From Sclerotinia nivalis (lineage: Eukaryota > Ascomycota > Leotiomycetes > Helotiales > Sclerotiniaceae): DNA of 64,000 nucleotides. Of the stretch, positions 1-64,000 are shown in pieces. Numbering within the stretch: the first letter of the stretch is position 1; the number at the start of each line of letters is the position of its first letter. The translations under genes and the position numbers were made by a program. The stretch lies in assembly GCA_029531795.1 (NCBI GenBank), contig JAPEIS010000012.1, positions 1,054,001-1,118,000 of the forward strand. The letters are read 5' to 3'. The notes beneath the pieces were generated by a model. That model ran no database searches. It saw only the letters and a program-made list of their open reading frames with translations, and had not been told where the DNA came from.

Positions 1-225
1 CCATCAACACCCACCCAGAGCCAGTCTCCTAAGAGAACCAACAAAGGGTCGAGATCATCACCACTTTCTATACGTCTTCTCTCTTTAGAAAAGAAAACGC
101 CCTCTTTGCAGAGATCGAAAGCAAAACGGTTTCACTCTAGGGTATCGAGGTTCGGCTCATCGTCTCGGTTGGAGTCTGTGGCTCTTGTAGAGAACACAGA
201 AGGAGGACGTTTACTAAAGAAATGA
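1..225 (+). CDS. 3' end of an unidentified Ser/Arg-rich protein gene (partial)
   Basis: Frame 1 is open from the left edge to a TGA at 223-225, giving 74 codons with no stop. The translated tail is rich in Ser, Arg and Lys (segments such as SPKRTNKGSRSSPL) and ends in GGRLLKK. This looks like the disordered C-terminus of a longer protein, or a last exon. No domain is visible and I do not recognise the protein. An open frame of this length at a contig edge can occur by chance, so the call rests on composition and on the lack of stops only. Confidence 0.4.
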   Translation, partial: PSTPTQSQSPKRTNKGSRSSPLSIRLLSLEKKTPSLQRSKAKRFHSRVSRFGSSSRLESVALVENTEGGRLLKK

Positions 226-3200
226 TTCTTTGACTGTGGGAGGGATATGTGTTAGTAAGTGTCCAAGAGGTGAGAGTGATCTTGCGCTGAATAGAGTTTT
301 GAAGAAGAAGAGGTGAAATGTTGGGGTGGGGGGTAGATTGTACTTACAGTATTGTCGATGAAGAGGAAGGAAAATTTGGGAGGGGAGTAGGATTGATATA
401 GATTTTCGTATGGTCCGTGCACGAGAGAATTTTTCAAGAAGCTAGTAAGCGAAGAGCAAAATGGAATTTTTTGGAAGGGTTAGTGATTGGACGAAGTTGT
501 TAGTGTGCACGCATGACATGTGAAAGTAGGTAGGAATCGGGAAATGACATCGGGAATCGGGGGTCTAAGACGGGAAAATGGAGAAAACTCGGAGAAGAGC
601 TACTGCACCCATTATGTCACAACTTCCAATTCCTATCATACCTATCTACCGCACATCAGTATATTCTCTATATTCCATCTAACCTTTCATACTATATTCT
701 ATATTTCAAATCCTCTATTTATTTATCTATCACCCAACAAATTAATCAATATTGCATACCACACGCACCACACCTACCACGCCAACTCCCAGCCAACCAA
801 CCAATAAACATTATATTTCAAACCCTATTACTATTCATTAGAACTAGGTATACATCTCGGACATCTAACCTACTCTATAATAAACTCCAACTCCCTCTTC
901 CTTCCCATCCCATCCCTTTTGCCTTCGCATCCCAATCCCCAATCTCAATCCCTCTCCTTTCCCTCTTCCATCCAATCTCCCAATCTCAATTCCCAACCAT
1001 CCATCATCCGTCTACTTATCCAACCATCCATCATCCGTTTACCCATCCACCCATCCATCATCTGTCTATTTATCCATCCATCTATCATCTGTTTATTTAT
1101 CCATCTATCCATCATCCGTTTACCCACCCATCTATCCATTATCCGTTTACCCATCCATTTATCTATCATCCGTCTACCCATCTATCCATCCATCATCCGT
1201 CTACCCATCCATCATCTATCCATCCACTCCATCCACTCCATCCGCTCCATCCATCTACATCTAGAATCCCAATATCCAGTATCCAGTACCCAATATCCAA
1301 AATGGCGACATTATACCTCATACATACCCAAAAAACACACGAAAAAGTGAGCAAATAGAATTTTTGAAAAGACAACCCAAAACACCGCAGAAACCATAGA
1401 GAATACCATCCAATCACCCTCAGAGCGAGTAGATCACCCAGACCCTCAATGGCGGACTCACCGTCGCCATTACAAGAATCCCGCTGGTCATCTTGAGCTG
1501 GGGGGGAGGAACAAAGGGAAATCCACAACTAAGATCAAACAAAGCTCCTATAGAAGTCTCCTATAGAGCCATCCAGAACACGATAAACACTTTGATAAAG
1601 ACGATACAGAACTTATCATCGTCATCTCTGTGAATATCACGGCTTATACGTGCTTGACGTTACGGGTTCTTACTATAAGCACTCAGAGATCTTCCGGGGG
1701 GTTACAGGTTATTTTGTTTATAATAATTTTTTTTATTTTTATATAACTTTATATTGTATATACCAAAAGCAGATCGTATGATCCGTGTAGCCTTAGTTAT
1801 AGTTAGATCAAATCGATTATGAATTTACTACTATTACTACCTCATACATATCACATCAAACATCATGCACGATTCATAGGTTCTAACCCACTCCATTCCA
1901 TTTTTCAGGAGGTAAAAGTAAAAAGGTTCCCTTGGACCTGGTAGATCTCTCCCTACAAATTGGGGTTTTATTTACATATTCTCATACAATCAATTTCCGT
2001 ATAATCAATTTTCATTCACATACATACCTATATAACATAGATATCACAAGTAAAGAAAGTACGAAGATTCAATTGATTTGATTGATTCCATAGTAGCTTA
2101 TCTTATCTTATCCTGTCCCTCCCTACCCAATACTATTCTATGCTATACTATTTCATTCAATCCACCAAATCACTCATCCCCCATCCGAAATCCCAAATCC
2201 AAAAACAAAATCAAAAGGAAATCAACAGAAAAGAAAGCAAAATAACAAAATGATCTAAAGAAAAAAGATAGAAGAAATCCATCCGTTGCACATTCCATAT
2301 CCCACCCCACTCCTCTCCCCACCGCCTACCCACCAAACGCATCATGCCATCATCGTCCATCATCATCACCTGCATCTGCATCCTTCCCTATCTAAATCCC
2401 GCATCCTCCAACCAACAACCAACCAACCAAAGGATCATCATCCCTCAAAACTGCATAAAAGAATCCTCCATCCATAACCAACAAAAAGATGTAAAAAGTA
2501 AGGCTGAAGCTAGTCATCAATTCATAAGATTGCCGTATCATATCGCATGGCCCAATTTCATTCATTTGTATATTTTGTCCGTCGTTTCGTAAATCGTGTG
2601 CAAATTTTCGTAAATACCGCACTAATGTATTCATCCGATCCATCGTCATCCTTCCGTTCCACTTCGTTGTCCGCGCGTTATCGTTACAAGTGTTTGTTCG
2701 TAGATTCGGGTTTGTACTTGTACGTTATCACACTTTAATTCGCGGGGGCATAAGCTTCTTGAACTAGCTTTCTTAATGGCGATGGGAGCGAGCTATTATG
2801 GAGAAATATACCAATCAGTTATGGTTCTCATTTAAAATTGGAAAATATAAAATGTGAACTCGGAATTGTTTTGGGTAAGATCGTTGTAACATTTCTTCAT
2901 CTATCTCCTATAGCGTGAAATGAAGAATAGTAGAAAACGACACAAAAATGAAAATGCAAAAAATGAAAAACAAAAAACAACGTTTGGGTGTTATGTATAA
3001 CAAATGAAACAATATATGAAAATCGTCAAGGCATGGAGAAACTTTGTGATGGTCGTGAACTCATTATATCATCTTTGCGCCGAAGAAAGACCCCAAAGGT
3101 GCACCCTTATTATATAACTCCTCTCTGTAGATCTTTCGCTGTTTCCAAATCTGCGATAGAAATGGTATTTTAGGCGAAGCTGAAACAAAGGCATTGTATT

Positions 3201-3263
3201 GTGTGAAAGCCAGAAAAACGAATGTGGATGACGAACTTGTCGATGTGCGATGAAGGATATGAA
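226..3263. other. Gene-poor interval between the left-edge ORF and the DUF3824 gene
   Basis: I see no supportable gene here. Short ORFs on both strands are low-complexity translations of TCC/ATC-rich DNA. The interval contains the minisatellite at about 999-1253 and long pyrimidine-rich, A-T-rich tracts (1800-2500) with many CATCC, CAACC and TACC words. The last few hundred bases (about 2750-3260) should include the 3' untranslated region of the minus-strand DUF3824 gene. Confidence 0.5.
999..1253. repeat. Degenerate ATCC/CATC minisatellite
   Basis: Roughly eight imperfect units of 24-36 bp built from the words CCATCCATCATCCG, TTTACCCATC and TATCCATC follow one another, ending in CCATCCACTCCATCCACTCC. 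Units differ by transitions (CATCATCCG, TATCATCTG) and by gain or loss of 4-bp ATCC blocks, which fits slippage at two scales. The plus strand stays open across the array (ORF 919-1350) only because the units lack stop codons, so I do not treat it as coding. Confidence 0.8.
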
Positions 3264-5594
3264 TTATCTTTCATATCCAACAGGTGGAGCTGGTAAACCT
3301 GTAGAATATGGATTTCCATCATAATAACGAGGACCAGAATTGTAACGGCGGTCATCATATCGATCATCGTAGCGACTATCATAAGAAGAATAAGTGCTGC
3401 GAGAATCATCTCTTTGTCTTCTTCCACCGTTCTCTGCAAGCTTCTTTTGTCTTTCAAGACGTTTCTTATGACGTTCACCTTTCTTTTCTCGGAATTCTTT
3501 ACATTCGTGCCGTATCTCATTTGCTTCCTTGATTTCTGAGATGGCTCCTTTGATACCGAGTGCAGCAATTCCAACAGATGCGGCATCTTGTAATGCAGCC
3601 TTTGCCCTAAGCTTCCTTGCCTCCTCTGGGGTCATTTCTCCTTCCTGAACAGCCTTGTGTCGCGCATCACGTTTCTCCATGCTTGAGTATACATTATGCG
3701 CTGCATGAATTGTGGCAACAGTTGCCAAACCAGCTGTAATAAGTTGCTTACCTTTCATCTTTTTAACCCTCCTCTCATCCTCTGACGAAGATATCAAAGA
3801 ATCATCGCTAGCATATCCATTCTTTCCTTCAGCAACCTTCTTGTTTCTCTGTCCATCCCTTGCCCTAGCACCTCCACGACTGTCTACACTTCCACGAGAC
3901 TCGGAATAACGTGGGTTACCATATACATCCCCTCTTTGGCCTCGAGTTCGTCTTGAGCGATCATCGTAATCACTGTGGTCATCATAATCATCACGATTAC
4001 GACTGCGACTACGATCACGGTTGCGACCGACTTCACTGGCAGCAGCTCCAGCTCCAGCTCCAATACCAAGAGCAGCCAAACCCTTTCTTGCCATTGCACT
4101 AACACTCTTGCTTCTGCTACGCTTGTTGCGATCTGGTGATGGACTGCGGCTATAACTGTCTCTGCGTCCGCGTGAATGGGAGCGGGCTCTCGAACGAGAT
4201 CTGGAACGATCAAGTAATTTCTTACCAGCAATAGCCCCAAGACCAGCAGTTGCAAGAGCAGCAAGACCGGTTCCACCACCTCCTCCTCCACCTCGGGATG
4301 AAGAACGTGCTCGAGATCTGGCTCGAGATCTTGATCGAGAACGTCCAGTAACAGGATCTTCTTCGACATCCTTTCGCGATCCATTAATGGCACGATTTCC
4401 AACGAGGCCTCCAACAACTGCTTCAAGGATATGACGCTTGCTCTTCTTATCGGAATCTTTGTCAATAGCGGCATCAATACCACCAGCTCCGATAGCTGCA
4501 GTGAGGATACGTTTTCCCTTCTCACCACCCCAAGCTCCTGGCTCATTTCGAACTCGGAATGCTTCCGCAGCACCAGCTAAGAGAGCTGCTTTGGCGGCTT
4601 GTTGATATTTAGCAGTTCCCTCCCCGGATCTTGACTTGGATCTGCTTTTTCTTGAGGTTGATTCCTCATAATAGCTATCATCGCTACCTCGGCGTCCTCG
4701 ATGACGTTCTTCTCGATGATGCTCAACACCCTTTGCGGCAGCACCTAGCCCTGCAAGAGCCATGGCACTATCAACGATTGACTTGCGGCGACCCTTTTTC
4801 TTTTCAGGTTTGATCTCCTCTTCTTCAGAGTAATAGGTTTCTTGAACTTCACCATTTCGACCTCTGTGAACAGCATACTTCTTGACTTTCTTTTCTTTGT
4901 TTCCATGTTTATCGTAAAGTTCCGTTCCTTCATATGCAGCCAAAGCCCCAGCAGCTCCGACCATAGCAGAAGTTAATGGATTTCGCTCGACTGGTCTACC
5001 TTCGGCAGATCTCCGATCCCATAATTCCTTTGCACCAACTGCTAAAGCAGCACCCCCAACGGCAGCAGCAATTTTTTGATTTCGTGAAAGTGATTGTTTA
5101 TTTTCGAGGGTTGCATCTTCGTAATAGTCATCTCGTCGATCGAGTTCTTGGAAAGAGCGTCGTGGATCACCTCTGCTATCATCAAGGTATTCTCCGTGTC
5201 GGCCATCGCGCCCTACGGATCGAGAGCGACGGGCTGGCGGGCCGTACCTAGCCTCACGCACCGTCGTACGTTGGTCAATATAGGCACCACCCGCTGGTGG
5301 GGGAAAGTCTCTTCTAACTTCTTCGACTGACAAATCGCTATCTTCACGACGAGGTTGACGCACGAGTTCTCTTGTTTGAGTAATTTCTCTCTCTCTCTCT
5401 CTTTCTCTGACGGGGGCGTCGGGTGCATAAGCTACGGGAGATTTGGTAGCGGCTGAGCGAACATAAGTTTCCTGAGTTTCGACGTAGCGTGGCTCATCAG
5501 CATATCTTGGTTCGCGATCATCTTTTCGATGACGATGAGATCGATGTCGACGTGGTTCTTCGACCGTCTCATATTCATATTCGTAAGAAGTCAT
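3264..5594 (-). CDS. DUF3824-family Arg/Ser/Asp-rich protein
   Basis: A single-exon gene of 776 codons. The ORF could start at 5651, but the ATG at 5594 (MTSYEYEYETVEEPRR) begins the typical fungal DUF3824 N-terminus, so I chose it. The protein alternates highly charged segments (RERERERE, RSRSRSRAR, many KKS/RRS) with short Ala/Gly-rich segments such as AAAVGGAALAVGAKE, GLAALATAGLGAIAGKK and GLAALGIGAGAGAAA. These glycine-rich hydrophobic repeats define DUF3824. The C-terminus is Tyr/Arg/Asp-rich and ends GYER. The family's function is unknown; the alternating hydrophobic repeats may associate with membranes, which is inference. No intron is needed. A (CT)8 tract at 5387-5402 encodes the Arg-Glu run. 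Confidence 0.8.
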   Translation of the reverse strand: MTSYEYEYETVEEPRRHRSHRHRKDDREPRYADEPRYVETQETYVRSAATKSPVAYAPDAPVREREREREITQTRELVRQPRREDSDLSVEEVRRDFPPPAGGAYIDQRTTVREARYGPPARRSRSVGRDGRHGEYLDDSRGDPRRSFQELDRRDDYYEDATLENKQSLSRNQKIAAAVGGAALAVGAKELWDRRSAEGRPVERNPLTSAMVGAAGALAAYEGTELYDKHGNKEKKVKKYAVHRGRNGEVQETYYSEEEEIKPEKKKGRRKSIVDSAMALAGLGAAAKGVEHHREERHRGRRGSDDSYYEESTSRKSRSKSRSGEGTAKYQQAAKAALLAGAAEAFRVRNEPGAWGGEKGKRILTAAIGAGGIDAAIDKDSDKKSKRHILEAVVGGLVGNRAINGSRKDVEEDPVTGRSRSRSRARSRARSSSRGGGGGGGTGLAALATAGLGAIAGKKLLDRSRSRSRARSHSRGRRDSYSRSPSPDRNKRSRSKSVSAMARKGLAALGIGAGAGAAASEVGRNRDRSRSRNRDDYDDHSDYDDRSRRTRGQRGDVYGNPRYSESRGSVDSRGGARARDGQRNKKVAEGKNGYASDDSLISSSEDERRVKKMKGKQLITAGLATVATIHAAHNVYSSMEKRDARHKAVQEGEMTPEEARKLRAKAALQDAASVGIAALGIKGAISEIKEANEIRHECKEFREKKGERHKKRLERQKKLAENGGRRQRDDSRSTYSSYDSRYDDRYDDRRYNSGPRYYDGNPYSTGLPAPPVGYER
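5387..5402. repeat. (CT)8 microsatellite inside the DUF3824 CDS
   Basis: Sixteen bases of alternating C and T lie within the minus-strand CDS, read there as (GA)8 and encoding the Arg-Glu dipeptide run near residue 65. A gain or loss of one 2-bp unit would shift the frame, while a gain of three units would add two residues. Confidence 0.85.
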
Positions 5595-6300
5595 GATTGA
5601 TGGCGGGGTATTCTCGATTTGCGATAGGAAAATGCTTCGTTGACTGTTCACTCCCGAGACTTGTGATGGTTAGCACTAATAAATAATTAGGCTTTTGATT
5701 TTAGGTTTAAACTTGTTGTCTGGACTTCTGTAGATTTTTTAAATCTGCGATAAGGCGATGTAAATAATTGTTTTGTGTTTTGTGTTTTGTTGTGTGAAGG
5801 TTTTGATGGAATAAATCAAATCAAACCACAACAGTCACGCCCCAAGGTAATGTCGTAATATGACGAGTGAGGGACAGAAGCAGAAGTGAATGTCGGTGAG
5901 ATATGGGAATTTACAGGGTCAGGTTGGTACTAAAAGCCAAAAGTTGACAAGTTACAACAGCGCCTGATTTCGAAGGAGGTGGCTGGAGATTCTAAGTAGT
6001 CAATAATAACCCTTGAGAAAGTTGGGAAACATGAACCTGCTTCGGGCGGTTCTATCGGATATGCGTGATTATGTACAGAATGATAAATTATCCACAAATT
6101 TAGGAATATCTCATCTTCTATTTGGCGCGCGGTTGAATCTTTTTTGGATACTTTATGACCTTTTTCCCTTTTTAAGGGATTTTCCGGGGATTTGCCTGGC
6201 CCTGGGATGGCTCAGCTGCCTGCAGCAAGAGCTGAAGATTTTCCAAGTTTGATGCGAGATGATGCTACGAAATTATCGATGGAATATTACCCCACTAGTT

Positions 6301-6350
6301 TAATCTTCCTCAATCTTCCTTAATTTTCCTTAATTTTCCTTAATCTTCTA
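6301..6350. repeat. 10-bp tandem repeat, five units
   Basis: Five contiguous 10-bp units of the form TAATYTTCCT occupy 6301-6350: TAATCTTCCT, CAATCTTCCT, TAATTTTCCT twice, then TAATCTTCTA. All differences but the last are C/T transitions. The array lies in noncoding DNA. Confidence 0.85.
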
Positions 6351-8276
6351 GAATCTATATCAAATATATCAACTTATATATAACACACCTTAATACTCTA
6401 CGGCAATTATAATTAGTAGTGATTTCGGGTCCTCCAAGTTGTTTTGGAAGCTTTTTTAATCGATATAAGGTTACCTAGTGATCTTACTTTAGAGGTTGGG
6501 AATGGCTGATCATCTATCTTATTGGCGGGGTACTTCCAAACGTCATTGGGTATCTTCGGGCTCAGCGCGCCCAATCACTTAGCGATGGGGATCCATCTCT
6601 TTTACTTTCCGAGACAATGCCATGATATTACTCGGGAAGAGCGAAACGAGGATGACCATTTCCCAAGCTTAAGCCTTAAGTATATCGTATCGTACCGGTC
6701 GCTATGTTATTAACCTGGTGTACTCCCGAGTCACTTAATTGCGCCCGTGGGATGAGATCAGAGCGGCCGAGGTCTGGTTGGTGTATGTTGCGGTAAAACT
6801 TGTACCACGAGAACAAATCATAGGTAATCAAATCTCCTGCTTTTCCCAACAAAATAAACATCAGCAAGGGATTTCTCTTTGTGGCGAAAATAATAAGATA
6901 AACTTGCGTCCCTTGTCACACTTTACTAAAATTCATAAGGCTGTTGTTTCCCGGGATATCCTTCATTGTGGCGATGAGCTGTTCGATGAATGTTGTCACG
7001 ATGCAAACTTTGAGAAACATGATGTCATCATATTTTGTTTGTAAACTCCACTTGTGCACTTGTTCGATGCTCGGAAATTCCTTCATTATTGCCTTGTGGT
7101 CTGAGTATAGACAGTACCGGTACAGTACTCCGTACGCACGGCACAGAAAAAGTATTGGAATCAATCTTGCCCGCCCTCTTATTTGACCTTGGGGAAATTT
7201 GGTTAGAACAATGACTAAACCTTAAGGTAAGGCTCGGGAAAGGCCCGAATCATAAGATCAAATCACATTGATGACAGTCCAAATCAAGTGATGCTTATTT
7301 ACAAAATCTCAACCTTCCCGAATCATTTTCGTTTCTCTCCGCCAACATTGATATTTGTACCCTCGCAGGGTGGCTGTGATAATTTGTGGCTTTAAGGCTT
7401 ATGTGTGATTCTCGTAATCCATGTAAGGAAATAGTACCTAGTAGATCGCTGCAGACATCACCATACACAGTCTTCAGAATTAGCCCCAACGTCTCTATTC
7501 ACATACAGATAAGTCACTGATATTTCATAATGCTTCAGAGATGAAAGATACTGTAGTATGTTTAGTTTTGTGAAGGAAAAGCTTATTAAATGAAGGAGTT
7601 GGGACACCATGCCAAAGTTCCTGCGACTCTTTCAATCCTGGAATTGCTTCCTACCCAATGAATAGCTGAATGACACAGAAACATGTCTCTAGAAGTTTGC
7701 TAGGTACATTTTGAGTCTAAGCTAGATTGAGACGCAGCTGTTGAAGCGTTGGCGTACGGGCTCATCATGAAGAAGAAGACCTGTTTGAAACCTCACATCG
7801 TTTTGCTCAATGGCGACACGCTACTTCTACTCATGACCGCCGAATGTCATGAACGGAGAAGAATCGAAACATCCAGCCTTATTGATGTAGTCTTCACCAG
7901 CAAGATAACATCTAGCAAACTGCAAGATTGAATAGCAATGTCCCTATCATGATTCCGGCACATTGCATCTGGAAGGAAAGCAGTTAACCTGTAAGTGACA
8001 CTGGGAGTATCACATGTGAAGCGGATGAACATTAAATGAAGCTTGCATCGTTTGTTTTCTCTTCCAGAACCGAAAAGGTGTTGAAGCATACCGAGATCTT
8101 GTAGATCCCTCGTCTCGCAAGCATTTGAGTTCAATCGGTGACAACTAACACATGCAAAGTAAGGGAAAGCACCATTGATATGGACACACACCGAAAAACT
8201 CAACACTAATCCCATGATTCTCATCCAATATCCCCCCTCATCACCTGCCATCACGTGGCAACCCCAATATCAAAAA

Positions 8277-10885
8277 GTTTTGTTGCACATCTGAGGGCTC
8301 TTTCACTTTTTGCAATTTTGGGAAATTTTACATTTTGAAAACAGATTCTGAATCCTACATATTGGGAGATCTCAAATGCAAAGTTTCGGACGTTTTGAAA
8401 AAGGAATGAAAGAGTGCATTTTCGAGGTTTTGCTGGTTTTTGTCTTTGTTTACTTTGTTTTTTTTTAATGATGCCGAGGCTATCTCGGGACGGGAAGTAA
8501 CTTGGTAGATGGGGGAAATTCACTCTTGAAAGCTCTCGTCGCATGTGGGAAGTGAAGTTCTAGTGCTCGCACGAGGGCGGGGCAGCTTGCGGTGTGGGAG
8601 GATAGGAATCATGGGTACGGAGTACTAAGGGACTTTTGTTGTATGTCTGGATTTTCCAATTCTATGCGCTTGTTTATCTATTGGTCACTTTTCATATAAA
8701 GAGTGATTGTGAGCGAGTGACGAAAATGAAGGATTTTTGGTTGCATGTTTGAGGATTTTGACATGTTGCGATCGTTCGTCTATTGGTCAATTTCTTGGTT
8801 TTGAAGATGGGTGCTTGACGTGAGGTGGGAAGAGGTGAGGTAGGTATAAAAATGCTCCACATCTACCCACTATCTCACAGCTACTGGTCCCATGTAGTTG
8901 ACGGGAGATGAATGAATATGTAGCCACACTGCTGGTAGCTCCCGCCTTGTTGCTATATTCACGCTTGCTGCCATATTGGCTGACTGGCTCCAGACTTCTC
9001 ATCCCATCTCACTTCATCCAATCTCTCTAATCACCATCCCAACCTCTCTTGTTGCACATCTGAAATCCCTATCATAATACTATCATCCAGCTATTGGTCA
9101 AATATTCACTTTCAACCCATTGCGCATGGACTAGCTTCCCGCAAGCTTCCCGCAGTAGCACACTAGCTCACGATCCATCATCCTTATCAGATTTCCCCAG
9201 TTTCCCCAGATTCCAAACAGCCAGTAAAGTCCTGATCGCAAAGCTCAGGCCCCTTTGCGCTCGATCGCATCCTTTTGCGCTCTTCCAGAGCCAACCATCC
9301 TTAGCGTGTTTTTCCTATTCTGGATGTCATAACAGGGATCTTTTTTGCGATGTGCAACAAAAGATCTGGAGATCTTTTGCGTGGCGGAGATTGGTCGATT
9401 GCCCACGTGCATCTAAGACTAGTGGCGCCACTCCCGTGTATTCACTCAGTTGCCATGTGGATAGGAGGCTGGGAAACTTCACTTTTCATCTCATGTTCGC
9501 CGTCTCGTGTCTCGTCATCTTAACTTTGTTGTTTTGTTGCATGTCTGCAATTCTGGATAGCCTCAATCTCGATCCTAAAGAAGAGAATACAAGTTTGGGA
9601 TCTTAAAATGAAGCATAAAGAGGGATCTCAATCTCATGAAGTCTTAATCAAAGGCCAGGTTGCACTGTATACTTATCACTAACCTCTGTATCGTGTCATG
9701 TTCTCTTCCGTATTCCCCACCCAATTACCTGTCCCCTTCTTTTCTGTTGGATATCTACAAATCTGGATAACTTTAATCTTTATCACCAAAAGGGAAAATG
9801 AAACTTCGGATTTCATGATGGCAATATAATGGGCAGTGTCCATTTTGAACAAGTATGGAACTTGTGATCCTAGCACAGCACATGTTGTTGTATCATTGTA
9901 TATTCTCATCCCATCTACGAATATCTGTTCTAGTCTCTCGCTTTGCTGTTGGCTATTGGGCTGAACGAAAGTTGGTTTATTGAGTATATACCAATTTGGG
10001 TTTTCTCTCTGAAACAATAGCCACAGCCAGAAGCTGTAACCAAATAATTTTGAACCTTAAGGTCGAAGACCTGATAGACAGCCTCTATTTCAAACGAACA
10101 ATCATCGGGTAAATACATAATAACAGCTTCACTTTAACCCCTCATCTCATTTCATATCCTCCTTTCCCGTTCTCCCTCCACCATTGGCTACTAAGTAACT
10201 TAAGTTTTCTCATAAAAGTTTTGTTGCATATCGCACCTCATTTCAAGACCTCCTTTCGAATAATAACAAAAAACCTTGAAGCGCAGTCGCAAGTTATTGT
10301 AATCCTTTGGGTGATCAGAAAAGAAGCAAAACTTTATTATCACTCAAGAGTTGAAGACCAATACTGAAGGTTGGAGGTGCCATTCTACTTCAAACACAAA
10401 ATATGTAGTTCTTGCACCCAAACAAGAGAAAAGCTAGCGAAAGTCAAGAATAGTTTTGTTGCCTATCGCAACTTTCACGAGGTTTGACTTACACCTCTTT
10501 TTCAATCTCATATCACCGTGTCTTCAAGTACTACAAACTCCCGAAACTCGTTGACCATATACAAAAGAAGCAAAATTCTAGTATTCTCCAATAATCGGAT
10601 AGAATCAGCAAGTTGTTGTATTAATATTTTATCCCAAACGTAGAATTATGGTTTTCATGATCGGAAAACATCAATTTTGGTTTAGAGGGGTTTTGTTGTA
10701 TGTTTGAGTTTTCAGAGATGCCTCGTACGATGTGATGAAATGGCATTTGGGTGAGTTCCTAATTGCTTGAAATTTTTGTAAGGGGTTTAAAAGGAGCAGA
10801 GGTTTGGTCTTTGTTGGGAATTTGATGGATATATTGTGGTGTTGATTATACATCCTATTTCGAACGTGAACTTATGGTTTTCTGG
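8277..10885. repeat. Degenerate dispersed/tandem repeat, period about 236 bp at its right end
   Basis: A core close to GTTTTGTTGCATRTCKGAG recurs at about 8277, 8633, 8734, 9048, 9531, 9741, 10218, 10454 and 10690 on the plus strand and at about 9343-9366 on the minus strand. The last three plus-strand cores are exactly 236 bp apart. Other blocks repeat with a similar period: AAAAGAAGCAAAA at 10319 and 10563, and a CAAACGTAGAATTATGG-like block at 10388, 10632 and 10857. Differences are mostly transitions. This looks like an old tandem array or nested repeat eroded by point mutation. Confidence 0.55.
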
Positions 10886-11043
10886 TTATTGATGAAGATT
10901 TTAAGGTTGGAAAGATGATGAACAGCCCTGCGAACATCTCAGTTCCACTAAATTCTACCCTTTAACATTCATCCCCTGCCTCCAACCTGTTCCAGTAGCC
11001 CTCAAATCATCAACAAATTTAGCCTCTTCCCAATCATATAAAA

Positions 11044-11913
11044 CTACCATAAAGCTTTAGCCTTATTATTCTCACCGGACGGGTAACCCGACAAATCAGC
11101 CAACACAACAGCCAACACCCAATCCGAATACAGCGCGCCAAATATCACAACAATCAAGGGAGGAAGCCAACAACAGGTTCCATCCTTTAGAGCTTCCGTT
11201 TGCCAATTTCTACTCATGCGTTCAGCAAAACATGACGAAATGATCACTGATTCGAGAAAAACAAGAAAAAAAGCTCCGCAAAATGATCCACTTACAATAG
11301 CCATTTCCTCCGTTTGATCGGACTTTGCGAGTGAGATGAGCCGGAAAAGCTGGCGATGGCGCCGGGGAAATAGAGTAGTGCCCAGTATTTCTTGTGGTCG
11401 TTTGAGACAATACCTATGATGCCCGATGTGAGGGAGAGGGAAAGTTTCATCGCTGCTATGGTTTAGAATTGCCCAACAAGTAGATCAAAGATGATTAGAA
11501 AAAAGCAAACACAAAACCAGAGAGAATTGGAAGCAGAAAACTTACCAAGCGTGGCTACATCGGATCATACTTGCCAGTAGTGATATAAGCGTAAGTAGTA
11601 CCTTTGCAATCGAAAGTGCTTTATTCCATGTAGCTCCTTTTTCCTCGGAGTGTAGCTCGCTCCAGGGTGCATAGAGTTTTCGTCCTAGACTTAGGATTGT
11701 GAGGGTGTAGTATGTGAGGATGTGGGGAAAAAATTCCCAGCCGCTGTAGGGGAGAGAATAACAGTGGGCTTCTTCTGCGATGATGTTTTTCTGGCTGCAG
11801 GATAGGTTTCCCCATTCTGTTTCTGCGTCTGCTACGGTGCAGTTGTCTGCGAGAGTTGGGGTTAAATGAAGGAGGAGAATTATGAAGGGGAGAAGTTGGG
11901 GCGTGGGTGGCAT
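11044..11913 (-). CDS. Predicted secreted-pathway multi-pass membrane protein, unknown function
   Basis: My model has three exons: 11913-11571, 11455-11296 and 11212-11044 (223 aa). The protein starts MPPTPQLLPFIILLLHLTPTLADNC, a clear signal peptide, followed by a Cys-containing segment. Hydrophobic segments follow in exon 1 (HILTYYTLTILSLG and KVLLTLISLLA), across the first junction (SLSLTSGIIGIV) and in exon 3 (LPPLIVVIFGALYSDWVLAV). Intron 1 uses GTATGA/TAG. Intron 2 uses GTAAGT with a GCTGAAC branch-like site just before the acceptor. The second acceptor is ambiguous between 11212 and 11209. An alternative two-exon reading (donor GTAAGT at 11545) is also open but gives a less membrane-like middle. 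I do not recognise the family. Splicing is the least certain part. Confidence 0.6.
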
Positions 11914-14900
11914 TATGGTTAGTGATTTTGCTGAATCGACGGGATTGTTGATTCTTGTTGTCTGACAACGTTTATTGTTATGCGTATATGATTGATACAC
12001 TGTGGATACCTCTGAGCTGAAATCAACCATTATATACGTTCCTAACTTTCTATTTCGAGATAACATAACAAGTGCTGAAACTAAAGAGCTTCAAATACAA
12101 GGCTATAATTTCATCATCCCATCATCTCAATTCATCCAATCTTATCCCCGTAAACTTCCTCTCGAGTTCAAATTAAAACCACACAGCTACGAGAAATTTT
12201 ACAAAACAACACCACACATGGAATAGACATAGCCTCGAACTCCAATCATCATGAAACAAACAGATATCTGTAAGTGCATCCCCTGGTAAATCTCTTGCAG
12301 ATCTCGCTTATTGGCGGATTTAGCGCTAGCCCTGGCACCGTCGAGGGGGTGTTACCGGTACATTGACGAAATGCATGCTGACGGTGGGGTTCTAGGCGCC
12401 CCGGACGCTGAATAGCTATTCATTTGTTATAGGGATGAATTGGTGTTTGAGATTCAAATGTTGTGAGCCTTTGCTTACATATTACATGATAAGGTATGTA
12501 GGGGTCTTGTGTTGAACCCATTTTGATGGATTTGAGAATCCCTATAGTTTTAAAGTTTCTTGTCGGGAATAGGCATATGAGTGAAGTCTGAAATCATGCA
12601 GGAAGGGTTGGTATGGCATTATATAAGATGTGAGTGCATGGATGAATTAATCGGCAAAGTATATCTACGTATACAGCATTGTCTCAATTTCGTGACTCCA
12701 GGAAGTCAATCGTGAAAACGCCGCATCAGTGAAAATGAACATTAGCACCCTACGATTCGCTTACCACGAGAAGCTCTTGAAAAGATATTGAAGCTTAAGG
12801 AAATAAGCTTATTGGATTTATGGTTCGAGGGAATACATTGTTGGTAGCTGCCTGAAGGCTGTAGCTTAAATCATAATTGGTAAGTTTATGATTATCATTA
12901 ACAGTATCACCTTGATAGTGAGTATGGTAGCTCGGCTTGATAGCAAACTCACGCTGTTGAGCTTGATCAACCCTTAATATATATGCCTGCAGAGATATGA
13001 CGGGGGAGGATAATGGACAACGGGTAATGGAAGAGCGACGCATTGCTGTCATTAATTTGCTGTCATATACATTGTCGTCTGATTTGATTGCCGAGACCAG
13101 ACCCCATCGAAACGCATACCTTCTTCCATCCTTCTATTTGTTTAGTCGAATGTGTATTTACATTCCAAGTGTGAAATCTTTTGGATTAGAGTTAAATCGA
13201 GTTGATTTTCTCAATCCTAACCATATAGACGTTTTGAAACTATGATATCCATAAAGATCTTCTCTTTCTAGCAAGAATGGTGTTTATATCCCTTTCTATA
13301 CTTATTTGCTTCTTTTGATATTATCGATTGCTGTAAGCGCGCACTCATCTGACTCAAATACTCGATAAAAGGGACTGGAGACATGAGCGATAAGTCGTAG
13401 GTGGATATACGGAGAATAATGGTGAGGATGAATCGTAACATAAGATCCTGATATAAAATCCACAGTTCCATATTACGGTTCTTCCCTATATTGGTGATAC
13501 TTACACTACTCTGAAAGTTATTCGAGACCTCGCATTTCTATAAATTTTAGGGGAAGTGTTATATTGTCGTTTTTGTAAAGTACTTTCTTATTGCCAGCCC
13601 AATTTCTCAGAACTTTTGCTGGCAGTGAGTCTGGGCGCTGTCAATTACTCTTTGTCCATCATTGTTTTAGAGTATGTGATAAGCAGTACGATCATTTTCA
13701 ACCTCATGGGTTACGGGATCTTTCATATTACGTATAGGAGGTAGGCAGGGGCTGTGATACACACGCAGTTCCTCGTTAAGCTCCACTCCTCTGCCTAAAT
13801 GAATCTCATTTCCAAATTATATGCTCACGATCGATAATGTCTTTATATACCAAGAAAAACCGAGTTAAGATCCCACAAGCTCCTATGCATGTTGCTTGTT
13901 TCAAAATTGAGTATTGGGATGAGGTAATATGAGTGAATAAATCAACTCACTAAAGTAGGATAGCTATTCAGGTACCTCACCGAAATAGTACTCCGCAATG
14001 TATAAAGAAAGTCCTTTTCAAAAGTATCAATAATCATGAATAATAACAACAATCATGCTTTCTCTAAGGAGAAAGAGCCTTGAAGAAAGAGAGTCACGAT
14101 TCGGGTTACTTCTTCAGGAGATGAGGTCGTCATCATATGACCAAAGATAATTTTTTAGGATTTTGTGACCTTTGTATTGCACATCCACACTACGATGCAC
14201 CTAACTTTGCCATCGTTCAGATGCCTTCTTATTTCGGAGAGTAAAATTTCATCGTCTATGCACTTCTGTGATCTTTACTGTCATTTGTGTACAACCCATT
14301 ATTGCCAATGCCATTACAACTAACGAACTCTCCTCCTTCCATCACAACTATCTTCTGACCATTCAAAGTTCTTTCATCGAAGTTTCCCAGATTATTGGGT
14401 CTAAAGCCAGGTGGGAAAGCAAAGACTGACTTATATGAGGGAGTATGAGATCGCCCGGACATGTCTTTATAGCAAAAAGCGGGGATGAGATGACGGAATC
14501 AGCCAAGAATTACCAAGTGAAATCTCACTATGATTTTAGAGATAAATAGGAGAATGATAGATAGCTAGATACAGAATGAATTCTATATTCGATACCCTTG
14601 GTATTTTAAAACACAAACATATTGTAATCACGCCATCTACACAGACATACGCTGAAGTCCTCAGGTAGCGTGACATAAAACTTGCCATGTATTGGATTCT
14701 TCAGAGGTGAGCTTGAGGCACAGCGAGATATTCTGATACATAAATGATCAAGACGCAAATCCATTAGTTGATAGCCCATGAGAACATGTGATTGTATCTC
14801 AAGTAGGCATGAAGAATAGTATTAGTTCTTGCAAAATATCCATAACATATGAAAAGGTGTTTGTGATATACTAGCGAACATCACAATCACCATCTCTTCA

Positions 14901-16498
14901 ATTTTGCTGTTGGAGTTCTCTCACGCCATCATCTTTCGATTTATTCTCACACAAAAGGCTGTGATATTAACCCATCTATCTATCCTGCGGTCGTCAGACA
15001 TGTAATTTTGACTTTTGACAGCTTAGGACCTGAAGAATAAACGATCAATCTCACCCTTGTTGACTGTGTGTTCATTTTGCAAGTGATTGACTCAAACTAT
15101 TGAGATTGTATGAGATTTTATAGCCAGCACTGACTATTCTAATCATGCATCAATGTTAAGTCGTGGCATTAGCACTGAAACTTGACGGATACATAGTTTC
15201 CGAAGTAAGAGAATGGATATGCCAGGCCAAGTATTGTGATTCTCCACGAGTCCCACCGACTGGGCTTAATCTCATGTCTGACAATTTCCGGAGGTATAAA
15301 GGCACCACCCAAAAACCTCTATTTTTCCAAAATTAAACAGGGATATACACCTCTGGCAAAACAATTCATACAGGAAGCCGTATGATTCCTTTGATTTGAA
15401 GCTTACTAATAAACTTGATCGACGATACCTCCTTATACACAGACCAAAAGCCTCAGGGTACATGTAAAGTTCGAACTTTTGATCCATTCACCAATAAAAA
15501 GACAGCGCTATCTTTTCTCTCTGCCATTACTATCTTCTCATTGTCATTTCTAACATATATTCATCTCTTCTCTAGACCCCCTTCTATTCCATGATGCATC
15601 TTTACATCTTCACGCCCATAACAACAAACCTCTCATTTCGAGGCCTGCAACTAACTGCCAATCAGTCCAGCCCTCAATAGCTCGGATGGTTCTGTTCACT
15701 TATCTTGCTGTACTTTCAAAGTGCCAAATCAACACAGCCTTTTATACTGCAGCTCTTCCGCTCTGAAAGATGATAAAATATCCAGGGTAATAATATACCA
15801 TACCTCGATTCATACTTAAGAATCCTTGGCTATGAGCGCCACACTAGGTGCCGTGGAAAGTATATAAACCCCACAATATCCTACCATTTTTCAAATATCA
15901 CGCTCCTGAAGACTCGGTGCGTTGGTTGTTCATGGCGTGTTGAATACAAATCCATAGATTGTGTCGCCTTTTTCCAAACATGAAATATGTGGATCAAGGT
16001 AGGTAGCTTATGAAAATGGGTTGATTACAGCTGATGAGTCAAAGTACTCTTGTTCCATTGTTGCTGTTGATACAATTCTCTTGCCCTCCAAGAATAATAA
16101 TCATTTGATCGACAACAACTATTCATTGGCGGGTTTCATTGATTTGGACAGAGAAGCAGAAATTTCGGCTCTTTTTCTGGATCGGAGATTAGATGTGTGT
16201 GGTTTCTGAGGTGATGTTATAGGACGATTAAGACATTGAAAACACATTTCGGTCTGCTTAGATGTCAAAAGTAGGAAGGATGTGAAAGGTTATACAGTGG
16301 TAGGTCTTAGGACATTGAGCATCTTGGACCCCTTTCATATCCTCTGCAATTAGTATAAATTAATGCGGGGAAAATGAACAAATCTCCGAGCCATTTCTAA
16401 ACTCCTGGTCTCTCCCAACAAATCACCGAAAATCGTACATGTATGGGTATTTCCGGTTCCATTTATCCTATTCCTTTACTCCAGCTTTTTGACCAATC
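11914..16498. other. Long intergenic interval, mostly without recognisable content
   Basis: About 4.6 kb of A-T-rich DNA with no conserved coding frame. A somewhat G-C-richer patch lies at about 12300-12420. Short ORFs on both strands look random apart from the weak candidate at 14256-14462. I see no tRNA, rRNA or transposon ends. The left few hundred bases are the upstream region of the minus-strand membrane protein gene, and the right end includes the Seipin 3' untranslated region. Confidence 0.45.
14256..14462 (-). CDS. Possible small hypothetical protein (68 aa)
   Basis: An ATG-initiated frame of 68 codons. Its composition is balanced (FAFPPGFRPNNLGNFDERTL, then GQKIVVMEGGEFVSCNG) and more protein-like than neighbouring random ORFs. 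There is no signal peptide, membrane segment or known motif. It stands alone in a 4.6-kb gene-poor interval, and flanking exons were not found. It may be a real small gene, an exon of a larger one, or chance. Confidence 0.25.
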   Translation of the reverse strand: MSGRSHTPSYKSVFAFPPGFRPNNLGNFDERTLNGQKIVVMEGGEFVSCNGIGNNGLYTNDSKDHRSA

Positions 16499-17917
16499 TT
16501 ACAATCCACTCGCCGAGCCACCGCGACTTCTCCTCCTACTAACTCGTCCTATTCTTCCAGCACCACCTTCACTGAAACTTGTACCCAAACCAGAGTCACT
16601 TCTTCTGCCAGCTTGCCAACTCCCTTCCGCCTCTTCATCCTCATCATCCGCATCCCCTCCGAGCGGCAAAATAACCGTGTCTTCCAATATCTTATTTTCT
16701 CCATCCTCTTCGCTTTTGATGCCCACCGGTGGATATACTAAGGGTGTATGACTCCTCACAGTCGGAAACGTTCTCGGGGTATCTGAGAGGTCCGGCTCAT
16801 CCTCCGTTGCCTCTTGCTTAATTGCAGCTTCACTCTTTTCGATTTCTTTTCCCTTGGCCACTCCTTCCTCTTTCCTCCCTCCAAGATACAACTTCAAGAT
16901 TGCCCATCCAAGAATACAGCCCAACATATCTGCTGCCCAAAAAGCGACCACCCCGACAATTGCACTACTGATCCTCCAATTCCACATCCACCATCTCAAG
17001 CCACTCAATTTCGCCCTCATAAGTATTCTGCATCCATATATTTGTACTTCTTCCGAGTCTTTCTCAATGACCACTTCTACTGCACTGGGCACATTCTTAT
17101 TTCCTCTAGGAAATCTGACGCCTTCCGCCATCTCCACGGTAATTTTCTCATCTTCTCTTTTCCAACCAAGCACATACAGGGGTGCTTTTACCAGCTTCGC
17201 CAATCCAGATATCAAGTCACTTTCATACGTCAAAATTGTAGGCCGCCGAGACGAGAAGAGGACATCTTCATTTTTAGTAATTCTTGATAAAGGTAGTAAA
17301 TGTTCGATGACTGGTATCGAGCTGGCGGTTTTATAATTAGGCCCGAGGAAATTCACATGGACCATAAAATTTCCGGCTTTCAGGTTTGCTGGAGAACGGG
17401 GCATGTGTAGTTCGAGCTGGATATCGTATTCTTGTCGTGTTACGACGGAATTGTGGAGGGGTACTATGCCATGGGGATGCTGGCCTGGTCTGCATTTGCG
17501 GACTTGTTAGCCCATCTCATTCTCAGTTCCTTCTCCTCTTTCCAAGAACCAATGTATCGTAGCCCTACTGCCAATGAGAAACCCTTAAATAGAATGATAT
17601 ACGCACGCAAACTGCAACCAAACCCTCCTCTCCACTCCCAACGCCGGCATCCAGCTCCAATAAAACCCCGCATAAGCCACCACAGCAAACCCAAACAATA
17701 CAAGTGACGCTGACAGGAATAGTATAGTATTTAGATATGTTTTTTGCGCAGGCTTTGATGTCGCTATCGCAATTGGCTTGCGGATTATGGTGTCCTAGTT
17801 GCGGATGTTTGGTTAGCTGTCTCTGAGAGTGAAGAGGAATGTATGAAGTATTCAGGATGGAAACTGGTGCGCGGTGACGGGATTAAAAGTAATTACCATT
17901 GTCATGTGCGAGTCCAT
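16499..17917 (-). CDS. Seipin (adipose-regulatory protein family), lipid-droplet assembly factor
   Basis: Three exons: 17917-17897 (21 nt), 17794-17607 and 17489-16499, giving 399 aa. Intron 1 is GTAATT/TAG with a GCTAACC branch site. Intron 2 is GTGCGT/CAG. The protein has a first membrane segment at about residues 28-52 (NTILFLSASLVLFGFAVVAY), then the lumenal beta-sandwich of Seipin. Its start reads WLQFAPGQHPHGIVPLHNSV across the second junction, and it continues through YDIQLELHMPRSP. A second membrane segment lies at about 243-268, followed by an acidic cytosolic tail of about 130 residues. Seipin oligomers sit at endoplasmic reticulum-lipid droplet contacts and control droplet budding. 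The gene is divergent from the Impact-family gene, with about 480 bp between the starts. The first ATG exon is short and could be replaced by another upstream start. Confidence 0.85.
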
Positions 17918-18175
17918 TATTGTATTACATTGTTTTGTGAAGAGAAGTAATATGAGGGCATAAAAGTCTTTAGAGGTGACGCGCAAAGTGAATGTGCGTT
18001 CCGTTGTGAGGTTGTGGTTGATAATGTTTATTTGAGAATGCTGGGGTGACGAAATGACGTCGGCTCTTGGTGATCCATGCAATGTCCCCGGTTCCTCTGC
18101 TTGACTCCCGGTGAGCTTAGGTTCCCTTGAAAATAATTCATGTCAGAATTCAGCGACGTAATTGTCAACCCATAT

Positions 18176-18209
18176 GATACATGATACATGATACATGATA
18201 CATGATACT
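18176..18209. repeat. 7-bp microsatellite (GATACAT)n
   Basis: Four full GATACAT units plus a partial GATACT unit lie in the intergenic region between the divergent Seipin and Impact-family genes. Length variation here could alter promoter spacing; that is inference. Confidence 0.85.
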
Positions 18210-18397
18210 TTAAATAATCTACTAGAATTAAACAATCCGCAGGATTAATGAAGATTTACAAAATTGGATTTTTATCTACGAGACTATTAGAAGCCATAAT
18301 TTGGGATGACCTCTTTCTCTGGATAAACCCTCATCCTGTCGCAAACAAGTAGCTCACAATCTCCAAATCTCCGCCATATAATACAACACCGCCCACA

Positions 18398-19909
18398 ATG
18401 GCTTCTCAAACCGACATGCAAGACCTTCTCCGCCTCTTCACAACCGGTCGTAACAAAATCCCCATACTCACAGCAATGCAACGCGTCAAAGCCCTCCAAA
18501 CTGCGTCTATAATTCCATCCATCTCAACCGTCGCATCGACACCTCTTGATACTCTCCAATCCGCACTTTCTATGGACGAGAAAGCTGCGAAATCTCTAGT
18601 TGCTGCTTGTAAGAATGCCACCAAAACAGCAGGCAAGCGGTCCGCCGGCGAAATTGACACTGCCAGTAAACCAGAAGCCAAACGTGTTAAAACATTCGAG
18701 TCGGCGTATTCTTTACCAGTTGAGCAAACCGAGGAGGAATTAGAGAAGAGCTTGGAGTTACCAGAGAGCGTGAGAGATGAAGAGAGAATTGAGAAGACCA
18801 CGATTTATACAAATAGAGCACCGTTGGTATTGGTATGGGCATTGCAGCTATTAAAGTATACGATGCCGGGACAAAAGTTGAGTGGGAGATTGAGTTTGGC
18901 GCAGGCGCTGGTTAGTGCGAATAGTAAGAGTAAGGCGGAGAGCTTGGGATTGAAGGGCAAGGGGAAGGATGAGGATGAAGGCAAGGGATGGCCGAAGGTA
19001 AAGATTATGGGGAGGGAGATTGGTGTTTTGAAGAGAGGGGGGTATGGCAGTGTGTCAGGTGAAGGCAAAGCAGAGAGTGGAGTGAAGAGAGAAGAAGAGA
19101 AAGTTGCAATTGGGAACGATTCGAATAACGAATGGGCTGTCTCCACTCCGATAGTATCCAAGGGCTCAAAGTTCATTGCCCGCTCAATATCAGTATCCTC
19201 ACCCAGTCAAGCTCGTACCTATCTCCAAACTCTCCTTAAGGATCCAAGCGCTTCGGACGCAAGCCATAATATTACAGCTTTCCGCATCCAAGGCGATCAT
19301 GGAATAATCGAATATTGTAAAGACGATGGTGAATCATGCGGCGGCAAGCATATCCTGGGGATACTTCAAAGTAATAACATAGTTGGTGTTTTACTTGTTG
19401 TCTCCAGATGGTATGGAGGTGTTATGTTAGGACCTGATCGTTGGCGAATCATGACACAAGTGTGTAACGATGCATTATCACAACGCTTGAGAGTAGCCGG
19501 GAACATCGGAGGAGGAGAACAATTATGGGGATTAGATATCGAAGCAATGAATTCTTCGAGTGTTGGAAGTAGTATGCCGATTCATAGACCGGAGGGTGCG
19601 AGAAGATATATTTTAAATGCTTTTGCTTCACCTCCCGATGATGAAGTGGAGGAGAAGGGGAGAAGTAAAAGGAAGAAAAGTGCGAAAGCAATATCTGAAG
19701 AGAAAGAGGAGAATCTAGGATTGCTGATGGGAGCACTAGATTCACTGTTTGATAGTTGGGTGGACCATATTGGGAGGGACGAGTTAGATAGGAGGGCTTG
19801 GGGGTGGTATGTGCAGATCAGACCGGAAGTGGAGAGTGGGGTTGCGGGGTGGGGTGGAAAAGGAGTGGTGAGATTGAGCGAGATATTGGCTTTAAGCAGA
19901 AGGGTGTGA
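18398..19909 (+). CDS. Impact/UPF0029-domain protein
   Basis: Single exon, 503 aa, starting MASQTDMQDLLRLF. Residues about 250-365 form an Impact (UPF0029, YigZ-like) domain. Visible signatures are KGSKFIARS at its start, then EYCKDDGESCGG and the family hallmark VVSRWYGGVMLGPDRW. Yeast Yih1 and mammalian IMPACT carry this domain together with an N-terminal RWD domain and restrain Gcn2 by binding Gcn1. Here the N-terminal half is not an obvious RWD domain. It holds a helical segment (about 20-75), a Lys/Arg-rich segment with SGEIDTASKPEAKRVK, and a conserved-looking stretch at 135-215. The C-terminus has its own conserved-looking segment (SLFDSWVDHIGRDELDRRAWGW). So the fold is secure, while a Gcn1-type role is only a family-level guess. 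Confidence 0.8.
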   Translation: MASQTDMQDLLRLFTTGRNKIPILTAMQRVKALQTASIIPSISTVASTPLDTLQSALSMDEKAAKSLVAACKNATKTAGKRSAGEIDTASKPEAKRVKTFESAYSLPVEQTEEELEKSLELPESVRDEERIEKTTIYTNRAPLVLVWALQLLKYTMPGQKLSGRLSLAQALVSANSKSKAESLGLKGKGKDEDEGKGWPKVKIMGREIGVLKRGGYGSVSGEGKAESGVKREEEKVAIGNDSNNEWAVSTPIVSKGSKFIARSISVSSPSQARTYLQTLLKDPSASDASHNITAFRIQGDHGIIEYCKDDGESCGGKHILGILQSNNIVGVLLVVSRWYGGVMLGPDRWRIMTQVCNDALSQRLRVAGNIGGGEQLWGLDIEAMNSSSVGSSMPIHRPEGARRYILNAFASPPDDEVEEKGRSKRKKSAKAISEEKEENLGLLMGALDSLFDSWVDHIGRDELDRRAWGWYVQIRPEVESGVAGWGGKGVVRLSEILALSRRV

Positions 19910-20600
19910 AGTAGGTGAGCTGGTGAGTAAATCTATTCTGCTCTGATTCTGATTAATTCCAGTACGAAACCGTATCAATGACGATGTGAACAAAACTTAT
20001 TAACATCAGCGCTTTATTGAACGAGTTTGCACTCCTTTCAGATGCTGCTGGCGGATAACACCACACTTACAAGTGCGATGACCTCTCCCCATCTCCACCA
20101 GCCTCAACGATTTGTGCGAATTTTACAGAGAATTCTCACTAGACAAGGTGCGAAATGTGTATAATCAGTCCACAGGTTCTTGGAATATCGTACACTGAGA
20201 GCCCCTCAGTACGATGTTGCATCACAAAGGGGCGACGAGGGCTCATTATATCCACGACATAAACAGTGCCATTGTGAATACTTCAATATCTTCTCAGAGA
20301 CTAGGGAAGTTGTGTGTTACGGTTATCCCCATGTTTCTAATGGCAAGGTGTTACGTCAATCATTAAGTGTAAATCAATGAACTTTATGCCGCTCCAATGT
20401 TTCTCAATGGGATAATCACTGATGTCATTCTTATTGAGGGAAAATGACAAACAAATAAAAATTCTATACCAATACAAATCTCAACGAACACACAAAACAG
20501 TGTTTTAAAAAAACACAATACAATAATGTTGTTACCCCCTTTTCCCATCTCTACAGCTGCCCCTATTCCTCCCACTCAAGAAATTCTATCCAATCTTCAT
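19910..20600. other. Convergent intergenic region
   Basis: About 690 bp between the converging Impact-family and HNH-family genes. It should contain both 3' untranslated regions. I see no gene or repeat in it. Confidence 0.5.
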
Positions 20601-21746
20601 CTAATCATCGTCACTTTCGTGTTCTCCGTCTTCGTCCTCATCATCTTCGTCCTCATCATCTTCATCCTCAAGGCGCTTGCGTGGACTGCAAGCCTTCTCC
20701 ACCAGCCCCGTAACATCAACTTCCTCTCCTGGTATTGTATGGTCCAGGGGAAGATCGTGACCGGTGTGCTTTACTAGCCCTCTTACCATCTCCTCACGCA
20801 CCCATCTCCCTGGTGTTCCCCAAAACTTCTCGTACAATTTCCTTTCCTCTTTGATTCGAGCCTGGTTGATGGCCTTTGAACTGGCTACAGCCATGCATAT
20901 CATCCAATGGAAGTACAAATACCTTTTCCTAGGCCTGTTTTCGTTCAAGAACTTTAGCCTTCTGCCGTGCAAGTCGTAGAAAGTACACCTAGACTCAACA
21001 TGCTTCATTTTAAGCAATCCTTTATCCAATACTCGTAGTTCAAACTCGTCCACATTGTCTTTACATGGCACGATGGCTAGTTGAAGCAAATCAAAATATT
21101 TCTCGATCTGGTTCTCTAACATCAGCCCATTCCTGGCTGAATACATTTCATTCGGGACCGATTTTCCGAAAGTTATATCCATACCCTCCTGTCGAAGTCG
21201 CTGCGGGAAAATGTGTGCTGCTTTCCGGGTATCAGGTGCCCAGGCTTGGGTGACAGGACACCAATATTCCGGGTTGTCCTCATCGCCATCCAGGAATCTT
21301 ATGGTTCCATAATAATTGTTGATTCTTTCTCGAAAGCGTGATCTTTGAGATTTCGGCTCCTTTACAAAATGTAGTAACAACAGTTGAACAAACGCTTTTT
21401 CTGCTTGTTCTGAATCTGTACATTTCGCTACATTTTCGAGCCCCATTTCCAACCCATTCTCCCTTTTCAATGCATTCATAACCAACCCTTCGAGGACATC
21501 TCGTCTTTTAATAAACTCTTTATTGTGGCTGCTTAGATTCTCTTCTGACAAGTTACTGTATTCTTGGTTTACTTGTCTGCAGGCTTCTCTTTCTTCCATT
21601 TCTTCAAGCTCAAGTCTGAGCATTTCTGCCTTCGTTGCCCAATAACTCGAAGTACCCGAATTCATACTTGATAGTGAGGACCTTAACCTCATCCTCTTGT
21701 TACCTTTAGATGATGTTCGATCTGGTATTTCTGGCACCTTCGTCAT
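20601..21746 (-). CDS. HNH nuclease-domain protein (HNH_2-like fungal family)
   Basis: Single exon, 381 aa. After a charged helical N-terminus (YWATKAEMLRLELEEMEERE), residues about 160-225 match the fungal HNH_2 pattern: YWCPVTQAWAPDTRKAAHIF, then ARNGLMLENQIEKYFDLLQL and AIVPC. This supplies Cys163, His178 of the AHI motif and Asn206. The position where many nucleases have a second catalytic or metal-binding His (pattern IHxxFD) reads IEKYFD, so nuclease activity is doubtful. The C-terminus ends in a run of Asp and Glu. These proteins are expanded in many fungi, often near repeats, and their role is unknown. The gene lies about 200 bp from retroposon copy 1. Confidence 0.75.
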   Translation of the reverse strand: MTKVPEIPDRTSSKGNKRMRLRSSLSSMNSGTSSYWATKAEMLRLELEEMEEREACRQVNQEYSNLSEENLSSHNKEFIKRRDVLEGLVMNALKRENGLEMGLENVAKCTDSEQAEKAFVQLLLLHFVKEPKSQRSRFRERINNYYGTIRFLDGDEDNPEYWCPVTQAWAPDTRKAAHIFPQRLRQEGMDITFGKSVPNEMYSARNGLMLENQIEKYFDLLQLAIVPCKDNVDEFELRVLDKGLLKMKHVESRCTFYDLHGRRLKFLNENRPRKRYLYFHWMICMAVASSKAINQARIKEERKLYEKFWGTPGRWVREEMVRGLVKHTGHDLPLDHTIPGEEVDVTGLVEKACSPRKRLEDEDDEDEDDEDEDGEHESDDD

Positions 21747-21935
21747 GATGTTTATTGATTGATGTGTATAATACTGATTGATGTTTTGTATGATCTAAAA
21801 GTAAGGATTTGTTGAATTATACAGCAAAGTTTTGTGAAAAGAAGATGAGGTGAGCCATCCTTTTATAGTTTTGATTTCGCCAGCAGATGTTGTGGAGAAC
21901 GAGAGGAGGCTAGACAGTAAGTACTAGACTAAAGT

Positions 21936-21948
21936 AAAGACTAGAGTC
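21936..21948. repeat. Left target-site duplication of retroposon copy 1
   Basis: The 13-mer AAAGACTAGAGTC is present here and again, identically, at 22809-22821. The two copies abut the first nucleotide of the ribozyme-like 5' end and the AATC-repeat 3' tail respectively, as expected for a non-LTR insertion. Confidence 0.8.
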
Positions 21949-22041
21949 GGAGGACAAGACTCAACACCTGTACGCGGTGTCCTCTACGAACCTCCAGCTC
22001 TTTTATTTAATTATTAGAGTCTGCAGAGCTAAGTTTGAGTC
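21949..22041 (+). ncRNA. HDV-like self-cleaving ribozyme candidate at the 5' end of retroposon copy 1
   Basis: Pairings read directly from the sequence follow. P1 is 21949-21955 with 21979-21985, 7 bp opening with the G-U pair usual at the cleavage site. P2 is 21958-21964 (GACTCAA) with 22035-22041 (TTGAGTC), 7 bp, perfect. P3 is 21966-21968 with 21976-21978. L3 is the 7-nt loop TGTACGC. P1.1 is G21970-C21987 and T21971-A21986. P4 is CTC, CAG and CTCT (21992-22001) with AGAG, CTG and GAG (22016-22028). The J4/2 joiner is CTAAGT from 22029, fitting C-N-R-A with C22029 as the predicted catalytic cytosine. This is the full nested double-pseudoknot order of the HDV class. Cleavage would fall 5' of 21949, exactly at the element boundary. 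No activity has been shown. Confidence 0.75.
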
Positions 22042-22731
22042 ATTTGATGGAGTCGTGGTGATTGGAAGAGGAAGAGGCACCCAATCGCGACGTTTTTTGC
22101 CTCCGAGTTGGCTGATGGCAAAGGCCAGATCTCGGTTTTTTGACAGTCGTATCATCGGATTGTGCTTTCTACAATACTACTTTTATTACGAAACAGAGGA
22201 CAACACTATCATCTACAACAATATACTACAAAATCATCTCCAAGATCCCTCTGGGGCATCGGGCGCGATTTATCAAATTCAGTTTTAAGGTTCAGACCTT
22301 ACCTCCTTCGATTCGAATCAAAACAACAACAATTCATATACTTGGAGGAGCTGCGTGGAACGATCCGAGCTAATGACGTATCTGCCATAGAATTCGGTGG
22401 AGGATATACTACATACAGGATTGGGGCACCTTGTAGAGTCAATATCCCTATGGTTTGGAGGGTTCTATGAAGTCGATATTAGGCAAGGTATGATTGCTGG
22501 GAAGTTACGAACAGGACAAAGAGTTGATGTGAAGGAAGGTTGTTTGGATTTGATTGATAGAGGGATCGGATTTGGAAAATCATGAGTGTAATGCTTTGAT
22601 TGGTATTTTTATCTTTATATGCGATGCCGTATAGAGATCGGGCTTTGCTCCCCAGTATTAGTTTTCACTTCCCTTATCAAAAATATATACAAACCTGTAT
22701 GCTATTTAGATAGCACTACCCATAGCCATCT

Positions 22732-22757
22732 GTTAAGAGCTCGATTGAGCTCTTAAC
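22732..22757 (+). other. Perfect hairpin near the 3' end of retroposon copy 1
   Basis: GTTAAGAGCTC, a GATT loop, then GAGCTCTTAAC form an 11-bp perfect inverted repeat about 50 bp before the AATC tail. Copy 2 has a degenerate counterpart at about 38208-38232. Several LINE and SINE families use a 3' stem-loop followed by a short repeat tail for recognition by reverse transcriptase; that role here is inference. Confidence 0.6.
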
Positions 22758-22808
22758 CGTCCTAGATAGTCTTTGACTCAGTGTGGACGTTAATTAAATC
22801 AATCAATC

Positions 22809-22821
22809 AAAGACTAGAGTC
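22809..22821. repeat. Right target-site duplication of retroposon copy 1
   Basis: AAAGACTAGAGTC, identical to 21936-21948. It begins inside the run of A residues ending the AATC tail, so its exact left edge is uncertain by two or three bases. Confidence 0.75.
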
Positions 22822-23984
22822 TAGTACTTCGCTTAAATACCTCAGCTTCCAGCTATAGGGTTGAATCATCATAAAATTTACAACTAACGCCAAAAGCCGT
22901 AATAGATTAGGATTGATAAAGCTAGATACCATCATCTTTAGCTTTCAATAACCCTCTTTCTCTATTCCTTAGTATCATATCCTTATGCATCTAAATCCGA
23001 ATTCCTTATTTCATGATATTTCAAAGCAAATTACGCTCTTTAAGGCCTTTGAACTGTGACGCATTTGCGATAAAGAACTGAATCAACAAGGTTCAATTGT
23101 ATCCATAGAATCTACAATTAGAGTTCGACAACTTGGAGCCCGAAGGGCTCTTATATACTAGTTATGTGTAATGTGGTCGATCGATGGCAATCGGCAGATG
23201 ATTGATCACACTTGTAACATGAACTGCAGCACCCCATTCCTTATTATTTCATTCAGTTCATACTCTATTCTTCTTATATAACTCTTACTATTAAACTTAC
23301 TATACTCCTTTTATATCTTACCTTTTCCTTCCATCATTTAATATACTTCATCAACCCATGAACACCGAACTTCCAAAAAAAAGAGTATCTACGTCAACTA
23401 AAACGAAAGTTTCTCCCCAATGTGACTTTAAAGAAAAAGCTGAAAAGAGCACTTTGAACACATCGTCATAGTAATGATTACTCATAAGAAAATGTCAGTA
23501 ACAAATCTCCATACGAAAAATAGAACGATCATCACAAACAAACAAAATTATTCCAGAAGAATAAGTGAACTCCATTGTATGATACATAAAAGGTTTGCCG
23601 TCTTCCCACATAAAAGCAAGTAAGCCAAACCATTCCCACGCCATATGTCTCTTTTTCCCCACGCCACCAGAACTTTTGCCCACCGTTAATTTTCTGTCAT
23701 ACAGAAGGTAGGCAAGGAAACATTAATCATGTAAGATGCATTAAATAGAAGTTTTTATCGTTCCCTGTTCCCACCATAAGTATAGCAGATCTTGCAAAAA
23801 TCCCAATTCCCTTCACTCGCTATGCAGTAGACAAACCGGAAAGATCTGTAACATGAACGCCGAATGTGACCTAAGAGGTTATGTAACAATGAGGAGACAG
23901 ATCTTGGATATTTAAATGTCTGGTGTGACACATCTATATATTTGTGCCGGAACCAAACTATCCAGATCTTTGATGGTGTGCATC

Positions 23985-26900
23985 TTATCTTGAAAGAGAT
24001 CGCTGCACGATAACAGCAATTCGATCAGCGACCTGATGTTTGTTAGTCATTTGAGTAGCGTGGGAGAACGACGGGTCTTACATCTGGTGTCGACTTGATA
24101 TATGGCAAGTCAAAGAATGTGTATTTCTCGTTTTTGACGAGTTCGATGACCATGTTAAGCACACCCCAAGGGATTGGCAGGGAGATGAATGCTCTTTCCA
24201 ATAAAACTCGAAGGATTTGTTGACTAATATCTGACTCCTCCTGATCATTGACATCATTTCCAAATAATTCCAGAAGCGCTTGCACAAAATAATGTGTATG
24301 TGCGTTGGGGAAACGAAGTTGATTGACCATGCTAGTTAGAAGATAGTGTCGAGCTTCTGGATTTAGTTCATGAACAAGCATCGAGATCAAAGCAGTGTCA
24401 GTAGAATTGCGAGCAAAACTATTGAGTTCTCCCTTTTGTCTTGCCCTTGTCACAGCATACATACAGATGTGCAAGACAAGAGACTCGATCAGCTGCAAGT
24501 CAACATTGACACGTACAAATCCTGGACCGGTCACATCGGCTTGCTTACGTTGTATAGTATGCGTGATGTGGGCCACCGCATCTTCTGAAGGGCCATTTTG
24601 TAAGGCTTGTTCAACGATTTCGAATAGACCGGTTGATTGTAAAGTACGCTCAATGTCGGCATTGTTGACGATCTCTGGTGATAGGCGAATCTCTTCGATG
24701 CGTTCAATTTTCAACCCTGGCTGTAATGGATCTGGTAACGTAGGCATGGTTGGGTGAGCGCTAAGAATGAGATTCAACAATTGCACGCAATGACTTGGTA
24801 CATTGGCGCATAACTTTGAGGAGTGTGCGACTACAAAATCAGGATAATCGTGTTGTAATACAACAAAGAATTTCAGAACCGCTTGGTAAATATCCCGTGC
24901 CGCTGAGGATAATTGTAGTGGCTTCAGTAGTTCGCCCATGTAAGAGAGCAAACATTCGGCAAGTTTCGCAAATGGCTGCCACCCCATGTCATCTGGAAGT
25001 CCCATCAATGGAACAAGGAAGAAACGGTGGGAGATCAAGGTCATCCAACCGTATACAAAGCCTGGGAAATAAGCTGGCTGAAGTTTGATGAGCTTTTCAG
25101 CAAATGTCAAGATAATTTGATGGTTCTCGGTTTCAGATAAGTCAGTCGAGAAGGTGTTCAAGTGACAAAGTATCGAAGAAAAAAGCCTTGTGAAGACCTT
25201 CTGGTTGAAACCTTCACCACGCATGACATGGTGATGATTCAAAACCAATGTTATGACGGACAGAATCGATTCCAGGAATGCAGCCTTGTCACCTTTCACT
25301 TCGCCTTCGCGCTCATAGCCCCTAATCAATAAAGATATAAGCTTTGCCAATGCATCGATAGGGACGTAGGCATCGTTGAGGAAGCCATGCATTTGAAATT
25401 GCTGTTCGAAACGTTCGACCGATGTGTCAATTGAGAGACGTAAAAACAGGCACAGGTCTTCTTTGTCGTTGATAAGCTGCCTGTTGTACATATGAGATAT
25501 AAAAACAAGAGCGGCCCTCTCCGGAGCAATGGGGTTGCTGAATAAGTGAATCCATTCCTCGAAGACATATTCCATTTGATCTTGACGGAATGCAAGACGA
25601 TCATCTTGACTGCGACCGACACTTTTTGGAAGGGCAGAAGCTGCGAGCTTCTCCTTGAGTTGTTGGCCAACTTCCAAAGTAGGCTCTTTTGAAATCCATT
25701 CAAAAGCGACTTCCAAACTTTTCGCGACATCAGTATACAATGCTAGTGGTCGATCGTTTAAGAAAACCTGCTCCAATAGAGAGAGGAAGAATTCTAGTGT
25801 TCCTTCTTTGCGCTCAGCCAAAGCTGTAGAGGTGGCGAAGTCGACACGTGCCCAATCGATCATTTCAGCCTTGACCAATGCAACGATCAATGGCACATGG
25901 AGAAGTGCTTCTCCAACTTGCTGTCCAATGATCATAGAAACGCGAACAGCACAACGACCGCCGATCCTGATAATGTTCTCGAGGACGTGTACTAAGCACT
26001 CAATCACCAAAGTGTTTTCACTGCCACTAAAAACTATTCCACAGATTTGCTCTGCAATCCAGATATCATAAGGTTCCTGCCCTTGCTGGCTCCTGATAAT
26101 CAAACTGTACAAAGCATCCAAAATCTCAATGACGGGATGTGGTCGAGGAAGATCCATATAGTGCTGCTCGGGAATATCGGCAGTGGTTTGTTGTAAGTCT
26201 GCCAATAGCCTTTGTACCTTTTCTGGTAGCCCTTGGGGGTTCATGGCCATATTTGGCATTCTTCCATTTGACAAAGCAGCTGAAGGTTGGCTGTAAGGAG
26301 CTTGCTGATTGCTGATAAGTGGCATCGTAGGAGTCTCAGCAGGCGTTAGAAGGTTCGGAACAGTTGGAAATTGATCCCGTAAGAGATCATTGGTGATTGA
26401 TGTTGTTGCATCTGAAGCTGTAGCAACATGAGTGGTACCGGCCAAAGAGCCTGCTACTGAGCCCCTATCGGCTATCGGTAGTAGTCGTGGCTGACGAGCG
26501 AACTCATCGTATATGGCCATTTGCTCCTGATTGAGGCCAGTCATTGACGGCTGCAACTTATATGGGCTTGGAATTGTCCACGCCCAACGGCTTAGTTGTG
26601 GATCAATATATGGATCATCTGGTCGTCTCATATGGTGAACACGGCGGGCTTCCAACTCTGGCTCAAGTATCTCTTCGATTTCAGGAACAGCACGCTCCTC
26701 GGCCTTCTTTTCAACTTGGCTGCAGGCCAAGTCGAGGTTAGAATTTACACACATGATTATAGTTCCCTCAGGTAACTGATGCTCAACAGATAATGTTCTA
26801 ATGTAATTTGTCATGCTTGCGCGCAATGGCTCTTTAGAAGTGACCAAGGCAAGGCTACCAGCAGTCTTCTTAACCATGTTGATAGCTGCAGAGCGTACAC

Positions 26901-29900
26901 GAGCTTCGTTCGGCTCGGTTGCGAAGTCTTTGTGTATCATCTGAGCTGTCGAGATAGCAGCAATAGTAACAGAGCGTTCCACGACAGGCGAAATGATCTC
27001 ATGAACTGCTCGTGTAATGGCCGTTTTGAGAATATCATGCAATTGGCGTGTGTTCACCATGTCGTTGCTGGGTGGGTAAGTAAGGAGAGGCCCAAGATCA
27101 GGCATGGTAGCAAGGATTTCTTGTGGAGAAAATCTGCCACTGGCGATTCCACCTCCTAGGCCATTCACAGAAAGGTTTTCAAACCTATCCAGGCCATCGG
27201 GTACTGCCATTGTCTCGGTGGCCTCCTCAACAGGAGGGATGCGACTCTGGAACTCTGTGGAGGGCTTGATGCTCTTATGATCCAGATTCAGCCCTTTACA
27301 AAGAACTTCTATTTCAAACTTGAGGTTCAGCTTAAGCTCCGCATTGTGATATAACTCAATCAGGAGGTGAATGATATCCATAAGCCACGGGTTCGGAGGT
27401 TTGAAGACAACCGATTTTCTACCTTCAATGAGAACTTTGCAAACGAATGGAATGACAATAATGAGTCGTTGTGTGTCACAAGCCTCGAGCAATAGTTGTT
27501 TGAAAGCGATATTCCTGTGTTTGATAGGCTTATCTTTCGCGAGTGTCATAGAGCCCAACCAGCCACCGAGATTCTTCAAATGCGTGCGCTCTATTGACGA
27601 CTGCAGAGTGCTTTCAGCATTAAGCAGCCTCGAAACACTGATAAAAGTCTCTCTCAGCAACTGCTTCCACAAAACCTTGTCTTCGAAAAGTTCGACAAGC
27701 CCAAGATATAGTTCGTGGTAGTTGGGCATAATCTTAGCCCTTTCCTCAACTAAGTGACCAGCGAACCATTTTTGATGCGTCTCACCAAGGGCGTTTTTTA
27801 ACTCGACAAACTTCGATCCTATGTTGAGCTCGGTGATATTGTTTAACAAGAATTGGACTTTGTCTTGTGCATCGTCGTCCGGGTCTTTGAAGTCTGCATT
27901 GGAAGGAAGCGGATCCACGTTGACAGAGGTAAACGGAGGTGCAGCAGGCTCAGCGGCCAGCATTTCGTCGATATTGCCATTTGTGATTCCGCCCCCATTC
28001 ATCAAGTCGTTGTGCCCGTTGCGCAAAATATCCTCTTGTTGGTCATGGATGACATTTTGTGCCCTTTTCCAAGGTTCCGTACCTTCAAGACCAGGTACTT
28101 GCAGCAACTGATGACAGAATCCAGGCCATTCCGATAAACGAGGAGTGAATTGTAGCAAAGCTTGCAATCCAAATTTGTACATGGATTCCTCTGGAAGGTG
28201 ATCTCGAACCGCTTCAAGAATCATACCTAGACCAATCTCAAGAGGTAGGTCCGCGATGAGCTTATCCTGAATAATGCCACCAAACAAGACAGCGGTGGTT
28301 GCAAGAGCCTCCAATGGATAGGTGGAATAGAGAGTGTATTCGTCAAAAAGACCATGAATCATACAGGCAAACACATCTTGTTGATAGGGATCACGAGCAG
28401 ATTTGTAACCAGCTAATGCATCAACAATCTGCCGAACCTTAAGCTCTTGGCTATACATTTGCTTATAATGCTGTTCCATCATGTGCTGTGCGTCCTCGCT
28501 AAGCATGTTGGTTACCAAACCATTATTATCGATAATTCGGTCTAGCTCGTCGTCCTGGCCATAGTTAATCAGACGAGGGTAGGCAGTGATACAAGTTCGC
28601 TGTACTGCGATCAATTGTGCGGAAGGCTCTTTTGGTAAGATTTCCTCCAAGACATTTAACATTGCGAATACAGTTTTGACAGGTAACATTATACTGTGTT
28701 CTCGCTGAGTACGCTGATATGCAAGCTCGTGTTGAGCTTTGATGCTCAGGAATGTCAACAAAGCCGAGCCGAGTTCTTCCTCCCGTGGCGAGTTCGTGGC
28801 CTTCCAGTCTTTGAGATCCAGTAGGCTACGGGAATGTGCTAGGGCAGCAAGGTCGAGCCCGAAGCCATTGAGCATCGAGGCCAATTCATGGAGCCACTCA
28901 TGTTTTATTGCATGCTCCAGTATAAGAGGAAGCTCGAGAGGCGCTTTAACATGTGCGTCCATTAAGCGTTGTGCCACCCAGGTCTTATCTTTTCGCCACA
29001 AGCTTGCTAAGACGAAATCATAGTTGCCATCAACCCTGAATAGAAAGCGTTCGAAAAGATTGTTGATTGTCTCTACTGCTAGATCAGGCCACGGCCGCGG
29101 TACGCCGAATGCTGAGACCAGGAATATGTCTAAATTTGGCACGACCACTTCTTGGAACAATCGTTTAGCTTCAACAGTTTCCGAGCACTGGGGCTCTCTG
29201 AGGGCAACGATAAATACTGATGTTAGCGTGATAACGGACACGAGCGGATGCCTTATTGCCCATTCAGCACGCTCTCGAATCTCTGGCTTCACATCGACAT
29301 AGTCTTCTAGTGTGAACGATGGTCTAAGCTTTGGAATGGTGGAGGCATCAAGCTCGTTCGGGCTCAATGACGCGTATGCACTGATGAAGGAAAGCTGGGT
29401 TTCAGTATTTTGCCAGGCACCACCGAGCAGTTGTGGGATAATTGCAGGATCTTCAAGCGCAATCGGTCGAATAGCTTCGTACACTGCTAAGAATTGTTGT
29501 GGAGATATTCTCAGATCTGGTGTATCGAAATGTCGTACAACTTGAAACCAATTGAACCCTGGAGGGACTTCTTTACGAAGACTGTTAACCAATACTTGCG
29601 AAGAGAATGTGGGGGTTCGACTGATGGCAGTATAGAGTAAGGCAGCAGCGACTTGTGGTTCGTCGAGGTTGATATCACCGGCGTTTCGAATGTGATTTCT
29701 ACATGCATCCTCATCCGATGTGAACGCAGCCCCAGTCTTTTGTATGTGTAATATCAGCGGGTTGCCTTCTGTGATTATCGACATTAGGAAAAGCGCTGCG
29801 AGAACTTCTGTGGGTGCGGGAATATCTTGTTCTGGATGTTCGCGAAAGCGGTAGTTAATTGCTCGAAAGAGAAGAATTTGCGCTTGATGATCGTAATTCG

Positions 29901-30731
29901 GTGGATGGCCTTGGATAAATCGATCGACTATCGTGGCGAGGAAGGAGGGAGTAAGATCTTCTTGACCTTGATTCACCTGAGATAGAGCTTCTACAAAACC
30001 TTGGTAATTTGCCGATAGGATAGCATCGGCTACGGAACTGTTAGCTTTTGATGGAAAGGGAGGGATGATTAACAAGAAAGAAATCAGCAACCTTTTGTTT
30101 TGAGATCTGATCTCGATCCGGTTTTGAAGGCAAGTGCTAGGATAGTCTTCTCGAGCGCATCTAGCTTAAAATGATCCATAAAGGTCGAAAGGTCAAAATC
30201 ACGAAAGATATCTTCATTCCCCGTCTCTATGGACTCCGCAATCTTTCCAGCCTGATCGACATCATGGACTACCTTGTGTACTTCATTCACTAAGATCTGG
30301 TAGTTGCCTGAGTTAAGAACGGGTCGATTAATGCCGGGAAATATCTGCGGTGCGTTGCCAACCACAAGTCGGCTGAAGTATTTTGAGAATACTTCCATGC
30401 CGTGCTCATCAACTAGCTATAACAAGCTTCATGTTAGATGGAACTAGGAGGTTGAAATAACGAGGGTACTCAGTTTACACACCTTTCTGAGCTGTTCAGC
30501 TTGCTGTTCCCACTTTGTGCGATCTTTATCTTCTTTAATGGTACCGAGTAATAGGTAAACCTGAGCGACGACAATTTTATTGACTCCGCTGGCACCGATT
30601 GGACTGTTTGTAGATGGACTTGCGCCAGCACTGAATGTACTATGATGCGAGCCGTGAGGTGAATGACTAACTCCTGTCACAATTGTTTGCGCCGGTGAAG
30701 GTGTGAAAGTCCCCCCTCTTGAATTGACCAT
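23985..30731 (-). CDS. NOT1: CCR4-NOT complex scaffold subunit Not1
   Basis: Four exons: 30731-30483, 30416-30092, 30044-24082 and 24032-23985 (2194 aa). The junctions preserve phase: LRK to LVDEHGMEVFSKYF, KTK to ANSSVADAILSANY, and IKSTPD to VADRIAVIVQRSLSR. Not1 is the large helical scaffold on which the Ccr4 and Caf1 deadenylases and Not2/3/5 assemble for mRNA decay and translational control. Domains visible: a long N-terminal HEAT-like region; a Caf1-binding MIF4G-type domain at about residues 925-1110 (start NITELNIGSKFVELK, later PNPWLMDIIHLLIELY); a DUF3819 domain at about 1185-1290 (HEIISPVVERSVTIA); and the C-terminal Not1 domain from about 1830, ending FFDLPYIKSTPD. The length matches the family. 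The start at 30731 (MVNSRGGTFTPSPAQ) is the first in-frame Met of a Ser/Gly-rich leader. The gene is divergent from the F-BAR gene. Confidence 0.95.
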
Positions 30732-32300
30732 CGAAGATAGTTGTATTTTGGCGCAGACCCACTCCCGCAGAGCTACCTCTCAATCTTGTTCAAGATGAAA
30801 GGTGATCTATCTGGGAGGAGTGGACATGGATGAATCGTGTTTTAAGTATGCGCGACAATATTAAAAGGTTTGAATTTCGAATCGGAAAGTACTAGGTAGG
30901 GAAAAGATTTGTTGTTGAGGAATGAATTTGTGAAGGCGATGTGTTCGTTGTGGGGGCGGGCAGTTCTACACAAGAATTGAAGTTGGAGGTTCTTAACTCT
31001 CGTTGCGATGTTCGGTTAAACGTAAATGGTAAGGCTGTTATAAGGCATCTAAGGAACATATAAATCACGACGGCGACCAGTAAATATATGGATATCAACA
31101 GTAATGCTATTTATTATATTTGATCACATATTCCTAGGAAGGAACTGCCTAAATATATCAATCTTCACTTCAAAAAGTTTTATGGTCATATAAACAACTT
31201 TATTCAGACGATGGGTTGATACCTTATGAAAGGAAGCATCGTTAACTGACAAGATAATGGAACATTTTCAAGCTAACTGGTGCACCGACATCGTTATGAA
31301 CAAATTCAAATAATCTGTCTCCACGGCAGCGGCTCCCAGAGGGGTCACCAGATCATCATTCAACCCAATTGACGGATCAGATATTCAGTGATTTTGTCTT
31401 TTGATTGTATTTGATGGGGGCAAACCCCCAAGCCGTATTGCTCGCCGCGCTTGAAAGTTGTGTTATCTTATCCTTCAATTGTATAACCGCAGCTTTAACA
31501 CACATCATCTGCTTGGCATTGACTGCAATTAGAAGAAGACCTAATGCAAGATTTGCAAGTACCTAGTACATGGTTCAATTGTGAATGAGAAGGCGGGGTT
31601 ACAATGCAACCAGCACTGAGTAATACAGTGTGCTGGGTAGGTATTTGACGTGACTCTGCTCTGACAGCCGGCACCGTGAGTAGCAATACCGAACACTTGC
31701 ATAGTTGATATGTGAGATGGTCCGTGATGGACAATTGACATACCGGTACGTATCATCCTAATTACCTGAATGCAAACCTATCAAGTATGTCGATTAAAAG
31801 ACGGGTGTCAATGCAAAATATCACATCTTTCCAAAGGTCTATATAAAGAATAGCAAAGCGTTTCTGTCCTTTCTAATTCCCTTAGTCGTCACTTCATGGA
31901 TGATGCTTAGAAGTGGAAATATCCGTGCTCTCTTCCAGATCCCGCCGCTGCACCCAAGCTCTCCGCTGTGCTTATATAATCACCATCATCGGAAAAGTAT
32001 GGAGTAGGTACCGTCCGATATCCCCACATCACCATAACAACGATTTTTGGGCTGGTTAAATCAACAAAGTCAAAGAGTTAAATTATACGGTCTGTAACTC
32101 CGCAATTAATCCACCTTTTTGCATACCGATCATTCTGTAGGCTGTCAGACAACTTCCTGGAGTACAACTTTATCTTAAGTTCATCAATTTCTTACCCTCA
32201 TATTTTCAATACATCTAATTAACTCTTTGCCCTTCAAAGGGCCGAGTTTGAAAGTTACTAAACGGCAAACTCAGTAACCTGTTAATTAATATTAGGCAAG
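30732..32300. other. Divergent promoter region of NOT1 and the F-BAR gene
   Basis: About 1.57 kb between the two starts. Small ORFs at 31495-31756 look random. No repeat or RNA gene is visible. It should hold both promoters and 5' untranslated regions. Confidence 0.5.
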
Positions 32301-35300
32301 ATGCCTGGAACAATATCAGATGGACCCTCTGTCACCATGAGTTTCGCAAATAACTTTTGGGGAAAGGATGACGCTGGTGTTGAGCCATTGATACAGCGTA
32401 TGGTTCATGCTAAACAAACTTGTGATGAATTGAAATCTTTCTATAATGGTATGTTTACATTCGACGCGTATAGTTGCACAGCTGATAAGTCGCGAAGCTC
32501 GTGCCGCGCTGGAGGAGGAATATGCTCGTAAATTACTCCAGTTATCACGAAAACCATTGGGATCCCAAGAGTCAGGAACTCTGCGCAAATCATTAGATGT
32601 TCTGAAGGCTGAGGTTGAGGCGATGGGAAAAGCACATCAAACAATTGCTGGACAAATGAAAACCGAGTTGGAGGAGCCGCTGGCGGCTTTTGCTGGTGCA
32701 ATGAAGGAGAGAAGAAAGATTGTTCAGCATGGCACAGAAAAATTACTGAAGATCAAGGTACAACAGACAAATCAGGTCAATAAAGTAAGAAGCCCGATTT
32801 TTAATCTTGAATATTAATTAACTCAATGTCAGACTCGAGACAAATATGAACAAGAATGCCTCAAGATTAAAGGATACCTCGCTCAAGGACATATGGTAAT
32901 GGGACAGGAAGAACGAAAAAATAAAGCCAAGCTCGAGAAAACCCAAGTGAACTTAGCGACGTCGAATACCGAGTACGAAAATGCAGTCAAGATCCTCGAG
33001 GAAACAACAGGCCGCTGGAACAGAGACTGGAAATCGGCCGCCGATAAGTTTCAAGATCTTGAGGAGGAGAGACTTGATTTTATGAAGAGTAGTTTATGGA
33101 GTTTTGCGAATATTGCTTCCACGGTTTGTGTAAGCGACGATGCTTCTTGCGAGAAGGTTCGCCTCGCGCTTGAAGATTGCGAGGTAGAGAAAGATATCAT
33201 GTCTTTCATAGCTGAGTGTGGAACGGGACAGGAAATTCCGGATCCGCCAAAGTACATTAATTTCTGTCGCGGTGATGCCGATTCACAATCCGAGGCTTCC
33301 GAGGACGACGCTTACTCAGTAGCACAATTTCAACGCACTATAAACCCAGCCTACAGAAGTTCTTCACCACAACCATCCACCTACGAGTCTCACCATGATC
33401 CTCAATCGGCTCTTGCTAAGGACTTGGCTCATGAGGTTGAAATGCCAAAAAGTCGAGAGACAACCGTCACTCCTCAGAAACTTACAGCATCAAATTCAAC
33501 CCCGGACAGATCACGACATGCCCAAGTCGAGGATTACGAACCAGAGCCTCCTGCACAGGCCCCACCTCCCCAAGTGGAGTATCAACAACCGGCCAGACCT
33601 AGAGCCCAATCTCAGGCTAGTTATTCACAAACGGGCCGAGCTCGTGCCCAGCCTCAAATCGATTATCAGCAGTCTGGGAGGCAGAGACAGCAACCTCCGC
33701 AAGATTATCAGCAAGCCGAAAGGCAAAGGCAGCAAGTGCACACCAATCATCAACAGACAGAGAGGCAAAGGAAACAATCCGTTGATTATCAACAAATTGA
33801 CAGACAACAACAGAGCGAAAGACAGAAGCAGGCACAAGCTCAAGCGCACGCTCAGGCTCAAGCTAATTACCGTCAACAAGAACGCCCGAAACAAGCTCAG
33901 CTTGAATATACTCCTCAAATTTTGCAACAGCCCCAACTCGACCACCAACGCCCCGAAAGCCACAGGTTACCGAAGATGGACTGGTCAAAACCAATTCAAA
34001 TACCATACGAACAGCAACAAGGCCAGTTGGTTCCCAAACAAGGCCAAATTGCTCAAGTGCCTCACAACCCTCATCCTACGGATGGCATGACAATGTTGTG
34101 TCGAACAGGACCTCCCTCAGCACCGTCAGATATGAGCTCCGCCGCAAATAGCCCAGTAAGACCATCTAGTCGGGATTCTCAAAGTGATTATTCAAACCCT
34201 ACATCATTCTCAAGCCAGGAACCTCAAAGTAGCAAAACATCACCAGTAAAGCAAAGCGCCCCGATCATTGAGAAGCCGATCCAGAAGAGAAAGAGTGGGA
34301 TCTTTCATAGTCCATTCCGACGAAAGAGCACCAAGGGTGGAGAAGAAGTAGTTGCTGTCGCTAAACCAGCCGCGTCAAATCGCAGTACTTGGTCCGGTCG
34401 AAACACCAATGTTCAGAGTACTTCATCTAGACGTCCTAATTCAAGAATGATACAGCCAGCACCACAAACTATGATGCTAACCGATCGACCCAGCAATAGC
34501 CCAGAGCCCGTCGATCCACGGGCCAACTTTCAACTGAATATTGGAAATAACGTTTTTGATGTCGCAGCACCTGAGAAGAACAATTTCGCTCAAAGTGCTC
34601 CTGCTGCAAGTCAAACAGCCGAGGAATCTGACCCCATGGCTCAAGCTCTTGCTAATCTCAAAATTGTCACCAAGGCATCGTCTACTAGGGTGTCCGCTGA
34701 TAAATATCACGGGGTGGCTACTCCCGCTCCCGATGCGGCACCCACTTCAAGACCTATAGGATCTCAAATGGTCAATGGAGTTTTGATGGCCGGTATGCGC
34801 GGTACCCCCCCGCCATCTTACGATCCAACTCCTGTTGAAAGACTTGGCCTTCCATCGCCGGCCTTCACTTCGAAGTCAATGCAGCAAACTCGTCAAAAGT
34901 ATGTCGACCAAACGGCAAACATGTTTAGTCCTCCCCAACCAAGACCAGATTCACAGCAAGCTGGGTACGGCTCACGCCCCGGAACAAGGGGATCAGATAC
35001 GCCTCGAGAAACATCACCAGCGCCTACTCGAAGTGTTTCACCTCGCCCTGGAACGCAAGCTGAAGTTAGACAAGCCCACAGGTCTGCTTCCCCCAAATAC
35101 GCCGGAAGCACACACTCTCGTACCGGATCCGCTCCTCGGCAAAAACGGGGCTCTGACACTTATTATCAACGCAATTCTCCGAGTATTTCTACTCGTGGTG
35201 TCTCGCCGGCCCCATATGCACAGCAGGAAAGACCCAGTAGTAGCCACGTAAAAGCTCCCTTCCAGCAACAAGAGAGACCTAGCAGTAGTCATGTCAAGGC

Positions 35301-35767
35301 TCCATTTGCACAACAAGATAGGCCCTCTAGTAGTCATTCACACAACAGTATGGCAATACAATTAGCACCTGGTCCTGATGATAGTTATGGCTCTCAAGGA
35401 CGAAGCGGCAGTAGAGCGAGTGCCGGTTCCAGAGCCATGAGCTATTATGGCGGTGGAAACGATCAACAATTGACGGCTCGAAGCAGAAGTAAGAGTGTTG
35501 CAGATGTTCGCCAGTTCAATAGTCAAGGTCGACCTATTCTACATTTTGGTAAGTTAGCGGCTTCTGAATAACTCAATTTATACTAATAATTTACCAGCTC
35601 GCGCACTTTATATGTATCAAGCGGCTATCCCCGAAGAACTAAGTTTTGCAAAGGGCGATATCCTTGCGGTTATGACGCATCAAGATGATGGATGGTGGGA
35701 GGCAGAAGTAGCTGGAAAGAATGGTCGACCGGGCTTGGTACCAAGTAATTATCTACAAAACTGTTGA
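32301..35767 (+). CDS. F-BAR and SH3 domain protein, Cdc15/Imp2/Hof1-type
   Basis: Four exons: 32301-32448, 32498-32784, 32833-35548 and 35598-35767 (1106 aa). Junctions restore family sequence: KSFYN to ARAALEEEYARKLL, QVNK to TRDKYEQECLKIKG, and LHF to ARALYMYQAAIPEE. Intron 1 is 49 nt with a GCTGATAAG branch region. Residues about 15-290 are an F-BAR domain (GVEPLIQRMVHAKQTCDELK) that senses or bends membrane. Residues about 310-1045 are disordered and rich in Gln, Pro and Ser, with two tandem-repeat tracts. Residues about 1050-1105 are an SH3 domain (FAKGDILAVMTHQDDGWW, then GLVPSNYL). This order is that of the contractile-ring scaffolds Cdc15, Imp2 and Hof1. A start at the second Met (MSFANNFWGKDD, residue 13) is also plausible. 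Confidence 0.9.
33580..33910 (+). repeat. Gln-rich degenerate tandem repeat in the F-BAR protein
   Basis: About eight imperfect units of 14-16 codons with the pattern YQQ-x-x-R-x-R-Q-Q (for example DYQQSGRQRQQ, DYQQAERQRQQ, NHQQTERQRKQ) run along the disordered linker. They probably expand and contract by slippage or unequal exchange. Confidence 0.75.
35218..35342 (+). repeat. 45-bp tandem repeat in the F-BAR protein
   Basis: Nearly three units of 15 codons: AQQERPSSSHVKAPF, then QQQERPSSSHVKAPF, then AQQDRPSSSHSHNSM. The nucleotide copies differ mainly at third codon positions, so the protein repeat is conserved while the DNA has drifted. Confidence 0.85.
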
Positions 35768-37190
35768 GCTCCACGATAAGTCCGAGAAGCCAGGGGCAGT
35801 GATGATTGGATACCCATTTGGAATACGACATGAGAATCTGTGAATATGATATAGCTCATGAGATGATGATGCAGTTTACGCATTCGCACGATGGATTTTT
35901 TCCTCTTTTTTCCTTTCTTTCTAATCTTTTTTCAATTCACACAAGATATGGTATCTTCTTTTGACTTGTACTTGGGCAATGGAGGAGGATTCAGGATTTT
36001 TTTCTCAACCAGCGAGAGCGTTATGTGGATGGGTGGATTTGTAGTTATACCTTTTTGAGATATGAGCTGTTCGGTTCTTTTGCTTTTATTCTTCGACGTT
36101 TGCGGATTGCGGAGCGAATAATTAGAGCAATATTGGAGAGCGAGGATTGGAGACTATACGCAAGCAAGCACATAAGCTAATTGAAGTGTGATGTTTGGTG
36201 GGGGGTATTGAACATATGCTTTCTCTTTCGGAGTTTTGCTTAGTGTCACTCGTGAAGCAATGTTAATGTCGAGAATCTCCCAGGACCAAGAGTGTACTAG
36301 ATCATGAATCTAGATAGGATTTTGAATTCAAAAATCCTCCTATTGTTTATATTCTCGATCTTAATCTACTTTTATTAGAAGAAAGCATCTATATATCTAG
36401 GCTTAATATAGCTTAGCTTGTAATTTACTGGTATACGAGAGTTTTAACCCGCTACGCTTAGATAGTATCTACCAGCTACATGGCAATATAATTATAACTT
36501 CTAGTCGGGAATCTCCATATCTGAAAATGCGTTATCGTTTGGACATTCATTATATATTGCCTAATATATCAATGTCGTCACAGAGGCTAATAGCACGATC
36601 TTCCTAGCACTAAAACCAATAAACCAAGTTCAAGTTATTAATAATTCGAAATCTGTACGAAGTACGGAAGTTTATAAACGCAACTTTTCAGATATGATAT
36701 CTCACCCTTTTCAAACTATCGAAAGCTAGACATACGAGATGAGTCGAGGTCTTAATTGTAAGGATGTAAGGTGTTGAAACCCCGTTTTGATTTGGTACTT
36801 GCTGGTTTTCGGACGGTCAGTAGTATGTTCAACTCGGTTGGTACTAATTACCCAATTTACTATTATATGTATGGTTCAGACGGGCTAGCCATCTATGGAC
36901 AGTTAGTCAATGGAATTCCTTCTCTCTAGAAACAATTTTCGGCAAGGTTAACATACACTTTATACGGAGTACTAGCGGCCGGATATGTTTATCATATTGC
37001 TCCTGGATTAGGTAGTGTACCATCCAGAAATTGAATGCATTGCATTGCAAAAAAGATATAGATAGTATATTTCATAATTGGCAATTTAATAACTGGATAT
37101 TTGGGGAAGAGTATATCAAAGTCTATAAATGGATATACAGATGCGCTATTTAACGACGGGTTGTGTTTTTTTTTCTCTCTTTACGTATAT

Positions 37191-37203
37191 TCTAGCTTTG
37201 TGA
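37191..37203. repeat. Left target-site duplication of retroposon copy 2
   Basis: TCTAGCTTTGTGA is present here and again, identically, at 38291-38303. It differs from the duplication flanking copy 1, so the two copies are independent insertions rather than a segmental duplication. Confidence 0.85.
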
Positions 37204-37289
37204 GGAGGGCGAAGACTCAACACCTGTATGTAGTGCCCTTTACGAATCTCCAGCTTTTTATTGAGAGTTTGTAAAGCTAAGATTGAGTT
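37204..37289 (+). ncRNA. HDV-like ribozyme candidate at the 5' end of retroposon copy 2, mutated
   Basis: The same fold as in copy 1 can be drawn. P1 is 37204-37210 with 37235-37241 (two G-U pairs). P1.1 is G37226-C37243 and T37227-A37242. P2 is 37214-37220 (GACTCAA) with 37283-37289 (TTGAGTT, one G-U). P4 is 37248-37257 with 37264-37276, and the joiner is CTAAGA from C37277. Compared with copy 1, the third inner pair of P1 changes on both sides (A-T to G-C). P3 has lost one pair (C against A), and P4 has one mismatch. Core nucleotides are kept. Activity is probably weaker than that of copy 1. Confidence 0.6.
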
Positions 37290-38290
37290 ATTTGATAGAA
37301 TCGAATATATTGGAAGAGAGAGAAAGGGTTTCCCGATTACGATATTCACGATGGAGGGGTTATTACGATTTTACAGTATCAATATCTTCGAAAAGATGAA
37401 CGAACATCAATCCAAAATACAGACGATGGCTATAGAAGTCCTGATTAGATTCAACATTTACTATTGATTATTACTTCAATACAAAGTATAATATATTTAA
37501 TAAGTCCCTTCTATTTTAGAAAAATCTTTTCGATATAGAATTTACTATTGTTTTATTCGCATTTTATACCTTTTTTCAACAATCGATTATCGAAAACACA
37601 TTCATTTTAACACTACGATTATCACGAAACAAAGAATACTATCATCTATCAACTAATGCTATACTCTGGGCATCGATACGATATTACGCCTTTTCCTCGA
37701 TTTTACGAAAATATTTTTTATACATATATAAATAGGGTTAGGGCCACGCCCCACTATCATTACATTCAAACAATTGATATTCCATTCGGCAGTTTCGATT
37801 ATTTATATTCAAACAAAGCTGGAGATCATCACACTTAGGAAGGTATGCAAAGAAACTAATGAATAAATTCGAATTGAAGAGAATGGTATCTCCCAATTGT
37901 TTTTCACTAGTATGAGGATCTTTTTGCTATACTGAAGGTAATCTTGATGAAGATGACTCTTGACCTTTGTGGGAAGTGGATATCGGAATAGCAGGTTGGG
38001 TTGAAGAAGAAGATTATATCAATAGGATACTTTAATTAGCAAGGGGTAGAAGAAGAACGAGGAAGGAAAGATCTTAGAAAATGAAGATATCGGGCTTTGT
38101 TCCCCAATATTAGTTTTCACTTGCCCTCAATCAACATTTCAAAAGTTGAAAAGAAACCTAAACTATACAAACTATATACTAGCTAGCATACAACTCCCCA
38201 TAGCATCAACTAGAAGCTCATAGAGCCCCTAGCCGTCCTAGATAGTCTTAGACTCAGTGTGGACGTTAAATCAATCAATCAATCAATCAA
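37204..38290 (+). mobile_element. Retroposon copy 2, non-autonomous non-LTR type with a 5' HDV-like ribozyme
   Basis: A 1087-bp element between 13-bp direct repeats. It begins GGAGGGCGAAGACTCAACAC and ends in a tail of about six AATC units. It shares with copy 1 the 5' 90 bp, an internal block (CGAAACAAAG, then ACTATCATCTA), the block ATCGGGCTTTGTTCCCC and the block CCGTCCTAGATAGTCTT followed by GACTCAGTGTGGACGTTAA. Differences in the shared blocks are overwhelmingly C/T and G/A transitions, with copy 2 usually carrying T or A, as expected from repeat-induced point mutation. No coding domain is recognisable. It is about 230 bp longer than copy 1, mainly in the region 37350-37600. Confidence 0.75.
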
Positions 38291-38303
38291 TCTAGCTTTG
38301 TGA
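38291..38303. repeat. Right target-site duplication of retroposon copy 2
   Basis: TCTAGCTTTGTGA directly follows the AATC tail and is identical to 37191-37203. Confidence 0.85.
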
Positions 38304-39930
38304 ATTGTGAATGTATAGAAAGGGAATACCTAGAATTCTTATACCTCTGTGGACTACACATCGGCTAACCTGCTCAAGGTCCGTGCGCTAGGGCTCTTTA
38401 GGGCTTATTATCTATCAATGATTAGAGCAGGGCGGTATAGAACTGATGATATCATACCGTTCTAGCCTTCAGCACCGATATCCATCCATGATGCCATTTT
38501 CGTTATTTACTGTTACTTACTATTATTTACCTATCTTCCCGACCAGACATTTTACTAGTGTAAAAATTGCGCTTTAATGTGGCCACTTTTGGATCCAGAA
38601 CTCGATCCTAGATACACCGATGTGCTAGCGAGTTTGCTGGTTTAACATCAGCCGTTTGACATTTCAAGTGTTTACATGTTCTAGTGTTCCAGCAAATATC
38701 ATGAGTGCAATCTCACCTACACCTACGACTATGGAATCTCCCACTTTCAATCTAGAAAGGTTATCCCTTCATATTAATACAACCAAAGCTTTTATAGCGA
38801 GTCTCGCCTCCATTCTCGTAGATAATAGAATTTTCAAGTAGAATACACACATTTCATCTACGTATATGCGGGACGATTCGTATTATGCGCAGATTATTCC
38901 ACTCATTAAAAAATGCTTTATCCCATTAAACTAGATTGCCAACACATGAACGAAGTCACGGAAATATTTAGGAATAAAAAAAGGGGAGTTTGAAAAGTAC
39001 TGTGAGGAGTATAAGATAGTTGCATTGGACGGAGGACTTGAGAACGAAGTTCCAATACCGTAATCCCATGTACCCGTTTACGAGTTACGAGTTACATAAT
39101 TGCAACATTGCGACATAGAAAAAAAAATGACTGGGAAACATTCTATACGAACACACACATATATATAGCAGCCGCTATGGCGTCACCGATAAGTCTAAGT
39201 CCAAACAACCTTGAATAATCCACCGAATCAAGTGCTCCAGCCAGTACTAGTTGTTGAATGTCGAGATTGAGGATTTTAAATACGTACCATTTCCAATCAT
39301 ACCATACTAACAAGTGAAGTACAAGCCAAAATATCTAGCTCAAGACTATATCTACCTAGACTCCGTACCTAGACTCCCCATACAAAGGAGTAGGTCGGTA
39401 GCCTCCCTACAAGAACCTCACTCTATTCTAGTCAACTGAACCGGCATCGTCATCTCATCTCAAATGTTCTAGATAGTATGTATCTACATCATCTAAACTG
39501 TTTTTTAGATTTAATCAATTTAATTATTGCAGATATACTTACGAGTATAAAGTTTTTTTATAAAAATTATAACTTATACCCTTATGGAATCATTTATTTA
39601 CATGTACGTACATAAACCAGATCAAATATCAAAAACACAAATTGGAGCTCTTAGAGTTCGGATGAACAGAGTCTAGTAAGAACCTACTCACCATCACCAT
39701 ACTTCACCGGCTATGGAGGTTTGATGCCTGCCGTCACAAGTCTACTAACCACATCAGTATCTATAGCATCCACGCTAAGAAACAATCACACAGTCACAAG
39801 ACCACAATACTAATGTAAGATACCATTTTTCAATAGTACTTCCATATCATAAAACCTATAACTAATAGCTCACCAATAACCCAACTACTCAGTTTACTCT
39901 ACATTCCATATTCTTCATAATCGCAAGACC

Positions 39931-42900
39931 TTAATTTTCGGCCACAGCTTCAGGTTCAGTTGTGTTCTCCACGGCACTGTCACTAACGACAGGAGGGGAA
40001 TCACTTGGCTTTTCCGGCTCGACATCGTTACTGTGAGCATCAGCAATGACCGCCTCCTTTTGAATATCCTCTCTTTGCTCCGATTCGATATCCTTTTCTG
40101 CCGATGGAAGAGATGCACTACTTTCAGCACCACTTGCGATCTCTGTAGCATCATGAACACTTTCTCCGGCGGTATTTGTTGCAAGAGTTGGGGTTGGTGA
40201 TTCGGCTGCCTTTGTGGTAGGTGGAGCGGCTTTCTCTTGTTTGGGATCTGTCTTGGAGTCTACGTGCAAGACCTCATCGGAGTCAATATACCACAATGTA
40301 GATGGTTTTGAAGTTGCTAAAGTTGCAGGGGCCGACTCTTGAGCGGTCGATGAGACAGGGGCGGGACTTTTAGCAGGTGCTCTGCGGGCAGGACCTCGAG
40401 CTCTACCCTTTCTCGCATCTGACAGAGGAACCTTTTCCTTTTCCTCAACTTTCTCCTCTGGCTTAGGTTCTTCTTTCTTTGGAGCTTGCGGTCCAAGTTT
40501 CAAGCGTGAATTAAGATCCGCCAGGAAACCACCCTGTAGAGCAGCGATTTTACCACCAAGCGGCCTTGAAGGAACGGGTGGCTTTGCTTTGACCGCGGCA
40601 GGAGAGCTGGTATCGGAGTCGACCGACTTAGCTGAAGAATTAGATTGGACGGTCGTCAATGGAATATTCTCTGATGATTCACGTGTAGAAGGTTTTGCTG
40701 GACGAGCAGGAATTTGTGGCTTGGACTTCAATGGCAGAGGAGGGGCTGCATCATCCGCAGTTGGCACTTGCTTGGATTTCTGTGCGGGACGATCAGGAAT
40801 GGCTGGTTGAGCCTTATCAGGCGAATTTGATCTCACAGGGCGAGCAGGAATACTTGGTTTGGTCATTGGGATACCAGTCGTAGCTCGACCTTCATCTTGC
40901 GCAAGTCCCAAGCCAGCTGCTGCCTTCTCCTGATGAAATACGACAGCACCAGTGGTGGGCCTTTCGTCCAACGGGCTCGTAACGGCATCTACCTCTGGAG
41001 TCTGTGGTGTCGATACAGTCGTCTGCAATTGAAGACTGTCCGGAGTATCTTCCCAAACATCTCTGCTCGGGAATCGCTGTTGCAAATTTGGTCGCGTTTC
41101 TGCTGCAAGATGTGGTTTATGAGACCACGCTTTCTTTTGGGGATGCAAGAAACTATCTGTACTGGCAGATTCTCTTGCGGCCAGCTCCTCCTGTCGTCTG
41201 GCAAAAGCTTGTTCCGGAGTTTCTCTTGATTTCTTGTGGGCGTCCTCACTACCCTCATCCGGATCGGGAAGTTGCGGTGTTGAAACTGTCGTGGTGTACT
41301 GCAGACTGTTGGGCGTATCTTCCCACACGTCTTGACTTGGAAATTTACGATTTTGGATCTCTGGTCGCTTCAGACGATCAGCTGCAGTTTCAGGCTTTTC
41401 CACAGCACCTGGCTTTTCATCTTCAGGGAACAGTGGTTCATATTCAAGTACTTCCTCCAAGGGCGATGATTCCGTTGCTCGCACTGCTGGTGTATGTATG
41501 CTTGCAGGTCGGCTTGTGTGTCTGCTTCCGGGTGTGCTCCCATATGCTACATCGTCATAGAGGTTTCTGCGTTCAAATGATGGGGAAACAGCAGGCTGCA
41601 GCTCATATCCAGATGATTTTTTTGATACTTCATCAGAAGCGAGAATCGGAGCACTATATCCATGTTCCTCAAGAAGATCATCATCTTCCTCGCCAGCTGC
41701 AGAATATGGTCTCGATTCATTCGCCGGATCGTATATTCTACTAGAGCGACGACTCGGGGTATCAACATGGATGATGTCATCAGTATCTGCTTCGCTCTCG
41801 TAAGCACGTTCGGATTTATCACTGAGACTTTTTGATAGAGCACCCTCAAATTCCTCTTTCTGCGAACCGTCGAGAGGAACGCTTTCCCTTTTCAAAGGCG
41901 AGTCAACGTGGGTTTGAGATGCATTAGAATGCGCGACGTTATAACCAGAGGATTGATGACCACTAGATTGTGGACGAGGGGAAGACATGCGAGACGCATA
42001 CTCTTCAGAAGCTTGAAATCCAATCTGCTCGGTAGGGGTACTCATTACAGCTGGGGATGTGCCTGATCGCAATTAGAATCGAATATGGATAGCACAATCG
42101 TACACCTTACCAAGGCCAGCACCTCTGCTAGCAGTGTCTCTAACAATTTTATTCAAGTCGTCACTGCTCATAGCCCAGTCCGCTCTCCCTTCGCCGAGAG
42201 GTCCGTGGTAAGAAGCAGTTTCTTTCTTGTAAAGCTGTAGAATATTATTAGAATGTAACTTGGAATAGTAAGTACCATTTAAGATACCCTATCAGTTAAG
42301 TAATCTACTATGTTTGTGCAAAGTTTGGGTCGCGTGTAAAGCTAGACCTCAAGCAATCAAACTTAATTTACTCATAAAACTTACCTCAGGATGTTTTTCA
42401 TAATACGCCTTTTCAAAGCGATCATGAGGGATAATGCCATGTCCATGAAGACCATAACTTCCCGGTGGAATATCTGCCCCACGACCACTTATCCTGCGCT
42501 CATGGTGACGCTTTGATCCATCATTGTGGAAACCAATACCAGAAGCGTAAGGGGTTGAGTATGGCGATGGCGATGGAGCTTGCACATCTCCTGCGTTTGG
42601 ATACATGGGAACACGTTGACCGATTTCAGGAATGCCATGCTCATCTTCATGACCGGTACTCGATGGGGGACGCTCGATACCAGAAGCATTGCTAGCAAAG
42701 CTTGATTTGTTCTTCAAAGATCGAAAAGCAGCATCTCTGTCATCTCCAGCTCTGCCTATGCCATATGCGGCAGCTTGACTAGAATCGGTACGAGTGACCG
42801 CAGATACCCTGGCCTTAGCACTGGATTCGGGATGCGAAGGCTTAGGAGCATGAAGCTTCAAATCATTGGCGACATTCCTTGTTTGTGTTGGCGATGAGCT

Positions 42901-43254
42901 GAGATCTTCTGAGGCTCCAAAAGCCTCCGCATATTCGTTACCCTCTTGGCCGATGGAAGGAAGAGCTACACTTGCTGGACGGCGTGGAACCTCGAGCTCT
43001 GAAGTAGAGCTATTGGCACTGCTCATAGCGTACAAGGAAGACTTTCCATGGTTGTGGGAAGGAGGCATATCGTTGAGAGGAGATCGTGCGAAGCTCTCAC
43101 GGGCAGGGGAAACGGAACGATCGGCACGTCGATTGGCGGGCCTTGGAGGGATTTGTGGTATATTACTACCAAGGTAGGGGGCACCAGAAGAGGTGTTCTC
43201 CTGCTCTTGAGACTTATTAGGTCTGGGAGGTACTGGTGGGATTGCCGTCGACAT
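39931..43254 (-). CDS. AIM21: Aim21-family protein (actin patch regulator)
   Basis: Three exons: 43254-42385, 42234-42111 and 42062-39931 (1041 aa). Donors are GTAAGT and GTAAGG; acceptors are ACAG and TCAG. The middle exon supplies LYKKETASYHGPLGEGRADW and leads to GLG then TSPAVMSTPTEQIG. The N-terminus (MSTAIPPVPPRPN, then IPQIPPRPANRRADRSVSP) and the region around the middle exon are typical of fungal Aim21 (altered inheritance of mitochondria protein 21). The rest is disordered, rich in Pro, Ser and Glu, with several PARP/PPVPSRP-type SH3-binding motifs. In yeast, Aim21 with Tda2 works at cortical actin patches to limit barbed-end assembly. Here the function is inferred from family. An internal duplication with core VWEDTP is present. 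The predicted protein is longer than the yeast one. Confidence 0.85.
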
Positions 43255-45392
43255 ATTTCTTGAAGATATAAGGTTCGCGGAAATCGATGGGAAATGTAAC
43301 GGCCTAGATTTCTGAATTTATATCAGTACTCGTTATATGCCATGCAAAAATAGTGGATGTCAACTGGCATAAGCTTCAGCGGACAAGGTAATAAATAGCC
43401 AACTCCAATCCATCAACAAGATTGTTGATTTTGATAGGCTGTGAATGCAAAGCAATAGACTCTTGTTGTGGAGTATGCAAAAATTCGAGTGGCATGTTGT
43501 ACAGTACAATGATATTTCCAATTGAAACTCGAACTCATCGCCGTAGGATCAAACCCGATATAAGACAAGTAGTAAAGTTGAAGGCTGTAGAGAACGAGTT
43601 GTCTCTGGATATCTGCGAATGAACGACTCGATAGGGGTAGTTAATGACAAACAGACTTACCAAGGTGAAATTTTTGAAAAGAATGATATGTTAAAGTTCA
43701 ATCATCGAAGCTGATATCTGCCAAATGAGGGGTGTCAAGTATCAAGAGCTACAAGTCGGCATGAAGTTGGTTTATTTGCGTTCTTTGATATTGTACGCTT
43801 GAACGCTAAGCAAGGATTCTTGAGGGAAATGTTACCCCAAGCAGTACTTCCAAGAATCGTCATCGTTGGAGCAATGAGATTCAAGAAAAGATGTAAGGTT
43901 ATTGCGAAAATTCATTCAAAATTCTACTCGTAGTTATATTCCAAAAACCTTAGATTTTGTATTAGTATTAAATATGATATACAATATATTCTTCCCTCCA
44001 AAGTGCAGTTATTCCAATCTTGAACATCTGGCTGTATTTCACCACTTCACCGTTTGCTACATACAAAAATGTATATCAGAGGTGGGGTTGGGTTCTCGTG
44101 GGACAAAAATGTCTGTAACCAATCATATTCCATCACTACTTGTACCTTTCGCGATGGCCTCAGGAACCAAAATCTCCCACTATCACCCCACTACCCTATG
44201 TCCAATCGCCGGCTTTCCATTTGTACTCATCTTGACAAACCGATTTGAATCGGGCTTCATTGATCGTCCTCAATGCTCTGATTGGATCAATCGTGAGATT
44301 GAGGGAAGAATGATTGTCCGAAGAGATGAGGGGCTCGGCTCGATCGGGTCAGTATTAGTTCAATTTGATGTTTAACCGTAGGACCACTTTGGCGTGATGT
44401 TCGTAGTTGACATAGCCATCAAATGAAACAATACGATCTATTTGTAGTATGGATGAAAGGTAGATAGATGGGTGAGGAGAAATACTTCATAATAAAAAAC
44501 AAGGGTTGAAGTTGGAACGAGCTCAACGTATACCTGATTCTCTGGAAACTAGATTTATATTTACGATAAGCTCACCGGGAGCTCCCCTGGAGCCTTTCAA
44601 ACCTAAGAAAGTGCTGATCGGGGCCAAAAGATATCGGCTTCATCCATAGATTTCCTTCCCGGAACCTCCACATCCATCTCATTCAGATTACTCTGATTAC
44701 AACCCCAAAGATCCGTCGAAGCGACAAACAAAGCCACCTCAAACCATGATAATGATAGTATCACAAGCATACCACTTCCACATGATCAAAGCCACCCAGG
44801 TCTTCACAATAGCTCGTGACCTCCACCTACTACTCATGACATTCCTTACTTGTTGACACCAAGATTCAATGTTCTCACACCACTGTGAATGCGTGATTAA
44901 TAAAACCAATTTCATATTCGCTCCCACAAACCCCCCCAGTCACCATACTCTCAATGTAACAAAAAAGCCTCGTAACTCATTTTCCATTGAATTCCGTACC
45001 TAATTATCTCCTCCCTATCAACTCCATTCGAAAAAAAAAAACCAACATATACGAACAGGATTCCATCCAGATGCACTGAGATGGTTTTGGCTTTGAAAAG
45101 GAAATGGAAGGTATAAAAGTACACCCGCAAGAGGAAGAAAGTTGAAGCCACAAGAAACTCCAGGTTTTTCCCGGCTGAAAGAATCAACCATGAAAGCACA
45201 CAAACAGCCAAAGTTAATATGCTGCCAATCCTTGACGCCTTGCACCAATCCCACATGCTCCCCCATTTTCTCACTCGTAAATCAACTAGAAAGTTGCGCT
45301 TTATCCTCCATCTCCATGAACCAAGCTCCGCCCCCCACTCTCTTCAAATTGCACTACTTGTTCCATCCAGTTTATCTCAAAACGATCCGAAT
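43255..45392. other. Intergenic interval between AIM21 and TVP18
   Basis: About 2.1 kb. The left end is the AIM21 promoter. Apart from the doubtful ORF at 43902-44375 I see nothing conserved. A short run of A residues lies at about 45031-45040. Confidence 0.5.
43902..44375 (+). CDS. Doubtful hypothetical ORF (157 codons)
   Basis: An uninterrupted frame of 157 codons. The first half reads like translated A-T-rich noncoding DNA (FVLVLNMIYNIFFPPK). The second half, from the internal Met (MSVTNHIPSLLVPFAMASG), has more balanced composition. No motif, signal peptide or repeat is visible. It is long for a chance ORF in this base composition but not decisive. Confidence 0.2.
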   Translation: MRKFIQNSTRSYIPKTLDFVLVLNMIYNIFFPPKCSYSNLEHLAVFHHFTVCYIQKCISEVGLGSRGTKMSVTNHIPSLLVPFAMASGTKISHYHPTTLCPIAGFPFVLILTNRFESGFIDRPQCSDWINREIEGRMIVRRDEGLGSIGSVLVQFDV

Positions 45393-46134
45393 TTATAGAA
45401 TCATTTGCGCGACGCCTTGACCTCCAAGTGTTTTGCTTCCCACAAATCCCTGTCCTTTAAGACCAGCCAACGCGTAGAAACCAGCTGCGATGGTAAGGAG
45501 GACCGCAGCAGCAATGAGACTTGATGCTGCAATGATGATGCTGAGCCATTGGACAATAGCCATTCCCATGTAGATAGCGGCGCGCATATAATTAGTTGTG
45601 AATCGGCGCATGAAGGTATCGAACGTCGAAGAAGTGGGGCAGATTCGGAGAAGCAACGGGATCTCGATGAAGATGATGAGGAAAGAGCTCACACTGAGAA
45701 GAAGTTGTTAATTTTGTTAACAATTGGAGAGGGAAAGGCAAAACTCACAGGCATAGCGCACTGAAGATGATGAGCAAGCTTACGTGGAAGAGATTCGCAA
45801 TGCCCAAGGCAAAACATAGAAGTACGCACACTACTCCGGTCCTGTATTCTTTTGTCAGACATGATTCCAAAGATTTGTTCCACGACCCTCAAATGCCCAT
45901 TATTCAACTTCCAGTATATCCTGAATGTGTATGCACAGATAGTATTTGACATGTATCCTCGACAATGCTTCATGATGTAATGGCTTGAGTGGGATGGATG
46001 GAGAGCTCGGAAGAGTCGCATTTTCTCACCATTGACCATAAATACCTACAATCGCAATTAGTCAAAGTCATATAAGCTCTGTGAAAAAATTACATACTGA
46101 AATTGCGCGTTGCGAACTCCTCTGCGATAGTCAT
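45393..46134 (-). CDS. TVP18: Golgi membrane protein Tvp18
   Basis: Four exons: 46134-46098, 46045-46030 (16 nt), 45841-45749 and 45693-45393, giving 148 aa, the usual Tvp18 length. All junctions keep phase: RNFS-IYGQW, W-TGVVCVLL, and SALCL-VSSFLIIF. The protein begins MTIAEEFATRNFSIYGQW and has four hydrophobic segments: about 19-36, 38-64, 86-107 and 110-128. Between them lies the family motif LLLRICPTSSTFDTFMRRF. It ends KTLGGQGVAQMIL. Tvp18 is a late-Golgi membrane protein that co-purifies with Tlg2 vesicles in yeast; its biochemical role is unknown. The 16-nt exon 2 is unusually small. Confidence 0.95.
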
Positions 46135-46896
46135 GATTGCGTTATTTGGGGCTTGGTTGATAAATGTTCGAATGGGTTGATGTGTAGTAAAAGATCAAGT
46201 TGATGTGGAGAGTTGTAGTTTGTAAATTCTTCAATGTTTGTTATTGTTTCTTTGCGAACATATAGAACACATGAATCGTTTCAAGTACACTCGCTCGTAA
46301 GAGGATGCCGAAGTTATTTCACTTGAGCTTTGATAGAAAAACAGTTTAAAGTGTTGTATGGGCCTCGGAATTGAAAAATACTGTGAATCCTACAGCTAGT
46401 TGTTTCGTGTTCTACGGAGTATGAGTTTGAGAAGCTGCGTATGGCGCTAGTCCCCATGAAGAAAACAAAGGCTGAAATGACTGAATGAGGCTGAGTCGTA
46501 TAAAAGGTATTATTTAGGTGAAAAAGAACAAAAGAAAATGCAAGTATTCAAAGCTGCCTAGAAAATGATTACGAAGACATGGCAAATTCATACGTCCTCA
46601 AAACTTTATATTATCATTTTCCACCTCATTGTACTTTAGGTAACACTCAAGCTCGTGCAACATCATGAGGGGGACTGTGATTATCTCTCCACATATATCT
46701 TGATCGGCAAATGCATAATTGATAGAGGGGAATATGAGGATCATTGACTTATGCCGTTTTTATGTCATTTCATATTTGATATCTTCACTACATCCCCTTC
46801 TCAATAGAAAGCTGGTATAAAGTTTTGCAAAATGGACCAACATTTCTTCTTGTCGACCACCGACCTCCTATTTACCCAACATTCCTTGCTACAAAC
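46135..46896. other. Intergenic interval upstream of TVP18
   Basis: About 760 bp holding the TVP18 promoter and the NTF2 3' untranslated region. No gene or repeat is visible. Confidence 0.5.
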
Positions 46897-47714
46897 TTAT
46901 CCGAAAACCAACTTGAAGATATCGTTGAAAATGAAATAGCTTCCACCTCCATCTGGCATAAGCTGGAAAGCTTGGCTGTAGTTCATGGGTCTTTGCTCCT
47001 CGTCGACCTGGGAGACTCTCCGTTAGTCTCTGGAATGAATCATGCCACAACAACAGATTATGTTTGCGCCAGCGTATGAAAGTTTTGACTTACCAACAAG
47101 GCTCCTGTGATCAAAATCAAAATTCCACCGTGTTCTCCAGTTGGTTGCGCATCGAGTGTCGAGACTTGGTGCTTTACTTTCTCGAAAGGAAGAGACTGTT
47201 CCAGCCTATTTTAGTATTGATCTACAATAAGAAGGATGTTGAACGTACTCCGAGCTTCTCTACGATGGCGGGAGCTCCAAGGACAGAAGCGGACTCAAAA
47301 GTCAACATGGAGGTGTCACGCTGAGAATTTATCAGTACTGATTATTTCCTAGGTAATGAAGTTACTGACGTAAAGAGGGGCCAACTGCTTCCTGTCCGCA
47401 TCGAACTGGTTGTAATAGAATTCGGTGAATTGCTCTAGTAGCAGATGGCCTGATTAGCATGATGCTAGAAGTTGCGAATAGCCATGCATCTTCGCACAGG
47501 ACACAGGTGACGGCCCAATAACATCTGCTACGTCGCATTTGCGATGGAATATACTATAACTTACTTGCGACATCATGGAAGTCTATAGAAAAAGGTAAGC
47601 CTCGAATCACAATTACCTAGGTAAATGAATGACGACAAGCACAAATGAGAACGGTACAGACTGTAGTTGTAAGACCTTTAAAATAAGATGTGAAATATTA
47701 TACTTACTGGCCAT
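46897..47714 (-). CDS. NTF2: Nuclear transport factor 2 (Ntf2)
   Basis: Six exons: 47714-47708 (7 nt), 47582-47565 (18 nt), 47434-47370, 47320-47249, 47195-47094 and 47007-46897. They sum to 375 nt and 124 aa, the exact family size. The joined protein begins MANFHDVAKQFTEFYYNQFD. It continues through RDTSMLTFESASVLGAP, SLPFEKVKHQVSTLDAQPTG and GALLVDEEQRPMNYSQAFQL, and ends SYFIFNDIFKLVFG. Ntf2 carries Ran-GDP into the nucleus by binding FxFG nucleoporins. The acidic residues of its Ran-binding region (DEE) are present. Donors include GTAAGT and GTACGT plus one GTCAGT (exon 3). The first two coding exons are tiny, so ORF scans miss the gene entirely. Confidence 0.95.
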
Positions 47715-49338
47715 CTTGCTCTAAGGTTATGAGACTTTTCTGAGATAACTTTATAAGAAAAGATATTTTGTGATGTTGATTTGCTTGTTTTGGAGGGGAA
47801 ATTATAGAGGGGTTTCTACAGGCGATTTTGATACCAGACACTTGAGTGGGCACACAGCAAATCATTGGGCCGTTATGCGCCTTACCTAATATAGCTTAGC
47901 CTTTTCGCCAAATTAAGCTCGAAAAGTTTATCCTTCCATTTAAAAATCATTCGGTTGTTCAAGATGATTTTTTTTTCAACTTGTTTTTCCACCTGCATAC
48001 TACTAGGTATTCTTCTTCAATTCAAACAAAATCTTTTGTCAACAACTACTCGAGCATTGCTCTTGCTATCGTGGTTTCAAAATGTAGTTGTTTGCTTTAC
48101 TAGTTCTATTTCTATGTATTTCTTTCTATTTACTCATGATCGCCGCCTCCAGAACTTGAGCTCAATGGTATGTTTAATCTTCAGTCTTCCTTTGCTTTAC
48201 AGCACCCCGCACATTCCATAGCATTTTTTGTATGATGACAAAACCTTCCATTAAGAACGGCCTTCTGAATAACCATGTCGATTCAATCAATATATCAAGC
48301 TCAACAGTCTGACTCTATTATCAAATTCTTTATTTTTATTGTTGTGGAAATCTTCAAAAAGACTTAGCTAACAATCTTCGAGTCTCTGTAGGAATTCAAT
48401 ATCAAAACAAGTATGATTGCCACACATAGCAGCACATTTGACACATGACATGAAAACATGGTTTGGTCGAGGCTGGCAGACAATATAGATAGCCAATTCA
48501 TTTTGGATATTGAATCGATGGGGTCATATAATCTTCGGACATTTTCGATGCTGTACATAGGTAGCAAATTTATCTCAAGTTTTATCTGAATGAACCTCGG
48601 GAGACCCTCCATCATAATGTTTCACGGGGTTGAAATGTATGAGTGATTGATTCACTATGACAGACCATCAGCCAGATCACCTTTTGAAAAATGATTTCCC
48701 GCTTGAAGACTTTTCAAATATGATTTAGCGGTGTGATTGATTCTTTCATTCATGTTCCAACACATCAATACTCTTTCGTGATGACAACTTGTGACTTTTG
48801 GTTTTGCATGGTATTGTTGGTAGTTCATATTTACGCCCCTCTTCGTTCTTCGATAAGAAGTACTCTTGACTCTTGACTTGTGCAGTTGTTCGTTAGCCTA
48901 GCGAAACTTATCAACCTATTAAGGAATTCATCCATTCATTGTTGAACTAGAACCTCTTGCGTAGTACAGAGCATGAAATCAATCTACTCTACTCTACTCT
49001 GCTCAAACAACAATTTGCAACTCGAGAAAACTCAAGTACTTTCTTTCTAGTCGGTAAAGTAGACTTCTAAAGAGTCGAAGACGATTCATCTACTTAGGTA
49101 CTATATTTACTTGTACTACCATTCAACATCCAAACGCGCACGCAAGGCTTCTAGCAACGAGATCCGCCACGCTAAGAAGCATCCAACAACTTCCGCACTT
49201 CAGCCTCTTTACAATCGGAGCTTCCAAAAGCTCGGCTTCTTCAACTTTCAACCATTCCCCACGTTCAACAACAAATAACAATACTTTTACACATCAGGCT
49301 GTGCAGCTTTGCCTGCTACAGTACATCGGTGAGGGAAA
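47715..49338. other. Divergent intergenic region of NTF2 and the DUF7918 gene
   Basis: About 1.6 kb, A-T-rich, with pyrimidine tracts close to 49339 typical of fungal 5' leaders. Small ORFs at 47955-48221 and 48364-48615 look random. Confidence 0.5.
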
Positions 49339-51191
49339 ATGCCTTGCTTCAAAGGTATTGCTGTCAGTGTCCATGCTGAAGGATCACCACTTCCTGAGTA
49401 TGGCATAATTAAACAATCAAGATTCAGTCGTATTAACACATTCATCCCCGTGCCCCAACCAAAGATTCCCCGCGATTCGACATCGAACAAGCCTGAAGCC
49501 GCCAAATTTGCTATCTCAATTACGCTGTTAACCCCAGGTCTTCCGATTCCTTATAGCACACCGAAAGCAACTCCCTCGAACCCTTATCCTCAGCCTCAAA
49601 CTGTTGCTGGCTTGCCTGGCTTTGGAGAGAAGACAAATTTCAATGGTCAAGTTGGCCCCTACATACCAATCACCAAATCAGAAAATGAAACAATCGCTGC
49701 ATACATCTATTTCGATGGCAGAGCAAAGGAAGAAGTGGCAACGCTTCTACGACCAAGCGAAGAGACATGGGTAAATTCTCGATGGGTGCAGGTTCCCGAT
49801 TCCGAAGGAGGGGGATTAGCTGAGCGGGAATTCTTGTTCCGTGAGGTTGGGTTAGAGCGATGGTTGAACGGACTTGATCTCGATGGACAAGATGCAGCTG
49901 CCAGAATCGAAAAGCGTCGACAAAAGTTCGAGAAGCGTCGCAGGCGCAGAAAGGAGGAGAATGGCAGTGATGATGAGCTCGCAGATATGATGACACCTAG
50001 AAAGAGATCAACCGCACGAGAGGTTTTACGATATGGAGCAGATGAGCAATCGCCGGTCGAAAAGGTTTCAGATGACGACAGCTTCAGCTCTGACTCGGAC
50101 GGCGATGATGCCCTACCAGAAGCTGCAGGACAAATCAAAGTTGCTATGTTTCGAGTACTCGCATCTGGAGAAATCAAACGCGGTGAATACTCTCCACAAT
50201 TTGATGCCCATGATGATGACGAGGAAGGAGAGAAGGGCAATGCAGAGGGCGGAGATGGAGCAGATGTTGATCACACCACAAGTTTTGCAAAACCGAAGAC
50301 TTTGGATCCAAAATCTATTAGCACACAGACTGTCACTGGCATAGACGGGCCTGACAAACCTTTCGCAGTATTTACATTCTTCTATCGAGGCGAACGTAAG
50401 TTTTATCACTGATTTTTATCACGATCCCACTTTCTAACATGTTACAACAGGCCAATTGCAAAAGATGGGCATTTTACCAAATTCGAAGCAGGAAAAGATA
50501 ATCAGCAGTGCTACGAAACGACGATCAAGACAATTGGACTTTGGAAATCTGGCTCCTTTGAAGTCTACTGGAACTGTTGGATTTTCCGCCTTTAGAGATA
50601 ACGATACCTCCACAAAGCGCAACAAATCTAGAAAGAAGAGCAATGGCAGTGCTGGCGTGATGGAAGACAGTGATGATGATGACGATGATGATAACAGGGG
50701 AGTAAAGATGGAAGAAGTGGATGATAAGGATGACCCACATAAGACTTTGAGTATAGAAGATGCAAAGTTTCAAGGAGAATTAGCAGATGGAGTCGGACGA
50801 ATCAAGGTATGGCCATCTTATTTTGTTTGCGACTTCAGTATGCTAACATCGATTCTAGTTGAAACGCCAACATTCCGGCGGAAATTTGAATACCAACTTG
50901 GGCAGATCTCCTAACTCGGCCAGCAATACGTCTGGCAATGCTACTCCTGCTACCAATGGAGACAACAACAGTTTAACTTTACCAAACAATGTATTTGGGG
51001 GGAGTTTTACAGGCGACAACTTTATGGGCAGTCCTATGAAGAAACACAGAGCGAGCCTCCTCGGTGACGAGTCTCTAGAAAAACGACTAACAGGATTCTC
51101 AAGTGGTCCTGACGTTGTAGCAGCTGCCGAAGCTGCACAGACTCCCCTTCCCGAACCGGCAATGAAGGATGTTGATGAAGAAGAATTATGA
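49339..51191 (+). CDS. DUF7918-domain protein
   Basis: Three exons: 49339-50395, 50451-50806 and 50859-51191 (581 aa). Junctions: YRGER to QLQKMGILP (phase 1) and GRIK to LKRQHSGGN (phase 0). Intron 2 has a GCTAAC branch site. Residues 1 to about 190 plus 260-360 form the fungal DUF7918 region. It starts MPCFKGIAVSVHAEGSPLPE, includes AAYIYFDGRAKEEVATLL and FLFREVGLERWL, and closes with DKPFAVFTFFYRGERQLQ. The middle (about 190-270) is a basic helix-prone RRQKFEKRRRRRKEE segment and an acidic Ser/Asp segment. Exon 2 has another Asp run, and the C-terminus is Asn/Ser-rich. The basic patch suggests nuclear location. Function is unknown; the family is widespread in fungi. Confidence 0.8.
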
Positions 51192-52101
51192 TGGCTAGGG
51201 CCACATAGCAAGGAAGGAACACAAAGGATTTTGATATAGACATCATGGCATGATGATCCGTACGCCCATGAGTGTCTCATCTACCTCTTAATCTATCTGA
51301 TAGATTGGAAAGCGAAAACAAACATGGCATGACACGCAGCGAGCGATATTTGGTTTCTGGAATGGAAGGCAGGCTTCAAATATCATCCTATCATATAAAC
51401 AGTATGATTTTATATTTGTTAGTCTGAGCCTTGACATACGATACTTGTTTCTATGGATTGATTGATTGTTTGCTACTGCACAGCGCGTCTTGTAAAGATT
51501 TCTCTTAATACCCCGCGTGCCTACACTATGGTTCCATGGCTGCCTTTAAAGATGGATTATTTGGTGGCTACATTGGCAACTGCTTCACAGACTGCTTCAC
51601 GGCGGACGGAGGCTTGCGTGATGGTTATTACTTCTTCGAGGATGGGGATAGTAGGTATGGTGGCGATCAGACAGAAAACAGATACGAAGAATAACATCAA
51701 TAAATAAATATATTGTTGGTTGGATGTGAGTTGTGTGACTGTATCATGTGAATTTGAGCGTATTGGAATTAGAAGTAGCAGGGGAGGATAGTGCTACATG
51801 ATGAGATAGCAATGATGTTTACAATATGCTAAAGCTACTCACACGGAAGGGTGGTAAGTGCCATATATCGTATATACAAGGCCATTTTTCCAGCTGTCGC
51901 GAGTCTAGGGCTATACGAAATCTCATACTATGCGTGCGTTCTTAAATCGTGATGAAATGTTTGGAAATATCATTTCACTATTGAGTGCGATGTATGGATG
52001 ATGGCCAAGGAAGTATTTGATACCATTGCTAAGAACCAGCCAGTGGCACATCATTATCTAGAACTTCGCTTCTTTCCAAAATAAAATGTTTCAGAAGTGT
52101 C
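51192..52101. other. Convergent intergenic region
   Basis: About 900 bp between the DUF7918 gene and the possible C-terminal extension of the rhodopsin-domain gene. The ORF at 51462-51707 has a random-looking translation. No repeat is visible. Confidence 0.5.
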
Positions 52102-52350
52102 TCAGACTTGCAAGGAATTATGGGTCATAAACCCAGGTGCGCTTTTCATCTCTTGCGCTACATCAGTGCGAACCAGTATCTCGTTACTGTCAATATCTAT
52201 CGTGCTGTTGTTTAGACGCTGAAACCCTTGAGCATGAATTCTGACCTGATGGGAAGGTTGAAGTGAGTGTAAATCAAACACCTTGTTTTCTCCACTTTTG
52301 CCATCACTAGATCTAGGCGAATTGAGAACTCCACGTGCGGCTTCTCCATG
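52102..52350 (-). other. In-frame continuation downstream of the rhodopsin-domain stop
   Basis: After the TGA at 52353-52351 the same frame stays open for 82 codons, beginning HGEAARGVLNSPRSSDGKSG and ending MTHNSLQV. Composition (Ser, Gly, Asp, Asn) resembles the hydrophilic cytosolic tails usual after the seventh helix of this family. It is either a tail cut off by a nonsense change or readthrough sequence. Confidence 0.5.
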
Positions 52351-53360
52351 TCAGCTGCCTTTGATCGTTTGTACAATTCTTGACTGTCCAAATTTCTCTA
52401 GTAGTGGGCGCAGTGTCATCAGGCAGGCAGATATCAAATAACAGGCAGTCTCTAGTTGAGTCCATATCATCAACTCCGCGCCTGTGTAAGTTCCATCTGT
52501 GAATGAATTTGTCCTGTAAAATATCGGAATACGTATGATCGAGACAACGAGACCACTTGGAACCGATTAGCTAGTTGATGGGAGCTTTTCCCGAGGTCCA
52601 ACTTACAGGCTTCCTGTTAGGAAAGTGAGGGTCAATCCCAATTTCAAACGAGTCGTGGTGTGCAAATTCCATATGATAGGCATCGGTAACATAAGCATGG
52701 CCACATCAGTGATGATGTTTACAATGGGACCCCATCTGTACAGGTCCTCCTTGTTGATACATTTGGAACCGGGTATCGTAGGATCAAAATTCGCCGCGAA
52801 TGGTCTGCAGGCTGCAAGTGCTACTGCAATCATGACTATCGTGTAAACGACCAAGGTTGCCATAAGAACGTAAACACATACCCGAACCTTATTTATGATG
52901 AAGAGACGTTTGTACAGGATCAGAATCGCGTACTTCGGGGCAGTGGCGCAGAGCAGATATATTATGGTCCCAGCGAAAAGATCCTTCCCCCATCTTCTCA
53001 CCTTCCAAGGAGCAGTATATTCGAGATATGACGTATGATAGCCTAGTCCGGAATTCCTCAGTGCATCTATTAGAACATATTAGCTAAGTTATGTTCCTTG
53101 TTTTTTCATTCAGAGACCCCTTTGGTCTTGTGTTAATTACCAAACAATATAGCAGCGAGGGCTGTTTGAAACACAAGAGCTGCAAATACCAAAACATCAT
53201 CTAGAGCCCAAGGTGCTTTAATCAACCACCGACTATAGAACCTAAGTGAGACGCAAATTGTGATGACAACTAATAGAATGCAAGTGAAGATGATAAGCTT
53301 CAGACCGCCATAAGAGGGGTCGATACCTTCAGGTAGGGAGTTTGAAGATGTAGATGCCAT
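52351..53360 (-). CDS. Rhodopsin-domain (Pth11-like) seven-helix membrane protein
   Basis: Three exons: 53360-53141, 53066-52607 and 52555-52351 (294 aa to the first stop). Junctions: AILF-DALRNSGLGYHTSYLEY and FLTGSL-GLVVSIIRIPIFY. The protein has about seven hydrophobic segments, starting with LKLIIFTCILLVVITICVSL. It shows landmarks of the fungal rhodopsin-like domain: RFYSRWLIKAPWALDDVLVF, CRPFAANFDP, DLYRWGPIVNIITDVAML and TYTGAELMIWTQLETACYLI. Members include Pth11-related receptors and many orphan integral membrane proteins, often near secondary-metabolite clusters. No CFEM domain precedes it. The TGA at 52351-52353 is followed by 82 further sense codons in the same frame to a TGA at 52102-52104, so the C-terminal tail may be truncated by a nonsense mutation. 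It lies 2.4 kb from the PKS and is divergently transcribed. Confidence 0.8.
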
Positions 53361-55735
53361 AGCCGTAGCCGTAGCCGTTAAAGCTAGCCTGCGACCACCT
53401 GAGCTGTAATTATTTGAAAGAGATTAATGTGGAGGATACTGTAGAGCGATAGATTATTAGAGCTAAATGGTCTTTGGTAGAAGGGAAGTTTGACTAACGA
53501 AAAACCATACTGCTTCTATTTGAGCGAGTTCGAGAGGATGTGCTAATAGGGAAAATTTCTTCACCCCTAATTCCTACCGTGAGGCGGCGTAGTGAGACTT
53601 CCTACCCATGTCAATATTATTTCTTCAGTTCCTCGACCTAGAACGTAGTATTTTTCATCTGCAGTCGATGGTTTGGTGTGTCTGCTTAGGCTGATCCGCT
53701 AGACCGACCGCTATGGCGAATTACGTTTTTCTTTTTCTTTTCCTCATGCTTATTCACTTATTTTTGACTATCAGAAACATCAGCTTACATGCTAGACTGC
53801 ATTGCAACAGTATGACGTCATGTAGACTACAACCGTTGGCGAAGCTCGGTGATACCGTGGTTGGGATGGCGCAAAGGTGTAACAGTGGGGTAAGTTAGCT
53901 TAGGCAATCATCTAACTCGCTCAGATAGAGTGCAATAAGTGTATAAAGTCTTTATATTAGATGGATGATAAGTTTGGAATCGTAAATGTTCTGAATCACA
54001 GCAACACATCATCAATTATCACATTAATACGTATTTTTGCAGCCAAGCAGCCAAGCTAGTAGGTCAAGCTCAACAGAATTAACTTTGCATAATGAGCTCC
54101 CCTCCTGAATATGTTCTCACTCGCGATTATCTTGACAACAACCGGTAATTATGGCTTCTTACCTCTGGACGTTTTGCTCCATCCCACTCACATACTTAGG
54201 ATCAATTTGCAACACTATCTTTGGATACAACTTTTTGGGTATCTTTTGCACCCTAAAATTTCCACGGAGGATCCAAACTTGAAAATAGCCAATGTAGGTA
54301 CCAGCACAGGGTTTGTACTCGACTTCTTGTTTGCAAGGCTTCGGTATTGACTTGACCAGCATCTGGCTCACCGATCTGGCAAAATTACCGGCCAACTCTG
54401 TACACCTGGATGGCCTAGATGTGTCATGCCACAATGACGACTCGGCAGATCGTATTCACGCCAGTTATTGTATTCTGCATCCACACAAAGCACACAGTGC
54501 TCAAACTAGGTCACTAATGCTACCTAGTTTTTTTGGCAATGGTGGTGGTGGATAAAAGTAAAAAGGTGTTACAACCTCATCACCAGAATAGTAACCGAGA
54601 TTACCACATTTTCATATCCGTGCAGCAGTTCTGCTGCGGTGAGATGGCGGGGTATTCAGCTGAGTGTAGATCACTACTTGATACACTAAAATTGCACCAC
54701 TGCATATAATTTGAAATGGCTGTGACTGCTATACATACGCTTCTTAAAGCTTTGTAGGAAAACATCGCGTATATCAAGAAATCAAGATTTTTGTACATGC
54801 TGAAGCTTTTTGTTCCGCAACCAATTAATCCCAGCAGTCTGGTTCTGACGTTTGTTGTGATTCTTGAAGAATCAAACGGACATGCTCTGAAACCACTAAA
54901 TTGTATGCCGTATCATAACCGGATCGCTGAATCCGATATAATATAGGCTGATTTAAGATGAGTAAGAAAGGTTGTTCGCTAGTTTGGCCTCGGACTTGTC
55001 ACGGATTAGTGCTGAGTCAGCCCATAGTACATAGTCGACATTAGAGTTTCTGTCCTTTTATACTATAACAACTAATTCTACCATTCACAATATAGCCTCA
55101 TATTCTAATGAGCCGATAAGGTTCCACTGCTTATTTTAGTGCTCTAACATCAACAGAACTTTGCCAGATATTTGTGGATACCCTTACCTGTGATGTCCAA
55201 GATACAACGGAATCGCTAAGGTTAGTGGCCCCGAAATCTTTTCTGGACTTACTGTATCATTTTCAGAATCCAAACAAATATTAAATAATTCTTTTTGAAA
55301 AACAACTAAAATCATATATTGAATTTATAATTTATACTCAATTGGGTATGTAAGTTCGTACATCGTTCGGATATTAACAAAATGGTGAATGTTTCAGGCG
55401 CCTAAACCTTTTCTCTTTTCGGGGTTGCACAGCAACATCTGCAGAGATGATTCCGCTCCAAATTCAGGAGAGATTAGTTGTGACTATAATCTGCCCAAAC
55501 TTTTAGGCACCAATTGGTTCAATGCATTAGCATGGTTTTCGACTCCATTGTGGATGGCGCTCAAGCTGTAGCTTATTGGCGTTCCCTAAGCCAACCCAAA
55601 TTGTCCAATCACCATGTCTAGATATACATCAGTAGTCGCTGCTCCGTGTACATAGTTAGAGAACGTGGTAAGAGACGTTGAATTTCTGTTCTGGTATGAT
55701 CAAGAAAGCTATTCAAAAGCTATTCGCGTGTAATT
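53361..55735. other. Intergenic interval between the rhodopsin-domain gene and the PKS
   Basis: About 2.4 kb of A-T-rich DNA, divergent promoter region of the two genes. ORFs such as 54111-54350 and 54313-54555 give random-looking translations. I see no regulatory gene, transposase or RNA gene. A GCCGTA word repeats three times just upstream of 53360 (about 53361-53378). Confidence 0.5.
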
Positions 55736-58700
55736 ATGAACTTCAACGATTCAGGATTTAGGGACTCGGGAACTAGCAAAAATGGAACTCACATACCTCT
55801 CGCAATTGTGGGCTTATCGTTTGAATTCCCACGAGAAGCTACTTCAATTGATAGCTTTTGGGAAATGATTTACGAAGGAAGAGCAGCAGCCACTGATTTC
55901 CCCTCTACTCGTATGAATATACGAGGTTATTATCATCCGGATGATAATCGAACAAGTACGGTAAGTCAAAAATTGGCTAATTTGGAAGAAATTTTCAGCT
56001 CACCATGACAGATTCCACTCAGAGGCGGGAATTTCCTGAAAGAAGATTTGGAAGTATTCGATGCGCCCTTCTTCTCAATAACGCCGGCGGAAGCGGCATG
56101 CATGGATCCACAGCATCGACGAATGCTCGAAACAGCTTATCACGCTCTTGAAGATGGCGAGTGCAGCATAACAAGGACTTATGAACTACAAATTCTGATA
56201 ACGTTTCTGCAGCCGGTTTGACGCTCGAAAAATGCTCGGGCTCAGACACATCTGTGTACACTGGGTGCTTTACAAACGATTATCTCAGTATCCTTGAAAA
56301 AGATTTTGAGGCGGAGCAGAACCATGCTGCTATGGGTGTCACATCATCTATGTTAGCCAATCGACTTAGTTGGTTTTTTAATTTCAAGGGCACCTCAATG
56401 AACTTGGATTCGGCATGCTCAAGTAGCCTGATTGCATTACATCTTGCATGCCAGGATCTCCGCGCTGGAACATCATCCATGGTTCGTTGCAGTTTTTCAT
56501 ATTCTGAAGGTAAGATGGCTAATCCATATCTAAAAGTCCCTTGTAGGGGGAGCCAATCTTGTTTACCACCCCGATTTCATGAAAATGATGTCGAATGGCA
56601 ATTTTCTTTCTCCAGATAGCCGATCCTGGAGCTTTGATGATCGTGCAAATGGTTACTCGCGTGGAGAGGGTATTGCTGTAATTGTCGTGAAAAGACTTTC
56701 TGATGCACTACGCGATGGTGATACTATCAGAACCGTCATCAGACAAACGTCAACAAATCAAGACGGCAGAACGCCAGGAATCACTGTTCCCAGTCAACAA
56801 AGCCAGATTGATCTTATAGAGCGAAGCTACAAGGATGCCAACCTTGATATGGAGCCTACAAGATTCTTCGAAGCTCATGGCACAGGCACCAAAGCCGGAG
56901 ATCCAGTTGAAGCGAATGCTATTGGCAAAGCATTTCGACATTGTCGCAGTAAACAAGATCCACTTTACATTGGAGCCGTCAAAGCCAGTATAGGTCATCT
57001 AGAAGGTTGTAGCGGGTTGGCGGGAGTTATCAAAGCATTGTTAGTACTTGAAAGAGGGATAATTCCACCAATCGCCGGTTTCCAGTCAGTGAACAAGCAG
57101 ATAGACACGAATTTTCTGCATATCCGTGTAAGCCTATAACTCCTGCCAGTTGAATCCAAAACTAATTTCATTAGTTCCCCAAGACACACTTACCGTGGCC
57201 TACATCCACTCTACGTCGAGCTTGTGTAAGTCGGCCAAGACAACTTTAGAGGAAAATGCTTACTATGTCCATTAGGTAAATTCGTTTGGTTTTGGAGGCA
57301 CAAATGCGGTCGTCATTCTCGATGATGCATACCACTACTTGAAGCTAAACGGCCTGCATGGTTATCATCAAACTCGGGTATTAGCACCACCAACATTGGG
57401 CGTGTTCCGAGGCGAGACTAATGGCCACAAGCGCGTTGAAAACGGCCAAGAATGGGTGGCTCCATACGACAATCTGATCAAATCACCACACGAAAGTATT
57501 TATAATGACAATATCTCACATATTGACGTGATCAAGCCTGCTCATTCGTCACCGAATCTACTCGTCTGGTCGACCTTCGAAGAAGCATGTGCGCAGCGGA
57601 TGTCCGATCTCTACTGTGATTATATTCGTAAGGAACGACCGAATATCGATGATCTGGCCCACGCATTGGCAGTGAGACGGAATCATTTTCCATGGAGAAG
57701 CTTTATGGTCACAAGTCAGTATAATAGCACTGGGTTTCAAGAACTCAAGCCCATAAAGCCCATCAGAGCAAATAAAGAACAGCGTGTTGCGTTTGTTTTT
57801 ACTGGACAAGGAGCTCAGTACCTTGGAATGGGCCGAGAGCTTGTCTCTTTTCCAGCTTTTAGCGAGAGTCTGGCCCATTTGGACATGTGCTTAAAGGGGC
57901 TTGGTTGCTCATGGTCTATTCAAGAAAAGATCGAGGGATCTCATCACGATTTTCTCGTTGACAATCCAGAATACAGCCAGCCGTTAACGACCTGTCTCCA
58001 AATTGCCCTCATCGACCTATTAAGGAGCTTTGACATCATACCATCTGTCGTTATCGGCCATTCCTCCGGAGAGATTGCTGCGGCTTATGCCGCCGGTGCA
58101 CTTTCCCAGCTCTCTGCTGTCAAAGTATCTTATTATAGAGGAGTACTATCTTCTAGTCTTGCAAATTCAAGAAACGATATGACCATGATGGCGGTAGGTC
58201 TTTCAAAGAGCGCGATACTTCCTTATCTAGACCGATTATTAGAAAATGAAGGTTCCACCCATGTCGCTATTGCCTGCATCAATAGCCCTAAGAGCATTAC
58301 ACTGAGTGGAGACACCACACAGCTCATGACACTTGGTCAATGGCTCACAGAAGATTCGATCTTCACTAGGAAACTTCGTGTTTCCGTGGCTTATCACTCT
58401 AAGTATATGGAGACCGTCTCTAGCGATTACTGCATAGCCATAGGAGCTCTCGAAAAGGGGCGAAAATCTGGATTCATACCTATGTTGTCGACTGTAACAC
58501 GGGATATAGTAACCATTGAACAACTTGGTGACCCAAACTATTGGGTTCAGAATATGATCTCACCCGTTGACTTCGAGGGAGCGGTCTCAAAACTTTTCAG
58601 GCAGACCTTACAGAAACCGCGAAAGGTTTTAGGTGAAAGTAACATAGCGCATACTCTCAGCTTTACTCAAATTGTCGAGATCGGCCCACATAACACGCTA

Positions 58701-61700
58701 CAAGGTCCTGTACGCGAAATTCTGCTAAATTTTCCTGATATCAAGGCACATAAATTAAAACCTATGTACGTTCCTTCTCTCATCCGAGGCCAAGATGCGT
58801 CTGTGACCCTTTTACATGCAGTAGGAATGCTGTACAGCTTCGGATATCCGGTCAATTTGTTCGCAGTCAACAATCGCCAAATCAAATACATGCACTATTG
58901 TATTCCATCGAATATGCCAAAATACCCTTTCAACCACAAAAATTCTTACTGGAAAGAAGGCCGACTAAGTAGGAACTTTCGATTTCCTTCCTTTGCCCGG
59001 GACGACCTTCTTGGAACACGTAGCCTAGACTGGAACCCAAAAATGGCCCAATGGCGAAATGTTATGCGGCTTTCCGAGGTGCCATGGCTGGAAGATCACA
59101 AAGTACAAGGAGAAATTTTGTTTCCAGCTGCCGGTATGGTGGCCATGGCTATAGAAGGGCTTAAGCAATTGATCGATCAGATGGATGTTCTCCATGGGAT
59201 CCAAATCAAGGACATAAACTTTCTTCATCCTATCGCCTTTCCAAGAGGGAGTGATAAGGTCGAAACCCAGTTGAATATGTCGACAGAAACTTCTTTTTCA
59301 TATAACTCCCCTCGGTGGTCTCTTTTTCGTCTCTTTGTAATAGAGAATAATAACTATATGGAATGCTGCAGTGGCTATATCCGGCCTGTTTTTGATGAAA
59401 CACACCGGAGACACGCCATACAGGATATATCTTTTCTAAATGGTGAACCACTCGCAGAATGGCTATCAAATACTTCTGGTGCTTGTCGGGACTTAGCAGA
59501 CCCCTACTCGGTGGAGACTACTGTAGAGTACGGGCCATGCTTTCAAAATCTAAGAAATATGCGTCTTGGTCCTTGTGGAGAGGCAATCGCAGAAATAAAC
59601 ACGCGATCGTGGACATCTAAAGATGTCAATTCGTTCCATCAAGCCTATGCTGTACACCCATCCACAATTGATGGACTAGCACAACTAATGGCGCCGACGC
59701 TTGCCAAAGGATACAGTGTTCAACAAACAATGATACCTGTTTATGTTGCCAATATATGGATAGATCTCGTGGGCTTTCAGTCACTCAAAGAAGTGTTTAT
59801 CCATGGGACTGCTCGTTGCAAACTTCGTGGGTACCGTGGGGCGACAGGAAATATTGTTGCGACGTCCTTAGGTTCCTCCAACCCTCTCATAGTTCTCCAG
59901 GGACTTGATACAAGTTTCATCACCGCTGCTAAATCCTCAAGTATCAAGCATGCTCAACCGCGCAAACTTTGTACCCAATTGATTTGGAAACCGGATATCG
60001 ATATGATGAGCAATGAACAGATACTTCACGGGTGTACTAGTGAAAGACCAAGAGGGGCAATTGACGAGCTGTATAACTACAAGTGTTTGAACACTGTCGT
60101 CATGTCATTCATAGTGGAAGCTCTTGAATTTCTGAGACACCATTCATCCGCGCCATTGGCCCCACATATGGAAATGTATCTCGGATGGATGAAATACCAG
60201 TACAATCGGCTCAGCCACGACGACCTGCAAGCAGTTATGCAACTGCTTGAAGACCAAGATAAAAGAGATCAGCTTACTGTTCAAGTTGAAAACTCTGGAG
60301 CCGAGGGTTCATTTTTCGTGCATATTGGACGGATCCTTACGAAAGTACTTCATGGAGAGGCAGATCCTCTCGGCGTCATATTCAGTGATGGCCTAGCCGA
60401 TCGTTATTATGAGGAAATGCTTTCGAACGAGTATTATACCTATCCTTCGTCAGCTTTTATAGAACTCCTTTGTTTTAAGAACCCGTCAATGAAGATTTTA
60501 GAACTGGGTGCAGGCACAGGGGGTCAAACTTTTCCTCTCCTCAGAGCGATGACTTCAGGCAGAACAAGATTGTGGTCTCGATATGACTACACTGATTTAT
60601 CACCAGCGTTCCTTGGCCAAGCAAGAATTAAGTTTCACGAGTATGCCGACCAAATGGACTTCCGCGTCTGTGATATATCCAAGGATCCTACTTTGCAATC
60701 TTTCGAGGCAAAAAGTTATGACCTTGTAATTGCGTCACACGTGCTGCATGCCACGAATGACATTGATCAAACACTGCGTAATATCCGGAAGCTTCTTAAT
60801 CCCTCAGGATGGCTTCTACTGTTTGAGACTACTCGACCGGAAGCCCTTCACATAGGATTTGCATTTGGGCTGCTGAAAGGTTGGTGGAATCCACTTGCCC
60901 ACGAAACTCGGTCCCAAAATAGCCCATGTTTGACGACAGAACAGTGGAATAATCGCTTGAAAAGAACAGGTTTCTCTGGTATTGAAGCAGAAATTTCGAA
61001 CCAGGAAAATCTGCAATGTCGACATAGTAGTACCATTATCTCCAGAGCAATTCGGTCCAACAATGAGCAAATAGCGGCTTCTGAGGACGAGCAAGTCGCG
61101 ATTGTAGTAGACACCCAAGTGCCAGCTCAGTGGGATATTGCAAGACTATTAGAGGCTCGCTATGCTAGTAGTAAAATATACACGGTAGCCCAACGCGCTG
61201 CAGCTCTTCTACCGGCCTCAGCTCTGAACTTATTTCTCGTCGAACTAGATACCGTGTTTCTTGATGGCATTAGCGCAACAGACTACCAGTATCTACATTC
61301 TATTCTGAGAAGTTCATCCAAGACTTTGTGGGTTACTAGAAATCCTTCAGATACTTTGGAACCACGACATCATTTGGTAGATGGTCTAGGTCGGACATTG
61401 GCGTCCGAGGATTTCACTCGTAAATTCGTTACACTTTCTTTAGACCACAATTCTGACTACGAGCACATACGGATCTTGGGACTCATTTCTGATGTTATGA
61501 CACGAATCACGAATTCTGTAGTCGTGGACTTGGAAAATAATTATATAAGCAGGGATGGATTATTGCACATCGGTCGTGTTTGTGAGTATAGAGCCATGGA
61601 TGAAAGGATCGCGCACCAGGCTCTACCACGACAGATGAAACAACTTGAACTTAAGACCGACACACAAATCTCACTTAACTTGGAGACGCCGGGTCAGCTT

Positions 61701-63949
61701 GATACACTGCAGTGGATCTCTAATAAGGACGAATCATCTTCAAAGCCGCCGGATAAGGATGAAGTCCTCATTGAGGTGAGGGCTCTAGGCTTAACCTTAC
61801 GCGATCACTTGCTTGCCAGCGGTCAGCTCGACGGCTCTGGATTAGTGACAGAATGCGCTGGAGTAGTCAAAGAAGCAGGTGATGAGTCTGGTCTACATAC
61901 TGGAGATCGTGTGTGTGCCATTGGTGGTTCGGTTGGTTGTTCTATACTGCGTGTAAAATCCGGAGCAGTTGCAAAAATGCCGCAAGGAATTAGCTTCTCA
62001 GAGGGTGCAGCGATGCCTACTTCTCTTTGGCTTTCTTATCACGGACTGGTTGACATAGCAAGAGTACAAAAAGGTGAATCGGTGTTGATTCTTCAAGGTT
62101 CGAGCAGTTTTGGGCAGGTAGCTCTTCAACTGGCGAAAAGTCTAGGAGCAGAAGTTTTCACAATGGTCAACTCGACTTCAAAGAAGTTGTTACTTGAAAC
62201 TCTTAATCTTCCCGAGGCAACAATTTTTCGCAGCGACGACTTGAGTACATCTCTCAAACATAGATCAAATCTTGCTACTCATGGAAAAGGCTTTGATGTC
62301 ATCATTGGACCAATCGCAGAGAGTGTGGATGTGAATTATGCCGATTTTATTGCACCATTCGGCAGAATCATAGATATCGGGCTGAGGGGTGAGCAGCGAT
62401 CAATGATAGGGCCATATAGGCATATGATCACCAATTCATTGCAAGCATCAATAAACATGGTTGACCTTCTCATCAAGGACCCAGCTTTAGCTCACAAATC
62501 CTTCAGAAACGCGACAGACTTAGGTTTTAAGAAAGGCCTGGAACCACCGCGGCCACTTCACATATTTCAGGCTTACGAAATTGAGGCCGCTTTCCGACAC
62601 TTTGAAGACGTCAGTGCGATTGGGAAAAGAGTTGTAGAACTACAGCCGGGTTCTATTATACAAGTATGTCTAGAATACACCTACTCCATTGTCTGTTTGA
62701 TCTCTAGCTTACTTTGTGCATCCATCAGGCAAATGTTGAGACGAAACCAGAATACTGGTTCCCGGCGAATGCGACATATGTCATAGCAGGAGGATTGGGA
62801 GGTCTCAGTAGAAGCTCTGCGAGATAGATAGTTAGCCGAGGTGCTCGTAACATGATTCTGCTCTCGCGCTCAGGTATCAATGGTAAAAAGGCGGCGCAAG
62901 CTCTTGTGAGCGAGCTCGAGGCTCAGGGGGCCTGCGTGGCTACTCCTAGGGTCGACATTGGAGATTTAACTAGTCTAAAAAAGGTGCTAGGCCAGGTTTC
63001 TAGGAATATGCCTCCAATTCGAGGTTGCATCCAAGCAACTGTAGCATTGAGGGTTTGTTGCCACCTGTTGCAAGTATACCATAATATATTAATTCGATTA
63101 TAGGATAATCTGTTCGACAAAATGTCATACGAAGATTGGGATATCAGTACACGCTCGAAGGTGGCAGCGTCCTGGAATCTTCATGAAGTACTCCCTTCAG
63201 ACCTCGACTTCTTCGTGCTATTCTCTTCTATCAACGGCATTTTTGGTGGCCGAGCACAGGCAAACTATGCTGCGGGCAATACCTTCAAAGATGCTCTGGC
63301 TCATTACAGAATAACGCTTGGACAGAAAGCGATATCGATTGATCTAGGAATGATGGTTAATGAGGGGGTAGTTGCTGAGAACGAGTCTGTGCTTAATTTC
63401 ATGCGTCGCATTGGCCATTTGATGGACATTCAGGAGGAGGAGCTGCTCGGATTGTTGGACTACTACTGTGATCCCAAGTTGCCTCTTTTATCCACCGCCG
63501 ATTGTCAAATCTTGATCGGCATTGAAATGCCTTCGGCAGTTCTGGCTAAAGGCATTGATCTGCATCACTCCATCTTCCGACCAATATTCCGCCACTTGTT
63601 CCGAGTTATCCCAGAAGACTTGAAAGAAAAGGGACATTCACAAAATGGAGCCGTGGCAATTCTCGATCGCGAAGGGTTGTTGAGAAAGGCAGCGTCGCAA
63701 GAAGATGCAGTAACTTTGGTCGTCGAGTGGTTCTCGGGGAAGATTAGCCAAATCCTAGGACTGGCGGTCTCGGAAATTGATACAAGCAAACCAATTCACA
63801 CCTACGGTATCGACTCGCTAGTTGCGATTGACTTGAAGAACTGGCTGGCGAAGGAAGTGGGTGCAGATATTGCAGTATTCATGCTGTTGGGTAATACATC
63901 AATAGAGAGCTTGAGCAGAATGGCTGCTGAAAAAAGTCGGTATCGATGA
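55736..63949 (+). CDS. Highly reducing type I polyketide synthase (KS-AT-DH-MT-ER-KR-ACP) with an in-frame TAG in KR
   Basis: Eight exons: 55736-55960, 56012-56156, 56213-56481, 56537-57127, 57175-57225, 57276-62663, 62729-63052 and 63104-63949 (2613 codons counting the stop and one internal TAG). It assembles and reduces a polyketide chain. KS (about 20-445) has Cys in DSACSSS, His in [12 protein letters not shown] and His in [14 protein letters not shown] (about 595-890) has GHSSGE. DH (about 1000-1300) has WLEDHKVQG and HPSTIDG. The methyltransferase has LELGAGTGG at about 1502. ER spans about 1900-2216 with a degenerate nucleotide motif ([16 protein letters not shown]). KR (about 2235-2450) has GGLGGL, Ser in LFSSING and Tyr in [11 protein letters not shown] has YGIDSLVA. 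There is no thioesterase, as usual for the class. Intron 2 needs a GC donor. TAG at 62825-62827 interrupts KR in this copy, so the enzyme is probably truncated or the gene is a recent pseudogene. Confidence 0.85.
56157..56212 (+). other. GC-AG intron in the PKS gene
   Basis: The only phase-correct join of the KS exons (YHALED to [11 protein letters not shown]) starts the intron with GCGAGT and ends it with TGCAG, 56 nt. The nearby GT at 56160 would shift the frame. A GC donor is a rare but real class, normally about one percent of fungal introns. Confidence 0.7.
62825..62827 (+). other. In-frame TAG inside the PKS ketoreductase domain
   Basis: The frame reads [12 protein letters not shown], stop, [16 protein letters not shown]. 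Both sides match the KR nucleotide-binding region without any shift. At this position the family nearly always has Trp, so a single G-to-A change explains the stop. Everything downstream (rest of KR and ACP) remains open and keeps its active-site residues. Confidence 0.8.
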
Positions 63950-64000
63950 GATGTAAAACGAGGATGAGGGCTTTGGTTTAGTTAATATCGGGACTGAGCT

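Follow-up and report, generated by a model that had tools for sequence, protein, structure and literature searches.

What fixes the 5' end of a short, dispersed retroposon that has no gene of its own? The question is raised by the 64,000-nucleotide stretch of Sclerotinia nivalis DNA analysed here (the window), in which such an element starts, immediately after its target-site duplication, with a sequence that the initial annotation had read as a complete HDV-like ribozyme setting the 5' boundary of the insertion. Short of biochemistry, that interpretation is well supported: the position of the boundary, the conservation of the element's head and the sharing of this head, with a compensatory change in P1, by a second subfamily all argue that an HDV-like ribozyme, so called by its fold, sets the 5' end. 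The insertion under study, copy 1, is delimited as follows.

21936..21948, plus strand: 5' target-site duplication AAAGACTAGAGTC, with its second copy at 22809-22821
21949..22808, plus strand: retroposon copy 1 (subfamily 1), 860 bp, longest ATG-started open reading frame 57 aa
22809..22821, plus strand: 3' target-site duplication AAAGACTAGAGTC, matching 21936..21948

The first base after the 5' duplication of copy 1 is nucleotide 1 of P1, and the same start is seen in the rest of the family. When 961 bases around copy 1 were used as the query of a similarity search, 36 of the best 40 matches (out of 280 candidates, copy 1 included) started exactly at 21949; the other four were copy 1, the flank of which was part of the query, and three elements starting 1, 3 and 7 bases earlier. 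Copy 1 aside, these 40 best-listed elements are 92-98% identical to it over their length. Counting patterns with up to 3 mismatches gave 187 heads and 455 tails in the genome, the tail pattern being one that can match LINE tails as well, and the reversed-pattern controls for both counts gave none. Target-site duplications of 11-16 bp were found in all of 30 copies (L009-L038, taken from this search), and the duplication directly adjoins nucleotide 1 of P1 in 28 of them, with one extra base in between in the remaining two. The check that the initial annotation had proposed, namely whether other genomic copies begin at this motif too, was thus passed by 28 of the 30. Such a junction is the pattern to be expected if the RNA were cut 5' of P1 and subsequently copied over its full length. 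The longest ATG-started plus-strand frame in the 30 copies is 76 aa, that is, the element contains no protein-coding gene. We also note that copy 1 sits between inverted-repeat-like flanks, at 21919-21930 and 22818-22829 (AAGTACTAGACT ... AGTCTAGTACTT), its insertion having apparently separated the two arms.

The head itself was inspected helix by helix, and its parts are these.

21949..22041, plus strand: putative HDV-like ribozyme head of copy 1, cleavage predicted between 21948 and 21949
21949..21955, plus strand: P1 5' strand GGAGGAC, partner GTCCTCT at 21979-21985
21958..21964, plus strand: P2 5' strand GACTCAA, partner TTGAGTC at 22035-22041
21965..21965, plus strand: unpaired extra C separating P2 from P3, seen in the pair-by-pair check
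21966..21978, plus strand: P3 (ACC/GGT) with the 7-nt L3 TGTACGC, of which positions 2-3 form P1.1 with 21986-21987
21992..22028, plus strand: P4 hairpin of 10 bp, all ten pairs present in the minimum-free-energy fold of the whole motif
22029..22034, plus strand: J4/2 CTAAGT, in which C22029 is the predicted catalytic C

All pairings listed in the initial annotation were recovered, those of P1, P1.1, P2 and P3 pair by pair, and the helices run in the correct order for the nested double pseudoknot of P1, P1.1, P2, P3 and P4. P1 comprises 7 bp and contains the terminal G-U pair, P2 is a perfect 7-bp helix, and P3 (3 bp) and L3 (7 nt) are as had been claimed. P1.1 is formed in the usual register, by nucleotides 2 and 3 of L3 (GT, 21970-21971) with AC at 21986-21987. 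The 10-bp P4 also stands, with the addition that two bulges, of 1 nt and 2 nt, interrupt its 3' strand; folded in isolation, P4 retains its inner 7 bp while the outermost pairs shift. J4/2 does open with CTAA, in agreement with C-N-R-A, at 22029, and by analogy with HDV its first nucleotide is predicted to play the catalytic role.

How readily could such a layout arise by chance? A descriptor comprising P1, P1.1, P2, P3, a P4 stem and CNRA was run over both strands of the window. In its first form, requiring at least 4 unbroken P4 pairs, it found no match in the window; it was then relaxed to at least 3 P4 pairs, with the other terms tightened, and was in this way shaped on the motif after the motif had been seen. 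Because of this adjustment the descriptor is a measure of how rare the layout is and not an independent discovery. The final form matched a single site in 2 x 64 kb, at 21949, and gave no match in 71 dinucleotide-preserving shuffles of the window, both strands of each being searched. Bearing in mind that the descriptor is motif-shaped, these counts agree with the original contention that a full pseudoknot is unlikely to appear by chance. The descriptor was also run over the 131 loci that were fetched (592,720 bases, with both strands counted and overlapping loci included), where it matched 34 of 38 subfamily-1 loci, 29 of 39 subfamily-2 loci and four loci, representing two places, of a separate HDV-like family, and nothing else.

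Folding energy and covariance models were less favourable. The energy of the whole motif is unremarkable against shuffles (z = -1.11), as computed by programs that omit pseudoknots. In the likewise pseudoknot-free minimum-energy fold of copy 1, part of the P2 3' strand pairs with the stretch preceding P4, and in that of subfamily 2 a competing GGAGG/CCUCC helix replaces P1, the whole-motif energies again lying near those of shuffles. A covariance-model hit above noise, which had been suggested as a further check, was not obtained with Rfam: the scan of the window at the gathering threshold contained no HDV match, and neither did the ribozyme site when 21900-22100 was searched with E up to 10. 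The source cited as PMC5640933 is presumably the paper of Li and Breaker (2017). The failure in Rfam weighs lightly, because HDV variants published from fungi likewise deviate from older search criteria, one deviation being the extra nucleotide between P2 and P3 that the present motif has too (PMC5640933), and it is the outcome of a database test that lies outside the definition of the HDV-like class. Over the whole genome, the Rfam model RF00094 pointed to three other places, all below threshold.

The unexceptional energies, the post hoc tuning of the descriptor and the lack of an Rfam match at the site are what one would cite in favour of a fold that merely happens to stand at a repeat boundary. 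We regard this as very improbable, given that the 71 shuffles yielded no descriptor match and that the only other matches in the 131 loci fell in the separate family, which also holds the top rank of RF00094 in this genome; the latter agreement is modest support, as the scores of 26-32 bits compare with a threshold of 50 and sub-threshold matches occur in 4 of 14 control genomes too. The separate family is of interest in its own right. Its members lie at L039:1503-1570 (plus strand) and at 1501-1572 (minus strand) of both L040 and L041, corresponding to C9:1449319, C1:4730503 and C6:912329 in the genome; they have a CC/GG P1.1 and GCTAAG, and score 32, 30 and 26 bits with RF00094, below the threshold of 50. 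When RF00094 was run on these three loci only, with E up to 0.5, it listed two of the three. About 50 nt upstream of these ribozymes are also similar and the similarity is lost a few bases past the ribozyme, so that they are not obviously heads of retroposons.

The window contains a second copy of the same head, attached to a different body.

37191..37203, plus strand: 5' target-site duplication TCTAGCTTTGTGA of copy 2, 13 bp, with its second copy at 38291-38303
37204..38290, plus strand: retroposon copy 2 (subfamily 2), 1087 bp, with the same head and 3' region and an unrelated body
37204..37289, plus strand: ribozyme head of copy 2, with a C-A mismatch in P3

Here, too, the 13-bp duplication directly precedes P1. 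BLASTN aligns the two copies over nucleotides 1-122 with 76% identity and over their 3' regions with 74% identity in 205 columns, and finds no match between their bodies. Subfamily-2 heads occur at no fewer than 39 further places (in a list of 40 that includes copy 2), amounting to 17 distinct sequences when copy 2 is counted. Since the MAFFT alignment of both subfamilies misplaces the J1/2 gap at column 1, the helices were compared by segments. Subfamily 1 has A-U at pair 6 of P1 where subfamily 2 has G-C, a compensatory change; the P4 stem is kept in subfamily 2 with a shorter loop, and the extra C between P2 and P3 is found there as well. Because this single P1 pair is the only covariation between the subfamilies and most helix positions are invariant, structural support from within the repeat is thin. 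A model derived solely from subfamily 2 found the subfamily-1 heads at 79-85 bits, and did not find the separate HDV-like family.

The pairing of heads with tails was assessed on lists of exact matches, for the 94 listed heads on C1-C11 (6 of the 100 listed heads, those on contig C12, fall outside this pairing). A 'T' tail followed at 803-811 bases in 30 of them and an 'A' tail at 1022-1029 bases in 44, giving a matching tail at a set distance for 74 of the 94; the other 20 had no listed tail, and 25 of the 99 listed tails had no listed head. With these set distances and the unrelated bodies, heads and tails behave like fixed modules placed around different bodies. One further arrangement was noticed at L106 and L107 (C4:625520-625679 and C4:624428-624587, minus strand), where two subfamily-2 copies stand head to tail, each preceded by the same GTATATTTTTGT, which looks like the result of one copy's insertion at the neighbour's duplication or of recombination through it.

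The head is held much more tightly than the body. Divergence was compared in the same 30 copies, which are among the best-scoring; an exact match to the initial 14 nt served to orient them, and all were retained. Divergence from the majority consensus was 7/2790 bases (0.25%) in the 93-nt head and 498/22740 (2.2%) in the rest, with a Fisher p of 3e-17 that ignores shared ancestry. Variants present in at least 2 copies affect 1 of 93 positions in the head, 77 of 583 in the body and 15 of 175 in the 3' part, and singletons number 4, 68 and 15, respectively; columns 801-850, directly ahead of the tail, diverge by 0.27%. Low divergence and few shared variants at the ends, compared with the body, indicate that both ends of the element are held while its middle drifts. 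Of the 505 changes, 441 are C>T or G>A, the direction of RIP, and the 7 head changes are without exception of this type; recurrent RIP could therefore produce some of the apparent sharing of variants.

Another reading is that the head was once a ribozyme and has lost its cutting activity in most copies, the repeat having spread earlier and being inert now. Several copies do carry pair-breaking changes, 4 of the 38 subfamily-1 loci and 10 of the 39 subfamily-2 loci fail the descriptor, and P3 is broken in window copy 2, whose head, judged by its C-A mismatch, is probably inactive. However, one identical 93-nt head is found in 32 of the 38 subfamily-1 loci (the 38 representing 32 distinct places), as against a whole-length identity of 92-98% among the best-listed 40, and we therefore consider wholesale decay quite unlikely.

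Conservation of the head alone cannot separate a function in DNA from one in RNA, and the head might instead be conserved as the DNA of an internal promoter, with the ribozyme fold secondary or unused; the portion of PMC4035085 on which we draw describes the trypanosomatid Pr77 head as promoter and HDV-like ribozyme at once. A promoter, however, predicts neither a nested pseudoknot with its first pair at the integration boundary, nor a compensatory change in P1, nor a P4 stem kept despite the difference in its loop. Further, a B-box match was present in none of the 30 copies and an A-box match in three. On these grounds a purely promoter-like head appears unlikely, and we retain the ribozyme as the preferred explanation of the conserved head. 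A SINE of the Pol III type, with a head derived from tRNA, 7SL or 5S RNA, is disfavoured for the same lack of a B-box, for the absence of a tRNA and for its T runs: ARAGORN (bacterial code) found no tRNA in the window, neither window copy matched simple A- or B-box patterns, Rfam run on the window at its gathering threshold listed neither 7SL nor 5S, and a run of 6 or more T occurs in 30 of 30 copies.

The other end of the element leads to a LINE.

22649..22673, plus strand: 25-nt block common to the LINE 3' region (92%, BLASTN)
22728..22808, plus strand: 3' tail common to the LINE, ending in (AATC)n (83% over 83 nt)

The BLASTN match of the tail extends 2 nt into the 3' duplication. The LINE at locus L075 is flanked by a 14-bp duplication. 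Of its two frames, ORF1 spans 501 codons and gave no Pfam match, and ORF2, an open frame of 1319 codons, contains domains for endonuclease, reverse transcriptase and RNase H. The similarity to the short element lies at the 3' end of L075 (83% over 83 nt with copy 1, 92% over 65 nt with copy 2), which terminates in the same AATC repeat, and all eight further LINE 3' loci match this end and have AATC repeats. In lacking a gene, bearing target-site duplications and sharing its 3' tail with a LINE, the short element has the features by which a LINE-dependent, SINE-like element is recognized, and a LINE of the L075 kind is its likely helper.

Does the LINE carry the ribozyme as well? Of 8 fetched 5' loci, 5 have a readable LINE 5' end, as does L075, and these ends share (C)ACAACAAATTTCG; no LINE 5' end was seen in the remaining 3. 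The descriptor found no match on these readable ends. We also compared the positions of 100 listed heads with those of 45 listed reverse transcriptase matches, all 645 bases or longer and 34 located on C1-C12 (a narrower comparison covered 94 heads and 37 matches chosen by length, 6 of which were on contigs without those heads). Only one listed head lay within 8 kb of a listed match on the same strand. It precedes the reverse transcriptase of L075 by 7,995 bases and belongs to a separate, complete short copy outside the LINE, with its own tail 803 bases on. A LINE that itself carries the ribozyme was accordingly rejected, given that its examined 5' ends have no descriptor match and the only nearby head among those listed is that of another copy; likewise, an R2-type SIDE, the head of which comes from the 5' end of the partner LINE, does not describe the present element, judged by the 5' ends examined. 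By sequence comparison, the short element is LINE-like in its tail and not in its head. Apart from this LINE, eight reverse transcriptase matches share an identical score of 91.7 bits (C9:2637091, C16:866943, C19:59264, C20:49807, C21:60373, C22:41201, C26:14127 and C26:41171); seven of them lie in 1265-aa frames, and the group may represent a LINE family that is very recent, site-specific or subtelomeric.

In all likelihood, then, the element is a gene-less, SINE-like retroposon of ~860 or 1090 bp that depends on a LINE and is composed of a self-cleaving head, a variable body and a LINE-like tail. We hypothesize that it would be transcribed as part of a longer RNA from a promoter outside it, and that the head would fold during transcription and cut 5' of P1 nucleotide 1, leaving an RNA that starts at the element boundary. 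The reverse transcriptase of an L075-kind LINE may then recognize the tail with its (AAUC)n and carry out target-primed reverse transcription. As the whole ribozyme would stay on the RNA, daughter copies would carry the head at their very edge and could again be released from transcripts crossing them. Such an element would be well served by a ribozyme head, since cleavage does not depend on an internal promoter and leaves the head on every daughter RNA. Much more tentatively, and with about as much doubt as confidence, we suggest that short retroposons of this fungal lineage use the self-cleaving ribozyme as a stand-alone head module, replacing the Pol III promoter of classical SINEs. Since the same pair is joined around unrelated bodies, head and LINE-like tail would form a minimal kit for mobilizing whatever RNA is captured between them, and many of the dispersed fungal HDV variants may be such heads.

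HDV-like ribozymes have already been described from fungi, and flies and trypanosomatids have them on short retroposons. The part of PMC3414825 used here describes the Drosophila R2 SIDEs and R2/R1 hybrid SIDEs as non-autonomous elements that start with the HDV-like R2 ribozyme and have the 3' end of a LINE; in the R2/R1 hybrids the R2 ribozyme is joined to the tail of another LINE, with 14-bp duplications. According to the same part, these SIDEs occupy rDNA sites, are called rare and take their head from the R2 LINE, whereas the Sclerotinia element is fungal and dispersed, has 187 head matches and a body of its own, and shares its tail with a LINE that, where examined, has no such head. In trypanosomatids, NARTc, RIME and SIDER elements carry the Pr77 ribozyme, and this 5' module is also present on LINEs, L1Tc among them, as stated in the portion of PMC4035085 drawn on above, in contrast to the Sclerotinia LINE 5' ends examined.

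For the comparison with fungal ribozymes, we take AGTA (AGUA) to be the loop-E consensus. The section of PMC5640933 relevant here reports HDV variants in 26 fungal species, two constructs of which were shown to cleave, at the base of P1, and ascribes to them 'widely variable gene associations'. An extra nucleotide, most commonly C, lies between P2 and P3 of these variants, a likeness to C21965 of the present motif. Differences exist as well: the variants typically (not universally) have C-G at the cleavage site and typically an E loop in P4 (same section of PMC5640933), where the Sclerotinia motif has G-U at the site and no AGTA/AGUA in the P4 region. No word beginning with 'transpos' or 'repeat' occurs in the main text of PMC5640933. 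Among fungal short elements, the SINEs of Aspergillus fumigatus, in the part of PMC5063351 cited here, are short, have target-site duplications and are related to tRNA or 5S rRNA; they share shortness and duplications with the Sclerotinia element, the head of which is instead ribozyme-like, in a window without a tRNA. Among the titles and abstract starts that searches of openly licensed PMC papers listed, an HDV-like ribozyme on a fungal retroposon was not found.

Should the proposed cycle be correct, fungal HDV-like ribozymes would gain a concrete biological job, and ribozyme-processed retroposons would extend from flies and trypanosomatids to fungi, here with a tail-sharing LINE that is without the ribozyme where examined. 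Moreover, two elements with one head and one kind of tail around different bodies constitute a natural test of which RNA parts a LINE enzyme needs for copying an RNA that is foreign to it.

Other features of the window were recorded alongside. Rfam identified a fungal U3 snoRNA at 1-241 on the minus strand (118.9 bits), cut by the window edge, and the C/D snoRNA snR61 at 48227-48315 on the plus strand (45.9 bits), barely above threshold; a tandem array with a 27-bp period lies at 966-1235.
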